From NCBI GenBank assembly GCA_024690665.1, contig JAILOU010000033.1, positions 60,155-124,154 on the forward strand: 64,000 bases of DNA, given 5' to 3'. This document shows positions 1 to 64,000 of the stretch, in pieces (positions within the stretch are counted from its first letter, which is position 1; each line of letters begins with the position of its first letter). The translations under genes were made by a program, and so were the position numbers. The notes under the pieces are model-generated. The model had not been told where the DNA came from and did not search any database. It saw only the letters and a list, made by a program, of their open reading frames with translations. Origin of the DNA: Eubacterium sp. (GTDB lineage Bacteria > Bacillota > Clostridia > Lachnospirales > Lachnospiraceae).

Positions 1-2
1 AA

Positions 3-1106
3 AATGCTGCCACTTTTCTTCCGTATCCAACCATCATTCTATGTGATTCACAGATGATTGCAGTTGGACCGAATGCCTCTGATTACGCCGACCTTATGAA
101 GACTCACCTTCATCAGTATAGCGTCTGCGAACTCTTGGAAAGTGAACTTGCCACAGAGCTTGACCTTGTTTATCCGATCATTACCACCTCAAAACCTTTT
201 CATCCTTTACAGGTTATGATTGACAGAGTTTTGATTGAACAACATTACATATGGCTGATCTATTTCGATCCTGACTGCAAACTGCATCATGGCGATGAAA
301 GCCTGAGTTATTACCTTAGAAATGCCGTAACGAATAATCTTTCTCATCACTCCATGAACTTTTTAAAACGTTTTACTTCACTGGATGATTATTTTCTTTC
401 CTGTATGAATCATGAGTTGCCGTCTCGTGATTTATCCCGGCACATTTTTAACCGCCTGCGTTGGAATCCAAATGGATATTTTTGTATATGGAGAATCGAA
501 TTACGTGACAGCTCTGCTAATTTTGTAATGAATATTATCTGCCGGATTGCTCAAAGAGCTTTTCCAAATTCCCATACCATGCTTTGTCCAAATGGAATCC
601 TTATGATCTTTAACGAATCTAATATGCAGGATTTACCGGATTACCGGGATATCCGGGTACTATTTCCGGCGGAATCCTTTTTTATAGGCAAAAGCAACTA
701 CGAAGTCGGTTATGAACTGCTACCCGACCTTATTCGTCAAGCCTTTCACGCCGTTAAAAGTTGTCAAAAAAACAACCGTGCCTACACAGATGCCAAGGAT
801 ATCGTTTCTGAATTTGTCAGCAAAAAATTATATGATAATGTTTCGATACAAGCACTTATACATCCTGCCATCCGGCTTCTATCTGAAATTGATAAAAAAC
901 AAACGTCATCCTTTAGCTATCTACTCACACTTAAAACCTTTCTCATTAGCGGTGCGAACTATAATGAAACCGCAAAACGATTACATATCCACCGAAATAC
1001 ACTCGTTCATCGCATGCAAAACATCTATGATTGTGCCGGTATTCAACCGGAGAATCTGGATTTCGAAGCATTACTTTTATCTATTGTTTTATTAAATCCC
1101 AATTAA
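3..1106 (+). CDS. PucR/CdaR-type helix-turn-helix transcriptional regulator, 5' truncated by window edge
   Basis: Frame is open from the first bases of the window through ATG at 54; C-terminal HTH signature 'AKRLHIHRNTLVHRMQNI' typical of PucR C-terminal domain. Confidence 0.8.
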   Translation, partial: NAATFLPYPTIILCDSQMIAVGPNASDYADLMKTHLHQYSVCELLESELATELDLVYPIITTSKPFHPLQVMIDRVLIEQHYIWLIYFDPDCKLHHGDESLSYYLRNAVTNNLSHHSMNFLKRFTSLDDYFLSCMNHELPSRDLSRHIFNRLRWNPNGYFCIWRIELRDSSANFVMNIICRIAQRAFPNSHTMLCPNGILMIFNESNMQDLPDYRDIRVLFPAESFFIGKSNYEVGYELLPDLIRQAFHAVKSCQKNNRAYTDAKDIVSEFVSKKLYDNVSIQALIHPAIRLLSEIDKKQTSSFSYLLTLKTFLISGANYNETAKRLHIHRNTLVHRMQNIYDCAGIQPENLDFEALLLSIVLLNPN

Positions 1107-1111
1107 TTTGA

Positions 1112-1151
1112 AAAAAGCTTTGAGAAACAGTAATTGTTCTCAAAGCTTTTT
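1112..1151. terminator. Bidirectional hairpin terminator between convergent genes
   Basis: aaaaagctttgagaa ... ttctcaaagcttttt, perfect stem flanked by A/T runs. Confidence 0.8.
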
Positions 1152-1188
1152 CGCTGTAACATAGTTCCTGTTACTCTTGAGGGGGCTC

Positions 1189-2064
1189 CTAGGATTCTAT
1201 TTTTTCAACGGCATCGTGAATCATATGTTTTAATCCAACGTATACCATTTCTTTACGATATTCTGCTGTAGCTCTCTGGTCGGTAATCGGACGGATCGCT
1301 TCAGAAGCCATTTTTGCTGCTTCTTCAATTACCTCATCCGTTACTTCCATTCCTACAAGATATTCTTCGGTTTCTTTCATTCGAACTGATGTCGGTGCTA
1401 CTGCTCCAAGTGCAATTCTTGCCTTGTTGACTTTGCCCTGTGCATCTAATCCGATTCTGACGCCTACACCAACAATTGCAATATCTGTATCTCCACGAAT
1501 TGCATGTTTGTAATAAGCTGCTTCACAGGCATCTCCCTGCTTTGGAATCGTAAAGCTTACAACAATTTCGTTATTCTCTAAAACTGTTTTGCCAGGACCG
1601 GTAAAGAACTTATCGATATCAATGTCTCTGGCACCATTAGGTCCAATTACATTTACCACTGCATCTGAAATCAAAAGTCCCGGAGTTGTATCCGCACTTG
1701 GGGATGCATTGCAGTTATTTCCGCCTAATGTTGCGCGATTTCTTACCTGTGTACTGGACACGTGGCCTGCACATTCTGCGATAATTTCCCATTCACTATC
1801 TGTTACAAGCGGATTCTTGGAAAGGCTCATCAGATCATACGCAGCTCCGATGACCAATTTATCATCTTCCACTTTAACTTCTTTTAATTCCGGAATAGCC
1901 GAAATATCAATGATTGCTTTTACTTCCATCATATGTGCACGAAGACGAATTACAACATCCGTACCACCTGCAAGGATTTTACAATCATCGCCATACACCT
2001 TCAATAGGTCAAGCGCCTCCTGCACAGTCGCAGGACAGAAATATTTTTCAAATTTCATTTTCAT
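1189..2064 (-). CDS. FAD-binding (medium) subunit of molybdenum hydroxylase / xanthine dehydrogenase family
   Basis: 'ILAGGTDVVIRLR', 'TQVRNRATLGGNNCNASPSADTTP' FAD-binding motifs; operon with 2Fe-2S and Mo subunits. Confidence 0.92.
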   Translation of the reverse strand: MKMKFEKYFCPATVQEALDLLKVYGDDCKILAGGTDVVIRLRAHMMEVKAIIDISAIPELKEVKVEDDKLVIGAAYDLMSLSKNPLVTDSEWEIIAECAGHVSSTQVRNRATLGGNNCNASPSADTTPGLLISDAVVNVIGPNGARDIDIDKFFTGPGKTVLENNEIVVSFTIPKQGDACEAAYYKHAIRGDTDIAIVGVGVRIGLDAQGKVNKARIALGAVAPTSVRMKETEEYLVGMEVTDEVIEEAAKMASEAIRPITDQRATAEYRKEMVYVGLKHMIHDAVEKIES

Positions 2065-2077
2065 AGTATTACCCTCC

Positions 2078-2569
2078 TTATACCTGTGCGTTCATTTCAT
2101 CACGGGCTGCTTCAATTGCTTCTACAATCTTCTTGTAACCGGTGCAACGACAGATATTCCCGTGCATTGCTTCTCTGATATCATCCTCAGTTGCATTTGG
2201 ATTTTCATCCAAAAGTGCCTTGGCAGACAAAATCATAGCCGGCGTGCAAAAACCACACTGAATAGCAAAATGATCGATAAATGCCTTTTGAATTGGGTGA
2301 AGACCATTTTCGCCTTCCAGACCTTCAATTGTAATAACGCTTGTTCCTTCAGCCTGTCCAATTAACATACAGCATGATTTCACAGCTTTTCCATCAACAA
2401 TTACCGTACAAACTCCACAGTTTGAGTCATCACAGCCTTGTTTTACACCAATTAATCCAAGATCTTCTCTTAACACTTCTAACAAGGTGCGGTTTGGTGC
2501 TGTGAATATTTCAACCGGTTTATTGTTTACAGTAAATGATACTTCAATTTTATTTTCTATATTACTCAT
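2078..2569 (-). CDS. 2Fe-2S subunit of molybdenum hydroxylase / xanthine dehydrogenase family
   Basis: 'GCDDSNCGVCTVIVDGKAVKSC' and 'QCGFCTPAMI...GNICRCTGYKKIVEAI' cysteine motifs. Confidence 0.95.
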   Translation of the reverse strand: MSNIENKIEVSFTVNNKPVEIFTAPNRTLLEVLREDLGLIGVKQGCDDSNCGVCTVIVDGKAVKSCCMLIGQAEGTSVITIEGLEGENGLHPIQKAFIDHFAIQCGFCTPAMILSAKALLDENPNATEDDIREAMHGNICRCTGYKKIVEAIEAARDEMNAQV

Positions 2570-4998
2570 TTCGCGGCTGCCTCCTTCTCTTTCTTCTCTT
2601 TAATCAGAGCTAGAATTCGCTCCGCAGTCATTGGGAAATAATGTGGTCTTACACCAACAGCCTGATAAATACCCTCTGACAATGCCGGTGCAATCGGAAT
2701 TGTGACAGATTCTGCCATACCTTTCGCACCAAATGGTCCATCCGGAAGCGGATCAGGATTTATTAATGAAATGAAATCCTCCTGCTTAGGACTTAACATC
2801 ATATCTGCTACGCGATAGTCTGCAAATCCCTTATTCATAATTGCACCATGCTCATCAAAGATTGGTTCTTCCTGAAGCATGTAGCTTGCTGCCAGCATTG
2901 TTCCGCCTTCAATCTGACCTTCTACCATCTTAGGATTAATAGGATTTCCTGTATCGGCAGCAGTTGCAACTCGAACAATCTTAACCTGTCCGGTTTCTTC
3001 ATTTACAGCAACTTCCATAGCGGCTGCTGAGTACTGGAACCAGTTCCACATACGCTTTGTGAGTCCATCATGACCCCATTTGCGAATTGGTGCCGGACAA
3101 AATACGCCGTGTCCGATTACCGGTGAAAATCTCTGTAATCCCCAGTTTCCCTGTTCATAAGGCGACGTGTTCTTAAACAGTTCAGAAAGCTCAATTTCAT
3201 CGATATCAGATCCGAGAACCTTCGCCTTATCACCATGAATAATAATTTTACTCTTATGAACGCCTACTTCTCTTGCAGCAGCTTCTTGTAATTTATCTTT
3301 TACTTCTTCTGCAGCAATCTTAACTGCATTACCGGTTGTATACGTTGTTCTAGATGATGCAGAATAGTTATCAAACGGTGTTACCTGTGTATCACCCTTG
3401 ATTACCTTGATGTTTTCTATTGGAAGTTCAAGCACTGTTGCTGCAATCTGAGCCATTACTGTAGTAGCACCCATTCCGTTTTCATCACAACTGATCAGTA
3501 CTTCTACGCTAGCATCACTATAATAACGAACGATTGCTTCAGCTCTTCCAAGTGGTGTGTTTTGCTTACCGCCGACACCACAACCTTTTCCTCGTTTCCA
3601 TACGGATCCATCCTGCTTTGATGGCTTATCCAATTCAATTGCATCTGCACAAGCACGTAAACACTTTTCTACACCAATTGAGGTAATCCGTTCACCGTAA
3701 CCATTGTTGGCACCCTTTTTAATAAAGTTTTTCGCACGCACTTCAACCGGACTCATGTTCAGTTTTTCTGCCAGCTCATTCATCAAAACTTCGATACCAA
3801 ACTCGGATTCCGGACATCCAAGACCTCTAAATGCACCTACCGGCATTGTATTTGTAACAGTCGCAGCCGTATCCATATGAATATTATCGATATCGTATAC
3901 ACAAACTGCTCCGGAAGAAGAAAGACGTCCCGTGTAAGATACGTTATTTTGTACTGCACCGATTTCCTCAACACAGTCATAATCCTGAGCGATTACGCGT
4001 CCATCTTTTGTTGCGCCAAGTTTTACACGTGTATAAACAGGCCATGCAAATGGTGATCCTTCAAACTGCTCTTTTCTTGTGTAATGATATGCACAACTTT
4101 TCTTTAGATAAAGCGACATCATAGAACAAAGCACTTCTACGTATGGTGCTAAACGTCCACCGAACGAACCTCCGATATGTGGCTGGATGGTACGAACCTT
4201 TGTCTCTGCCACTTCAAAAATATTTACAATCGCTGACTTAATAACGCCGTGTACACCACATCCGCTACCATAAACCGTGATACTATCATCCGGATTATAT
4301 GTACAGATTGCTGTCGCCATTTCCAGATGAGAATGTAAACGTTTTCCTGTACAGAACTCACCTTCCACGATGACATCAGCTTTCTTCATTGCCTCGTTAA
4401 CGTCACCCTTATCCAATACATAATTTCCGACAATGTTTGGTGAAGTTCCTTCACCTGCAAACTTACTGTCTACAATATCAAGACGTCCAATACCTGCCCA
4501 TGGATTGGATTTATCAATAGTACCTCCACGTCCTTTTTCCGGATCAATAATAGACTTCGGATTTGGATCAAGAGCTTCATACACATCTAAAATATGTGGA
4601 AGTTCTTCATATTCAAGCTCAATCGCATCTACCGCATCCTCTGCCAGTTCCGGCGTTTCTGCTGCGACGATGGCAATTGGCTGACCTGCCCAGATACATT
4701 CTCCGTCTACCGGAAATCGAACCTGTTCCGGAAGTCGCTCCATATGATATGGAGATCTTTCCATCGTAAAAATCCTTGCAACTCCCGGCATAGCCTCTGC
4801 TTTGCTCAGATCTAACTTTGTAATCTTACAATGTGCCACCGGACTTCTTAAAATCCGAATATGAAGCAAATCTGGAATATACTTATAATAATCACTTGCA
4901 AATAAGCCCTTTCCGGTTGCTTTTTCATAGGCATCTAAACGAATTGGATTCTTACCAATATAGTTATTTGCCTGTTCAGGGTTGTTTCCTGCACCCAC
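2566..4998 (-). CDS. Molybdopterin-binding (large) subunit of molybdenum hydroxylase / xanthine dehydrogenase family
   Basis: 810 aa, 'YEKATGKGLFASDY', 'PHIGGSFGGR', 'GPFGAKGMAES' motifs; overlaps next gene by 4 nt. Confidence 0.93.
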   Translation of the reverse strand: MGAGNNPEQANNYIGKNPIRLDAYEKATGKGLFASDYYKYIPDLLHIRILRSPVAHCKITKLDLSKAEAMPGVARIFTMERSPYHMERLPEQVRFPVDGECIWAGQPIAIVAAETPELAEDAVDAIELEYEELPHILDVYEALDPNPKSIIDPEKGRGGTIDKSNPWAGIGRLDIVDSKFAGEGTSPNIVGNYVLDKGDVNEAMKKADVIVEGEFCTGKRLHSHLEMATAICTYNPDDSITVYGSGCGVHGVIKSAIVNIFEVAETKVRTIQPHIGGSFGGRLAPYVEVLCSMMSLYLKKSCAYHYTRKEQFEGSPFAWPVYTRVKLGATKDGRVIAQDYDCVEEIGAVQNNVSYTGRLSSSGAVCVYDIDNIHMDTAATVTNTMPVGAFRGLGCPESEFGIEVLMNELAEKLNMSPVEVRAKNFIKKGANNGYGERITSIGVEKCLRACADAIELDKPSKQDGSVWKRGKGCGVGGKQNTPLGRAEAIVRYYSDASVEVLISCDENGMGATTVMAQIAATVLELPIENIKVIKGDTQVTPFDNYSASSRTTYTTGNAVKIAAEEVKDKLQEAAAREVGVHKSKIIIHGDKAKVLGSDIDEIELSELFKNTSPYEQGNWGLQRFSPVIGHGVFCPAPIRKWGHDGLTKRMWNWFQYSAAAMEVAVNEETGQVKIVRVATAADTGNPINPKMVEGQIEGGTMLAASYMLQEEPIFDEHGAIMNKGFADYRVADMMLSPKQEDFISLINPDPLPDGPFGAKGMAESVTIPIAPALSEGIYQAVGVRPHYFPMTAERILALIKEKKEKEAAAK

Positions 4999-5211
4999 TT
5001 GACATACCTCCTTTAGTAATGTTTTTATTTACCACTATTATAGATATGCCCCTTCTTTTAAATCATCGTATGAAACTGCTCTAAAATTGTTTTTTTGTGT
5101 GCCATTTTTCGATTATTTATTATCGATAATCTATTATCATTTGTTCTTCTTCAGTTTTATATAAAACATTGTAACTTTGTGCACAATATCCCCTTTCTTA
5201 TTGTGCATATA

Positions 5212-6345
5212 TTAATAGAACGCATATTTCGCATCGCCAAACCGAATTTCGTCTCCTCTCTTAAGCATCACTTTTTCCTTATATTGCACTGCCTTTTCAT
5301 TTACAAAAGTCCCATTTGTCGAGTTTAAATCTTCCAGATAAAACCCACTGTTTTCGTGCGTTACCACAGCATGAAGCCGGCTTACGCTGTCTGAATGTAA
5401 GACAATATCTGCATCCTCTTGTTTCCCAATAAAATTTTTTTCTTTTTTTGCAAAAAAATTTTCCTCCGTACCAAATCCCTCATACCGAAACTGCCCAACT
5501 TCCTGCTGCGCGCTATCAAGATAAACCGTCGGATGCATTCCCTTATCTTCGCTGACACTCATAACCCGGTCCGATACAAAAGCAAATTCACTGCTAAGCG
5601 GCTCATCATCAAAGATATCCTCCGGCTCATCTTGTTGATCTTTTAAGAGCCATTTGCTTAAGGTTTTTGGAATTCCCAGCTTCTTTTTTTCTATTTTGTG
5701 TTTCCGAACCGGCTGCTCTTTTATTGGATCCGGCGCCGGCGGCGCAAATGCTTCATCAAGCGTTGTTTTAATTGACCTCTTTGGTGCCGGTTTTAGAATC
5801 ACCTCTTCTTTAAGCTCTTCTAAAAAACTATTGAAACTAAAATTCTCCTCTGTTGTCCTTTGATACAGACGATAGGCAAGTTCAACACATGATCTGTCAC
5901 TGTGATCGATTTGTCCAAGCATATTCTCCATCAGCCGCTGCAACCCTGCTGCCACCCCCTGCTCATTCCCGGGAAGATATACAAACTTCATCTCGTCATT
6001 TTTTATAAAAACCGATTCCAAAGAAAGCACCAAAGCCTCCTGTGATAACAGATAATCCTGAAGACGACTTGAAACCTGCTTCAATCGATACACCAGATTC
6101 TGTAAAAATTCCTTTGTCACTTCTTTTCGCTGCAGATATACATCGAGCGACTGCATTCCGGAAATATCATACAAAAAGGACAATTTTTGATCTTGCACCA
6201 CTTCAAACATCTCCAGCAATCCTTCGATTTTATTTTGCTGAATCATTCGCATTTCAAAATCTTCCCAATCCACCTGCTCTTTTTGAATAACCATATAACT
6301 TTTGTTTAAATCTCTTTGATAACGAATCTCCATAACAACCCTCAC
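5212..6345 (-). CDS. FHA domain protein with N-terminal DUF6382-like region, Tad-locus associated
   Basis: C-terminal FHA: 'FIGKQEDADIVLHSDSVSRLHAVVTHENSGFYLEDLNSTNGTFVNEKAV'. Confidence 0.88.
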   Translation of the reverse strand: MRVVMEIRYQRDLNKSYMVIQKEQVDWEDFEMRMIQQNKIEGLLEMFEVVQDQKLSFLYDISGMQSLDVYLQRKEVTKEFLQNLVYRLKQVSSRLQDYLLSQEALVLSLESVFIKNDEMKFVYLPGNEQGVAAGLQRLMENMLGQIDHSDRSCVELAYRLYQRTTEENFSFNSFLEELKEEVILKPAPKRSIKTTLDEAFAPPAPDPIKEQPVRKHKIEKKKLGIPKTLSKWLLKDQQDEPEDIFDDEPLSSEFAFVSDRVMSVSEDKGMHPTVYLDSAQQEVGQFRYEGFGTEENFFAKKEKNFIGKQEDADIVLHSDSVSRLHAVVTHENSGFYLEDLNSTNGTFVNEKAVQYKEKVMLKRGDEIRFGDAKYAFY

Positions 6346-6551
6346 TTTACAATGTCCATTACTGTTTTTATAATTTCGCTGGTCCGAATGGTTTTAACCG
6401 GCTTGGTATTCACAATTTCTTTCACGGTCTTTACATATGCCACTTCTTCCTGATAAAAATCTACAGAAATCTTCACGGCGCTTACCAGAATAATTAAAAT
6501 AATAGGAAATATAAATGCCGCTTCAATCGTATAAGACGCTTTTAGATACAT
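6342..6551 (-). CDS. Short TadE-like pseudopilin
   Basis: 'LKASYTIEAAFIFPIILIILVSAVKI' prepilin-like N-terminus; embedded in Tad locus. Confidence 0.7.
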   Translation of the reverse strand: MYLKASYTIEAAFIFPIILIILVSAVKISVDFYQEEVAYVKTVKEIVNTKPVKTIRTSEIIKTVMDIVK

Positions 6552-6970
6552 AACACCACCACACTTCCTCCAAATAAAAATGGCATAAATGGAAGTTCCT
6601 TAATCTTCTTTTTTCGAAGATGCATAACTACAAGTATCACAAATGAAATCACTCCTGCCACCAAAAGTATTCTCAGGATATTTTCACCACTAAAATAAAA
6701 TGCCGACGCCAGAATCATAAATGCATCTCCAAGCCCAATCTTACCTTTCGTACCTAATGATACGCATAGGAACACCATCCCTATCGACAGCCCAATCAGC
6801 ATCTCGGTTAAGCTGCGGCTGTCGCACATAACAAAACCGATAATTCCGATTCCCATAGCTGTAAATGGAATTGCAACATGGATTGACCGTGTTTTCATAT
6901 CCTGCACCGATGCAATCCCCAAAAGCACCAGCCATATAATCATTTGACCGTTTAATAACATTTTCCACAA
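6542..6970 (-). CDS. Prepilin peptidase (A24 / TadV-CpaA family)
   Basis: Multi-TM, 'GKIGLGDAFMI' GxGD motif and 'QDMKTRSI' aspartate motif. Confidence 0.8.
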   Translation of the reverse strand: MWKMLLNGQMIIWLVLLGIASVQDMKTRSIHVAIPFTAMGIGIIGFVMCDSRSLTEMLIGLSIGMVFLCVSLGTKGKIGLGDAFMILASAFYFSGENILRILLVAGVISFVILVVMHLRKKKIKELPFMPFLFGGSVVVLCI

Positions 6971-7785
6971 CTGTGATATCCCCTCTCTATTGCCTGTTCA
7001 AGTGGAATGTGATAGATGGTTCTTTTTAATCCACTGCACGAAAGCGATTTATGATAATTTTCCCCATAATCTGTGATATATACCGTTCCACTTTTCACCC
7101 CTTTGGCACATAGCGGACACGCATAATAAATATTCCCATTCTTGCTACGTTTATTTTTAATAGATGTGTACGAAACTGCCTGAATCGACAATTTCAGGTA
7201 CGAGCAGGACAAACTCGAATGATAGGCCTTTCCGGTTGGCGTAATATACACATAAGTCTCTTTATCCTCTTCTGACTTTGATTTGTCATATCCGGTCCAC
7301 TTGCGGCTCTTTGCCGATTGTGTAACGGTCACCGTCTTTTTATAAAAAAACGGAAATGGAAATTTCATCTTATAAACTGCCACCAGATTGATGTAATCTC
7401 CCGAAACTTTTGAACTTAAAAATGTAATGCCGGTTAACCCTCCCTTTACATATTCCGTTGGAGCTTTGTACTTTTTTATCGCAGTTTTAGCTATTGCGCT
7501 TGCACAAAGCAATAAGGTCTCTTCCTTATCAACAGCCTGCGCATATACCGCCGTTTGCCTCGATGCTTTATCCAGTGCACTTTCCACACAGGTCTGTACC
7601 TGCAAGATTCGAAATCCGAAGAGCACCATTACCAGAATCATCGCCATAATCGGAACCGTAATTGCCGCTTCTACGGTATAAGATGCTTTCAGGCGGGCAT
7701 AAGATGGTGCCTCTTGTAAGGGAGTAATAGATTTGAAATGAGATTCTTTTTTGTTTAACGTGTGTGAAGTGTACATGTATACCAA
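6952..7785 (-). CDS. TadE-like pseudopilin with Cys-containing C-terminal domains
   Basis: 'RLKASYTVEAAITVPIMAMILVMVLFGF'; C-terminal 'CSYLKLSIQ...YYACPLCAKG...SCSGLKRTIY...YHSCGKC'. Confidence 0.75.
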   Translation of the reverse strand: MVYMYTSHTLNKKESHFKSITPLQEAPSYARLKASYTVEAAITVPIMAMILVMVLFGFRILQVQTCVESALDKASRQTAVYAQAVDKEETLLLCASAIAKTAIKKYKAPTEYVKGGLTGITFLSSKVSGDYINLVAVYKMKFPFPFFYKKTVTVTQSAKSRKWTGYDKSKSEEDKETYVYITPTGKAYHSSLSCSYLKLSIQAVSYTSIKNKRSKNGNIYYACPLCAKGVKSGTVYITDYGENYHKSLSCSGLKRTIYHIPLEQAIERGYHSCGKCY

Positions 7786-7846
7786 TAACCTTTCTTTGTA
7801 GTGATTGTCTTTTGATTTAGAGGCACCATCCTACGCCCGCCTTCTA

Positions 7847-9358
7847 CTAGTATGAATATTCCACGTCTTTTTCGAGAATGTGACTACCCGGTTCATCTCC
7901 AAGCGTCCAAAGAATTGACAAAAATACTCCTTTCGCTTCATACCCATATGTCATCTTTGTCGACAACATCATCCGGTCCATGGAAAAGTCACTGTTACCC
8001 GTTGTCTTTCTAATATTTAACTCCATAAGATCCATGGTTCTTAGATTCTGCACGCTATCTTTTTGCAGATACAACAGCGCCCAAAGATAGTTTTGATATT
8101 GAATGCCTTTGTCATTGGTCTTTGCCTGAAATGTCACATCCATAATCTTACCCAGATCTTCCAGGTTGAGCGTCCATTCCTCTGTTGTCTTCATAAGAGA
8201 AATCTTTTTTCCATCCAGCAAAGCCCGCACATCTAAAATACTTTCTCCATAAGCCCACGCCAGCAATATCCCCTGCTGTAACAGCGTTGCTGCTGCCGAC
8301 AGACCAAGTGGTGCCAGGATAGCCGTTGCAAGTGTATATGCCAGCTCACATTTTTTTCTGTCTTTTAAGATAGTGGCATAATTGCAGCCCTCCCTAAGAA
8401 GAAACAATTTCGTTAATGTCGCATTCAGATTCTTCTTATCGGAGCCTTTCCCATTTAAAATATATTCAAGCTCATACTTAAGTGCTCTTTCCCCGCCGCT
8501 GTCTGTGTAATTTTGAAAATAGTGATCAAGATAAGCAATATATAAAGCATCCTCTGCCGCATTTGTACTTTTATTTTTCTCAGACGCTTCTAGCGAAGAG
8601 ATATTCTTTCCACCATAAAGCGTTCTCTTTGATGCCAGCGTATCTGTCTCTACCGACAAATCGGAAATGGAAGAGACATCTTCTATAATGATCCCAAACC
8701 CAATATCTGATCCCCATTCTTTCAGCATCTTAAGCGGATTCCCGTATTTTTTTACAAGCTCTTTTTGTTCCCCGGTCTGCTCACCTGCTGCTTCTTCTTC
8801 GATTGTAGCCCCCTTAGCCGTATCTATTGGCTTAGGGTGCTTTTCCGCCTCCTCAATTTCATCAAGAAGCTGCATTGCATCGTCATGTTTTTGTTGCAAA
8901 GAATCATCTTCTTTTGTCTTCGTAACCTGTTCCTTTACTTTCTTTAGTGCATCTTCCGAAAGCGTCGTCTTCGCACATGTAGCAGCCTGAGACCGAAACA
9001 CTTCCCCCTCGTAATCGGTCGCAAGTAAATAAGCCTCTATGGAAGACGACGTATATGAGCTTTTTAGCAAATCATGGTCGCAATCTTGCTCTGTTTCGTA
9101 AATGATGCTATCCATAACCGGAATCGTCTTATTCTTTCCCTTACTTCCCTCTAAAAAGAACAGACCATATTGCTTTTGCAGCTCGAGATGGTACGCCCCA
9201 TATACCGACTCCGTCTGTGCCACCGCCTTTTTTTCAACCGCCGCATTTACAGCTCTTACCCTTGCAGCTTCTAACACTGAGAACAAGAGTGTTACAATCA
9301 ATACCAGCATTAACACGATATAGACAGATACACTTGCCTTTACTCTTCTCCCTTTCAT
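7847..9358 (-). CDS. DUF5702-type secreted/membrane protein of Tad locus
   Basis: N-terminal 'VKASVSVYIVLMLVLIVTLLFSVLEAARVRAVN' TM/pseudopilin-like; position in tad operon. Confidence 0.7.
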   Translation of the reverse strand: MKGRRVKASVSVYIVLMLVLIVTLLFSVLEAARVRAVNAAVEKKAVAQTESVYGAYHLELQKQYGLFFLEGSKGKNKTIPVMDSIIYETEQDCDHDLLKSSYTSSSIEAYLLATDYEGEVFRSQAATCAKTTLSEDALKKVKEQVTKTKEDDSLQQKHDDAMQLLDEIEEAEKHPKPIDTAKGATIEEEAAGEQTGEQKELVKKYGNPLKMLKEWGSDIGFGIIIEDVSSISDLSVETDTLASKRTLYGGKNISSLEASEKNKSTNAAEDALYIAYLDHYFQNYTDSGGERALKYELEYILNGKGSDKKNLNATLTKLFLLREGCNYATILKDRKKCELAYTLATAILAPLGLSAAATLLQQGILLAWAYGESILDVRALLDGKKISLMKTTEEWTLNLEDLGKIMDVTFQAKTNDKGIQYQNYLWALLYLQKDSVQNLRTMDLMELNIRKTTGNSDFSMDRMMLSTKMTYGYEAKGVFLSILWTLGDEPGSHILEKDVEYSY

Positions 9359-9528
9359 TACAGTTTGCTGATATTGGAGTTAATCGTTACAAATACATTA
9401 CTTATGACTTTTTTGATTTTATCTCGAAAGATTGCAACCATAGCTATCACAACCACCAAAATTAAAATCACTTCCACTACCCCAATTCCTTCTTCGTCCA
9501 ATAAAAATGCTTTTATTTGTGCTAACAT
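9358..9528 (-). CDS. Flp-type (type IVb) pilin
   Basis: 'MLAQIKAFLLDEEGIGVVEVILILVVVIAMVAIF': short pilin with E5; start chosen at 9528 with upstream GAGGAGG (track ORF begins at 9555). Confidence 0.82.
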   Translation of the reverse strand: MLAQIKAFLLDEEGIGVVEVILILVVVIAMVAIFRDKIKKVISNVFVTINSNISKL

Positions 9529-9541
9529 AATTTTCCTCCTC

Positions 9542-10804
9542 TTAAATCTGTGCAACCGGAAACATTAAAATCACCATAACAATTGCAAGCAGTAACATCA
9601 TTGGCAGCAGTAGCTTTGTGCTAACCTCTTCCCCTCGTTTTCTCGCCAGCGCCTTTTGCTCTTCCAGTGCCAATATGGCCTCGCCGTCCAATAATTCACG
9701 AAGCTTGCGACTTCCCTTTTTCATATTCTGCAGTAAAATTCCGACTAATTTTCGATACTGCTGAAGATCACATCTAGCAGCAAATTTCTCATACGCCTGC
9801 ATTTCTCCAACGCCTCCTTGCATCTGCATGCAGGTAATTTTAAGTTCCTTTTGCAGTTCACTTCTCTCCCCTGTATACTCATCCTGTTTTTCCACAATCC
9901 GCTCAAAAGCCCGTCTTACATTCATCCCGGCCCCAAGCAAAAGCGTAAGCGTATTTAGAAAATTCGGGTACTCCAAAACCAATTGCTTTTTGCGTTTTCG
10001 CTCTCGCTCTCTTTCCTTTGAAAATCTTGCAACCTCTAAGGCAATAATGATCAAAATGATTAAAAATACAAATGCTCCCGGCTTTGTCGCGGCTTTATCA
10101 GACCATATAATCTTCCAATTTCCAATTTCCTTGGGAAGCTCAATTGTTTCACTTTGCGGGGAATCTTCCACCTGCGAAAGAATCTCCTTTGTAATTCTTT
10201 TTTTCACCAGCTTCAAAACATCGCTTTGATCTTCTTTAATGACAATGGGATACTCAACAATCATCTCCTGATCCTGGCAATGCAGCGTTACATACAAGAT
10301 TGCCGCGTTACCTTCTTTTGTTGTGTTTTCATATATGACCGTGCCATCGGATTCCAAAAGATCCGGCTCTGAGCATTCATAAGAAGCCTCCACAGAGTTA
10401 TTTTGCAGGCTCTGCGGAAGATTCATGTCCTTTTTAATCTCAGATAAATTCTCATTATCACCGCACATTGTCTCCTCGAGTTCTTTTTGCGCATTCTCTA
10501 GCACCTTTTCAACCTGCTTTTCACTATATGATCTGGCCGGAACCGTAACTTCATAGGATTCCTCTCCCGTCAATCCCGGCACTTTAATGGCAAGATCATA
10601 AGTCTGCTCCGTTTCACCCGGCTCAGCTCTCGTTAAAGTTCCATTCTCAACCTGTGAGTCTTCCATCGCCAGCGCCGCTAAGCCAAGACACGAAAGTGCA
10701 ACCACAACCTTCGGCAGATATCCCCATCTTTCCATACGTCCGGTTCTTATCAATACCAGCCAGATGACAGCCCCGATGATACACACTACCAGCATTACCA
10801 ACAT
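9542..10804 (-). CDS. TadC-like type II/IV secretion F protein
   Basis: C-terminal T2SF domain 'LLLGAGMNVRRAFERIVEK...LREALxxx/STKLLLPMMLLLAIVMVILMFPV'; next to TadB. Confidence 0.78.
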   Translation of the reverse strand: MLVMLVVCIIGAVIWLVLIRTGRMERWGYLPKVVVALSCLGLAALAMEDSQVENGTLTRAEPGETEQTYDLAIKVPGLTGEESYEVTVPARSYSEKQVEKVLENAQKELEETMCGDNENLSEIKKDMNLPQSLQNNSVEASYECSEPDLLESDGTVIYENTTKEGNAAILYVTLHCQDQEMIVEYPIVIKEDQSDVLKLVKKRITKEILSQVEDSPQSETIELPKEIGNWKIIWSDKAATKPGAFVFLIILIIIALEVARFSKERERERKRKKQLVLEYPNFLNTLTLLLGAGMNVRRAFERIVEKQDEYTGERSELQKELKITCMQMQGGVGEMQAYEKFAARCDLQQYRKLVGILLQNMKKGSRKLRELLDGEAILALEEQKALARKRGEEVSTKLLLPMMLLLAIVMVILMFPVAQI

Positions 10805-10816
10805 GCCTCTTTCCCC

Positions 10817-11551
10817 CTATATTCTTTTGATCAATTTTGCCGCAAGAAAAACACTAAACCCATACGCCACAAGACAGCCACTCATCACCAGCCTGCCTTG
10901 TATAGACTGATATAATACGTCCAGATACCCCGGCGAAGTCACCGTAATATAGATTACAATCCCAATCGGAACAAGCATCATAATGCGAAACTCCAATTGC
11001 TTTTCAGCTGTGATCGTATCAATCTCTCTTTGCACCTCATAGCCATCCGAGATTCTTTTGACGCAGCCAATCATAATACCGGCAAAATCCCCACCGCTTT
11101 TCATCGCGAATTCCATCACCCGGCAAAATATTTTTACATCTTCCAATCCACTTCTCTCCCCAAATCCCCTAAGGATTTCCCCAAAATTCTTTCCAACAGA
11201 CAACTGCTTTAGCATACGGTCCATTTCCCGAATCATAAGTGTCTCTTCTCCATAAATTGTATACAGATCATTTCTTGCACTCTTCCAGGCATTTTGCAGA
11301 GAATATCCTGCATACAAAGCTCCCTGAATCGATTGCATGGCATCCTGAAATTCCCGCCGAAGTTGATCGAGCATCTTTTGTTTTAGTTGTTTCATTCGAA
11401 TCCGATACCAAAGAGGTACCATTACAACTCCTACAGCCATCCCCCATACGCTTCGATAACAGATAAATGCTATCAACACCGTAATCCCCAATCCCTCTAA
11501 TACGAGCAATCCTTTTTTCCGGTTCTCAATACAATACCAGTCCTTGTCCAT
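10817..11551 (-). CDS. TadB-like type II secretion F protein
   Basis: 'ALYAGYSLQNAWKSA', 'MKSGGDFAGIM' and C-terminal TM segments. Confidence 0.8.
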   Translation of the reverse strand: MDKDWYCIENRKKGLLVLEGLGITVLIAFICYRSVWGMAVGVVMVPLWYRIRMKQLKQKMLDQLRREFQDAMQSIQGALYAGYSLQNAWKSARNDLYTIYGEETLMIREMDRMLKQLSVGKNFGEILRGFGERSGLEDVKIFCRVMEFAMKSGGDFAGIMIGCVKRISDGYEVQREIDTITAEKQLEFRIMMLVPIGIVIYITVTSPGYLDVLYQSIQGRLVMSGCLVAYGFSVFLAAKLIKRI

Positions 11552-12781
11552 CTAAAGCACCTCCGGCATAACCCCTGCAAGTTTACATTTTGTTTTGCTT
11601 TGCAATACATTCTTCTTCACCCATGTACCTGTAATTTTGCCATCTGTCTCCCCATCTTCTACAAATTGATACAACGGTGAAAATAAAATCTGCCCTTGTT
11701 CCCCTTCTATAATTTCACAGATTTCCAATACCTTACGACTCTTATCTCTTAGCCTTCCCAGGTGCACCATAATATCAATTCCACTGCTAATCTGTGCCCG
11801 CACCGCTGTAAGTGGCAGATCCATCCCCATCAAAACCATTGTTTCAAGCCGGTGCACCATATCTTTTGGTGAATCTGCGTGACCGGTACTTAAGCTGCCA
11901 TCGTGCCCCGACTGCATTGCCTGTAACATATCAAGTGCTTCTCGTCCGCGAACCTCCCCCACAATAATGCGATCCGGTCGCATTCTTAAAGCGGTTTTAA
12001 TCAGGTCCGTCATGGTGATTTCATGAACACCCTCAAAGTTTGCCCGACGAATCTCAAGCCTGACAAGATTCTCAATATCCTGAATCTGCAGCTCGGCTGA
12101 ATCTTCAATCGTAACAATTCTTTCATCCTTGGGAATGAACATTGACAGTGCATTTAAAAATGTTGTCTTTCCGCTACCGGTGCCCCCCGAAATAAAGATG
12201 TTATACCTGGCCCTGACAAGCGATGCCAAAAACATGGCCGCCTCTTCTCCAATGGAACCAAGCTCAATCAGTTTTCGCATGGTGATGGCTTCCTTAGGAA
12301 AACGACGGATACTAATTACTGCTCCATCTACCGCAATTGGTGGCAAAACGATGTTGACACGGGAAGCATCCGATAACCTCGTATCCACAATCGGCAGGCT
12401 CTCATTGACCATCTTGTTGTTTCGACCGACAATCTGCTGGATGACATCTTCAAGTTTTTCCTTAGAAGAAAAGGTATGCTCCCACTTATACAACTGCCCC
12501 TCTTTTTCATAAAAAATATGGTCCGGCCCATTTACCATAATTTCCGTGATCTGCGAATCCTCTAAAAGCTCTTGCAGGATATCCATTTTCCGAAGGGAAT
12601 TAAAGACAGCTGCAGCAAGCGCCTTTCTCGCATTCAAATCCATAAGTTGTACTCTATCTGAACGTTTCATAATCTCATAGATTGTCTCTTTCATCTCGTC
12701 ATCACCCAGATATTCTCCGAGATTTAATCGCTCAATCACTTCCCCACGTATTTCATTAACAAGCTGCGTCTGTCCCGACAT
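11552..12781 (-). CDS. CpaF/TadA secretion ATPase
   Basis: Walker A 'NIFISGGTGSGKTTFLNAL', 'RMRPDRIIVGEVRGREALDMLQAMQSGHDGSLSTGHA'. Confidence 0.96.
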   Translation of the reverse strand: MSGQTQLVNEIRGEVIERLNLGEYLGDDEMKETIYEIMKRSDRVQLMDLNARKALAAAVFNSLRKMDILQELLEDSQITEIMVNGPDHIFYEKEGQLYKWEHTFSSKEKLEDVIQQIVGRNNKMVNESLPIVDTRLSDASRVNIVLPPIAVDGAVISIRRFPKEAITMRKLIELGSIGEEAAMFLASLVRARYNIFISGGTGSGKTTFLNALSMFIPKDERIVTIEDSAELQIQDIENLVRLEIRRANFEGVHEITMTDLIKTALRMRPDRIIVGEVRGREALDMLQAMQSGHDGSLSTGHADSPKDMVHRLETMVLMGMDLPLTAVRAQISSGIDIMVHLGRLRDKSRKVLEICEIIEGEQGQILFSPLYQFVEDGETDGKITGTWVKKNVLQSKTKCKLAGVMPEVL

Positions 12782-12793
12782 CTTTTTATCCCC

Positions 12794-13765
12794 CTACTCA
12801 CCAATGGCCATAGCCTCTTTAGAACCGATTTGATCCGGATCGTATGCATGTGTTTCTTGCAGTTTGACCCGAATAAAGGTATCTTCTCGCTCTTTGCCAT
12901 AATACATTTTGATATTCTCTTCAAATTGACGCTGCGTCAGCATCGCACTGTGCACATCCCATTCAAGCAAAATCTTTTTGGAAAAACTGTCAAACAGTTC
13001 AAAGAATTCTTCAATCAGACAGTCAAAACAAAGAACTACCTCTTCGTAATCGGTCTTCATCTGAACCAGTTCCAGGAATTTTACAATCTGCTCTCTTTTC
13101 AGTCTGCCGGCCGCACCGCTGACATATGGTGGCAGGATTAATTCCACCCCAAATGCATGATAGATAAATCCTCGCAAATCAAATTCTTCCTCTTTCATTT
13201 CCATCAGATACATCACATCGAGCAGATCGCTTTGAACCTCATACTGCTCCGAAAAAAAATAAAAACCATTTTGCAAGATTGGCACAAACAATGTCTTTTT
13301 TTCAAGATGCTTTGCATAGGAAATGCCATAATACACCGTATCCGGATGTTTCGACGGCGCATAGATTCCGGTAATATGTAAAGAACTTTTAAATACCTGA
13401 TTATCCTTTGAAAAAAAGCCATTCCACAAATCACTGCCGAAGATACTTCTTACAATCCCCTGATAATCCTGATACTTATCAATCACCGGATATCCCATCA
13501 GCCACTTGGGAACATATCCGCTGCCCAATAGCATGACGCGCTCCTTAAGCCCCTCTATATACGCCGGCTTCCAAAAGGGCTCTGCCATCAGATACAGACT
13601 TTGCCCATCGTCAAGCCCCTGAAAATCCGCCTCTTTCGTGATTCCGATATACTGCAGATTCCGGTCTTTTTTTTGCTGTAATTTCATAAGTAGCCGGTCC
13701 ACATAACTCATCTCGGTATCACAAATCACAATTCGTTTAATACTCACATACCTACCTCCTGACAA
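12794..13765 (-). CDS. TadZ/CpaE-like protein with degenerate P-loop
   Basis: Position between TadA and prepilin peptidase; 'LHITGIYAPSKHPDTVYYGISYAKHL' resembles a CpaE Walker A segment lacking GK. Confidence 0.6.
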   Translation of the reverse strand: MSGGRYVSIKRIVICDTEMSYVDRLLMKLQQKKDRNLQYIGITKEADFQGLDDGQSLYLMAEPFWKPAYIEGLKERVMLLGSGYVPKWLMGYPVIDKYQDYQGIVRSIFGSDLWNGFFSKDNQVFKSSLHITGIYAPSKHPDTVYYGISYAKHLEKKTLFVPILQNGFYFFSEQYEVQSDLLDVMYLMEMKEEEFDLRGFIYHAFGVELILPPYVSGAAGRLKREQIVKFLELVQMKTDYEEVVLCFDCLIEEFFELFDSFSKKILLEWDVHSAMLTQRQFEENIKMYYGKEREDTFIRVKLQETHAYDPDQIGSKEAMAIGE

Positions 13766-14226
13766 ATCACATATCCAAACAGGATAAAGACTGAAAAATG
13801 AATGAGATTCTCACGCCCACCGCGATCATAGACCGGAATACTTTTTGAAAGTACCGCCCCCCGAAGGTACTCAAAAAAGTAAGCAATCCGCGTCCATCCA
13901 TTTTTGTTTTTTATTAATTTCCAACAACAAAAGACTGCTGCAAGTACGAAAGATACCATCATACAATGTATGAGGCCTGTAAATCCAACAAATGCACCTA
14001 CCACGGCAAATAGTTTTAAATCCCCTGCGCCAAGTGCACGCATGATAAATAATGGAAATAATAGAATAATCGGAACAAGAATGTTCCCCAAAAAATATAA
14101 GATACCAAGTCCGCCGTAAAGGCTGTATTGGTATACGAATCCACAGCAAAGGCCTCCAAGAATGATGGCATGATCAATACGCTCTGCCTTAAGATCCGTT
14201 ATGACTGCTCCCGATAATAAGAGCAA
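13744..14226 (-). CDS. Second prepilin peptidase (A24 family)
   Basis: Multi-TM with 'IMRALGAGDLKLFAVVGAFVG' GxGD motif and 'ITDLKAERI'. Confidence 0.82.
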   Translation of the reverse strand: MLLLSGAVITDLKAERIDHAIILGGLCCGFVYQYSLYGGLGILYFLGNILVPIILLFPLFIMRALGAGDLKLFAVVGAFVGFTGLIHCMMVSFVLAAVFCCWKLIKNKNGWTRIAYFFEYLRGAVLSKSIPVYDRGGRENLIHFSVFILFGYVICQEVGM

Positions 14227-14461
14227 AAGAACAATCTGAACTGCTGCCAGAAAGCTTCACCTCCTCTTCAATTGTGAATGCTTCTTTTGCAGCTGCCCTT
14301 TTTTGTTGTAGCCTGAATTATAGTAGCTGAAAATTTATTTGTCCATGCTATTTTTGCAAATTTTTTATTTTCGACATTTCTAACAAAATTTTCCGTTAAA
14401 AAATTTATAGAGAACCTGCAAACGCTTGCAATATCTACATTTTTCATGTCAAAAAGCATAA

Positions 14462-14491
14462 AAAAACACCGCCGAAAATTCTCGGCGGTGT
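14462..14491 (-). terminator. Rho-independent terminator of thrH
   Basis: acaccgccga...tcggcggtgt stem followed on minus strand by T run. Confidence 0.85.
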
Positions 14492-14501
14492 GACTAATTT
14501 C

Positions 14502-15104
14502 TTATGCAAGAGCGTTCTTGATAGCATTTAACAAATCGTCAAATTCATCGAATGCAGGAATCTCAGGATAATCCTTTTTGATCTGCTCTGTACTCTTAAA
14601 TAAAAATCCTGCCTTACTTGCCTGAATCATGGCAAGGTCATTGTGGCTGTCTCCACTGGCAATCGTTTCAAATCCCATGTCATGAAGGGCATTTACCGTT
14701 GTCAGCTTAGACTTTGGACAACGCATCTTATAATCGGTAATCTCGCCATTGTCCGCAACTACGAGCTCGTTACAAAACAGTGTCGGGTAGTTTAGCTTCT
14801 TCATAAGAGGCATTGCAAACTGTGTAAATGTATCAGAAATAATTACGACCTGCGTAATCTTACGAAGCTCATCTAAGAACTCTTTTGCTCCCGGGATTGG
14901 ATCGATTGTTGCAATCGTCTCCTGAATCTCCTTTAAGCCAAGTCCATGCTCCTTTAAAATATTTAAACGGTACTTCATCAGCTTGTCATAATCCGGCTCA
15001 TCACGAGTTGTCTTCTCAAGCTCCGGAATACCGGTTGCCTTTGCAAATGCAATCCAAATCTCCGGTACAAGTACCCCTTCCATATCCAAACATACAATAT
15101 CCAT
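14502..15104 (-). CDS. thrH: ThrH-type phosphoserine phosphatase / homoserine phosphotransferase (HAD)
   Basis: 'MDIVCLDMEGVLVPEIWIAFAKATGI' and 'ASGDSHNDLAMI' HAD motifs characteristic of ThrH. Confidence 0.88.
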   Translation of the reverse strand: MDIVCLDMEGVLVPEIWIAFAKATGIPELEKTTRDEPDYDKLMKYRLNILKEHGLGLKEIQETIATIDPIPGAKEFLDELRKITQVVIISDTFTQFAMPLMKKLNYPTLFCNELVVADNGEITDYKMRCPKSKLTTVNALHDMGFETIASGDSHNDLAMIQASKAGFLFKSTEQIKKDYPEIPAFDEFDDLLNAIKNALA

Positions 15105-15248
15105 TTTTAAATCCTCCGCGCGTTTTTACTTTACCATTATAATATAGTGAAGTGCACCCTGCTTTGTCAACGACCTCTTTCTTGTTACGCATTATTTTTT
15201 CTGTTAAAATCAAGGTAATAAGTACGACTAGCGAAAGGACGTGAACAG

Positions 15249-16172
15249 TTGAAAGAAGAGTTTACATATTTATCAAAAGACGGTATCACGAATATCCATG
15301 CAGTCCACTGGATTCCGGACGGTAAGGTAAAAGCCATCCTTCAGATTGTGCATGGAATGGACGAATACATAGAGCGCTACGAAGAATTTGCCCTGTTTTT
15401 AAATGAGCAGGGCTATCTGGTTGCCGGTCACGACCACTTAGGTCACGGTCAGTCCGTTCGCTCCGAAGAAGACCTTGGATTCTTTGCCGAACAAAATGGT
15501 AATGAATGCCTTCTAAGTGACATTCATGCGATGCGCCAAAAGACCACCGAATCTTATCCGGATATTCCCTACTTTGTCATGGGTCACTCGATGGGTTCGT
15601 TCCTCATTCGTCAGTATATTCAAGATCATTTTGACGGCCTTGCAGGCTGTATCATCATGGGAACCGGAATGCCAACCGACGGCTCATTAAGCACCGGTAA
15701 AAAGCTGTGTAAAATCATTTCCGTTTTCCATAACTGGCGTTATCGAAGCCATTTTCTTAATAAGATGATAATGGGTGCCTACAATAAGAAATTTGCACCA
15801 ACCAGAACCTCAGCAGACTGGCTTACTAAGAATACCGACATTGTAGATGCTTATTTACAAGATCCTTTCTGCACTTTCTGCTTTACGCTAAATGGCTACT
15901 ACAACATGTTCCTGAGCATTGAGCAGGCAAAAGATCCGACGAAAATTGCGAAGACGCCTAAATCATTTCCTATCTTTTTGGTATCCGGCGGTGACGATCC
16001 CGTCGGACAGTTTGGAAGTGGTGTCAACGAGCTATATGAACTCTTTCAAAAGATTGGAATGGAAGATTGCACCATGCGTCTATATCTGAATGACCGCCAC
16101 GAGATCTTACACGAAACTGACAAAGATACCGTCTTTCACGATCTGCTTCGCTGGCTCGATAGCAAACAATAA
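15249..16172 (+). CDS. Alpha/beta hydrolase (monoacylglycerol lipase / lysophospholipase-like), TTG start
   Basis: 'HGMDEYIERYEEFALFLNEQGY', 'GHDHLGHGQS', 'VMGHSMGSFL' nucleophile elbow. Confidence 0.87.
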   Translation: MKEEFTYLSKDGITNIHAVHWIPDGKVKAILQIVHGMDEYIERYEEFALFLNEQGYLVAGHDHLGHGQSVRSEEDLGFFAEQNGNECLLSDIHAMRQKTTESYPDIPYFVMGHSMGSFLIRQYIQDHFDGLAGCIIMGTGMPTDGSLSTGKKLCKIISVFHNWRYRSHFLNKMIMGAYNKKFAPTRTSADWLTKNTDIVDAYLQDPFCTFCFTLNGYYNMFLSIEQAKDPTKIAKTPKSFPIFLVSGGDDPVGQFGSGVNELYELFQKIGMEDCTMRLYLNDRHEILHETDKDTVFHDLLRWLDSKQ

Positions 16173-16177
16173 CAACA

Positions 16178-16208
16178 AACCCCATTGGATTATACTCCAA
16201 TGGGGTTT
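16178..16208. terminator. Bidirectional terminator
   Basis: aaaccccattgga ... tccaatggggttt between convergent genes. Confidence 0.85.
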
Positions 16209-16225
16209 TACTATATTCTCAGATC

Positions 16226-17458
16226 TTAATTTTTCGGTCTTCTTACTCCAAAGAATACAACAAATCCAACAACTGTCAGGATAATCATCATAATCATCGT
16301 AGTGAAATAAGACTGGCTTGAGTCATATAACTTTCCTGCAATAGTAGATGCAAATGATGCAATAATCAGGTTCGTATTAATCAGTGAGAAGTTCGTCGGA
16401 TAATTGGTTCTTCCGAAGAAATCACTGATAATTGCTGAGTTTGTCGGTGTTACACCACCGTATGCGATACCACCTACAATAAATCCGATTGTCAAAATCG
16501 TAAAGGATCCTGTTGCGAGGGATGCAATAATAATCAGTGCTGCAATGATGAAGACAATCATATCTAAAATCATTGTGAACTTGTGTCCCTTCTTATCGAA
16601 GATGCCACCGAAGATTACTCGTCCGATTCCGTTGAAGATGGAAATCAAACCTACAACAGTTGCAATTGTTCCTGCAGAAACAGTTGGACCAACCTCAGTT
16701 GCGATACCACTACCTTGTGATACAAGCGCAAGTCCTGCTCCGGAAATAACGATTGCCCAGATATAGTAGCACCAGAATGATGGATGGCGAAGCATCTCAC
16801 CCGGTGTCTTTTCACTTGCCGGTTCTCTGACTTCCTTTTTCTTAGAACTGTCTTCCACTGCCTTTGGCTTATATCCGGCATCCGGCTTTACAAGAAAGAT
16901 ACTGCAGATTACAAGCACAATCACAACGATAATACCAATGACTCTAAAGGTTGCCTGCCATCCGTCAGATCCGTCTGCCGGTGTGTATGCTGTATAAACT
17001 TTACCGACAATAAAACTACTAAGACCAAATCCCATCAGAAGGATTCCGGAAATCAATCCCTGTTTATCCGGGAACCATGCCGAAACCGTTCCCATAACCG
17101 GTGTATAGGCAAATCCGGCACCAAGTCCACAGATGATACCAAATCCTAAGTATAACAATGCCGGTGAATCTCCTGCCATTGCTGCAATAAAGAATCCAAT
17201 GATAAATAAGATTCCTGCAAGGATAATAAAGATTCTGGTTGGAATCTTCTTAGATAAGATTCCGGCGATTAATCCTCCCAGACAGAAAAATACCATTACA
17301 AGGGTAAATGTCAGCGACAACTGTGCTGCTGTCCAATCTGTGTGTGCGGCTCCGATTGGCTTTGACATTACAGACCATGCATAAACAAGACCTGCCATCA
17401 GCAAAGCGATTACGCCGAAGATCGCATACACCCAGCGATTCAAACTCTTCATATTCAA
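16226..17458 (-). CDS. OFA-family MFS transporter (oxalate/formate antiporter-like)
   Basis: 12-TM MFS; 'YAWSVMSKPIGAAHTDWTAAQLSLTFTLVMVFFCLGG' typical of OFA family. Confidence 0.85.
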   Translation of the reverse strand: MNMKSLNRWVYAIFGVIALLMAGLVYAWSVMSKPIGAAHTDWTAAQLSLTFTLVMVFFCLGGLIAGILSKKIPTRIFIILAGILFIIGFFIAAMAGDSPALLYLGFGIICGLGAGFAYTPVMGTVSAWFPDKQGLISGILLMGFGLSSFIVGKVYTAYTPADGSDGWQATFRVIGIIVVIVLVICSIFLVKPDAGYKPKAVEDSSKKKEVREPASEKTPGEMLRHPSFWCYYIWAIVISGAGLALVSQGSGIATEVGPTVSAGTIATVVGLISIFNGIGRVIFGGIFDKKGHKFTMILDMIVFIIAALIIIASLATGSFTILTIGFIVGGIAYGGVTPTNSAIISDFFGRTNYPTNFSLINTNLIIASFASTIAGKLYDSSQSYFTTMIMMIILTVVGFVVFFGVRRPKN

Positions 17459-17693
17459 TTCCTCCTAAGCCAAATGTTTAATATCATTAGGTATTCATAT
17501 ACCTTCTGCTATTTAGCAGAATTCAACTTTTTGTATTATAGATGATTCTTTTGCAAACTGCAAGATATTTCCCCTATCCAATCCTTCATATCATATGAAT
17601 TATGCGTCGTTTAGAACCCCTCGCCAACCTTGAAATCACAATACATTCTCGTTATAATGGCTATGAATGCATGAAAGAAAGACAGGTGGTTTT

Positions 17694-19142
17694 ATGAAAT
17701 ATATCAAAGCTCATAAAATAAGTGCCATTTTGATTTTGATTGTCATTATTTTAGCAGCAATCTATGTTGGAATCAGCATTTATTTTTCTACACATTTCTT
17801 CCCAAATACAACGGTAAATGGAGAAGAAGCTTCCAAGATGACAGCCGATGAGGTGGATTCCGTCCTTCGCGCTGCTGCCGACAACTATGTTCTGACCATC
17901 ACAGACCGCGATGGCAACGACTATGAACTTGTCGGGGCCGACTTTGATTATTCGTATTCGCTTCCGGATTCGTCTAAGACTTTATTAAAGGAACAAAGCG
18001 GCTTCGCCTGGCCGATGAATCTTAATCGTTCTCACGAGCTGACCCTTGACGTGGATGCTTCTTATGAAGAAACAGCTGCCAAAAATGCAATGTCCAAACT
18101 TGCTTTGTTTGACACAGATTCTTACATTGCGCCTCAAGACGCACAACTTACCGAAACGGATGATGGATGGGTAATTACAGAAGAAGTCATGGGAACAACG
18201 CTTTTAGACAGCGCCCGTGACAAGGTTCTTGCTGCACTTGATGAAGGTGCTGCCACGCTTGAACTTACCAATGATGATTATGAAAATCCAACGGTTTATT
18301 CCGACGACGAAAGCCTGCAAAATACCCTGACACAGATTTCCAAATATACAGATACAACGATTACCTATACCCTTAAGAGTTCTGATGAAGACCTGGTCAT
18401 CGACGGCACTGTTATCAAGTCTCTGATTAAAATTGACGATGACGGTAATATCTCCATCGACGAAGATGCCGTAACAGATTATGTACAGTCTCTGGCCAGC
18501 ACTTATAATACCTACGGTGATGAACGCGAATTCGAAACCTCTCTTGGTGATACTATTACCATCGGTGGTGGCGACTATGGCTGGGTTGTCGATAAGGATG
18601 CGATGAAAGAACAGCTTCTTGAAGATCTGAATACAGGTGGCACCATTACCGGTGAGATGCAGTACTCTCAGGAAGCAACTTATGAAGGCTCAGACGAGAT
18701 CCAGGATACCTATGTGGAAATCGACTACACGAAACAGCATCTGTACTACTATAAAGAGGGCAAGCTTATTGTGGAAACCGACATTGTATCCGGTAATATC
18801 AACAAGGGAAATGGTTCTCCGGACGGTATCTTTAAGATTGTTTATAAGCAGTCTCCTGCTACTTTGGTTGGTGAAAATTACTCTTCCGACGTAACGTATT
18901 TTATGCCATTTGCTTATAATGTCGGTATTCATGATGCTAGCTGGAGAAGTTCCTTCGGCGGTTCCATTTATAAAACTTCCGGTTCTCATGGCTGCATTAA
19001 CGTGCCGGAATCTGCTGCTAAAAAGATTTACAAAAACATTGAAGCCGGCACTCCGGTAATTGCTTTCTATCGTAAGGCCGTTAAGCTGACTTCCGAAAAT
19101 GCCAAAGTTTCAAATGCATATTCTTATGTTTCTGAGGATTAA
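17694..19142 (+). CDS. L,D-transpeptidase (YkuD) with putative peptidoglycan-binding domains
   Basis: N-terminal TM, C-terminal 'GIHDASWRSSFGGSIYKTSGSHGCINVPESAA' YkuD catalytic motif; ATG at 17694 preceded by aggtgg. Confidence 0.92.
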   Translation: MKYIKAHKISAILILIVIILAAIYVGISIYFSTHFFPNTTVNGEEASKMTADEVDSVLRAAADNYVLTITDRDGNDYELVGADFDYSYSLPDSSKTLLKEQSGFAWPMNLNRSHELTLDVDASYEETAAKNAMSKLALFDTDSYIAPQDAQLTETDDGWVITEEVMGTTLLDSARDKVLAALDEGAATLELTNDDYENPTVYSDDESLQNTLTQISKYTDTTITYTLKSSDEDLVIDGTVIKSLIKIDDDGNISIDEDAVTDYVQSLASTYNTYGDEREFETSLGDTITIGGGDYGWVVDKDAMKEQLLEDLNTGGTITGEMQYSQEATYEGSDEIQDTYVEIDYTKQHLYYYKEGKLIVETDIVSGNINKGNGSPDGIFKIVYKQSPATLVGENYSSDVTYFMPFAYNVGIHDASWRSSFGGSIYKTSGSHGCINVPESAAKKIYKNIEAGTPVIAFYRKAVKLTSENAKVSNAYSYVSED

Positions 19143-19145
19143 ATC

Positions 19146-20009
19146 ATGAGCAAAACAGGATTGATTATGGAAGGTGGCGGCATGCGCTGTGCGTATGGCG
19201 CCGCCTTATTAGATAGATTTTTAGATGATGGCATTTCTTTTGATTATGTCATCGGTGTTTCTGCCGGCGCAGGCTGCCTGGTCTCTTACCTTGGCGGACA
19301 GCGAGACCGTAACTTTCGCTTTTATTCGGTTCATTTAGATGACCCTGATTATTTTGGCGCCCGTACCTTTCTTAGAAATGGTTCTTTTTTTAATTTGCCT
19401 CATATCTATCACGATATGATTGTACATGACGGCGTCGATCCGCTAAATTATCCGGGTATTGCATCTAACCCTTGTGAACTTGAGATGGTGACGACAAATG
19501 CTCATCACGGCACCGCCGAATATCTGACCAAGGATGATCTTGCCCAGGATGATTATTGGGCGCTTATGGCTTCTTGCGCCATTCCGATTGTCTGCAAACC
19601 GATTGCTCATAATGGTCGCATGTACTACGACGGCGGCGTTGTGGATTCTATTCCTGTTGAACGTGCTCTCCTTAAAGGCTGTGACAAATTAGTGGTGCTG
19701 CTTTCGAGAGGCCGTGACTACAAGATGTCTCCGCAAAAATATCGCGTTTTGTATCACATGCTGCTTCACAAATATCCACAGACAGCCAAAGCGCTCGACA
19801 AGCGACATCTGCTTTATGAGGCTTCTCGTAGTAAGTGTTTTGATTTGGAAGAAAAGGGACAGGCCTTTTTAATTATGCCATCTCACGATCCGGGAGTTAC
19901 GCCTTATACGAAGGATGCCGGATTGCTAAAAGAATTTTATGAAATTGGGCTACGTGATTATGAAGATCTGAAAGAAGATTTGCTTCGATTTCTTAAGAGT
20001 TCTTTGTGA
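19146..20009 (+). CDS. Patatin-like phospholipase
   Basis: 'GLIMEGGGMRCAYGAALLD', 'VIGVSAGAG' GxSxG, 'YYDGGVVDSIP' DGG motif. Confidence 0.93.
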   Translation: MSKTGLIMEGGGMRCAYGAALLDRFLDDGISFDYVIGVSAGAGCLVSYLGGQRDRNFRFYSVHLDDPDYFGARTFLRNGSFFNLPHIYHDMIVHDGVDPLNYPGIASNPCELEMVTTNAHHGTAEYLTKDDLAQDDYWALMASCAIPIVCKPIAHNGRMYYDGGVVDSIPVERALLKGCDKLVVLLSRGRDYKMSPQKYRVLYHMLLHKYPQTAKALDKRHLLYEASRSKCFDLEEKGQAFLIMPSHDPGVTPYTKDAGLLKEFYEIGLRDYEDLKEDLLRFLKSSL

Positions 20010-20021
20010 TGATTTTTGATT

Positions 20022-20205
20022 GTGGGTGGGGATGGTTGCTTTCTCAGAGAATACGATTTCTCCCCGCACCGATGCCGCCGCTTTTCAAAATTTTTCTGCG
20101 TATCTTATGATTTGCCCGCCACCGCCCGTGTTCTGCTAGGATGGATGTTGTAAATTTACAAGAAATGGCCCATTGTGCCTTCGGCACACCTTACGGCATA
20201 AAAAA
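20022..20205 (+). repeat. Dispersed head repeat, copy 1, with truncated cloverleaf (arm 1 only)
   Basis: Shares ctttctcagagaatacgatttctccccgcaccga...cccgtgttctgctaggat...aagaaatggcc...tgtgccttcggcaca with reverse complement of ~44386-44200, and more weakly with 43491-43650. Confidence 0.88.
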
Positions 20206-20275
20206 CCATCCCTCATCCGGTTGAACGCTTCATCAAGAATCACTTTGGCAAATCCAATTATATCTCTGCCAATCC

Positions 20276-21745
20276 TTATAAAATCTCCCACTGTATCTCA
20301 AACTCTGTTATCTGAGACAAGCGAAAGTATTCTGATATATTCCACTCTAGAAGTTCTTTTACATCTTCTTGATCTGTCGTTTCTTTTATCAGTACAATCT
20401 GATTACTCGAAAACCGTTTTGTTCGTATCGTATCGTCCAGCTTTCGAACGAAATTATCTTCGAGTGTACAGATTACTTTGTCCATTCGCTCCATATCAAA
20501 GACATCATTGCGTATCGGTGTTATCGTTATCAGTGCCAGCGTCTTACCCCTGCGCTCCGATAACGGAATTTCCCGTTCTATTAACCTGCGATCAGCCTCA
20601 AGCCCTGTATCTTTGGGCTGCTCTTTATTGATATTCTCTTCCATATAAATATTGAAATTACAAAGCTTAGCATGATAAAGCGCACATCTTACGCGATCCA
20701 ATGCCGCCTTAAAATTCCAAGTCTTTTCATTTACCGCCAGTCCAACTACAATGGAAACACCATGAATCTCAGCCATTTTCTGGATTTCCTGGTATCGCAA
20801 TTTTAACTTGTGATTTTTTTCCATGTAAACCAGGATGCGATTTTCACTGATGCGGCTGATAATCTCAGAAGTATTAAGGATTTCACAGACGCGGTCACAA
20901 AATGAAAACAGCTTTAAATCAGCGGCCCGGTGTCCTTCTGCGGCAATGATAGCATCAAAATTATCCATTTCAATGATACCGAGAATTCCCTTGAAGGAAC
21001 CAAGTCGTTCGTATTCCGTAATTTGTTTCGCCATATATTCTAAGGAAACAAAGCGGCTCCAGCATTTTGGAGTATAAGAATCCAGGCTCCAGCCAACATA
21101 ATGCATCCGATCTCCCATTGTGAGTTCCTTTTCATGCGTATCCTTAGCCTCCTGCAAGATGGCATCAAACCGGCCATCCTTCAAACAGGAAATGGCAACA
21201 TCTGTTACAGCCGGATCAAACTGTGTTCCTCTGCCCTTTAACAATTCTCTTGAGATTGCTTCCTTCGTATCTACATTTCTTTGATACCGACGATATGATG
21301 TCATGGCATCAAGCGCATCCGCAAGCGCAAGAATCCGGATAGAAAGCGGAAGCTCTTCACAATACATCCCGTAATATCCCTTGCCGTCATAACGCTCATG
21401 ATGATATTTTGCAGCCATAACGTAGAGCTTACTATCATTAAGATTTGTCAAGATATCCGCGCCAATTACGGTATGAGATTTCATAATGGTGAATTCCTCT
21501 TCCGTCAGCATGGACGGCTTATTCAGGATATTGTCCGGAATTCCAAGTTTTCCGATGTCGTGAAGGCGCGCCATTCTCTCAAGCTGTTCTAAGTCTGTGC
21601 CCTTCATCCCCATCTGTTTTCCCATAATCACGACAATCTGGGCCACTCGTTTCGAGTGACCCTCTGTCTCTGTATTTTTCGCATCTAGCAGACTTGCTAT
21701 CGCCTCTATTACTTCTAAAGAAGATTTTTTCTCCATACAGCTCAT
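20276..21745 (-). CDS. HD-GYP domain protein (putative cyclic-di-GMP phosphodiesterase)
   Basis: 'TEGHSKRVAQI', 'ARLHDIGKLGIPDNIL', 'HHERYDGKGY', 'RILALADALDAMTS'; C-terminal region GGDEF-like/unknown. Confidence 0.9.
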   Translation of the reverse strand: MSCMEKKSSLEVIEAIASLLDAKNTETEGHSKRVAQIVVIMGKQMGMKGTDLEQLERMARLHDIGKLGIPDNILNKPSMLTEEEFTIMKSHTVIGADILTNLNDSKLYVMAAKYHHERYDGKGYYGMYCEELPLSIRILALADALDAMTSYRRYQRNVDTKEAISRELLKGRGTQFDPAVTDVAISCLKDGRFDAILQEAKDTHEKELTMGDRMHYVGWSLDSYTPKCWSRFVSLEYMAKQITEYERLGSFKGILGIIEMDNFDAIIAAEGHRAADLKLFSFCDRVCEILNTSEIISRISENRILVYMEKNHKLKLRYQEIQKMAEIHGVSIVVGLAVNEKTWNFKAALDRVRCALYHAKLCNFNIYMEENINKEQPKDTGLEADRRLIEREIPLSERRGKTLALITITPIRNDVFDMERMDKVICTLEDNFVRKLDDTIRTKRFSSNQIVLIKETTDQEDVKELLEWNISEYFRLSQITEFEIQWEIL

Positions 21746-21774
21746 CCCCTATAAGTATCTTTCTTACTTATAGA

Positions 21775-23787
21775 TTATTCCAATTCAGATGGCTTGTCTA
21801 CTGCATAATCAGAATATGATGGTACTTCCTGTGCATCAGAAGTCTTATCATCTGTAGAGTAAGAACCAACCGTAATTGTGTAAGAGCTGTCGCCTTCTAC
21901 ATATACTGTTCCGTCCTCTCCAACGATAGATACGGTATTACCATCTTCATCTGTAATCGTTCCTGCATTGTATAAATCATCAACTTCTGAATCCGCTGTA
22001 ACTGTCCAGGTAGAATCCTCGGAAATATATACGTTACAGTATCCGTCTCCGCCATCACCGGCATATGTTTCATCATCCACAAAGCATCCGGTTAAAGAAG
22101 ATCCATTTGTCATATAAAAGTCAAGTGTTGAGATACTATCGTAAATGATTTTACCCTGCATCTCCTGGTCATCAGCTGTAAAAGTACAGTTTGCACCATT
22201 TTCACCTTCTGTTCCCCAACCTCTCTCATTCGTATTGCCGGTTACCTGAAGGAAGTAATCGTCATCATCTGAATAATTGATATCTACATCAGATAACAAG
22301 AAGGTACTTTCTGTATTAGTTGTATAGAACAGACCACCATTTTCAGAATTGATGGTTCCGCCTACCATTTCAAAATCACTGTTTCCGACTTCAGAGTCAC
22401 CGGACATACTCTGGTATAAGATTACCGTCCAGGTGTTGTCATTCTGATCATCATCCGGCATATTACCGGTTAAAGTTGTATCGAATAAACGAAGGGCATT
22501 CAGTCCCTCAATGCAGACAGCTTCTGATCCTGTTGCATTCAGTGTTGCATCGTTAATCGTGATATCAGCTGTACAATATACTGCCGGTGAACCTGTACCG
22601 TTAGAAGTATAGGTTCCACCATCGACTACCATGGTTCCGCCGCCACGGTCACTACGAATGGCTGCTGCTGAGCCTCCATTGGTTTCAACCTCCAGATCCC
22701 ACGCGTATAAAGTTCCGCCTCCGGCTACATGGATTCCGCCTGAAGTATCCTGCTGCGTCGTAATCGTCGAATCAGCAACATAAGTTACACCACTGTCGTA
22801 AGAAAATACGCCTGCTCCACCGGCACTGTCTGTCGTAATGCTGGTGTTAGAAAGAAACAGATTACCTTCCGTATTTAAGATGGCCGCTCCAACTCCGTAG
22901 AAACTGGAGTTATCTCCTCCTGTACTGTCAGAAGACGTACGGTCAACCGTGATATTATCAAGCGTTACATTGGCACCTTCACTAACCCAGATGGCTTCCT
23001 CGTCTGTTCCTGTTGAGCTAAAGCTCTCATCACTTACTTCTGTATCTGAAGTATATTCTGTTACACCGCTGTAAGAGACATCCGTAGAAGAACTGCTTTC
23101 ACCGCCTCCTGCAGAATCGGAAGAACCACCGGATACCTGTACATCGGAAAGGATGGTAATGCTTTCAATATTTCCGCTGGAATCAAGTGTAATATCAACG
23201 ACGGTTCCTTCTGTAATATCATCCATGGATGCATCATCTTCTAATACAGATTCATCAGAAACCGTAAATGTCATAGACGTATCAGACTCAACTAATGTCT
23301 GTGATCCGGAGCCGCCTTCTCCACCCTCGGATGGTGCTTCACCGGACTGAGAAGGTTCTGATGATTCAGCTGAAGAATCTGTGCTTTCAGACTCGGTCTC
23401 TTCGGATGCTTCTTCTTTTGTATCACTCATAGTCTTAGCTGTTTCCTCGCTTTCTTCTGTAGAAGTTTCTTCTGCGTCGCTCTCAGATGAGCTATCTTTG
23501 GAAGAGTCACTATCTTCAGAAGATTTTTCCTCAGATGAGCTATCACCGGATGGCGCTTCACCGGATGGCGCTTCGCCACCCTGGTCGCCGCCACCGCTCA
23601 TGCCGTCGCTTAAACTTCCTACCGTAATTGTAATTTCATCGCCATCAACAGCCGTAACCTCACCGACCACCTCAGTTGAAGTAATTGATACTGCGCTTGA
23701 ACTTCCGGCGCAGCCTGCCATTGTAGCTCCTGCTGCAGCGATTACGCCTGCCAAAACAATACACTGCATTCTCTTGTTATTTTTCAT
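21775..23787 (-). CDS. Lipoprotein with Ser/Glu-rich low-complexity linker and beta-helix-like repeats
   Basis: Lipobox 'AAAGATMAGCAGSSS'; linker 'SSSEEKSSEDSDSSKDSSSESDAEETSTEE'; repeated Gly/Asn/Thr beta-helix-like strands. Confidence 0.72.
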   Translation of the reverse strand: MKNNKRMQCIVLAGVIAAAGATMAGCAGSSSAVSITSTEVVGEVTAVDGDEITITVGSLSDGMSGGGDQGGEAPSGEAPSGDSSSEEKSSEDSDSSKDSSSESDAEETSTEESEETAKTMSDTKEEASEETESESTDSSAESSEPSQSGEAPSEGGEGGSGSQTLVESDTSMTFTVSDESVLEDDASMDDITEGTVVDITLDSSGNIESITILSDVQVSGGSSDSAGGGESSSSTDVSYSGVTEYTSDTEVSDESFSSTGTDEEAIWVSEGANVTLDNITVDRTSSDSTGGDNSSFYGVGAAILNTEGNLFLSNTSITTDSAGGAGVFSYDSGVTYVADSTITTQQDTSGGIHVAGGGTLYAWDLEVETNGGSAAAIRSDRGGGTMVVDGGTYTSNGTGSPAVYCTADITINDATLNATGSEAVCIEGLNALRLFDTTLTGNMPDDDQNDNTWTVILYQSMSGDSEVGNSDFEMVGGTINSENGGLFYTTNTESTFLLSDVDINYSDDDDYFLQVTGNTNERGWGTEGENGANCTFTADDQEMQGKIIYDSISTLDFYMTNGSSLTGCFVDDETYAGDGGDGYCNVYISEDSTWTVTADSEVDDLYNAGTITDEDGNTVSIVGEDGTVYVEGDSSYTITVGSYSTDDKTSDAQEVPSYSDYAVDKPSELE

Positions 23788-23934
23788 GATTTATTTCCTC
23801 CAATTAATTTCCATATGTATATCTACTATACATATGGTAATTTCCTTATGTGTTTATCTGATGAAGTTTATCTGACGAGTAGATAAATTGTACGGCACGG
23901 TTTTGTGAAGAAAAAAAGCCGAATTCCTAAGAAT

Positions 23935-24966
23935 TCAGCTTTCACAATGTGTATGATCAGTATTTGTTTTAAACTGAGCAAATCCACTTTTGCTCTTATC
24001 GCGCCTGTGTAAGATGACAAATACGATTCCGATTAAAAACGGAACAATAAATGTTGCAAATCGATATAGCAACACCGAAGAGCCAGCCAGCGACACGCCA
24101 ACCACCACCTGAAACAGCATGGTATAGACGAATTCTGTCGATGCCACTCCGGCCGGCGCCGGAATCACCGCCGCAATCATAACAGACAGTGACGTAATCG
24201 CCCAGGACTCCATTAAGGTAAGATCGGTAAACTGGTACATCAAGATAAATGGAATGCTGTACCAGCACGCTAGTTTAAAAAAGTTTAGGATGACAACTTT
24301 TAAAATCAGACTCTTTCGCTTTAGCATATCCATAAAGGACTCTTCCAAAACCACGACGTTGTTTTCCAAAAGCGAAATCTGCGAATCAAACTTTCCACTT
24401 TTATTAAACTTCTTAGCCAGACCAACGACAATGCTGTGTGCTTTCGGCCAACAACCAAGAAGCGTAATTCCAAGACAGATGCCAAATGTCAGCACATATC
24501 CCACAATCAGATATCCTTTGTAGGTACTGTAATGCTCCGCCATAAAGCTCCAGCTTGCCAGGAAAAACACCGTGGTAAACAGCATGATGCTGATTCTGTG
24601 GAAGACATACATCATGGTGTAAACTCCGGTTCCTTTTGAATACTCAAGACCTTTCTTGTCCAAAAAGTAAACGGCTGCAACTCCCGCACCGCCTCCAAGC
24701 GTTGCCACTCTGTAGAATGCTGCATAGAATGCACACGCAACGCAATGACCATAATGTATGTCTTTACTGTGAACTCTGCTTAATAAAAACAGAATACCAC
24801 CTTCAAAAAGGTGGTATATCACAGACACAAGACATACCGCTATGATCAGCCATAGCGATGTCTGTGTGATTTGTTGCATAATTGTTTCCGCAGAGTCGTG
24901 GAAGGTGTAGATTACAATCAATATTAAAATAATCACAAAAATAATTTTTGCAAGAGTCTTTTTCAT
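23935..24966 (-). CDS. Lysylphosphatidylglycerol synthase TM-domain (YbhN/flippase-like) membrane protein
   Basis: Multi-TM; 'AAVIPAPAGVASTEFVYTMLF' characteristic of LPG synthase TM family. Confidence 0.8.
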   Translation of the reverse strand: MKKTLAKIIFVIILILIVIYTFHDSAETIMQQITQTSLWLIIAVCLVSVIYHLFEGGILFLLSRVHSKDIHYGHCVACAFYAAFYRVATLGGGAGVAAVYFLDKKGLEYSKGTGVYTMMYVFHRISIMLFTTVFFLASWSFMAEHYSTYKGYLIVGYVLTFGICLGITLLGCWPKAHSIVVGLAKKFNKSGKFDSQISLLENNVVVLEESFMDMLKRKSLILKVVILNFFKLACWYSIPFILMYQFTDLTLMESWAITSLSVMIAAVIPAPAGVASTEFVYTMLFQVVVGVSLAGSSVLLYRFATFIVPFLIGIVFVILHRRDKSKSGFAQFKTNTDHTHCES

Positions 24967-24984
24967 ATTGTCACTACCTATGCT

Positions 24985-26379
24985 TTATTTTTTCTTATAG
25001 TTGGTATATCCGACCTTCTCAAAATGTCCTTTCGTCCAAAGTTCATCTGCTTTATCAGCCCAGTCCTTAGCATACTCTTCACATTTACCACATAAATGCT
25101 CAACGCTTTCCGGTGACTGAAGGTCTGTGGACTTGGCCCCACTTTCGTGTACCATCTGCTGCAGCTTCTCAGGATTCTCCAACATTGGACATGGACGAAG
25201 ATGATTATCGTTAAATGGCTGTCCATCACGATATGCCATAAACAATGGCTGACGCAGACATTCCAGCAAGGTATTCTCACGGATGTTTGCTCCGGAATAA
25301 TGAATAAATACGCAAGGCTCTGCATCACCATTTGCATTAATATGGAAGTAGTTTCTTCCTCCGGCGATACAACCACCAACATACTCACCATCATTCTGGA
25401 AGTCCATAACGAAGATAGATTTACCGGTATCCATTCCGCGAACTTCGCGGATTCTGTGATAGATATATTCTCTTTGTTCTTTTGTTGGCATCAGCTCTTT
25501 GTCAGCTTCATTACCAACCGGCATGAAATGGAAATACCATGCATAACGGCATCCATGTTCAACCAAAAGATCGAAGAACTCATCGGATGTTACAGCATCC
25601 ATGTTCTTTCTTGTATAGCAGACACTCGTTCCGAAGAACAGGCCGTACTGCTTCATAAGATCCATAGCGTGAAGTACCTTCTTATAGATACCATCGCCGC
25701 GACGGAAATCATTAGCCTCTTCAAATCCTTCTAAGGATACGGAAAATGAGAAGTTACCGAGTTCTTGTACTTTCTGACAGAACTCTTCATCAATCAATGT
25801 TCCATTTGTAAAGGAGTGGAATGCACATTCATTATGTTTTGCCGCAAGTTTTAACAAATCATCCTTGCGCACAAGCGGCTCTCCACCGGTAAACATATAA
25901 AAGTATACTCCAAGCTCTTTACCCTGTGTTACGATACTGTCCATCTCTTCAAATGTCAGATTCAGCTTATATCCATACTCTGCCGCCCAGCATCCTGTAC
26001 ATCTAAGATTGCAGGCACTTGTTGGATCCATCAGGATGAGCCATGGGATATTACAATTATATACTTCACGATTCTCACGAATCATTCTGGTTCCGTGAAA
26101 GGCTGCCTGATAACCTAAGTTAAGTGCTGTCATCTTGGCAACATTAGGATGCACTTCATCGAGCATCTTGTTCACGAACTTCATCCATTTATGTTCCGGA
26201 TTCTTGACGATTGCTCTTGCACCGTCAAATGCATCCTTACGGAATTGATCTCCCATAAACTTTTCAGCAAGATCAATAATTTCAAGAAGACCCTTCTCAC
26301 GGTCCTTACTTACCTTTTTCAATGCCACATCGATTGCTACGCTAAATGCTTTTCGTTCAAGCTTTTGTGGAATTCTCAT
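24985..26379 (-). CDS. Radical SAM protein with C-terminal SPASM-like Cys region
   Basis: 'PTSACNLRCTGCWAAEYG' CxxxCxxC; 'FTGGEPLVRKDDL'; C-terminal cysteine motifs 'GGCIAGG...EPCVFIHYS...LRPCPML...HLCGKCEEYA'. Confidence 0.92.
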   Translation of the reverse strand: MRIPQKLERKAFSVAIDVALKKVSKDREKGLLEIIDLAEKFMGDQFRKDAFDGARAIVKNPEHKWMKFVNKMLDEVHPNVAKMTALNLGYQAAFHGTRMIRENREVYNCNIPWLILMDPTSACNLRCTGCWAAEYGYKLNLTFEEMDSIVTQGKELGVYFYMFTGGEPLVRKDDLLKLAAKHNECAFHSFTNGTLIDEEFCQKVQELGNFSFSVSLEGFEEANDFRRGDGIYKKVLHAMDLMKQYGLFFGTSVCYTRKNMDAVTSDEFFDLLVEHGCRYAWYFHFMPVGNEADKELMPTKEQREYIYHRIREVRGMDTGKSIFVMDFQNDGEYVGGCIAGGRNYFHINANGDAEPCVFIHYSGANIRENTLLECLRQPLFMAYRDGQPFNDNHLRPCPMLENPEKLQQMVHESGAKSTDLQSPESVEHLCGKCEEYAKDWADKADELWTKGHFEKVGYTNYKKK

Positions 26380-26497
26380 GTTCTACCTCCGATTACCAAA
26401 CTTTAATCTCTCTTTTCAATCTACATATCTAAGCATCTTACTCTTTTTTACATACCTCGTCAAGAATGAGAATGCTTTGTTTATAAAAATTTACGAT

Positions 26498-27445
26498 TTA
26501 ATCTTCCTTGTAATGCTCGATAAATTCCTTCATCTCTTCATAGATAATCTGAACAAGACGATATCTTGCATCACCTGCTGCCCAGGCAATATGCGGCGTA
26601 ATAATCAGTCTGGTAGAATCCATAATATCTGTAAATGGGCTGTCGGCGCTCATCGGTTCCTCGCATAGAACGTCAAGACCTGCTGCTGCAATCTCCTGAC
26701 TCTTTAATGCATCTGCCAGATCTTCTTCTACCACAATCGGGCCTCTTCCCACATTAATAAAGATGGCACTTTCCTTCATCTTAGAAAATGCCGCCTTATT
26801 CATAAGACTGTCTGTATGCTCATTTAACGGTGCATGTACAGATACAATATCACTCGTTTTTAACAGTTCCTCGAAAGAAACCCTGGTATAATCCGGATCG
26901 TCATGCGCGCCACTTGTCGAATAATAGAGGACCTTACAGCCAAACGCTTTTGCAAGTCCTGCAACGCGTCGTCCAATCTGTCCAAGTCCGATAACTCCCC
27001 AGGTCATACCGCTAAGCTGGTAGAACGGGCGTCCCATATGCGTAAAACTGCTGCTTTTGATATAATCCCCTGATTTTACATAGGAATCATAATAAGATAA
27101 TTTTTCCAGCAGGTAGAATAACATGGCAAATGTATGCTGCGCCACGGACTCTGTAGAATAGCCTTCTGCATTTCTCCAGGCAATCTTTCGTTTTTCAAGA
27201 TATGCTTTATCCAGATTATTGGTTCCGGTCGCTGTCACACAGATGAGCTTAACCTGCTTTGCTCTATCCAGCGTCTTCTCATTCATTGGCATCTTGTTGA
27301 CCACAATCACATCAGCGTTGTCAATCTTATCTCCAATCTCTTCCGGCTTTGATAAGCTGTACTGCTTTACCTCTCCAAGACTGTCATACGCAGACAAATC
27401 TACATCTTCACCCACAGAGTTGCGTTCCAAAAATACGATTTCCAT
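26498..27445 (-). CDS. D-2-hydroxyacid dehydrogenase
   Basis: 'WGVIGLGQIGRRVAGLAKAFGCKVLYYS' Rossmann motif, 'FINVGRGPIVVEEDL', 'IITPHIAWA'. Confidence 0.92.
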   Translation of the reverse strand: MEIVFLERNSVGEDVDLSAYDSLGEVKQYSLSKPEEIGDKIDNADVIVVNKMPMNEKTLDRAKQVKLICVTATGTNNLDKAYLEKRKIAWRNAEGYSTESVAQHTFAMLFYLLEKLSYYDSYVKSGDYIKSSSFTHMGRPFYQLSGMTWGVIGLGQIGRRVAGLAKAFGCKVLYYSTSGAHDDPDYTRVSFEELLKTSDIVSVHAPLNEHTDSLMNKAAFSKMKESAIFINVGRGPIVVEEDLADALKSQEIAAAGLDVLCEEPMSADSPFTDIMDSTRLIITPHIAWAAGDARYRLVQIIYEEMKEFIEHYKED

Positions 27446-27448
27446 GAT

Positions 27449-27895
27449 TTATAATTCCTTTTTTTCTACAATTAATTTTACACCGGATACTTCCACGACC
27501 TGCGCTTCTTCTCCCGGATTAAGAATGGTTTTTTCTTCTTTAGCACGAACGGTCCATTCCATACCGTCCAAGGTCCCTTTTCCGGTCCCTTTTCGTGCAT
27601 CCACCATTTCCGTAATCATAACGGTTTTCCCAACGGCTGCTTCCACATTACTTTTATATGTTTTTTTGTTGATATACTTAAGTGCATATGGTCTTGTGCC
27701 AAACAGCATTACCAGCGATACAACGACAAATCCGGCCAGCTGCCAGCCAAAAAATGCCCCTGCGCCATAGATGATCAGTGCAACGACTGCTCCACATGCA
27801 AACCAGATTGTCGTAAGTCCCACGGTCGCAAGTTCAATTATCACACAGGCCACCAAGATTACAAGCCATAAAATCAATAAAGGTTCCATACTCAT
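27449..27895 (-). CDS. NfeD-family membrane protein
   Basis: N-terminal TM segments; 'GKTVMITEMVDARKGTGKGTLDGMEWTVRA' OB-fold NfeD-like. Confidence 0.82.
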   Translation of the reverse strand: MSMEPLLILWLVILVACVIIELATVGLTTIWFACGAVVALIIYGAGAFFGWQLAGFVVVSLVMLFGTRPYALKYINKKTYKSNVEAAVGKTVMITEMVDARKGTGKGTLDGMEWTVRAKEEKTILNPGEEAQVVEVSGVKLIVEKKEL

Positions 27896-27903
27896 CCTTC
27901 TTT

Positions 27904-29625
27904 CTACTGCATATATCGTTCAATAAGCTCCCAGGTTGCACTTCTTTCAAATCCGGATTTCCAAAATGCTGCGCCGGCAAGGTTATTTTCCTGGTATACC
28001 TTTAGTTTCGCTTCTAGTGATGTCTCTTCTTCCATCCAGATCTTATAGGTCTTTCCGTCTGCTTCATATTCCGCGTAATACTGTTGTAACTCTTCGTTCC
28101 AGGTCTTTTCTGCACCATTTTCCTCTAATATGGTATCCGCTTCATCCATTCCAAGAGCCGTACTGCTTAAGGTGTAACCATTTTCCTCATCCTCCGACGG
28201 CGTCTCCTCCCACAATCTTGCATAAAATGGAAGTCCCAAAATCACCTGGTCCGCTGACACTTCTTTTAGCGTATCCGTTACTGATTCTGTCACGTAATTG
28301 ATAGAAGAAACACTGCCTTCATCGCCGCCCGCATAATGCTCATCATATGCCATGATCACCACATAATCAGCAAATGCCGCCTGCTCACTTCTATTATATG
28401 CCGTTGTGTAACCGGATGGTACATAATTATCCACCGATAACACAATTTCGTTGGCACGACACTTAATGGATAACTCTCGTACCATCTGCACGAATCCAAG
28501 CGCACCTTCGGTTGACAAAGATTCAAAGTCTAAGTTAATTCCATCAATTCCATACTGAATCGCAGCCGCAATAATCGAATTTACGAGATTATTTCGAAGT
28601 GAAGTTGTCGTTAAGACCTTCTCACAGTCAATATCCGTATTTTCCAAGTTGCTGACAAGCGCCCACACCTGCACATCATTGTCATGACAGGTCTGCACAT
28701 AATCCAGGCTGGCAATCGAAGCGATGCCGCCCTGTTCATCATCCATGTAAAACCAGGTCGGAGAGATGACATTGATATCTCCGGATCTTTCTAACACCTG
28801 GGAAATGGACTGGTTGGCAGTCTGTGAAGTTACCTGATGCCACAGCAGATTGACCTTCTCATCCATCAGATTATGCGTGATTTCTTCTTCCTGAAAATCA
28901 TTTGCCAGTGTTACCTGCGTTGTATCTGACAGCAATTTATTTTGAATATATCCAATCATGCCATCTTCCGTAACCACCTTTGACCAGTTTTCACTGCTTT
29001 CTAATATGGTTACCGTCTCGTCTTTTTCCAGCGTATCTACAATCTTACTTTTGATGCCACCCTTCTCACGAATCGCTGCTTCTTTTTTGCTGTTCGCCTG
29101 ACTTACCGTCTCCCACTTCGATGTGATGACCGCGCGGTTTGGACTTTCATAGGCCTGATGCGTCACATTGGCATATAATTCTACAAAATCAAGTGCAACA
29201 TAGGTATCCTCACCATCGGTAATGACTATTTCATAAGAAGTTTCATTTTCGCTTTTCCCTTCCGTGTAAGAAGCCTGATTCGCCTCTGCCCTGATGACCT
29301 CATTTGCCGTTGTATAAAGCAAAATATTTTCATTGGAGTCCCAATAAAATCTCTCATTAATGTTTTCTCTAAGCACCTCGTATGGCACATACACCTCTCC
29401 GGAAATGTATTTTCCGGTTTCTTCGTTTTTCTCCCGATCGATAATCAGAGCGATGTCATCCTCTTCTTCTATGTTATAATAGCTGTTTAAATCTACCGTC
29501 TCGCTTGTCGGTGTATACTTTTTCATTAAAAATGCCACTACCGCGATGAAAGCTATTACAACCACCGCCAATACCAGCATTAACTTTTTCTTTCTTTCTC
29601 TTCGGGCTTTTAACCTGCGTCCCAT
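27904..29625 (-). CDS. Glycoside hydrolase family 18-type protein with SH3b domain
   Basis: 'DGINLDFESLSTEGALGFVQMVREL' and 'VIMAYDEHY' GH18 motifs; SH3b-like 'ETVTILESSENWSKVVTEDGMIGYIQNKLL'; N-terminal TM. Confidence 0.9.
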   Translation of the reverse strand: MGRRLKARRERKKKLMLVLAVVVIAFIAVVAFLMKKYTPTSETVDLNSYYNIEEEDDIALIIDREKNEETGKYISGEVYVPYEVLRENINERFYWDSNENILLYTTANEVIRAEANQASYTEGKSENETSYEIVITDGEDTYVALDFVELYANVTHQAYESPNRAVITSKWETVSQANSKKEAAIREKGGIKSKIVDTLEKDETVTILESSENWSKVVTEDGMIGYIQNKLLSDTTQVTLANDFQEEEITHNLMDEKVNLLWHQVTSQTANQSISQVLERSGDINVISPTWFYMDDEQGGIASIASLDYVQTCHDNDVQVWALVSNLENTDIDCEKVLTTTSLRNNLVNSIIAAAIQYGIDGINLDFESLSTEGALGFVQMVRELSIKCRANEIVLSVDNYVPSGYTTAYNRSEQAAFADYVVIMAYDEHYAGGDEGSVSSINYVTESVTDTLKEVSADQVILGLPFYARLWEETPSEDEENGYTLSSTALGMDEADTILEENGAEKTWNEELQQYYAEYEADGKTYKIWMEEETSLEAKLKVYQENNLAGAAFWKSGFERSATWELIERYMQ

Positions 29626-29706
29626 ATAGTTCCTCCTTGCCTCCCCGTTTTATCTGAAACGATTATAACATACTTCACGTTTATACCCTAATTAAATAAG
29701 AAGAAA

Positions 29707-29740
29707 CCGCGCAGAAAGCCTGTTATGCCTGTCTGCGCGG
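29707..29740 (-). terminator. Hairpin terminator of the upstream minus-strand operon
   Basis: ccgcgcaga ... tctgcgcgg, followed on minus strand by TTTCTTCTT. Confidence 0.75.
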
Positions 29741-29881
29741 CGCCTTTTCTGATAGCCAGAGCTCTGCCCTGTCTACCTTTCATATTTCTTAAAAATCCTC
29801 TTTCTTATTTCCAATCCAAATCCTTCTCTACATTCTGATTGTTAATAAGTTTCAATTTGGTATATAAGTCCTTTAGGTTAG

Positions 29882-30103
29882 TTATTCCGCAATCCGGTCA
29901 AACCGGATTTCCTTTAATGTCCCCCCTTCAAATACATAGTCGCGCATATATTCCCCCTGATCTTGAACGCTGAGTTTTTGCGCGATGCTCTGAGAAGTGA
30001 TCTCACAGCCTCCAAGCCGTATTACCACTCCATGATTCTCATAATCCCGAAGTTCTACTTCTAGTTCAACTTTTTTCATTTTTTTTAAATCCCCCATAAA
30101 CAA
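29882..30103 (-). CDS. Hypothetical protein
   Basis: In-operon ORF downstream of P-loop-like protein; 'VELEVELRDYENHGVVIRLGGCEITSQ'. Confidence 0.6.
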   Translation of the reverse strand: MFMGDLKKMKKVELEVELRDYENHGVVIRLGGCEITSQSIAQKLSVQDQGEYMRDYVFEGGTLKEIRFDRIAE

Positions 30104-30128
30104 ATATTATAGTTTCGTTTTTATCCAT

Positions 30129-30656
30129 TTATAGTTGTGTCAACAATTGTAAAAACCTGTAACTTTTCTGATCAATCTGAAACGGATCTTCGATGAATGG
30201 CATACGAATTAGCTTTACGTGATATAATTTCTCATACGCCTTTTGCAATCTTCTGCTTCCCGACAATATTACGATCTTCTCCTCGTCTTGGTTTCCGCTT
30301 ACTTTTATTTTCTCAAGAAATTCCCCTGTTTTCGCTGCTTTCCAAGGAAGCACGCTGCTTACGATAATTCTAACATCTAAATAATTAACAAGTTCAACGT
30401 ACTCGTCAAGGCGACTACCCATGTCATACACTATGCACTCATACTCTGTGCTTAATGCTGCTTCCTCTGCAGTGGCAACAAGTCCTTTCTTTAAAAATCC
30501 GGACTGATATAACTGTCGGCTTTCGCTTTTATCGATAATAATCGTTTTTTTTCCTCTGATATCTGTTGCATATTCACCAATCAGCAAACACAATTGCGTT
30601 GTGCCGAGACCTCTGGCAGCGCCGCATACCCCTATGCGCATCTGCTGTTTTGCCAT
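30129..30656 (-). CDS. ParA/MinD-like protein with degenerate P-loop
   Basis: 'RIGVCGAARGLGTTQLCLLIGEY' and 'YECIVYDMGSRLDEYVELV' resemble SIMIBI NTPase segments but lack the Walker A Lys. Confidence 0.6.
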   Translation of the reverse strand: MAKQQMRIGVCGAARGLGTTQLCLLIGEYATDIRGKKTIIIDKSESRQLYQSGFLKKGLVATAEEAALSTEYECIVYDMGSRLDEYVELVNYLDVRIIVSSVLPWKAAKTGEFLEKIKVSGNQDEEKIVILSGSRRLQKAYEKLYHVKLIRMPFIEDPFQIDQKSYRFLQLLTQL

Positions 30657-30669
30657 CCGTTTATGAATT

Positions 30670-32058
30670 TTAATTCAAGAAACCTCCCTTCTCCAATAAC
30701 TCCCAAAACTTCATCCTTTCCTTCCCCAGGTAAAATGGATTGGTTTGCCTGGAAAAAGAATAAATCTGCCTGTTTAAATACCTTCGGAGTTTGCTTTTTA
30801 ATCTTTGGTCCTCACAGTTAAGCACCACTATTACCTCAAACATTTCCGCAAGTTCCTCAATCTGCGCAGCCGCCTGCGGCCATAACCAACAGCTTCCGTC
30901 CATTACATAGAGAAGCACCTTTTGCTTTTTTTCTTCTTGGGAATACATCTCAAGACGAATCTTTTGCGCTCCGTAATCTCTTACACATACCGGCCATCTT
31001 CGTTCCACCTGAAAAGAATCTCCATAACTTGGCACTCCTATAAAGTGTCCGTACGATATGACTCCTCCCGTGTCTTTCATATTGGCATATGTATAAGTCA
31101 GCTGTTGCAATAATCCCGATGAGTTTTCCTCCTGGTATACTGCACTTTCATGCCTTTGTGCGTTCAGATAACTTACCAGAGAAATTGCGATATGTGTCGT
31201 ACCGACGCGGGCAGTACAACCCATAACAAAAATGTCTGTTTTAAGATGTTTGCTTTCCGGCCCGTATTGATGATGCTTTAACAGGTCCTGCCTTACCGCC
31301 TGTATAGACTGGTATCTTTTATTCGGCTCCTCTTGCAGCATTTTGGTCAGAATTCTTTCTAGTTTTCTGGAAATTAATTTCCGTTCGGGGGTTTTCTGTT
31401 TCGATATTCCGGAATAGTAATGATGATAGATTAGATAATATAGAACAGCACCAAGCTCATAGATATCGGTTCTACAATCAATGTTTTTCATGGAATACTT
31501 TTCAGGTGCAGCAAATTCGCAGGTAATTCCTGTCGTTTCCGTAATCGAGCTGCCAGCAATAGCCATTCCAAAATCAATCAGCTTAAGGTGCCCTCCACTC
31601 ATTATGATGTGTTCTGGTTTAAGATCCAGATAGAGAATCGGTTGCGGCTTTTGTTCGTGAAGATACTGCAATATATCACAAAGCTGAATCGCAAAATCAA
31701 TCAGCACTTCCTGTGAAAGAGGTTGCTCTTCTTCATAATATCTAAGCAACGACAATCCTTGTACATACTCTTCAACGATATAATAGTACTCATCGTCTTC
31801 TTCTACATCATATATGATTGGAATTCCCGGATGTCTAAGATTTTTTAGTAGATCTGCTTCCAGAAGCAATGAAGGTTGCGTGGAACGTGTCTTAGAAATA
31901 CACTTAATTGCGCGATAATCCTTCAATCTCTTATGTTCTGCCAGATACACCGTGCTACTTCCTCCTGAACCAAGCGGCCTAAGTAGCCGGTACCTTTCAG
32001 AAATATATGCATTTTGTATCTGTCTGACACTCCTTTCTGTAAGTCGCGTCGCAAACAT
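30670..32058 (-). CDS. Serine/threonine protein kinase fused to degenerate P-loop (ParA/CpaE-like) domain
   Basis: Kinase motifs 'LGSGGSSTVYLAEH', 'LYLDLKPEHIIM', 'LIDFGMA'; C-terminal 'IFVMGCTARVGTTHIAISLVSYL'. Confidence 0.85.
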   Translation of the reverse strand: MFATRLTERSVRQIQNAYISERYRLLRPLGSGGSSTVYLAEHKRLKDYRAIKCISKTRSTQPSLLLEADLLKNLRHPGIPIIYDVEEDDEYYYIVEEYVQGLSLLRYYEEEQPLSQEVLIDFAIQLCDILQYLHEQKPQPILYLDLKPEHIIMSGGHLKLIDFGMAIAGSSITETTGITCEFAAPEKYSMKNIDCRTDIYELGAVLYYLIYHHYYSGISKQKTPERKLISRKLERILTKMLQEEPNKRYQSIQAVRQDLLKHHQYGPESKHLKTDIFVMGCTARVGTTHIAISLVSYLNAQRHESAVYQEENSSGLLQQLTYTYANMKDTGGVISYGHFIGVPSYGDSFQVERRWPVCVRDYGAQKIRLEMYSQEEKKQKVLLYVMDGSCWLWPQAAAQIEELAEMFEVIVVLNCEDQRLKSKLRRYLNRQIYSFSRQTNPFYLGKERMKFWELLEKGGFLN

Positions 32059-32233
32059 CTTGAGACATTTATATCATAGGTTTTTTCAATTTGACAAGCC
32101 CCCAAATAAACTTTGTGAATTTTTCCTAATAAATTAGTCCTACTTCTTGACTAAAGAGCCAAGATTGTTTATACTACCCTTACTCTAATAAATGACTTAA
32201 AATCAACTGTTTGAGTCACTTTTACGAAATGGG

Positions 32234-33037
32234 GTGATACCTATGAGAATCGAGAAAATCTCTGATAATCAAATTCGCTGTATCCTCTCCAAAGAGGATC
32301 TAGACACCCGTCAAATCAAGCTCAGTGAACTTGCTTACGGTTCCGAAAAAGCAAAGTCATTATTTCGCGATATGATGCAGCAGGCGTCTTATGAATTTGG
32401 TTTTGAAGCAGACGATATTCCTCTTATGATTGAGGCTATTCCGATGTCTGCAGATAAAATTACACTTTTAATTACAAAAGTTGAATATCCAGAAGAACTA
32501 GATACCAGATTTTCCAGTTTTTCACCAATGGATGACGAAGATACGTATGAACACTATGATGATTCTCATGCATCTTCTGATCAGTTTGAAGCCGATGAAG
32601 CGCTTGGCTTGTTCGAAAAGATGTTAGAACATCACAATGAAAAGAAGGATACCGGCAAGGAGCCGACTCATTTTACACCGCTAGGTCAGGCTGTTTCCAA
32701 TGGATTTAAGACGGAACCGGAACCAGCGCCTAAGACACATGTGAATATTTTCAAATTGTTCATTTTTACCAATTTGGACGAGTTGGTTCAGCTTAGTCAC
32801 GTTGTAGATACCTTCTATCACGGTGACAACAAGTTATACAAAGATCCTGTTTCTTCTAAGTATTACCTTGTTGTATGTAAGTCTTCTCATTCCGTTGAAG
32901 AATTTACAAAACTTTGCAATATTTTGGTTGAGTATGCACACAATGAAAAGTACTCCGTTGCCATGCAAGCTTACTTTGATGAGCATTTTGACCTCATTCT
33001 TTCTGATAATGCATTATCATCACTAGCCAAATTATAA
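32234..33037 (+). CDS. MecA-like adaptor protein
   Basis: 'MRIEKISDNQIRCILSKEDLDTRQIKLSELAYGSEKAKSLFRDMMQQASYEFGF', acidic centre and C-terminal domain as in MecA. Confidence 0.9.
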   Translation: MIPMRIEKISDNQIRCILSKEDLDTRQIKLSELAYGSEKAKSLFRDMMQQASYEFGFEADDIPLMIEAIPMSADKITLLITKVEYPEELDTRFSSFSPMDDEDTYEHYDDSHASSDQFEADEALGLFEKMLEHHNEKKDTGKEPTHFTPLGQAVSNGFKTEPEPAPKTHVNIFKLFIFTNLDELVQLSHVVDTFYHGDNKLYKDPVSSKYYLVVCKSSHSVEEFTKLCNILVEYAHNEKYSVAMQAYFDEHFDLILSDNALSSLAKL

Positions 33038-33041
33038 ACAT

Positions 33042-33080
33042 AACTGATATGTCTGCATTTGCCGGCATATCAGTTTTTTT
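33042..33080 (+). terminator. Rho-independent terminator of mecA-like gene
   Basis: ctgatatg...catatcag followed by TTTTTTT. Confidence 0.8.
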
Positions 33081-33084
33081 ACGC

Positions 33085-33116
33085 AAAAAAAGAGCAGATG
33101 CATCCTGCATCTGCTC
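33085..33116 (-). terminator. Rho-independent terminator of DUF1858 gene
   Basis: agagcagatgca tcc tgcatctgctct with A run on + (T run on -). Confidence 0.85.
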
Positions 33117-33132
33117 TGATTGGTTCTTTTGA

Positions 33133-33336
33133 TTATTCGTTCATGAAATCGTTGATTGTCTCAACCAGTTCATCCGGATTTAATCCGTGAACCAATGCTG
33201 CTTCTTCAATTGTCTCCATCTGTGAAGATGGGCATCCAAGGCAATGCATTCCAATTCCTAATAAAATTGGAGATACATCCTTTTCCATTCTTAATAACTC
33301 ACCGATTTTTGTTGTTTTCTCAATTACCTGTGCCAT
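33133..33336 (-). CDS. DUF1858 domain-containing protein
   Basis: 'MEKDVSPILLGIGMHCLGCPSSQMETIEEAALVHG'. Confidence 0.88.
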   Translation of the reverse strand: MAQVIEKTTKIGELLRMEKDVSPILLGIGMHCLGCPSSQMETIEEAALVHGLNPDELVETINDFMNE

Positions 33337-33577
33337 AGTATGAACCTCCTAATTGTTTCAACTTTTCATTCTGAAAATCACTTGTGCGCAACTAACTAGT
33401 TTGTTTATTATAATATGTTTTATACGATTTCGCAATACTCATTTTCGACCATATGTCTAATTTCCGTTTATAAAAATAACAAATGTTATGCTTGAATAAC
33501 CGTATATGCGTGATATATGATAACAGTAATCAATATTATATTTTAAATTTGGAAAGATTTTAAAGGAGGATTTAAAC

Positions 33578-33748
33578 ATGGCTTATGTAATTTCTGATTC
33601 TTGTGTTTCTTGTGGAGCTTGTGAAGGTGAATGTCCAGTAGGAGCAATCTCAGCTGGTGATTCTCAGTACGAAATCGACGCTGCTTCTTGCATCGACTGC
33701 GGAGCTTGCGCTGGTACTTGCCCAACAGGAGCTATTTCACAGGGCTAA
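33578..33748 (+). CDS. 2[4Fe-4S] ferredoxin (56 aa; not in the supplied ORF track)
   Basis: MAYVISDSCVSCGACEGECPVGAISAGDSQYEIDAASCIDCGACAGTCPTGAISQG; two CxxCxxCxxxCP motifs; RBS aaggagg at 33563. Confidence 0.97.
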   Translation: MAYVISDSCVSCGACEGECPVGAISAGDSQYEIDAASCIDCGACAGTCPTGAISQG

Positions 33749-33767
33749 TTAAAAACGATTTATAAGA

Positions 33768-33803
33768 TAAGCTTCCTGCTAATTGGCGGGAAGCTTATTT
33801 TTT
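33768..33803 (+). terminator. Terminator of ferredoxin gene, overlapping 3' end of convergent PucR-family gene
   Basis: ataagcttcctgc...gcgggaagcttat then T run. Confidence 0.8.
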
Positions 33804-35245
33804 TCCATCTCAAAGGACATTAAGATATGTAACTGTACATAGTATTCACTTAAATCATTTCCAATTAACTCTTTTAAACGATCAAGCCGGTAAAGCAGTG
33901 TATTTCTGTGAAGATGCATTTCATTTGCCGTATTCGCTATATTTTTCAGATTCTTCAGATAGATATAAAGCGTATTATAAAATTCTGTATGATGTTTCTT
34001 ATCATATTCTCTAAGTACTTTTAGCGCCGGATGCTCAATTTCCTGCACGATAGTCTTATGCATCTGGCTAAACAGATACGACAACATGTATTCATTCCCC
34101 GCATAAATCATGCCGATTTCTTTTTGTACCTGCAAAGATGTCACCTCTACAAATCGATAATTTTCATACAAAGAATCTTCCATCGTAAATTCATTGCCGT
34201 AAGTTGCATAATAATTACTGCTCAATAGCCATCCCTTAAGCTGTTCATGCAGGGTCTCTTTCTTATTTCTGGAAATATTCGCTATCACGCAGATGGACAA
34301 ATCATTTGTCACCGCATAGATATCCTTAATCCCGACGTTTAACGCCTGCATAAGATGTGTGTTGATGGAATAGGGCTGAAACGGTGCATCCAGCTTATAG
34401 CATAAGAGCCGGTCGTCTTTCTTCCATCCAAGCAGCAAAAACCTTCTGACCAGTTCTGATGTATCAGCACTTTCATCGGTAATCGCAGCACGAATCTGTG
34501 TATCCAGGATGATATTTTGCTGCTCCTGGATATGAAGCTCAAACCAGCGCTGCAGATATTCACAAAACAGCTGATAGCTGTCGATATCTCCCTGCGTCTC
34601 ATCATGATCAAGCACAATATATGTTGAAGATCCAAGAAAGTTCCCATCAAGCTGATAATTGTAATGATAGCCTGCATTTGGCAAAACCTGATTTTTTTCC
34701 TGATAACTATAGATTCCTTTTCTGCTGATTCGATTAGGATCATAACGATTGAACTTAATCAAAAAATCCATCTCACAAGTTCCGTATTCCAGGATATAAT
34801 CCCACATCTCATCAACATCACCAATTCCGTACTTCTTCGTATGTGCCAGATGACGCTGCGCGGAGTCCAGCAAAAATACAGGTCTTTTTAAAATGTCTTC
34901 CGAAGCATCAAATAAATCCTGAAGCATCGCTCCACCGGCGAGAAGACTTAACATCTTATTTCCCCAAGCCGTGTACATTGATAAGATATCAAGCACATCA
35001 TTTAACACAGACTCTAAATCATCCGTATTAAGCTGAAGAAGATTATTATTATGTGCGCAGATAATCCGCTCATCGCCATGTACAAACAGATCTCTTAGAC
35101 GACCGATGTACAGGGTATTTTTCTGAGGCGCAACATCCGCAGAAAACAAGCGAACCGACTCAATCTCAAATTGGTCTTCTTTAATGCTGGCCGTCGGCTT
35201 ATACTTCTGCAAATGATTCGCAAAAATCCACATCGTTAATTTCAT
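33779..35245 (-). CDS. PucR-family transcriptional regulator
   Basis: C-terminal HTH 'IANTANEMHLHRNTLLYRLDRLKELIG'. Confidence 0.88.
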   Translation of the reverse strand: MKLTMWIFANHLQKYKPTASIKEDQFEIESVRLFSADVAPQKNTLYIGRLRDLFVHGDERIICAHNNNLLQLNTDDLESVLNDVLDILSMYTAWGNKMLSLLAGGAMLQDLFDASEDILKRPVFLLDSAQRHLAHTKKYGIGDVDEMWDYILEYGTCEMDFLIKFNRYDPNRISRKGIYSYQEKNQVLPNAGYHYNYQLDGNFLGSSTYIVLDHDETQGDIDSYQLFCEYLQRWFELHIQEQQNIILDTQIRAAITDESADTSELVRRFLLLGWKKDDRLLCYKLDAPFQPYSINTHLMQALNVGIKDIYAVTNDLSICVIANISRNKKETLHEQLKGWLLSSNYYATYGNEFTMEDSLYENYRFVEVTSLQVQKEIGMIYAGNEYMLSYLFSQMHKTIVQEIEHPALKVLREYDKKHHTEFYNTLYIYLKNLKNIANTANEMHLHRNTLLYRLDRLKELIGNDLSEYYVQLHILMSFEMEKNKLPAN

Positions 35246-35389
35246 TCGAACTCGCTCCTTTTATTTAGTATATTATATACGATATTCATTTTCAAATATT
35301 TCTATTTTCATATACTATATACGTGATATTATTTCTGTTTCTGTGGTTTACTTAAGGTAGATAGAACATTGATTGAAAGGAGATTTATT

Positions 35390-36508
35390 ATGAATTCAAA
35401 TGAAAAATTCGAACGTATGTTGAATCTTGAAAAACCGAATGATAGAAGCGAAATTCCTTATTTTCCACAAATCTTAACCTGGGCCGGCACCTGTTCCGGA
35501 ATCTCTCAGGCAGATATTGTTAATAATGTAGACCGTAATATAGAAGCTTTAGACCTTACCTTTGAAAAGATTGGAAAACCTGATGTTATGATGATGGTTA
35601 CACTTCATGACAACGTCTTTATTATGGGGCTTCCGGTTCGTGTACCGGGAAAGGAACTTCCGGATGATGCACTGTATCAGTTCGTGGAGACCGATTTGTT
35701 TGAAATCCCGGATGGTGGAGAATATGAAAGAATCCTGCAGATGGGTTGGCAGGCCTGGAACGGCATGATGATGTGCAAGATTCAAAACCCTCCGTTCACT
35801 TCTCCGGAACAACTGATGGCTAGATTTGGTGAGATGGGTCAGAACATGGGTAAGATGGCTGCACATTTTTGTCCGCAAGGCATTGCCCCTCTTAGTCACA
35901 CGGCCTGCGCTCCGGTTTATGATACCTTATCTCAGATGCATACCATGGAGGAATTTTGTTATGACATGTTTGATTATCCGGATGAGCTAAAAGCAGCTAT
36001 TATGAAATCTACTCCGGATGTTATCGGTCAGACCATTGGCATGTGTAAGCAAGTAAACGGTACTAGAGCCGCAGTCTATGCTATGCGCTCTTCTGCAACT
36101 TTTGTTTCGGCTGATGCCTTTGGCGAATTTTGTTGGCCGGCACTGAAGATGATGATAGAAGCATTCTGGGCGGAAGGCATTCGTACCATTCTTCATGCAG
36201 ATGGTAACTGGCTTCCAATGCTTGAATACTTTACACAGGTTCCTAAGTCTTCGGTTCATTTTGAATTCGACAGTGCAACCGACATGCGAAAAGCTTATGA
36301 AATCATCGGTGGCTGGCAAAGCATGCGTGGCGATGTTCCTGCAGCAATGTTATCATACGGTACGCCGGATGAAGTTGCGCAGTATTGCGAAAGCCTGATT
36401 ACCGACATTGGTATGAAAGGTGGCTTAATGCTTGGTTCCGGCTGTGAAGTTCCGATGAACGCGAAGCTGGAAAATGTAATTGCAATGGGGAACTCCTTAA
36501 AACTATAA
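35390..36508 (+). CDS. Uroporphyrinogen decarboxylase (URO-D)-family protein, possibly a corrinoid methyltransferase
   Basis: URO-D-like 'RTILHADGNWLPMLEYF', 'GGLMLGSGCEVPMNAKLENVIAM'; start at 35390 with AAGGAG upstream. Confidence 0.85.
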   Translation: MNSNEKFERMLNLEKPNDRSEIPYFPQILTWAGTCSGISQADIVNNVDRNIEALDLTFEKIGKPDVMMMVTLHDNVFIMGLPVRVPGKELPDDALYQFVETDLFEIPDGGEYERILQMGWQAWNGMMMCKIQNPPFTSPEQLMARFGEMGQNMGKMAAHFCPQGIAPLSHTACAPVYDTLSQMHTMEEFCYDMFDYPDELKAAIMKSTPDVIGQTIGMCKQVNGTRAAVYAMRSSATFVSADAFGEFCWPALKMMIEAFWAEGIRTILHADGNWLPMLEYFTQVPKSSVHFEFDSATDMRKAYEIIGGWQSMRGDVPAAMLSYGTPDEVAQYCESLITDIGMKGGLMLGSGCEVPMNAKLENVIAMGNSLKL

Positions 36509-36559
36509 TACGAATAAAATGCTAAAAATGAGCAGAATCCGTAAGGACTCTACTCATTT

Positions 36560-37891
<1,332 letters not shown>

Positions 37892-37903
37892 TCTCTTACT
37901 CTC

Positions 37904-38353
37904 CTACTCTTCCGTTACTCTTACTCTCAGAGTTGCTTTTACCTTAGGGTGAAGCTTAATTGGTACCTCATGCACCCCAAAACTTTTAAGTGGCTCTGTT
38001 ACCATCTTCTTTTTATCCAGTTCAAAGCCAAACTGCTCTTTTGTCTTTTGCGCAATCTCCTTGCTCGATACAGAACCAAACGGCTTTCCGCCGTTACCGG
38101 CCTTCATCTTGATTTCCACAACTTTATCTTCCTGCTCAAGTTCAGCCTTTAATGCCAGGGCAGCCTCGTAATTTTCCTGTGCCACCTTGTCATCATTTTT
38201 CTTTTGCAGCTTTAAGTCGTTCATATTCTTAGGTGTTGCCTCAACTGCCATCTTCTTTGGAATCAGCTGGTTTCTTGCATAGGCATCAGCTGCCTGTACG
38301 ATTTCACCTTTTTTTCCTAAGGATTTTACATCCTGTAACAAAATTACTTTCAT
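37904..38353 (-). CDS. rplI: 50S ribosomal protein L9
   Basis: 'MKVILLQDVKSLGKKGEIVQAADAYARNQLIPKKMAVEAT'. Confidence 0.97.
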   Translation of the reverse strand: MKVILLQDVKSLGKKGEIVQAADAYARNQLIPKKMAVEATPKNMNDLKLQKKNDDKVAQENYEAALALKAELEQEDKVVEIKMKAGNGGKPFGSVSSKEIAQKTKEQFGFELDKKKMVTEPLKSFGVHEVPIKLHPKVKATLRVRVTEE

Positions 38354-38367
38354 ACTCTTAAGTCTCC

Positions 38368-40446
38368 TTATAATGTAATCTGTCCTTCTTCGATTAGTTC
38401 ATTCAGCGTCTGCTTTAAGGCATCTTCTGCATCTTCTAATGATGCGTGCTCAAGCTGTGCCCCCGCAACGCTCAGATGACCTCCGCCTCCGAGTCGTTCC
38501 ATAATCAGCTGAACGTTGATTTCGTCAATGGAACGAGAGGAAATGTAGATCTTGTCGTTATATTCTGTCAGTACAAATGACGCTTTGATGCCGATAATGT
38601 TAAGAAGTTCATTTGCAGCCTGTGCTCCAACAACAGTCGGGCTTTCCAGTTCGTCTGCAGGACATATAGAAATGGCAAATACGCCTTTATATACCTGCGC
38701 ATGTCTGACTGCTTCTGCCCTTGCTTTGTAATCATTCATATCATTACGAAGCAATTTTCGAACTCTTGTTACTTCTGCGCCGCTTCGTCTAAGATAAGCT
38801 GCTGCCTCAAATGTTCTGACACCCGTTTTTGTCATAAAGTTGTTCGTATCAATTAAGATTCCTGCATAGATACTGTCGGCTTCCTGATGCTTGAGTTTAA
38901 TGCCATCTGCCATATACTGCAGCATCTCCGCAACCATTTCACAGGTTGAGGATGCATATGACTCGATGTATGACAGCACTGCATTCTCAATTCGTTCATT
39001 TCCCTGACGATGATGGTCAAATACGACTACCGTCTTGGATTTTTTCAAAATCTCCTCGCATTCCGTGTGTGCCGGACGATTCGTGTCTACTACAATTACA
39101 ACCGTTTTGGAATCGCAGTACTCAATAGCCGTCTCACTTGGAATAAACATATTCTCCTCGTAATCATTCTCCGGTGTAAAGAATTCCCGAAATGGTTTTA
39201 ACGAAGACGTCACTTCATTTAACACAATCTTCGGTGTTCGGCCAAGTGCTTTCGCTCCAACATAGATTCCGATTGCCGCACCAAAGGAGTCAACATCTCC
39301 TATCTTGTGTCCCATAATTAAGATCTGTTCATGACTTTCAATGATTTCTCTTAAAGCATGTGCCTTAACTCGGGCTTTTACTCTGGTGTTTACTTCAATC
39401 TGCTGCGTCTTTCCGCCAATATATGTAATCTGATCTCCGTTTTTCACTACCACCTGGTCACCGCCACGGCCCAGCGCAAGGTCAATTGCCATTCTGGCGT
39501 ATTCATAGTTTTGCGTATAGGTCGTTTTATTAACGCCGACACCAATACTAAGTGTCAAAGACATCTCATTTCCGGCCTTAATCTTTTTCACCGACTCGAT
39601 TAACGAAAACTTATCTTCCATCAGGCTTTCTAAATACACGTATTTGAAGACGACATAGAACTTATCTCGCTCCGTTCTGCGTACGATCGCATCATATCTG
39701 GAAAAATAATCGGAAATCTGTCTTGTTACGATTGCACTTACCATACTGGCTTTCATCTCAGCCGTCTGTGCAATCACTTCGTCGTAATTATCGATATAGA
39801 CCAGTGCCGATACAAGTCTTTGTTCTTCATTCTTGCGAATATATTCATTTAATCTGGTCTCATCAAACAGATACAGCGTAAAGATATAGTCATTTCGACT
39901 TCCCTCTTTTGTCGCCTGCTCTTGCTCTTGTGGCGTTTCTTCCTTGCTCGGAAGGACTTCTTTCATAAACACCTTTTGAATGGATGCTCTGTAATCCCGA
40001 TCTCCCAGGTTGATGTGCTGTTCCATTGTATATACATTTTCACGTTGCAGCCATTCTTTCGTAATCGTTCCAATAATAGCATTGATGGATTTATGATAGG
40101 TTCTGGCACGACCGGACGCCTCTTGAAATTTCTTATTCATCCATAAAATCTTGCCATTTTCATCTAATAGCGCATATGGAACTTCAAATTCATTCAGCAG
40201 TCTCTTTTGCATCGTTCCATAGTGTGTCGCAAATTCCACCAGCAGATCTCGTATCTGTCGATAACTCCTTAGGTAAGCCGGCACGGTAAGCAGCAAATAA
40301 ATTCCAATTGCAATGCTTCCAACAACTCCCGCATATACATTAATGATATAACTAACGATATCTGCAGCTGCAAATATAACTACCAAATGGAGCGGCCAAC
40401 TGATATGTGCCCGAAGGGCTGCGGTCAACTCGTTTTGTTTTCCCAT
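38368..40446 (-). CDS. gdpP: GdpP-type DHH phosphoesterase (PAS/GGDEF-like/DHH-DHHA1)
   Basis: 'GHKIGDVDSFGAAIGIY', 'VVVFDHHRQGNERI', 'GGGGHLSVAGAQ'; start at 40446 (GGAGGAAAAATG) preferred over track start 40599. Confidence 0.93.
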   Translation of the reverse strand: MGKQNELTAALRAHISWPLHLVVIFAAADIVSYIINVYAGVVGSIAIGIYLLLTVPAYLRSYRQIRDLLVEFATHYGTMQKRLLNEFEVPYALLDENGKILWMNKKFQEASGRARTYHKSINAIIGTITKEWLQRENVYTMEQHINLGDRDYRASIQKVFMKEVLPSKEETPQEQEQATKEGSRNDYIFTLYLFDETRLNEYIRKNEEQRLVSALVYIDNYDEVIAQTAEMKASMVSAIVTRQISDYFSRYDAIVRRTERDKFYVVFKYVYLESLMEDKFSLIESVKKIKAGNEMSLTLSIGVGVNKTTYTQNYEYARMAIDLALGRGGDQVVVKNGDQITYIGGKTQQIEVNTRVKARVKAHALREIIESHEQILIMGHKIGDVDSFGAAIGIYVGAKALGRTPKIVLNEVTSSLKPFREFFTPENDYEENMFIPSETAIEYCDSKTVVIVVDTNRPAHTECEEILKKSKTVVVFDHHRQGNERIENAVLSYIESYASSTCEMVAEMLQYMADGIKLKHQEADSIYAGILIDTNNFMTKTGVRTFEAAAYLRRSGAEVTRVRKLLRNDMNDYKARAEAVRHAQVYKGVFAISICPADELESPTVVGAQAANELLNIIGIKASFVLTEYNDKIYISSRSIDEINVQLIMERLGGGGHLSVAGAQLEHASLEDAEDALKQTLNELIEEGQITL

Positions 40447-40625
40447 TTTTCCTCCTAACCCAGACTTTTCTGAGTTTCTTTTTCCCTTCGAAAAAGAAAA
40501 TATACCAATTTGCATTATACCATGAATCAGATAACGATACAATTTACGGAGATAGTACATTTGCACAAAAAATCTGCAAAAAAAAGACCCAACCATCAAA
40601 ATGATGATTGGATCTTGTAATTTCT

Positions 40626-40886
40626 TTAGTCTGCTACGTATGGCATTAAAGCGATATGACGTGCACGCTTGATTGCTACTGTAAGAGCTCTCTGGTGCTT
40701 TGCACAGTTTCCTGTGATTCTACGAGGAAGGATTTTTCCTCTCTCTGATACGTATCTCTTTAACTTAGCTGTATCTTTGTAGTTGATGACATTGTCTTTT
40801 CCACAAAATACACATACTTTTCTTCTTCTACGTCCGCCTCTTCTCTTCATTGGAGAATCGGATCTGTTAGATTTATCGTAAGCCAT
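40626..40886 (-). CDS. rpsR: 30S ribosomal protein S18
   Basis: '[61 protein letters not shown]'. Confidence 0.98.
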
Positions 40887-40918
40887 TTTTCTTACCTCCG
40901 TTTGAATTCCTAATTGTT

Positions 40919-41380
40919 TTAGTTAAACGGTAATTGTTCATCAATTCCTTCCGGAATATTCATAAATCCATCTCCAGGGCCTTCTGTCGGTGCTGCAGGT
41001 GCAGATGATGGTGCAGGTGCTCCGCCGCCATTAAATGCTGCTGCATTCTGCTGTGATGTACTCTTGCTTTCTGCAAACTCCTGATCTTCTACGACAACTT
41101 CTGTTGTATAAACTCTCTGTCCTTCTTTGTTCTCGTAGGATCCTGTCTGGATTCTTCCGGTGACGGCGATCTTGATTCCCTTATGGAAATACTTTTCTGC
41201 AAATTCTCCACTACGTCCAAATGCTACGCAGTTAATAAAATCTGCTGACTGATCACTGTTCTTATTGAATCTACGATCTACTGCTAATGTATATCGTGCG
41301 ATTGCCATAGAGTTCTCGCCCTGTGAATAACGGACTTCCGGATCTCTTGTCAATCTGCCCATGAGTATTACCTTATTCAT
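40919..41380 (-). CDS. ssb: Single-stranded DNA-binding protein
   Basis: '[19 protein letters not shown]...[17 protein letters not shown]', acidic C-terminal tail. Confidence 0.97.
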
Positions 41381-41450
41381 ACTGTTCTCCTCCTTATAAG
41401 TGGAGACTCTTTAAATTTCTGTCGAAATCTACGCGATTAGAGTCTTTGAT

Positions 41451-41741
41451 TTATGCCTCGTCTGCTCTTACGCATAAAAATCTGAGAACGTTGTCCATAA
41501 TACGAACATTTTCTTCGATCTGTGCAGGTGCATCTGCTTCAGCATCGAACTGTACGAAATAGTAAAACGCCTCTCTCATCTTCTGGATTTCGTAAGCTAA
41601 TCTCTTCTTACCCCAGTCTTCAACGTTTGTTACTGTTCCGCCTGCGCGAGTGATATAGTCTTGTGCTTTCGCAACTACTGCAGCTCTTGCATCGTCCTCG
41701 ATTTTTGCACTAACAACGAGTGTTAATTCATACTTGTTCAT
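41451..41741 (-). CDS. rpsF: 30S ribosomal protein S6
   Basis: 'MNKYELTLVVSAKIEDDARAAVVAKAQDYI...WGKKRLAYEIQKMREAFYYFVQF'. Confidence 0.97.
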   Translation of the reverse strand: MNKYELTLVVSAKIEDDARAAVVAKAQDYITRAGGTVTNVEDWGKKRLAYEIQKMREAFYYFVQFDAEADAPAQIEENVRIMDNVLRFLCVRADEA

Positions 41742-41888
41742 GCGAATCGTACCTCCTTTTGGTCTCTGGCCTTCTGTCTACGCAGAAAGCAAGGAAATTT
41801 TTGTTCCATCCGTTTATACAGATGGCTGTGTTAATTTATACCACGGAAATCCATATTAGCACAATTCTATCTGAACTTCAAGATGAAT

Positions 41889-42077
41889 TTAGTCATTTTC
41901 CCTCGAAATAATTTTTTTTATGTTTTTTTCTGCTTTTGGTCTGGCAACCATCACCAGTCTGCCGCATCCGGTACATTTTAATTTAAAGTCCGCACCTATT
42001 CGTAGCACTTCCCACTCATCGCTTCCGCACGGATGCTTCTTCTTCATTTTTAAAATATCTCCCACCCGGATCTGCAT
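41889..42077 (-). CDS. DUF951 domain-containing protein
   Basis: 'VGDILKMKKKHPCGSDEWEVLRIGADFKLKCTGCGRLVMVAR'. Confidence 0.92.
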   Translation of the reverse strand: MQIRVGDILKMKKKHPCGSDEWEVLRIGADFKLKCTGCGRLVMVARPKAEKNIKKIISREND

Positions 42078-42090
42078 CTTGTAAAACCTC

Positions 42091-42816
42091 CTAAATATGT
42101 ATCTGGCTTAACACTTTTCCAATACTGTCATTAATGACAAGATCGGCCTTGGCATCCATCGGCGTCGTGGATTTGTTGATTAATACCAGTTTATTTCCTC
42201 TATAATAGTCTATCAGCCCTGCTGCCGGATAAACGGCCAGCGATGTTCCGCCAATAATTAACATGTCTGCTTCACTGATGGCTTTAATCGACTTTGTAAT
42301 TGTATCGTTATCAAGTCCTTCTTCATATAATACAACGTCAGGCTTTACAAGCCCTCCGCATGCATCACATTTTGGAATATCTTCACTGTTTTGAATATAT
42401 TCTACCGGGAAGAACTTGCCACATTTTGTGCAATAGTTGCGAAGTACGCTTCCGTGTAACTCATAAACCGCTTTCGAATCTGCTGCCTGATGAAGTCCGT
42501 CTATATTCTGTGTTACAACTGCGGTAAGCTTGCCTTTTGCTTCCATTTCCGCAAGTTTTTTGTGTGCGTCATTTGGTTTTGCATCCAGGCATAACATCTT
42601 ATCTTTATAGAATCGATAAAACTCCTGTGTCTGTCGCATAAAAAATGTGTGACTTAAAATGGTTTCCGGTGGATAATCATACTTTTGATTATATAACCCG
42701 TCTACGCTTCGAAAATCCGGTATTCCACTTTCTGTCGATACACCTGCGCCCCCGAAAAATACAATTCTTTCCGACTCATCAACCATCTTTTGTAATGTTT
42801 CTATTTCTGTTGACAT
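42091..42816 (-). CDS. NAD-dependent protein deacylase (sirtuin family)
   Basis: 'FFGGAGVSTESGIPDFRS', 'VVTQNIDGLHQAA', 'CTKCGKFF...PKCDACGGLVKPDVVLYEE'. Confidence 0.96.
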   Translation of the reverse strand: MSTEIETLQKMVDESERIVFFGGAGVSTESGIPDFRSVDGLYNQKYDYPPETILSHTFFMRQTQEFYRFYKDKMLCLDAKPNDAHKKLAEMEAKGKLTAVVTQNIDGLHQAADSKAVYELHGSVLRNYCTKCGKFFPVEYIQNSEDIPKCDACGGLVKPDVVLYEEGLDNDTITKSIKAISEADMLIIGGTSLAVYPAAGLIDYYRGNKLVLINKSTTPMDAKADLVINDSIGKVLSQIHI

Positions 42817-42910
42817 GTTCGATTCCTCCTCTTTTTTTATTACTCCTGCTTCAGGCGGTTTTCATTGATTTCATTATATCCATTTTGTATTAAAAAATCT
42901 ATGTAACACT

Positions 42911-42935
42911 AGATATTTTGATTATCAAAATATCT
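42911..42935. promoter_or_regulatory. FabT-like operator: perfect 11-bp inverted repeat
   Basis: agatattttga tta tcaaaatatct, ~75 bp upstream of a MarR/FabT-like gene; core TTTTGATTATCAAAA resembles the published streptococcal FabT motif. Confidence 0.65.
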
Positions 42936-43009
42936 TGTTTCTTTTCTTTTCTTCCTATATAATATTTTATAAGTAAGTAATCATTAACTATAGTGAAAGA
43001 AGGACGCAC

Positions 43010-43462
43010 ATGGGAAATACCTATGATACCTTTAATGAAATTCTCGTGAAACTGTTCAACGATATCACCGATATCGAGGCGCAGGCAATTATTACCGAGG
43101 AATTTAAAGATATTTCAAACAATGATTTTCATATTATCGAAGCAATTGGCTGTGATGAGCCTCAAAGCATGTCCTCCGTTGCTCATAAACTTAATATTAC
43201 CGTCGGTACTTTAACGATTGCGATTAATAACCTTGTGAAAAAGGGCTACGTTAACCGTTCCCGTAGTGATAAGGATCGCCGTGTTGTTTTAATTTCTCTC
43301 ACGGATAAGGGCATTACTGCTTTTATTCATCACAAGAATTTTCACGACGAGATGGTGAAAGCTACCGTCGAGGGGCTTAATGATGAGGATCGCCAGGTTC
43401 TTGTTAAGGCCTTGTCCAATCTGAGTAATTTCTTTAAGAATTATATGAACCGTACTTCTTAG
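43010..43462 (+). CDS. MarR-family transcriptional regulator (FabT-like)
   Basis: 'VAHKLNITVGTLTIAINNLVKKGYVNRSRSDKDRRVVLISLTDKG' wHTH. Confidence 0.88.
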   Translation: MGNTYDTFNEILVKLFNDITDIEAQAIITEEFKDISNNDFHIIEAIGCDEPQSMSSVAHKLNITVGTLTIAINNLVKKGYVNRSRSDKDRRVVLISLTDKGITAFIHHKNFHDEMVKATVEGLNDEDRQVLVKALSNLSNFFKNYMNRTS

Positions 43463-43490
43463 TGCGGTTCTTTTTTTTGTGGTTGTTTTG

Positions 43491-43606
43491 GTGAGTGGCG
43501 TTTCCTCAAAGGCATACTATTTTCTCCTGCACCGATGCCGCCGCTATTCGCTTCTTTCCTGCGCATCTTTGTTTCGCTCGCCGGCGCCCGTGTTCTGCTA
43601 GGATGG
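43491..43606 (+). repeat. Dispersed head repeat, copy 2 (left arm of inverted-repeat structure)
   Basis: gcaccgatgccgccgct...gcgcccgtgttctgctaggatgg shared with 20022-20205 and reverse complement of ~44270-44386. Confidence 0.85.
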
Positions 43607-43621
43607 TTGTGATTATATTAC

Positions 43622-43741
43622 ATGAAATGGCTGCTGTGCCTTCGGCACAACTTCCGTAATAAAAGAATCGGAGGAATTGCAAGCAAGCTTGCTCCTCCGA
43701 TTCTTTCATTCCTAATCTGCTTTGCAGATAAGCCATTTCAT
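43622..43741 (+). other. Cloverleaf-like fold A (closing stem plus three hairpins)
   Basis: Closing stem atgaaatggct (43622-43632)/agccatttcat (43731-43741); arm1 tgtgcc-ttc-ggcaca (43635-43649); arm2 14-bp stem 43662-43675/43693-43706 with inner gcaag-caag-cttgc; arm3 atctgc-ttt-gcagat (43715-43729). Confidence 0.8.
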
Positions 43742-43750
43742 TTACGTTAA

Positions 43751-43880
43751 CCGAGGCAGCCTCGGTTCGCCCGGTGACTCGCTATCGATGCTCGTCAAGA
43801 ACCGGCGGCTCTCGACGTGCAGTTCGAAAATGTATCCTTTTCGGTCACTGGTTGTTCCCTACCGCAACAAAACTCAATGC
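43751..43880 (+). repeat. Second repeat module, copy A
   Basis: ccgaggcagcctcggttcg...gatgctcgtcaa...ggcggctctcgacgtgc...ttcgaaaatgtat; matches reverse complement of ~43990-44125. Confidence 0.75.
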
Positions 43881-43935
43881 ACTAGTGGCCGGAACATAAA
43901 TTTCAAAAATCAGAGCTACCTCCGATAGTGTAAAA

Positions 43936-43974
43936 GAAATGGCTTGTTGTGTTGCAAACACAACAGGCTATTTC
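43936..43974. repeat. Central small palindrome of inverted-repeat structure
   Basis: gaaatggc ... tgttgtgtt-gca-aacacaaca ... gctatttc. Confidence 0.8.
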
Positions 43975-43989
43975 CTGTAACCAACTCCC

Positions 43990-44125
43990 CCGCTATGAGA
44001 ACCCATTGTTTCGCCGGGAATAACCTTCCTTCTTTCGAAGAGAATACATTTCGACAAGCACATCGAGAGCCGCCAAAATTTTACGAGTATCTGATGCACG
44101 CCAAACCGAACCGAGGCTGCCTCGG
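43990..44125 (-). repeat. Second repeat module, copy B (inverted relative to copy A)
   Basis: Reverse complement contains ccgaggcagcctcggttcg...gatactcgtaaa...ggcggctctcgatgtgc...tcgaaatgtat. Confidence 0.75.
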
Positions 44126-44133
44126 ATGAAGAA

Positions 44134-44255
44134 AAGAAATGGCCCGTCTGCGTAGCAGACTAGGCATGGAAAAAGCAAAGAACGCAAGCTTGCTTGTGGT
44201 TTCTTTGCTTTTTTTATGACGTAAGGTGTGCCGAAGGCACAACAGGCCATTTCTT
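44134..44255 (-). other. Cloverleaf-like fold B (closing stem plus three hairpins)
   Basis: Closing stem aagaaatggcc (44134-44144)/ggccatttctt (44245-44255); arms gtctgc-gta-gcagac (44146-44160), 13-bp stem 44170-44182/44201-44213 with inner cgcaag-cttg-cttgtg, and tgtgcc-gaa-ggcaca (44227-44241). Confidence 0.8.
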
Positions 44256-44264
44256 GTAAACATA

Positions 44265-44386
44265 CTATATCTATCCTAGCAGAACACGGGCGGTGGCGGG
44301 TAAAACACAAGATACGCAGTAAAATTTTGAAAAGCGGCGGGTCGGTGCGGGGAGAAATCGTATTCTCTGAGAAAGCACCACCTCAC
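44265..44386 (-). repeat. Dispersed head repeat, copy 3 (right arm of inverted-repeat structure)
   Basis: Reverse complement gtgaggtggtgctttctcagagaatacgatttctccccgcaccga...cccgtgttctgctaggat; near-identical segments to copy 1. Confidence 0.88.
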
Positions 44387-45243
44387 GACTCGCGGCGAAC
44401 AAGTTCATTATACACATCACGCTTACTTACGCCCCTGTCCTTTGCCACCAGTTTCATAGCATCCTTTCGGGCGATTCCCTGATTCTCATAATGGGCCATA
44501 TGTTCCTCAAGACTCATCATTTCCCAGTTTTTCCGCTCCTCATCTCTTTGCTCCGCAAAACTTTTACCTTCAATCAAGATCACATACTCACCACGCGGCT
44601 CCTGACGATTGTAGAAATCCAGCGCCTCGGCAAAAGTTGTCACAAAAACATTTTCATAACGTTTGGTAATTTCCTTAACAAGTGTAATCTTGCGATTACC
44701 CAGTTGATCATATAACTCCTGTAACGTTTTCTTCAGATGATGCGGCGCCTCATATAATATAATGGTTCGGCTTTCCGTTTTAAGCTGTTCATAGATATCC
44801 TTTTTGAGTTGTTTGTCCTTTGGTAAAAAAGCTTCAAAGCAAAAACGACGAGACGGCATACCGGAGAGTGCAAGAGCACTGACACACGCGCAGGCTCCCG
44901 GCGCAATTGAGACATCAATACCGGCCTCGTGACATAGCCGCACCAGATCCTCACCGGGATCAGAGATTCCCGGCATTCCGGCATCCGTAATAAGCGCAAT
45001 GTCCTTGCCCTCCCGTAACTTTTGAATCAGCTGGTGCGCCTTTTCGATCTTATTAAATTCATGATAACTTGTCATCGGTGTCTTAATTTCAAAATGATTG
45101 AGCAATTTAATTGAATTTCTGGTGTCCTCAGCTGCAATCAGATCCACTTCCTTTAACAGCCGGACCACCCGATATGTCATATCCTCAAGATTACCGATTG
45201 GCGTTGCACATAGATACAACGTCCCCATATTCGTCTCTTCCAT
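44383..45243 (-). CDS. rsmI: 16S rRNA (cytidine-2'-O)-methyltransferase RsmI
   Basis: 'GTLYLCATPIGNLEDMTYRVVRLLKEVDLIAAEDTR', 'ITDAGMPGISDPGEDLV'; start may be 45228. Confidence 0.96.
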   Translation of the reverse strand: MEETNMGTLYLCATPIGNLEDMTYRVVRLLKEVDLIAAEDTRNSIKLLNHFEIKTPMTSYHEFNKIEKAHQLIQKLREGKDIALITDAGMPGISDPGEDLVRLCHEAGIDVSIAPGACACVSALALSGMPSRRFCFEAFLPKDKQLKKDIYEQLKTESRTIILYEAPHHLKKTLQELYDQLGNRKITLVKEITKRYENVFVTTFAEALDFYNRQEPRGEYVILIEGKSFAEQRDEERKNWEMMSLEEHMAHYENQGIARKDAMKLVAKDRGVSKRDVYNELVRRES

Positions 45244-45992
45244 TATTCATCCTTTTGTTTTCCATAGATTTGATAGATTTCATCCGTGTATACGCCCTGT
45301 TTCTCATAGATAATCAACGGCTTTTCCACTGTGATTCTGGACTTGGCACCCTTAATTCCCTCAATCAACACCATATTTGGTTCCTGATCGACATATGGAT
45401 ACGCCAGTCGCATCCTTTTAGGCTCAATTCCTGCCAAAACCATTTCATAAAAGATCTCCGCAAGACGAAATGGACGATGCACCATATAAAAATGGCCCTT
45501 TACTTTAAGTAGTTTCGCACTCTGCGTCAGGATATCCCTGAGATTACAAGCCACCTCATGTCTGGCAATCGTTTTTGCATCGTCCCGGTTGCGAAGACCG
45601 TGATCCGCAATCATATAAGGCGGATTTGTTGTGACAATATCAAAAGAAGATGCTCCTAATAGATTAGCAGCATCTTTAATATCTCCTGTCACTATGTCAA
45701 TCCGCTCTTCAAGATTGTTGTAAATGACGCTTCGGCGCGCCATGTCCGCACTTTCCATTTGAAGCTCAAGGCCTGTGATATGAACGCCCTCATACCGGGC
45801 ACTCATTAAGATGGGAATGATGCCGTTGCCGGTTCCAAGATCGGCCGCTTTAACATCACCCCGAGCTTTTGCAAAATCACTGAGTAAAACAGCATCCATT
45901 CCAAAACAAAATCGATTTGGATTTTGAATAATCTGATAACCTTTCATCTCGAGATCATCAAGCCTCTCGCCATCCTTTAGCAAATTAGTCAA
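45243..45992 (-). CDS. tRNA1(Val) (adenine(37)-N6)-methyltransferase family (TrmN6-like)
   Basis: 'DLGTGNGIIPILMSAR' SAM motif and 'IVTTNPPYM' NPPY motif. Confidence 0.9.
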   Translation of the reverse strand: MTNLLKDGERLDDLEMKGYQIIQNPNRFCFGMDAVLLSDFAKARGDVKAADLGTGNGIIPILMSARYEGVHITGLELQMESADMARRSVIYNNLEERIDIVTGDIKDAANLLGASSFDIVTTNPPYMIADHGLRNRDDAKTIARHEVACNLRDILTQSAKLLKVKGHFYMVHRPFRLAEIFYEMVLAGIEPKRMRLAYPYVDQEPNMVLIEGIKGAKSRITVEKPLIIYEKQGVYTDEIYQIYGKQKDE

Positions 45993-47022
45993 GCTTAGAG
46001 CCTCCGTCTTTTTCTTCTAACTTCTTAAGTTCTTTTTCTTCTGCCGTCATCTTTTGCTTTTCTTTGTTTTTATGACGGTTTTTATTCTTGTTCTTATTTT
46101 TATTTTGCTTGTTCTTTGAATTCTTGTTCGCTTCCTTAGTCGTCGGCTTTTGCTCCTCGCATGCAGGCTCTTGCTCTTGCGGTTCCTCTTCCTGATTTTT
46201 CTTTTTACGTCTCGTCTTAAACTTAAGGTCCGCTACCGGATATTCAAGAATTTCCTTTTCATCATCATGCTCCACAACAATCTTCACCAGCTGTCTAAGC
46301 ACATTGATTTGAGTAACTTCACCCTTTTCACCGGTTGGCGTCAGCACACGATCTCCGATATTAGGAAGCTGTTTATTCAGATATTCATATGTCTCCTGCT
46401 CATTACGAAGACAGCACATAAGTCTACCACAGGTACCTGAAATCTTCGTCGGATTTAAAGACAGATTCTGCTCTTTTGCCATTTTAATGGAAACCGGTGC
46501 AAAATCGCTCAAATAGGTGTGACAACACATAGGGCGTCCACAGATTCCAAGACCACCCATAATCTTCGTTTCATCCCTGACACCAATTTGACGAAGTTCT
46601 ATTCTGGTTCGAAAGACACTCGCTAAATCCTTTACAAGCTCACGAAAGTCGATTCTTCCATCCGCGGTAAAGTAAAAAAGTAATTTGTTATTGTCAAATG
46701 TATACTCTGCTTCTACCAGTTTCATTTCCAGTTCGTGTTTACGAATCTTTTCCTTGCAGATTTTAAAAGCCTCTTTTTCACGTTCTTTATTCTTCTCAAC
46801 CTTTTCATCATCCTGCGCAGTTGCAATTCGCATCACAGGTTTTAAAGGCTGTACAACCTCGTCGTCTGCCATCTTACGATTCGGCACAACAACGCGTCCA
46901 TATTCCACGCCTCTGGCAGTCTCCACGATTACATGATCACCCAGCGTTACTTTATTATCAACCGGATCAAAGAAATAAATCTTACCGGCCTGGCGGAATC
47001 TCACGCCAATTACATCTACCAT
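45985..47022 (-). CDS. PSP1 domain protein (RicT/YaaT-like)
   Basis: 'GGLGICGRPMCCHTYLSDFAPVSIKMAKEQNLSLNPTKISGTCGRLMCCL'; Lys-rich C-terminal tail. Confidence 0.93.
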   Translation of the reverse strand: MVDVIGVRFRQAGKIYFFDPVDNKVTLGDHVIVETARGVEYGRVVVPNRKMADDEVVQPLKPVMRIATAQDDEKVEKNKEREKEAFKICKEKIRKHELEMKLVEAEYTFDNNKLLFYFTADGRIDFRELVKDLASVFRTRIELRQIGVRDETKIMGGLGICGRPMCCHTYLSDFAPVSIKMAKEQNLSLNPTKISGTCGRLMCCLRNEQETYEYLNKQLPNIGDRVLTPTGEKGEVTQINVLRQLVKIVVEHDDEKEILEYPVADLKFKTRRKKKNQEEEPQEQEPACEEQKPTTKEANKNSKNKQNKNKNKNKNRHKNKEKQKMTAEEKELKKLEEKDGGSKLD

Positions 47023-47058
47023 CTATGGTTATCCTCCATCTATCTGTTTTTGAAATCC

Positions 47059-48054
47059 TTATCCCAGATTTCGCTTTATTGTCCACAAAAGCAGTTCCAC
47101 TACAAGGTCCAGATTCACATTGGCTGTGACTCTTGCCTGTGCATTTTTCACTGCTTCTAATATTTCATTTAACTGTTCATAGCCAGCGCGACTTGCCTGG
47201 TCTTTGATTGCATAGATTTCATCTTTGAAAATCAAGCCGTTAACATCAGCTGTTGCCTTATACAAAAGCACATCGCGGTACCAAATCATCATAAGGTCAA
47301 AATAATCCCTGATTTCTAAGTTGTACTCACGAATTCTCTTAATCGCATCAAGGAGTTCAAACTCCTGCATCTGCTCGATATTTTTAAGAACCGAGATGAC
47401 CTGCGACTTTAGTTCGTTAAATTCCGTTGAACGGGCAAGGTCTATCGCTTTTCCGACATTGCCTTGTGCAAATGCTACGCACACATCCGCCTGATAATCC
47501 GGTATCTCGCAGTTTTCCATCAGATATGTTTTGATGAGCTGCTCACTGACCGGATGAAGATTCAAGGTTACGCATCTAGACAGAATCGTTGGTAAAAACA
47601 ACTCGGCATTCGTCGTCAAAAGTAAGATGATAATATATTCCGGCGGTTCTTCAATCGTCTTAAGAAGCGCGTTTTGCGCCTGCACATTCATCTTCTCAGC
47701 TTCATCCACGATATAAATCTTATATCTGCTGCTATATGGCCGAACTGCAACATCATTATTAATCTGCACACGAATATCCTCAACCGTAATGGTGTTCGGT
47801 TTTTCGTGTTCCACATAGATGATGTCCGGCTGGTTATGCGAAATGGCCTGCTTACAAGAATGGCACTGCATACACGGTTCTTCGCCACCCTGTTCACACT
47901 GCAGGGTCTGGGCAAATGCCTCCGCCAGCATCATTTTCCCCGAACGATCTTCTCCGTTTAAGATATAAGCATGTGATACCTTCTTGGCCTTAGCCACCTT
48001 CTTCATATGCTCTATAATCTTCTCATGTCCGATGATTTTGGAAAAATCTGCCAT
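47059..48054 (-). CDS. holB: DNA polymerase III subunit delta'
   Basis: 'HAYILNGEDRSGKMMLAEAFAQTL', 'CMQCHSCKQ', 'AEKMNVQAQNALLKTIEEPP'. Confidence 0.92.
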   Translation of the reverse strand: MADFSKIIGHEKIIEHMKKVAKAKKVSHAYILNGEDRSGKMMLAEAFAQTLQCEQGGEEPCMQCHSCKQAISHNQPDIIYVEHEKPNTITVEDIRVQINNDVAVRPYSSRYKIYIVDEAEKMNVQAQNALLKTIEEPPEYIIILLLTTNAELFLPTILSRCVTLNLHPVSEQLIKTYLMENCEIPDYQADVCVAFAQGNVGKAIDLARSTEFNELKSQVISVLKNIEQMQEFELLDAIKRIREYNLEIRDYFDLMMIWYRDVLLYKATADVNGLIFKDEIYAIKDQASRAGYEQLNEILEAVKNAQARVTANVNLDLVVELLLWTIKRNLG

Positions 48055-48073
48055 TCATCTGCACTCCTTTGCT

Positions 48074-48523
48074 TTATGTTATGATGTCGATTAGCATCCC
48101 GCGAATCTCATCAATCCGACTTAGAATCTCCAGATGATTCGACTCGTCTTTAATCAGCTCTTTGGCAAGCGCATCAAGATTGTCATCAATCTGCTTGATA
48201 ATGCCATATACCCTGTGGCGACCGCGTCTGTCCAAAAAGTTTTCTCTGGAAAATTTATGCGAGCGCGAAACAATTTCATTTAAAAATCCTTTCACAAGTT
48301 CGCGATATTTTTTCATATCACGAATATCCATATGGCGGGCAATGTGCTCCCCCATCTTCGTGATATCATTTAGCATGTTATTCAGTGTTTCCTGCAACTG
48401 CGCCTCTTCGACATTGCTCGCAAGTGTGAACTTAAAGGAGCCATCTCCTGTTTCCACTTGACTTGTCTGCTGCGTTGGCGCAACCGGATTGGTCTGGTTT
48501 ACTTTTATATCCATGGCAATCAC
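48074..48523 (-). CDS. YaaR family protein (DUF327)
   Basis: '[52 protein letters not shown]'. Confidence 0.88.
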
Positions 48524-48579
48524 TCCTGTTTTGCATACTGACTAAGTATAGCATATTTACTGCAACTTTGCGAACTTTC

Positions 48580-49158
48580 TTACACGTTCAGATTGGCCAA
48601 AATTTCGTTTACGCATCTGGTCAAATCATCATTTTGATAGGTGTGTGTAATTCCGAGTTTCGCGATTTTCTCTTTCGCAAAATCCTCTTCATCTGCTAGA
48701 TATCGTCTGCACATCTCAGCGTACTTTGGATGTGTTTGACTTCGCTCTCTCTCAAGCGCTCTTGATAGCCTTACACCATCATCTACTTCTATATAAATCG
48801 GCACAATTTCCTCGTCAGAATAGTAATTTTTCAAACTTTCATAAACCGGAAGTGTTCCGATGTAGAGATAATTTCCCTTCGCCAAGTCAATCTGCCCGTC
48901 ATCCACAGTCAGATAATGCCACGGCCCATGAACCGTCTCATAACAGCGCCTTTCAATAATTTTCCCTTCCGCTTCAAGTTCACCAAGTTTTATCTCGTCG
49001 ATAAAATGATACTCTCTGCCTTCTATTTCCCCTTCGCGAATCGGCCTTGTCGTGTACGGAACTACCGTGATCAGATCCGGGCGAATCTTTTTTAACTCTT
49101 TGTATATCGTATCTTTTCCCGATGAACTTTTTCCCATCAGGCATAATAATTTTCCCAT
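48580..49158 (-). CDS. Guanylate kinase-like protein
   Basis: 'LCLMGKSSSGKDTIYKELKK', 'VVPYTTRPIREGEIEGREYHFI'. Confidence 0.88.
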   Translation of the reverse strand: MGKLLCLMGKSSSGKDTIYKELKKIRPDLITVVPYTTRPIREGEIEGREYHFIDEIKLGELEAEGKIIERRCYETVHGPWHYLTVDDGQIDLAKGNYLYIGTLPVYESLKNYYSDEEIVPIYIEVDDGVRLSRALERERSQTHPKYAEMCRRYLADEEDFAKEKIAKLGITHTYQNDDLTRCVNEILANLNV

Positions 49159-49159
49159 G

Positions 49160-50584
49160 TTATTGTACTACCTTTACTGTTTTATTGGTTTGATCGGACA
49201 GGCCTTCTAGCTGATACCCCTCCGCTTTCAGTTCCTTTACAGATGTCATCATATCCTGCGTAATTCTCTCTCCCGGAACCACAAATGGAATTCCCGGAGG
49301 ATACAGATACAGATAATCACAGCTGATATGTCCTGCGCTTTCTTCTATCGGTACCTTTTTTTGCACCACATTCTCAGTTTCATATGGCAACATAACCTGC
49401 TCTTTTTCCTGGTATAACTGCTTCATCAGTTGCTGCGTATCGCACCGTTTCGATGGCTGTTTTTCCTCAATCGATGAGTCTATCTGACGAAGCGCCTTAC
49501 TTAACCGGTCCAGACCTTCTTGTGTATCCATGTAGCTTGTCAGCGCTGTTGCAATCTCGCCTGCGCACATCTCAAGCTCTAGCAGATGCTCATCCCTTAG
49601 CGTTTCAAAAATCATTCGTCCGCTCAACTTGCCAGAGGCATCACATAACAGAATTTTTGAAGGATCCTTTCCAAATACGAATTCTTGCGGAACATACGCC
49701 TGAATAGATTTTAGCTGCCCGATCTGTTCATAAAATGTTTTTAACCGGCAAGCGAAGCCGGAAAAGATTTCGTCTGCATGCTCGTGAAGGTGTGTGATAC
49801 ACGCATCCATTTGCGCCATAAACAGATAAGACGGCGAACTTGTCTCATACACATCCAGATAGAACATGATTTTCTCTTCTTTAACACAATCTGAACACCT
49901 GTGTAATAGCGCCGTCTGCGTATAAGAGTTAAGCGTTTTATGCATGCTTTGAATGACCAGGTCTGCCCCCTTAGAAACTGCTGAGTCCGGGAAATATGGA
50001 TGAAACCCAAAGTGCGCCCCATGCGCCTCATCTACGATAAGGACTGCGCCGTGTTCATGTACAACCTCGGCAATTCCTTCCACATCGCTTACAATTCCGT
50101 CATACGTAGGCGAAGTGATAAAAACGGCCTTAACATTCGGGTTTTGCAAAAGCGCCTTGTCCACTTCTTCTTTTTGCACATCCAGACACAATCCCCTCCT
50201 GGAAATTCTTGGAGACAGATAGGAAATCTTCAGTTGTCGCAAATGCGCTGCGTGATATGCCGCTTTATGACTACCTCTGTGAAGCAGGATTTCATCTTTG
50301 CTGTTACAAACTGCACTGATAGCGGCAAGAATTCCGGCAGTACTTCCATTTACCAGATAATAACTGTTTTTTGCACCATATAACTTAGCGGCTCTTTCTT
50401 GCGCTTCTTTTATGATTCCCTGTGGATTATGCAGATTGTCAAATCCTGTTATCTCTGTATAATCATACAAATATCCCGACTGCAATCGCTCTTTTTGCGA
50501 CATCTGTCTTTTATGCCCAGGCATATGAAAGGGATATACCCCTTTTTTGTCGTAGTTTTCTATATGTTCTTTTATTGACTTCAT
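49160..50584 (-). CDS. Orn/Lys/Arg decarboxylase family (aminotransferase class I/II-type PLP enzyme)
   Basis: 'GVYPFHMPGHKRQ', 'YYLVNGSTAGILAAISA', 'VDEAHGAHFGFHP...VIQSMHKTLNSYTQTALLH'; start 50584 with GGAAAAGGG upstream. Confidence 0.92.
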   Translation of the reverse strand: MKSIKEHIENYDKKGVYPFHMPGHKRQMSQKERLQSGYLYDYTEITGFDNLHNPQGIIKEAQERAAKLYGAKNSYYLVNGSTAGILAAISAVCNSKDEILLHRGSHKAAYHAAHLRQLKISYLSPRISRRGLCLDVQKEEVDKALLQNPNVKAVFITSPTYDGIVSDVEGIAEVVHEHGAVLIVDEAHGAHFGFHPYFPDSAVSKGADLVIQSMHKTLNSYTQTALLHRCSDCVKEEKIMFYLDVYETSSPSYLFMAQMDACITHLHEHADEIFSGFACRLKTFYEQIGQLKSIQAYVPQEFVFGKDPSKILLCDASGKLSGRMIFETLRDEHLLELEMCAGEIATALTSYMDTQEGLDRLSKALRQIDSSIEEKQPSKRCDTQQLMKQLYQEKEQVMLPYETENVVQKKVPIEESAGHISCDYLYLYPPGIPFVVPGERITQDMMTSVKELKAEGYQLEGLSDQTNKTVKVVQ

Positions 50585-50671
50585 ATTCCCTTTTCCTTGT
50601 GATTTCATTATAATATTAGTATTCGTTGCAGACAACGAGAAGTTGTCTGTCTTAATCTAGGAGGTTCCTAT

Positions 50672-51796
50672 ATGGATTGTGCACTTGTTATACTATGCGG
50701 TGGAAAAAGTTCTCGCATGGGTTCTGATAAAGCTCATCTTCCTTTTGGAGATAAAGCCCTTGTTGAATACATGATTGACCGTTTTTCTTCTGCTTTTGAA
50801 CATATCTATCTGTCAGTAAAGGATAAACGAAACTACGAGGGACTTAACATCCCGATTTCCATGATCGAAGACCAGATTGTGGATTGCGGGCCGATTGGCG
50901 GTATTTACAGTATTTTATCTTCGATTGAAGAAGATCGTGCGCTGTTTGTTTCGGTGGATACTCCATTTGCGGATCCACAGGCAGCAGTCCGTATGGCTGA
51001 ATTTAGTCTTGGTCACGAGGTGTCTCTCGTACGACGCTCCTCCGGTAAAATCGAATCTCTTTTTGCCGTTTATGCAAAGAAATGTCTGCCTGGCATCCGC
51101 TCGTGTATCGATGCAAAACGTTATGCGCTTAAAGCTATTCATGAACACGCAGATACCGTATATATAGACGATACTTCCCTTTTTGATTCTGAAAAAGATT
51201 ACTTTTCCGACGCTGATATCGAAACCTGTTTCTTTAACATGAACACAAGACAGGATTATTTTTCGGCGCTTCGCCGCATCAATCTTCTTCCGATGTCAAC
51301 GAAAAACATCCCGGTTCTTGCATTTTCTGCAAAATCCGGTACCGGAAAAACGACATATATCGAGAAGCTAATTTGTCTTTTAAAAGAAAAAGGACTTTCA
51401 TTAGGTGTCATAAAGCACGATGCGCACAAGTTTCAGATTGACAAGCCCGGCAAAGACAGCTATCGCTTTTCTGCTGCCGGTGCTGATAAAGTACTGATTA
51501 CAAGCCAGACAAAAACCGCTCTGATTGAACAGCATCAGTCTTCCTATTCATACGATGAAATGATTCAAATGATCGACAATGTCGATCTTATCATCACGGA
51601 AGGCTACAAACACGGAGAGCAAAAGAAATTCGAACTGCTTCGTAAAGGTCACTCCGAAACACCTCTGGCAAATCCTGTAAATCTATTAGGATATGTGTCG
51701 GATTTTGACATTGAGACAGATTTACCCGTCTTTAATATTAATAAACCCGAAGAAATCCTGCCTTTTATTGTCGATTATATTAATTCTTACAAATAA
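50672..51796 (+). CDS. MobA-MobB fusion: molybdenum cofactor guanylyltransferase + molybdopterin-guanine dinucleotide biosynthesis protein B
   Basis: N-terminal 'LVILCGGKSSRMGSDKAHLPFG' (MobA); C-terminal 'PVLAFSAKSGTGKTTYIEKLI...GVIKHDAHKFQIDKPGKDSYRFSAAGA' (MobB). Confidence 0.95.
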   Translation: MDCALVILCGGKSSRMGSDKAHLPFGDKALVEYMIDRFSSAFEHIYLSVKDKRNYEGLNIPISMIEDQIVDCGPIGGIYSILSSIEEDRALFVSVDTPFADPQAAVRMAEFSLGHEVSLVRRSSGKIESLFAVYAKKCLPGIRSCIDAKRYALKAIHEHADTVYIDDTSLFDSEKDYFSDADIETCFFNMNTRQDYFSALRRINLLPMSTKNIPVLAFSAKSGTGKTTYIEKLICLLKEKGLSLGVIKHDAHKFQIDKPGKDSYRFSAAGADKVLITSQTKTALIEQHQSSYSYDEMIQMIDNVDLIITEGYKHGEQKKFELLRKGHSETPLANPVNLLGYVSDFDIETDLPVFNINKPEEILPFIVDYINSYK

Positions 51797-51836
51797 AAAA
51801 GAAGACTAAGTTCCCTATAGAACTTAGTCTTTTTTA
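51796..51836. terminator. Bidirectional terminator
   Basis: aaaaaagaagactaagttc...gaacttagtctttttt. Confidence 0.82.
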
Positions 51837-52679
51837 CATAAATCTTCCAAGTTGTGGCATCCACTCTTCCATAAAGATTTCATCCTCCACATAGGCTTTC
51901 CATATGCCATCAAAAAATCTGCAAAACAACTGCATCGCTTCCTTCCAGGAAACCTCCGGCATATGATTTCGTTTTCGATACGCCATCCACTTCTTCTTTA
52001 GATAAGGATTATTCTCGTATGTCACAATCAGATTTTTCAACTCATCAGAAAGAACGATTTGTTTTTTCTCACTTTCCATTTTCAAAAATTTAATGAACAA
52101 TCTTCCGCTAACGGATTGTGTCGTTAAAATTTCATATAGATCGGTAAAATAATTCATCTCATTTGCCAGTTCCAGATAGGTAAAGAAATACAAATAATCC
52201 TCCGCCATATTTACTTCCGCTAAAAATTCATACAGCGTCGCTTGTTTTTTGGAATAAGGTAATTTTACGTTTCGACTTCGGATTCGCTCCCCTTCCACCT
52301 GAAGTTTTTTCAACTCCGCCTCGATTGGAATCTTAAATTCTTCCATCTGATATGTTAGACATATTATCTGTGATTCTTTCGTCGTTTCTTCCGAAAAAGA
52401 CATCTCAAATTCGTCTATTTCAAACATTTGACAAATCTGGCTTTCCGATAAACTCTCTTTTGGATTCCAAAACACAAGCTTTCTTTTGTATCGAACCGGG
52501 TCTTGCTCTAAGATTTCTTCCAGCTGCGTTGTAATTAGAAGTTGGTTATTTTGCTCGATCATCGACTGCTTTTTTAGAAGCTGCGCCAGAATATATCCAT
52601 ATAGACGATCAGAGATTTCTATGTGATTGTCAACGGCATTTTTCTTAAGCCAATTAAGAAGTATTTCTCTCTCCGTCAT
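51834..52679 (-). CDS. Uncharacterised protein, candidate diverged AbiEii/nucleotidyltransferase-type partner
   Basis: ATGA overlap with upstream AbiEi-like gene; 'MNYFTDLYEILTTQ' region resembles AbiEii family; canonical GGT...DxD not seen. Confidence 0.45.
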   Translation of the reverse strand: MTEREILLNWLKKNAVDNHIEISDRLYGYILAQLLKKQSMIEQNNQLLITTQLEEILEQDPVRYKRKLVFWNPKESLSESQICQMFEIDEFEMSFSEETTKESQIICLTYQMEEFKIPIEAELKKLQVEGERIRSRNVKLPYSKKQATLYEFLAEVNMAEDYLYFFTYLELANEMNYFTDLYEILTTQSVSGRLFIKFLKMESEKKQIVLSDELKNLIVTYENNPYLKKKWMAYRKRNHMPEVSWKEAMQLFCRFFDGIWKAYVEDEIFMEEWMPQLGRFM

Positions 52680-53293
52680 AACCAGACTCCTATCATCGCT
52701 CTTACCTTTGAAATCACCTTTCGCTCTGTAGCATACTGCAACAGATTTGCTATTTTTTTCTCTGGTTCACTAAGGTAATGAGAGAGTGCACTTTTTAAGA
52801 TCTCATGTTCTAACTGATTCTCATATCGAATACAATCTACAATCAGGCGCTCCTTATCATAGATTTTCATCGTATTTTCCCCTAATGGTATTTCGCACAC
52901 TCCAATCTCAAGCACTTTTGCTTCTGTATAATAAGGCTTTACCTGAGGATAATCCATCTTAAATCGTGCCTTGGAAGTATCTTTATCTATTGCAATCTGC
53001 CACTTAAGTGGTCTTTGATTAATATATCCATACTCATATAATGCACTTTCCATGCAAAGAACGCCGTCCGGAAACAACTCACAGATAAGCTCTTCTTCCG
53101 TCGGTTTTTGTTCACACTGACAATAAACTCCGCCCTTTACACGCATAAGAATCTGATCCTCCACATAGGCATGAACCATCCTGGTGGAAAATCCCATTTC
53201 ATACAGCTCTTTCGTCTTCCATATAAACTTTCCCTGCTGCCGGCTCTGCTCAAGTTTTTCATTCAAAGCCCGGCGGATTTTATTCTCCGACAT
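52676..53293 (-). CDS. AbiEi-like (type IV TA antitoxin-type) wHTH protein
   Basis: N-terminal wHTH 'WKTKELYEMGFSTRMVHAYVEDQILMRVKGGVYCQ', then 'CMESALYEYGYINQRPLKWQIAID', 'IYDKERLIVDCIRYENQL'. Confidence 0.6.
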   Translation of the reverse strand: MSENKIRRALNEKLEQSRQQGKFIWKTKELYEMGFSTRMVHAYVEDQILMRVKGGVYCQCEQKPTEEELICELFPDGVLCMESALYEYGYINQRPLKWQIAIDKDTSKARFKMDYPQVKPYYTEAKVLEIGVCEIPLGENTMKIYDKERLIVDCIRYENQLEHEILKSALSHYLSEPEKKIANLLQYATERKVISKVRAMIGVWL

Positions 53294-53357
53294 AATCTCT
53301 CTCCTTATTACTTATGGTAAGTATATCATATTTCTTTTTCGTTAACACCCCATTTTC

Positions 53358-53385
53358 TTGACATTTTTTTGTATTTTATTATAAT
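53358..53385 (+). promoter_or_regulatory. Sigma-A-type promoter: TTGACA, 16-bp spacer, TATAAT
   Basis: ttgaca 53358-53363 and tataat 53380-53385. Confidence 0.75.
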
Positions 53386-53459
53386 TAAGACATATATATT
53401 TGTCGTATTTTAATTTTTGGTCGTTTTTTCAATCGGCCTTTGTACCAAAGGAGTGTATC

Positions 53460-53978
53460 ATGGACAACACGGTGAGCAATATCCGTAAGAACCCTTCTCG
53501 TGAACAGTGCGAACAAGTCATTCGCCGTATCTTAATAACCGAGCTTCTTGAGAATGGCTCTAACTCCCATTTTAAAAATGCATCCGACTTTTTAGGTTAT
53601 TTTGAATCTCTCTACCCGGCTTCTGCCGCTCTTACAAAACAGATTCAACGAGCCGTTAAGTCAATGGATCTTCCAAAAGATGACAATGGATATTTTATCA
53701 TCAACAAAACTCATAAGCAGCTTGAAGAAGAACAAGACATTCGAAATCTGCTTTCTCTATCAAATGCGCGTCAGGTTTCTCTTGAGGAAATGACCCCTGT
53801 TTTTTTACAAGTCGCAGATGCCTATAAGGAAGCTTTAATGGATTTGATTGCACATTCTACCACCTTCGAAAATAAATTCGATGTGTTGTTACCGGCTCAT
53901 AACGGCCTGTTATTTTACACCACAAAGCCGGACGAACTCAATTCTATCCTTACAGAATTATTTAGTAAAATCGGTTAA
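53460..53978 (+). CDS. Hypothetical protein
   Basis: ATG at 53460 preceded by AAAGGAG; in-frame upstream ATG at 53400 lacks RBS. Confidence 0.65.
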   Translation: MDNTVSNIRKNPSREQCEQVIRRILITELLENGSNSHFKNASDFLGYFESLYPASAALTKQIQRAVKSMDLPKDDNGYFIINKTHKQLEEEQDIRNLLSLSNARQVSLEEMTPVFLQVADAYKEALMDLIAHSTTFENKFDVLLPAHNGLLFYTTKPDELNSILTELFSKIG

Positions 53979-54133
53979 TTGTATTAATTATATATTATAT
54001 TTTAACTATTATCAGATATTAACGACATAATTTTCCCATGTCTTCATTAATAAAAAAGGACAAGATTTTAATTAAATCTTGTCCTTTTTATTGTTACTTG
54101 TCTTTTTATCCGTCTATTATATAAATTATCGAC

Positions 54134-55480
54134 TTATTTTCGTCTTCCGCGTCGCTTCCTACGATAATTATCCTTAATGATGATATTTTGTTTCTTCTTT
54201 TTCGGAAGTCCATTTCTGGCAAAATACAAGATCACAACAATTACTGCTGCTATAATCACAATTATGATGAACATCCATTTCCAGTTGATGTTATGCGTAA
54301 TCGATGATGTCTCATCCGACGAAGTGGAATCTTCCGTCTGCGCTCCATTATTAAACTCAAACTCTTCTACTTCAGCTCCGGTCACCTGTACGTTGGCACT
54401 ACCAACTACTTTATCTCCATATGAGTAAACGAGCTTACCGGCAATCTCACTCGTCTCACAATCCGTATCGACCGTCCTTGTCAAATCACTAAAGGAAACC
54501 GTCTTTGGAACAATTACCGTAGCATCTTCATCAATTTCCAGGTATTCTTCATTCGTATTGAAATTCCCTGCAATCTCCGATACATCTTCTGTTTCTTCAT
54601 TTTCCGATACATTCAGCACCTGGAAGTTATCAAAACAGTATTCACAAAGTTTAATGGTATCTGTGTAATGTGACGGCGATTGTGCCTTCATAACAACTAC
54701 GATCAGCGACATTCCATTTTTCTCTGCATAAGTTACCAGTGTCGACTGCGCTGCCACGGTATATCCCGTTTTACCTCCGGTACAATAATCCTTGATGTAC
54801 GAAGATGTATGATATGGATACAGCATCGCATGATGATTATGCATCGTCAGTGATTCATCGTGTTTATTTGTTGCCGGAAGTTTATACTCTGTCGTTCCGG
54901 TTATAATTCGGAATGTTTCATTTTGGTAAGCTGCCTGCGCAATCAGCGCCATATCACGAGCCGTCACATAATGATCTTCATCCGGTAAACCATTTGAATT
55001 CACAAAATGTGTTCCCGTACAGCCAAGTTCTTCGGCCTTATCATTCATCATCTTAATGAATGTTTTATAATCTCCGCCGACATGTTCTGCAATCGCATAA
55101 GCACAATCATTAGCCGATTCAAGCATCATTCCATATAAGCACTGCTCTAATGTAAGTTTTTCGCCAACATCTCGAAGAATACTTGATCCTTCTGTTTTAT
55201 ATACAGCGTCAGATGAAAATGTTACGGTGTCTTCTAAGTTACCATTTTCAATTGCCAAAAGTGCCGTCATAATCTTCGTAATTGATGCCGGATACCGCTT
55301 TTTATCTGCGTTTTTTTCATAAAGCACGGTTCCCGTATCGGCGTCCATGACGATTGCCGAAGCGCTGTCAACGCTTACATCATCCGGCCAATACGCCTCT
55401 GCATACGCATCTGTCGGAAGCAACATACTTCCGGTGAGCAAACAACCAATCAGTCCAAATATTGCTATAATCTTCTTCAA
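54134..55480 (-). CDS. D-alanyl-D-alanine carboxypeptidase (penicillin-binding protein 5 family)
   Basis: 'YPASITKIMTALLAIEN' (SxxK), 'ESANDCAYAIAEH' (SxN), 'GGKTGYTVAAQ' (KTG); signal peptide; likely TTG start near 55480 with GAGGG upstream (track start 55591). Confidence 0.93.
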   Translation of the reverse strand: MKKIIAIFGLIGCLLTGSMLLPTDAYAEAYWPDDVSVDSASAIVMDADTGTVLYEKNADKKRYPASITKIMTALLAIENGNLEDTVTFSSDAVYKTEGSSILRDVGEKLTLEQCLYGMMLESANDCAYAIAEHVGGDYKTFIKMMNDKAEELGCTGTHFVNSNGLPDEDHYVTARDMALIAQAAYQNETFRIITGTTEYKLPATNKHDESLTMHNHHAMLYPYHTSSYIKDYCTGGKTGYTVAAQSTLVTYAEKNGMSLIVVVMKAQSPSHYTDTIKLCEYCFDNFQVLNVSENEETEDVSEIAGNFNTNEEYLEIDEDATVIVPKTVSFSDLTRTVDTDCETSEIAGKLVYSYGDKVVGSANVQVTGAEVEEFEFNNGAQTEDSTSSDETSSITHNINWKWMFIIIVIIAAVIVVILYFARNGLPKKKKQNIIIKDNYRRKRRGRRK

Positions 55481-55621
55481 TTTTATGCCCTCGTTCCATG
55501 TTAATAGTTTAAGTATATTCTTTAGCCCCACCTTCCGCAACCCACTTTTTTCAATCTTTCCCCTTTTCTTACGACATTTCCTATTGTACAATAAGGTAGA
55601 TTTTGATTAAAGGAGAACATT

Positions 55622-56266
55622 ATGCGACTAAGAAACATACCCGGTGCAACGGAAGAAATCGCACAAAGTAAATACTGTATTCATGACGCCCAACAATATA
55701 AAGGAAACTGGAGTAATTTTTGGGGAAATAATCATCCCATTCATATAGAAGTAGGCATGGGAAAGGGGCAATTCATCATGGATCTTGCCAAACTTCATCC
55801 TGATATTAATTACATTGGAATTGAAAAATATTCAAGTGTTTTGCTACGAGGCCTTCAGAAAATGGAAATAGAACCTCTTGATAATGTCCGATTCATTCGA
55901 ATGGATGCAGAATACATCTGCGATTTCTTTGGGGAAAATGATGTCGACCGCATCTATCTTAATTTTTCCGATCCGTGGCCTAAGGACCGTCATGCAAGAA
56001 GACGTCTGACCTCGCATCAATTTTTAGAACGCTATGACACCTTTTTAATATCCGATGGGCATATTGAGTTTAAGACTGATAACGACGGCCTGTTTCAGTT
56101 CTCTCTTGATGAGGCAAATGAATCTGAAACGTGGCATATCGATGCTCACACCTGGGATCTTCACAACGACCAGGCTATGTGTGAAGGAAATGTTATGACA
56201 GAATACGAAAAAAAATTCTCTGAGATGGGACATCCCATTCACAAAATGATTCTTTCGAGATCATAG
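55622..56266 (+). CDS. trmB: tRNA (guanine(46)-N7)-methyltransferase
   Basis: 'HIEVGMGKGQFIMDLAKLHPDINYIGIEKYSSVL', 'LNFSDPWPKDRHARRRLTSHQFL'. Confidence 0.97.
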   Translation: MRLRNIPGATEEIAQSKYCIHDAQQYKGNWSNFWGNNHPIHIEVGMGKGQFIMDLAKLHPDINYIGIEKYSSVLLRGLQKMEIEPLDNVRFIRMDAEYICDFFGENDVDRIYLNFSDPWPKDRHARRRLTSHQFLERYDTFLISDGHIEFKTDNDGLFQFSLDEANESETWHIDAHTWDLHNDQAMCEGNVMTEYEKKFSEMGHPIHKMILSRS

Positions 56267-56313
56267 TAAAACATAACAAAAGCCAAAGCAATACAATGCT
56301 TTGGCTTATATTT

Positions 56314-57171
56314 TTAACCTTCTTCAGCAAATCCCGATAATCCAATTGCTCCCGGACCACCGTGACAGGAAATGACGCATCCACATACCGTATAGCGAAT
56401 TTTCTCAAATCCCATCTCTTTTGCTTTTTCTGTCATCATATCGAGGATTTTAGAATCAAGTCCTACCGTAGACATCAGATAAATGACTTTTTTACTTAAC
56501 TTATTGTCCTTAATAAATTCTTCCATATAATTAAGTGCAACTGCTTTCATAGAACCCCTGTATTTCTTACCGGCAACCAAAAATCCATTTTCAATATCGA
56601 TCTTCGGTTTAATCTTAAGAAGGGTCGCTCCCAGGTACTGTGCATTTGAAACTCGTCCACCAGCTTTTAGATATTCAAGCGCCGTCGGTAAAAATGTCGT
56701 TCTAATCCGTTTTACCAATGCTCTTAGTTCTGATACCAGTTCCTTTACTCCAATCTCCGGTCGTTCTTCTATAATCTCTGCAGCGCGAACAGCAATTGAC
56801 GCCGTTCCTCCTGTAACGGACAAGGAATCGACTACCGTTACATTATTAAATTCTTTTGCTGCCAACTGCGCATGATGACAAGTTGACGATGCATTTGATG
56901 AATATGCAACATTGATAATCTCGCATCCTGGATTCTCTCGATTTAAGCGGTCGAAAAACTGCTCATATTGATGTACATTGGCAGCTGTTGTAGAAGGAAT
57001 CTTTTTTGTCCGGTTATAATATTCGTATACAGATTCAATCGGAATACTTCCATCCATGTATACGGTATCATCCATAATAACACCTAGAGGGATTACTTCA
57101 ATATGAAACCGCTCGATTAGTTCTTTTGATAAATCCGCTCCGCTGTCAGTAGTTACAATTATTTTCTTCAT
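56314..57171 (-). CDS. DegV family fatty-acid-binding protein
   Basis: 'IVTTDSGADLSKELIERFHIEVIPLGVIMDD', 'YKKIPSTTAAN'-type and 'YSSNASSTCHHAQLAAKEF'. Confidence 0.93.
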   Translation of the reverse strand: MKKIIVTTDSGADLSKELIERFHIEVIPLGVIMDDTVYMDGSIPIESVYEYYNRTKKIPSTTAANVHQYEQFFDRLNRENPGCEIINVAYSSNASSTCHHAQLAAKEFNNVTVVDSLSVTGGTASIAVRAAEIIEERPEIGVKELVSELRALVKRIRTTFLPTALEYLKAGGRVSNAQYLGATLLKIKPKIDIENGFLVAGKKYRGSMKAVALNYMEEFIKDNKLSKKVIYLMSTVGLDSKILDMMTEKAKEMGFEKIRYTVCGCVISCHGGPGAIGLSGFAEEG

Positions 57172-57361
57172 TCAAGTTCTCCCTACAAATATTTCTAATT
57201 CCACTTTAATTCTATCAGACCACACATTTATCCACAACATAGGAATATCGTTTCATAGAAATTTTATCATTTATTAACAAAATAGGACATACTATTCTAA
57301 CAAATCCGTGTTAGAATGATTTTGCTAAATAAAATTAGACTAAAAAAGTGAGGCTTATTTT

Positions 57362-58123
57362 ATGGAAGAATTAAATATGGATGAGTATATAGATGAATTT
57401 AGCACCGGAGATGAATCACAAGAGTCCAATACCGATTTGACTTCTCTTGTAACATTTACCAACTATGATGTTGTACTTAATACCACCATGCAGTTACAAC
57501 AACTGATGGTTATGTATGAAGCCGGTATCGATCATGTCGAAACAAAACTAGAGATTTTAAATAAAGAATTCCAGGTTAAGAAAAACCGCAATCCCATTGC
57601 TTCAATTTCCTCTCGTGTAAAGGAACCAATGAGCATTATGGAGAAATTGCAGCGAAAAGGATATCCGGTTACCATGGAGAATCTCATGACCAAGATTTTC
57701 GATATTGCCGGCGTTCGTATCACCTGCCCTTTCATATCTGACATCTACGACGTTGCTAATATACTACTTAGTCATGATGATATTCATCTGATTGAATTAA
57801 AAGATTACATCAAAAACCCTAAGGAAAATGGATATCGTTCCCTTCATCTTGTGGTAGACGTGGAAGTCTTTTTCTCAGAACAAAAAAAGCGGGTTCCTGT
57901 AGAAATTCAGATTAGAACAATCGCAATGGACTTTTGGGCAGCACTTGAACATCAGATGACCTACAAACAAGGTTTCGAAATTCCACCGGAGATCTATAAC
58001 GAGCTTCGAGACTGTGCAACTGTTATATCCAATACTGATGAACGAATGCAGCGAATTGCAAATGTTCTCCCATCCTTTGACAAAGATGACAACTACAATA
58101 TTATCGATCAGGATGATATATAA
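57362..58123 (+). CDS. Small alarmone synthetase (RelQ/YjbM-like GTP pyrophosphokinase)
   Basis: 'ISSRVKEPMSIMEKLQRKGYPVTMENLMTKIFDIAGVRITCPFISDIY', 'GYRSLHLVVDVEVF', 'EIQIRTIAMDFWAALEHQMTYK'. Confidence 0.94.
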   Translation: MEELNMDEYIDEFSTGDESQESNTDLTSLVTFTNYDVVLNTTMQLQQLMVMYEAGIDHVETKLEILNKEFQVKKNRNPIASISSRVKEPMSIMEKLQRKGYPVTMENLMTKIFDIAGVRITCPFISDIYDVANILLSHDDIHLIELKDYIKNPKENGYRSLHLVVDVEVFFSEQKKRVPVEIQIRTIAMDFWAALEHQMTYKQGFEIPPEIYNELRDCATVISNTDERMQRIANVLPSFDKDDNYNIIDQDDI

Positions 58124-58157
58124 AAAAATCATGGACATAAGTCCATGATTTTTTTTA
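58124..58157 (+). terminator. Terminator of small alarmone synthetase gene
   Basis: aaatcatggactta-type hairpin: aatcatggacataagtccatgatttttttt. Confidence 0.82.
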
Positions 58158-58237
58158 CCTGAATTAATTTTCACTGACAAATGAAAAACGCCAACCCCAT
58201 AGCTCAGGTGTCTATGAAACCGACGTTTTTGTCTGAA

Positions 58238-58310
58238 TGCGCCTCCAGGGGCTCGAACCCTGCACACCCTGATTAAGAGTCAGGTGCTCTACCAAATGAG
58301 CTAGAGGCGC
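58238..58310 (-). tRNA. tRNA-Lys (CTT)
   Basis: Cloverleaf: acceptor GCGCCTC/GAGGCGC, anticodon stem-loop cctga-CTCTTAA-tcagg, T arm caggg-TTCGAGC-ccctg. Confidence 0.96.
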
Positions 58311-58385
58311 GTATTTAGTTGATGTTGTTTGTCACAACAAAAATGATTATATAGCAATTTTATGGCTTTTGCAACCCCTTTTTTA

Positions 58386-58425
58386 AAAAAATCGGGGAAT
58401 TTTTTTCTTCCCCGATTTTCTCATT
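58386..58425 (-). terminator. Terminator of acidic repeat-protein gene
   Basis: aaaaatcgggga...ttccccgatttt. Confidence 0.8.
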
Positions 58426-58443
58426 AATTTCGTATCTTATGTC

Positions 58444-59904
58444 CTACATATTTGCCAGCAATGCTGCGATTTCATCCGGTGTCATCACCTTATTTGGATC
58501 GGACAGATCCGGCATTGGCGGCTTTTCTTCTGCAGCCGGTTCCGGCTCAGGTTCTGGCTCTGCAACAGGTTCTTCTGCCTCTGCATTTGCTCCTTCTACC
58601 AACGCAGCAATTTCTTCCGGTGACATCATCTTATTCGGGTCATCTGATACCGGTTCGATCTTTGGTTCTTCGACTATCGGCTCTTCGACTACCGCTTCTT
58701 CCACTACCGGTTCTTCTACTGCCGGCTCTTCGGCTGCTGCATTTGCTCCTTCTAACAATGCCGCGATATCTTCCGGTGACATCATCTTATTCGGGTCATC
58801 TGATACCGGTTCGATCTTTGTTTCTTCTACTATCGGCTCTTCAACTGCCGCTTCTTCCACTACCGGTTCTTCAGCTGCCGGCTCCTCGGCTGCTGCATTT
58901 GCTCCTTCTAATAATGCCGCGATATCTTCCGGTGACATCATCTTATTCGGGTCATCTGATACCGGTTCAATCTTTGGCTCTTCGACTGCCGCTTCTTCCA
59001 CTACCGGTTCTTCAGCTGCCGCCTCTTCCATTGCCACTTCCTCTACTACAGGTTCTTCCACAGCTGCTTCTTCCTTCATCGGCTCTTCTGCCGCCACCTC
59101 TTCTTCCATAAGAACCGGACCATCATCCACTTCTTCCGGAACAATATTCTCAGGTTCCATCTCCGTTGTAACTTCAATCAGGGATTCTTCTTCTTGTTCT
59201 GCTTCCATCGGCACTTCTTCCATAACAGGCTCTTCTTGCACAGCCGTTTCTATTCCTGCCGGCATCACCGGAGCAGGTGTCGGAGCCGCCATCGCCTGTG
59301 CCGGCATCACAGCTACCGAATGATTCATAATCTCACTGCGAAGATTAAGTTCCATCTCCTTTAATGCATTTTGCAAATCTGTTTTAATAGAAGAAATCTG
59401 CATCTCTAATTCTGCTCTGTAGTCAGAATTATCAGCCGGCACCAGTGCATCCATCTTCTGTTCCATCTCATCTACGCGAGCATTCATCTTCTGCAAAAGT
59501 GCCTTTCCAACGGAACGCTCATTCGACATTACTTCATGCATGAGCTTTTTATTTTTATCATCAATAAGATCAAAATTATGATCGAGCTGTCCGAAGCTTT
59601 TTCTTTCCATAAGATAGGAAGCTTTTTGTGCCTTCTCAATCTGATCGTAATGTTCCATCATTTGATCAATTGTTCTATGATGTATCTTCACAAGTTCAGA
59701 AGTGAAGATTCCCACCGCGATAAGTGCAATGATTGCAAACACCCCGATATACAGGAGGTTATAGGAATAATTTAACATAAAATAAATTTCAAATAACACG
59801 GCTGCAATCGCAATAATGATGGAAAAAACTATTGCTATTGAATCGTTACTTTTCTTTGCTTTATTCGCATCTTTCTTTTCTCTCATAATCGAATCCCTTC
59901 CCAA
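58444..59904 (-). CDS. Membrane-anchored acidic repeat protein with 'DPNKMMSPEDIAALLEGANA' motifs
   Basis: Two N-terminal TM segments, coiled-coil, then Glu/Pro/Val-rich tandem repeats; repeat period 156 bp (motif at 58621, 58777, 58933) plus a terminal copy at 58480. Confidence 0.88.
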   Translation of the reverse strand: MGRDSIMREKKDANKAKKSNDSIAIVFSIIIAIAAVLFEIYFMLNYSYNLLYIGVFAIIALIAVGIFTSELVKIHHRTIDQMMEHYDQIEKAQKASYLMERKSFGQLDHNFDLIDDKNKKLMHEVMSNERSVGKALLQKMNARVDEMEQKMDALVPADNSDYRAELEMQISSIKTDLQNALKEMELNLRSEIMNHSVAVMPAQAMAAPTPAPVMPAGIETAVQEEPVMEEVPMEAEQEEESLIEVTTEMEPENIVPEEVDDGPVLMEEEVAAEEPMKEEAAVEEPVVEEVAMEEAAAEEPVVEEAAVEEPKIEPVSDDPNKMMSPEDIAALLEGANAAAEEPAAEEPVVEEAAVEEPIVEETKIEPVSDDPNKMMSPEDIAALLEGANAAAEEPAVEEPVVEEAVVEEPIVEEPKIEPVSDDPNKMMSPEEIAALVEGANAEAEEPVAEPEPEPEPAAEEKPPMPDLSDPNKVMTPDEIAALLANM

Positions 59905-60036
59905 TTATGTCAATTTGCATAATCTGCTATTTTCATTTTATGCTACTTTATTACCATAAGCAATCCCTTCTTACATATTTTTCGGCATAATAATGAAAAA
60001 TTTTATCTATATTATATTTTTTTGCAAATAGAAAAA

Positions 60037-60066
60037 GCCATAGCAGCCTCCAAAAACTGCTATGAC
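60037..60066 (-). terminator. Terminator of modABC operon
   Basis: catagcag...ctgctatg with flanking T run on minus strand. Confidence 0.75.
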
Positions 60067-60073
60067 TTTGTGA

Positions 60074-61117
60074 TTATCTTAAAAACAATAAAGATTCTTC
60101 CGGAAAATAAATGAATACATTTCCCGCCTCATATAACCGTTGCACTTCGTCCTTTGGCAATAAAAGACGCACAAAATGCTCCTTTCCCGTCCCTGAATCT
60201 AAAACGAGCTCACTTTCAAACTGTTCCTCGAAGATATGATTCGCTCGAAAGCAAAATTCATTGTCTACATTATTGGAAATGGTTCCGGCCTTGATATAAT
60301 GGGCACGAATTCCCACATACTTCGTCTCTTCCGGTATCTGCCTTTGCAGATGTAACCTCATCTTCCACATCGGGATTTCAATCTCATGCTCTGAAATCCG
60401 ATTGGCCCGCTCAATGTTTCGAACTCCTGATATTCGTGCAGCCGCCAGTGTCTTAGGATCAGCAAAGAAATCCATCTTCTCTTGTACCGTCTCAACCTGT
60501 CCGTGATTAATCACACAAACACTGTCACACAGATGATATACCTCATCACGATTGTGAGAGACGAATAAAACCGTCTTTTTCACTTCCTTTAGTAAATCAA
60601 GAAGTTCTTCTTCCATCTGCCATTTTAGATGACTGTCAAGCGCAGACAGCGGTTCATCTAAAAGAAGAATTTCCGGCTTGGATGCCAGCATTCTTGCAAG
60701 TGCCACTCTCTGCTTTTGTCCTCCGGACAACTGACTTGGAAGGTGCTGTTCAAGCCCTTCTAAGCGATAGTTTTTGATATAGGATTGTATTTCATCCCTA
60801 TCCGGGTTTTTACCCATACCAACCGCAATATTTTTTTCCACCGTCATATTCGGAAACAGAGCATAATCCTGGAACATATATCCAACGCGTCTTTTTTGCG
60901 GTGGAAGATTAATTTTTTGCTCGGAATCAAATAGCACACGATCATTCAGCACAATTCTGCCTTCATCCGGCGTTTCAATCCCGGCAATACATTTAAGCGT
61001 CATACTCTTTCCACATCCGGATGCTCCAAGCAGTGCAAATACTTCTACATCTGCATCGAATGTCACATCCAGCCTAAATTTACCAATTTTCTTTTTTATA
61101 CTCACACTTAAGGACAT
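60074..61117 (-). CDS. modC: Molybdate ABC transporter ATP-binding protein
   Basis: '[25 protein letters not shown]', '[15 protein letters not shown]', C-terminal TOBE-like region; downstream of modA/modB. Confidence 0.92.
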
Positions 61118-61131
61118 TTATTCACCTCAAA

Positions 61132-61836
61132 CTACCAGCGCGAAACATTTTTCATGTTCTTACCGGAGATTATATTCATCGTTACAATAATTCCAAATGC
61201 AATGATCAGAATAATAATTACCCAGATACCGGCCGTAACATAATCACCGTCCTGGATAACCATTGCGATTTTCTGGGAAATCGTTCCCGTCTTGCCCGGA
61301 ATATTACCTGCAAGCATAGAGGTCGCTCCATATTCACCTAGCGCTCTGGCAAATGTCAAAATCGTTCCGGACATGATACCCGGACCGGCATTTGGCACTA
61401 CAATACGCCAAAAAATCTTCAAATTGGACATTCCAAGTGTCTGTCCCGCATAGATCAGATTCTCGTCGAGCTGTTCAAACGCCGCTCTTGCATTCCGATA
61501 CATCAGTGGAAACGCGATTACAGTTGCCGCAACGACACAGCCAAGCCAGGTCTGCACTACTACTATATCAAATTGTTCATTTAAAAAGATTCCAAGCGGT
61601 CTTCTCTTACTAAACAGTAATAACAGAAAAAATCCGGCAACCGTTGGCGGAAGCACCATCGGTAAGGTCAAGATTCCATCCGCAACCGCCTTTACCTTAT
61701 ATCCGGCATGAACAACCTTTCTTGCGGCAAATATTCCAATAAAAAATGAAATGATTGTCGCTACAACACCGGTTTTTAATGAAATTAAAAGCGGGCTCCA
61801 GTCAAGCGAGCTTAGTAATGTACCTAATTCTTCCAT
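61132..61836 (-). CDS. modB: Molybdate ABC transporter permease
   Basis: 'LPMVLPPTVAGFFLLLLFSKRRPLG', 'GEYGATSMLAGNIPGKTGTI'. Confidence 0.95.
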   Translation of the reverse strand: MEELGTLLSSLDWSPLLISLKTGVVATIISFFIGIFAARKVVHAGYKVKAVADGILTLPMVLPPTVAGFFLLLLFSKRRPLGIFLNEQFDIVVVQTWLGCVVAATVIAFPLMYRNARAAFEQLDENLIYAGQTLGMSNLKIFWRIVVPNAGPGIMSGTILTFARALGEYGATSMLAGNIPGKTGTISQKIAMVIQDGDYVTAGIWVIIILIIAFGIIVTMNIISGKNMKNVSRW

Positions 61837-61864
61837 ATCATAAATCCTCTTTTGTTAATGATAA

Positions 61865-61894
61865 AATAAGGAGCAGTAAAAACTGCCCCTTATT
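61865..61894 (-). terminator. Intercistronic hairpin between modA and modB
   Basis: aataaggagcagt-ttt/aaa-actgccccttatt stem; minus strand followed by TTTTATC. Confidence 0.65.
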
Positions 61895-61938
61895 AATGTA
61901 CCTGTTTTATTATACAATACTTTACTTACATTTACAGA

Positions 61939-62841
61939 TTAATCTTCAACATCTGTATCAAAATAGTAATCCTCAAATACCTGTGTAGCTTCATCTGACT
62001 TAATGTAGTTAATAAAGTCTACTGCTGCTTCTGACTGTGCATCGGAAGCTTCATCATTGGCAATCTGTGCGATTGGGTAAATGATATCGCCTGACAGATC
62101 ATAACTTACAACTTCAAGGATTTCAAGCTTGTCTTCAAGACCATATGTATCTGATTTATATACCATACCAACTTCATTAGAACCTTCTGATACAGCAGAT
62201 GCTGTTGCAGATACATTGGCTGTTTCGTTGATTTCTACTCCGCCAAGTGCATCAGATACTTCCTGTGTTGTATATAAAGAAGCATCTTCAACTTCATCTA
62301 ATACACCACTGTTCATAAGTGCAACTCTTGTATACTTACCTACCGGAACAGTTCCGTCGCAAAGAGCGATTGAAGATGCCTTGCTAAGATCTGCAAGTCC
62401 TGTAACTTCAGTTTCGCTTCCCGGATAAGTTACCACACAAAGCTGGTTGTTAACAACATTATGACGGGTTCCGTCTACTACAAGATTATCCTCATCTTGA
62501 AGCTGATCCATCTGCTTTTGTGCTGCAGAGAAGAATACATCACAAGAAGCTCCTTCTTCAATCTGCTCCATCAATGTTCCGGAACTATCATAGTTTGTAA
62601 GAATCTCAATATCCGGATTCGTCTCATTATACTTTTCAATTAAATCATCTAAAACCGTATTCAAAGATGCTGCTGCGAAAACCGTAATTGTTGTCTTGTC
62701 AGCGTCAGTTTCTGCCGCATCAGATGTAGCACCTTCTGTTGATGATGTAGCTGTCTCACTTGTTGCACTACTGCCGCAACCTGCAAGCATAGAAGCTCCA
62801 AATGCAGCAACCATAAACACACTTAATAACTTTTTCTTCAT
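61939..62841 (-). CDS. modA: Molybdate ABC transporter substrate-binding lipoprotein
   Basis: Lipobox 'ASMLAGCGSS', 'ITVFAAASLNTVLDDLIEKYNETNPDIEI'; start at internal Met 62841 rather than track 62910. Confidence 0.94.
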   Translation of the reverse strand: MKKKLLSVFMVAAFGASMLAGCGSSATSETATSSTEGATSDAAETDADKTTITVFAAASLNTVLDDLIEKYNETNPDIEILTNYDSSGTLMEQIEEGASCDVFFSAAQKQMDQLQDEDNLVVDGTRHNVVNNQLCVVTYPGSETEVTGLADLSKASSIALCDGTVPVGKYTRVALMNSGVLDEVEDASLYTTQEVSDALGGVEINETANVSATASAVSEGSNEVGMVYKSDTYGLEDKLEILEVVSYDLSGDIIYPIAQIANDEASDAQSEAAVDFINYIKSDEATQVFEDYYFDTDVED

Positions 62842-63032
62842 TTTTATGTCCTCCATATCATAAAATATGAGGGAAATATCCGTATTTAATATCTCCCTCA
62901 CTAAACACAAGTGTATTATAATTTGTTTTTGGCATTATTGTCAATTATTGTTTTGTTTTTTGGCATTTTTACTATAATTAGATTACGATATTCCATTTTA
63001 AACTGATTTTTTCTTCTTTTTTTATCTGTTTC

Positions 63033-63668
63033 TTACAATACAGTTGCAACAAATCGATTTTCTATCTTTTGCAAAGGTTTTAACATGATTCGAGACAGCA
63101 ATCCAACTAAGACCATTGCCGCAACCGTACCTTCCCGAACACCAATTACATGATGCGTGAAGATCAAAGACACTGCAACCGCTATGACAACCAGGCTAAT
63201 ATCAAATATCATCTTCATATTTCCAAATTTCATGTTCGTCACTTTACATACTGCCAGGCAAAAACCCTCTCCTGCTAAAACAGTTGTCTTTGATGTGACA
63301 GCTCCGCTGACACCAATCGCAACCAAGGCTATCCCAATTAGGCAGATAATCCACTGTTGAACGTAATTATGATAGGTAATATGTTGTGTAATCCAAACAC
63401 ATAGATCCGTCAAATACCCGAACACAATTGCCAACGGAAGCTGTATCAGCTGAATCAATTCGTATTTCTTACGCAAGATTAATATCTGCAACAGGATTAA
63501 CACAACGTGCATAAAGATTGTTACATTTCCTATTGTAAATGGCGTAAACTCGCTTACCGCATTTGGAAAACTTGAAATTGGCGAAGTTCCAAGCTGAGCT
63601 TTAACTGAAAATGCTACACCAAAGGACATAATAAACAGACTTACAATTAATATCATCCATCTTTTCAT
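63033..63668 (-). CDS. YitT/YczE-like integral membrane protein
   Basis: Multi-TM; 'SFGVAFSVKAQLGTSPISSFPNAVSEFTPFTIGNVTIFMHVVLILLQILIL'. Confidence 0.82.
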   Translation of the reverse strand: MKRWMILIVSLFIMSFGVAFSVKAQLGTSPISSFPNAVSEFTPFTIGNVTIFMHVVLILLQILILRKKYELIQLIQLPLAIVFGYLTDLCVWITQHITYHNYVQQWIICLIGIALVAIGVSGAVTSKTTVLAGEGFCLAVCKVTNMKFGNMKMIFDISLVVIAVAVSLIFTHHVIGVREGTVAAMVLVGLLSRIMLKPLQKIENRFVATVL

Positions 63669-63727
63669 TATTCACACTTCTTTCTTTTCATATAAAAAAT
63701 CACTGTAATTAAATACAGTGATTTTAA

Positions 63728-63799
63728 CGTTCCCAGCGGGAATCGAACCCACAACTAGCGCTTAGGAGGCGCTTGTTATATCCATTTAACTATGAGAAC
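63728..63799 (-). tRNA. tRNA-Arg (CCT)
   Basis: Anticodon stem-loop agcgc-CTCCTAA-gcgct; T arm gtggg-TTCGATT-cccgc; acceptor gttctca/tgggaac. Confidence 0.95.
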
Positions 63800-63844
63800 A
63801 ATCCAACTTATATATAATAGCAAATTATGGACTTGTTCTCAAGT

Positions 63845-64000
63845 TTAGAGTTCCATATTATAATTTAGTTGACCCTGCAACCAAATATTTCCTTTAAATC
63901 TTCTGCCAACTGCCGGCTCACCCATTAAGTCATCTTCGTTAATTATCAAATCGAATTCCAGATTATTACAATCTACGCTCAAACGATAAACACGCTCCTT
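63845..64000 (-). CDS. C-terminal part of an uncharacterised protein, truncated by window edge (not in ORF track)
   Basis: Open frame from window edge: KERVYRLSVDCNNLEFDLIINEDDLMGEPAVGRRFKGNIWLQGQLNYNMEL*. Confidence 0.7.
   Translation of the reverse strand, partial: KERVYRLSVDCNNLEFDLIINEDDLMGEPAVGRRFKGNIWLQGQLNYNMEL

What the first reader, a model, noticed from the sequence alone, without database searches (positions are those of the whole stretch)
43622..44255. Two cloverleaf-like folds with a covarying middle arm and conserved apical motif
Both folds have an 11-bp perfect closing stem (gaaatggc.. / ..gccatttc) enclosing three hairpins. In the + sense of A and - sense of B the order is TGTGCC-TTC-GGCACA, a long middle hairpin, and (A/G)TCTGC-NNN-GCAGA(T/C). 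The middle-arm stems are unrelated in sequence (AAGAATCGGAGGA/TCCTCCGATTCTT versus AAAAAGCAAAGAA/TTCTTTGCTTTTT) yet both pair perfectly, while the apex CAAGCAAGCTTGC is shared. Arm 3 also changes compensatorily (A-T to G-C at its base). Pairing conserved across sequence change suggests selection on structure.
Basis: seen in the sequence. Interest (0 to 1): 0.85.

Follow-up and report, generated by a model that had tools for sequence, protein, structure and literature searches.

The report
Gene-end hairpin repeats with swapped tips
The two folds are two of about 40 copies of a large folding DNA repeat that sits at the ends of genes in this bacterium; its base stays put while its cloverleaf-shaped tip has been replaced by unrelated but equally well-folding tips, so the tip behaves like an exchangeable part that probably includes the gene's stop-transcription hairpin.

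Summary
Both folds are the tips of ~325-350-bp hairpin units, in two frame classes (A, B), with 37 full-length copies in the genome. At least 30 of 36 primary sites lie just 3' of a co-oriented gene. Pairing is really constrained: in close copies, paired positions change far less than unpaired ones, and covariation exceeds all 500 shuffles. In Eubacterium oxidoreducens all six units sit at orthologous sites. Frames there are 92-98.5% identical, yet in 4 of 6 the whole ~150-nt cloverleaf is a different type; across copies, frame and cassette similarity are uncorrelated. So the tip is an exchangeable non-coding cassette, probably moved by recombination between copies. The middle arm resembles a bidirectional intrinsic terminator; units occupy the place of simple terminators in the relative. 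Loops (GNA/GNRA, CUNG) suggest the folded strand is antisense to the nearest gene. The apex motif caps terminator-like hairpins across Lachnospiraceae (~400 hits versus 4 control) and occurs in Clostridiales-1 RNA, but the units do not match that family. The mobilising enzyme and any function beyond termination are unknown.

The parts
43511..43837 (+). Unit A (frame class A) in the orientation of the upstream MarR-type gene; ends GGCATACTATTTTC...GAAAATGTATCC, with a variable basal stem continuing a few bases outwards
   Evidence: 90-91% identical copies elsewhere in the genome; boundaries from the alignment of all copies and from the basal pairing
43590..43602 (+). Left joint GTGTTCTGCTAGG, almost invariant in both frame classes
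43603..43751 (+).
43658..43710 (.). Middle arm of A: terminator-like hairpin with conserved apex GCAAGCAAGCTTGC
43752..43765 (+). Right joint CGAGGCAGCCTCGG, almost invariant in both classes
43910..44004 (-). Relic of a third unit: closing stem plus arm 1 only, with a degenerate right joint
   Evidence: (31.5 bits, model 1-178) and direct reading
44042..44366 (-). Unit B (frame class B) directly after the stop codon of the rsmI-type gene (TGA at 44383-44385)
44125..44274 (-).
44165..44218 (.). Middle arm of B: terminator-like hairpin (AAAAAGCAAAGAA/TTCTTTGCTTTTT) with conserved apex
20048..20205 (+). Truncated B unit elsewhere in the window, after the stop codon of the gene ending at 20009
   Evidence: the E. 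oxidoreducens orthologue has no unit (L257)
43010..43462 (+). MarR-type regulator gene; its own terminator (AACCGTACTTCTTAGTGCGGTT-TTTTTTTT) precedes unit A
   Evidence: orthologous order without units in L077
44383..45243 (-). rsmI-type (16S rRNA ribose methyltransferase-like) gene, convergent with the MarR gene; unit B starts at its stop codon
   Evidence: named from resemblance, no family search run

Best explanation
The two folds are the tips of two members of a dispersed, non-coding, gene-end repeat family (about 350 bp, 37 full copies). Each unit is a long imperfect hairpin (a 'frame', class A or B) that carries at its apex a ~150-nt cloverleaf cassette: closing stem, small arm, terminator-like middle arm with a conserved G(CUNG)C cap, small arm. 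SHOWN: copy number, position just 3' of genes, pairing constraint, and wholesale replacement of the cassette inside nearly unchanged frames between two species. INFERRED: the unit entered gene 3' ends as a MITE-like element, took the place of the simple terminator there and now ends transcription, in both directions, through the middle arm. Purifying selection keeps the stems paired. Recombination (gene conversion or template switching) between copies, guided by the almost invariant joints on either side of the tip, exchanges the cassettes.
For: 37 full-length matches in the own genome. 30 of 36 primary sites begin a few to ~100 nt after the stop codon of a co-oriented gene (my tally). Units are absent at about 12 of 13 orthologous sites in E. 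oxidoreducens, many of which carry a simple terminator instead, and absent at the window locus in L077. At 5 shared loci frames are 92-98.5% identical while flanking DNA is about 81-95% identical; 4 of 6 cassettes are of another type, 65-70% identical in the three measured. Frame and cassette identity are uncorrelated (r = -0.03 within class, 0.00 between classes), and frame alleles 1-25 nt from the cassette show almost no association with cassette type (2 of about 20 sites nominally significant). Three cassette types occur in both frame classes. Paired sites are conserved in close copies. T tracts follow the middle arm on both strands (mean longest run 4.8 and 5.5).
Against: No transposase, target-site duplication or autonomous parent was found. 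The only intact Y1 transposase found (L265) has no units around it. One E. oxidoreducens site (L249) retains a unit stub, so some absences are losses. Six of 36 sites are not in a clear gene-end position. Termination was not measured. The genome is fragmented (57 contigs, 87% complete), so single cassette assignments could be assembly chimeras, although the E. oxidoreducens genome alone shows several cassette types in one frame class.
Confidence: 0.6

Rival explanations
1. Plain compensatory evolution of one RNA: all tips descend in place, and stems change by paired mutations under RNA-level selection, without exchange.
For: Covariation is significant, and stepwise double changes exist within types.
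Against: At orthologous sites the tip changes as a block while frames are 92-98.5% identical. Frame and cassette similarity are uncorrelated. Close copies show almost no double changes (1 in 569 pairs). There is no clear G-U preference on either strand (85 G-U versus 122 A-C cells).
Confidence: 0.1
2. Site-specific cassette system: an unknown recombinase or transposase recognises the folded single strand or the joints (GTGTTCTGCTAGG / CGAGGCAGCCTCGG) and inserts or swaps cloverleaf cassettes into frames.
For: Sharp boundaries at the joints, almost no association of nearby frame alleles with cassette type, joints conserved in both classes, the right joint is a palindrome, and cassettes cross between A and B frames that are only ~70% identical.
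Against: No complete frame was seen without a cassette, no free circular or tandem cassettes, no candidate enzyme. Heterology-limited gene conversion could give similar boundaries.
Confidence: 0.18
3. The folded strand is the one antisense to the nearest gene and the element acts as a separate structured RNA (or single-stranded DNA hairpin), like Clostridiales-1 RNA; termination of the neighbouring gene is secondary.
For: On that strand about 75 of 84 small-arm loops are GNA or GNRA-type and the cap is G(CUNG)C, its RNA MFE is lower in 30 of 31 copies, and T runs are longer. Clostridiales-1 carries the same cap on its annotated strand.
Against: The nearest gene usually lies on the other strand, no conserved promoter was identified, and G-U versus A-C counts (122 versus 85 on that strand) are not decisive.
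Confidence: 0.12

Closest known systems
BOX and SPRITE repeats of Streptococcus pneumoniae (PMC3049150)
   Same: Dispersed, highly folding, modular (boxA-boxB-boxC) or terminator-like (SPRITE) repeats. SPRITE resembles a Rho-independent terminator, and the paper reports a strong enrichment of one such element near the 3' ends of convergent genes.
   Different: BOX varies by the number of similar boxB modules. Here a single apical module is replaced by unrelated-sequence equivalents while architecture and joints are kept. No sequence relation was tested.
MITE-like bcr1-bcr3 repeats of the Bacillus cereus group (PMC3446304)
   Same: Multi-copy intergenic repeats, described there as MITE-like and often part of UTRs.
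   Different: No exchangeable cassette is described in the passages read. The present units are longer, with a branched tip, at gene 3' ends; no target duplication was found.
Clostridiales-1 RNA (Rfam RF01699; PMC2864571)
   Same: Branched element with a closing stem and three arms; the long arm has the same G(CUUG)C cap; multi-copy and near gene ends in other Lachnospiraceae.
   Different: The arm order differs, and the units do not match the model, whereas a separate locus of the same genome does (C28:8861-9033, 62 bits).
REP elements and RAYT transposases (PMC3733652)
   Same: Palindromic, gene-end repeats whose stems vary with pairing kept.
   Different: REPs are 20-40 bp with a GTAG or CGTC tag. 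These units are ~350 bp, and no associated transposase was found.

Membership tests
MITE (miniature inverted-repeat transposable element) | Non-coding, multi-copy, with terminal inverted repeats and a folding body | tested here: met
   37 full copies; GGATACGATTTC...GAAATGTATCC-type ends that pair
MITE (miniature inverted-repeat transposable element) | Target-site duplication or a clean empty site | tested here: inconclusive
   Sites without units found in E. oxidoreducens, but flanks too diverged to define the insertion point; no duplication seen
MITE (miniature inverted-repeat transposable element) | A partner transposase sharing the ends | tested here: inconclusive
   Only Y1 transposases were searched: one intact, unlinked to units; other transposase families not tested
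Clostridiales-1 RNA (RF01699) | Match to the Rfam covariance model at or above the gathering score | tested here: not met
   No hit in 43450-44400 even at E <= 5; genome search finds one true member elsewhere (C28) and none at units
Clostridiales-1 RNA (RF01699) | Long arm capped by GCUUGC | tested here: met
   Cap shared on the reverse-complement strand
Intrinsic (Rho-independent) terminator | GC-containing hairpin followed by a T run | tested here: met
   Middle arm on both strands; mean longest T run 4.8 and 5.5
Intrinsic (Rho-independent) terminator | Transcripts end there | not testable with these tools
   No RNA data available
REP element with RAYT | Short hairpin with GTAG/CGTC tag next to a RAYT gene | tested here: not met
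   Units of ~350 bp; the Y1 transposase found is not flanked by units
Known Rfam RNA families in general | Any match at gathering threshold in the window | tested here: not met
   Only two tRNAs in the whole window

The most novel reading that the evidence does not exclude
A non-coding cassette system: structurally equivalent but sequence-unrelated cloverleaf tips are moved by a structure- or joint-specific recombination mechanism between fixed hairpin frames at the ends of genes, so that the 3' regions of dozens of genes are periodically re-tipped.
Probability: 0.2. Interest if true: 0.8.

Novelty: new variant of a known kind. Interest (0 to 1): 0.6.

Why it matters
Covariation is the standard evidence for functional RNA structure. 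Here much of the apparent covariation between copies arises by exchange of whole pre-folded modules, which per-family covariation tests would read as independent compensations. The element also shows that the gene ends of a bacterial genome can carry ~40 copies of a repeat whose frame is at least as conserved as the neighbouring coding DNA while its tip is freely replaced, which makes the rules of ectopic exchange at hairpin apices directly testable. The apex motif links it to a wider, largely undescribed set of large branched gene-end structures in Lachnospiraceae.

Tried and rejected
Rfam membership: none; Clostridiales-1 tested genome-wide and not met for the units. Rapid rewriting of palindromes by template switching (paired changes made at once): rejected, because close copies show 15 single but only 1 double change in 569 pairs. 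RNA strand from wobble counts: undecided (85 G-U versus 122 A-C cells; isolated mismatches 8 versus 19). IS200/IS605-type partner: the intact Y1 transposase is not associated. Phage or plasmid origin: no match to unit A in phages or unit B in plasmids; a viral-contig pattern scan gave only 17-25-nt chance-like matches. Exact pattern search for the short closing stem found nothing because the enclosed length exceeds the pattern limit. Many model hits in other genera covering positions 62-125 only are generic strong hairpins and were not counted as relatives.

Full report
WHAT IS THERE. Both folds exist as described and are far more stable than shuffled sequence. They are the tips of larger units. 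Each unit is a ~325-350-nt imperfect hairpin whose ends (GGCATAC/GAATACGATTTC and GAAAATGTATCC) pair with each other and enclose a long stem, two conserved joints and the cloverleaf. In the window, unit A is + 43511-43837 and unit B is - 44366-44042, lying between the convergent MarR-type and rsmI-type genes, with a decayed third unit between them.

A REPEAT FAMILY AT GENE ENDS. A genome search with the window DNA gave about 43 unit places including truncated ones; a covariance model of the tip gave 37 full-length hits at 132-196 bits. Units fall into two frame classes, A and B. Of 36 primary sites (contig-edge copies, tandem copies and one duplicate locus left out), at least 30 begin shortly after the stop codon of a co-oriented gene of 146 or more codons (my tally). 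In most of them no other terminator is visible between stop codon and unit; about five have one. Every convergent pair of units is one A facing one B (nine in this genome, one in E. oxidoreducens). One inference is that two like units facing each other would form a near-perfect long palindrome and be lost.

PAIRING IS SELECTED. On 22 diverse tips, 85.2% of cells form pairs versus 35-44% with partners slid by 1-3 columns; the covariation score is 0.248 versus 0.116 +/- 0.009 shuffled, 0 of 500 reaching it. The frame covaries too: 51 of 126 strand-neutral consensus pairs of the whole unit show two or more Watson-Crick types. In 12 independent pairs of close tips, 62 of 650 unpaired positions differ, but only 16 of 569 base pairs changed, 15 by a single and one by a double substitution. 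So stems are maintained by constraint and are not continually rewritten.

THE TIP IS EXCHANGEABLE. It has six units, all at sites orthologous to units here. In four of the six the tip is a different type. For L037A/L157A frame identity is 98.5% and tip identity 70%; for L045A/L161A 97.5% and 65%; for L048A/L158A 92% and 65%; the fourth (L033A/L166) is a truncated copy. Flanking DNA at these loci is about 81-95% identical, so frames are as conserved as, or more conserved than, neighbouring genes. The switch is confined to the stretch between GTGTTCTGCTAGG and CGAGGCAGCC. Over all 42 tips, frame and tip identity are uncorrelated (r = -0.03 within a class, 0.00 between classes), and frame alleles within ~25 nt of the tip are mostly not associated with tip type (A-class 3' sites at 21 and 25 nt are nominal exceptions). 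Three tip types occur in both frame classes. Hence the striking 'unrelated middle stems that both pair' of the finding reflects which of about ten tip types each unit carries.

WHAT IT PROBABLY DOES. The middle arm is a hairpin with a T run on both strands. At about 12 of 13 tested unit sites, the E. oxidoreducens orthologue has no unit, and many have an ordinary short terminator or another hairpin array after the stop codon; one (L249) retains a 30-nt unit stub, showing a deletion. Thus the unit stands where the terminator was; that it terminates transcription is inferred, not measured.

WHICH STRAND FOLDS. On the strand antisense to the nearest gene, about 75 of 84 small-arm loops are GNA triloops or GNRA-type tetraloops, the cap is GCAAG(CUNG)CUUGC, RNA folding energy is lower in 30 of 31 copies, and T runs are longer. 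CUUG and GNRA loops are classic stable RNA loops and GNA triloops are very stable in DNA (my knowledge). Substitution counts do not settle the strand.

WIDER SETTING. GCAAGCNAGCTTGC occurs about 400 times in 101 of 299 Lachnospiraceae genomes versus 4 times for the reversed control (my sum). In other genera it often caps hairpins of large branched structures just after genes, including groEL and tuf, and the long arm of Clostridiales-1 RNA; some occurrences are in coding sequence. The present units are not Clostridiales-1 members. Units with recognisable frames were seen only in the window's genome and in E. oxidoreducens among 61 relatives; two other species of the same genus had none.

LIMITS. 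The genome is fragmented and 87% complete; assembly chimerism in repeats cannot be excluded for individual copies. No expression or recombination data were available. The mobilising machinery was looked for in one transposase family only.

Noticed in passing
L286 (G160, tuf 3' end), L207 (G156), L278 (G233), L229, L239: Very large branched palindromes (-135 to -170 kcal/mol in ~314-nt stretches for the first three) directly after genes in other Lachnospiraceae genera, sharing only the GCAAGCNAGCTTGC cap; no Rfam match at gathering threshold.
   Followed up: partly
L280, L281, L283, L284, L224, L243: Clostridiales-1 RNA (RF01699) copies carry the same cap; the motif search gave 60 matches in one genome (G220), where two of three loci read are Clostridiales-1, suggesting it is itself a dispersed gene-end repeat.
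   Followed up: partly
G000:C28:8861-9033: One genuine Clostridiales-1 RNA in the window's own genome (62 bits).
   Followed up: no
L256 and L259 (E. oxidoreducens orthologues of unit sites L041 and L043): A different multi-hairpin repeat (AACTCAGTCGGAG...CTCCGACTGAGTT with inner hairpins) occupies the same gene-end positions in E. oxidoreducens.
   Followed up: no
Between paired units, e.g. L037, L039, L046, L051: Short inverted motifs TTTGTAACT...AGTTACAAA recur in the spacer between units, as does a GGGACG(G/T)TCC...TTTGCCACG motif.
   Followed up: no
L053 about 3227-4290: Three tandem B units with a ~388-nt period after one gene; only one copy in the E. oxidoreducens orthologue (L160).
   Followed up: partly
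L046 about 7570: A B unit with an internal deletion between two TCTGCTA repeats (left joint and arm 3), showing recombination at short repeats within the unit.
   Followed up: no
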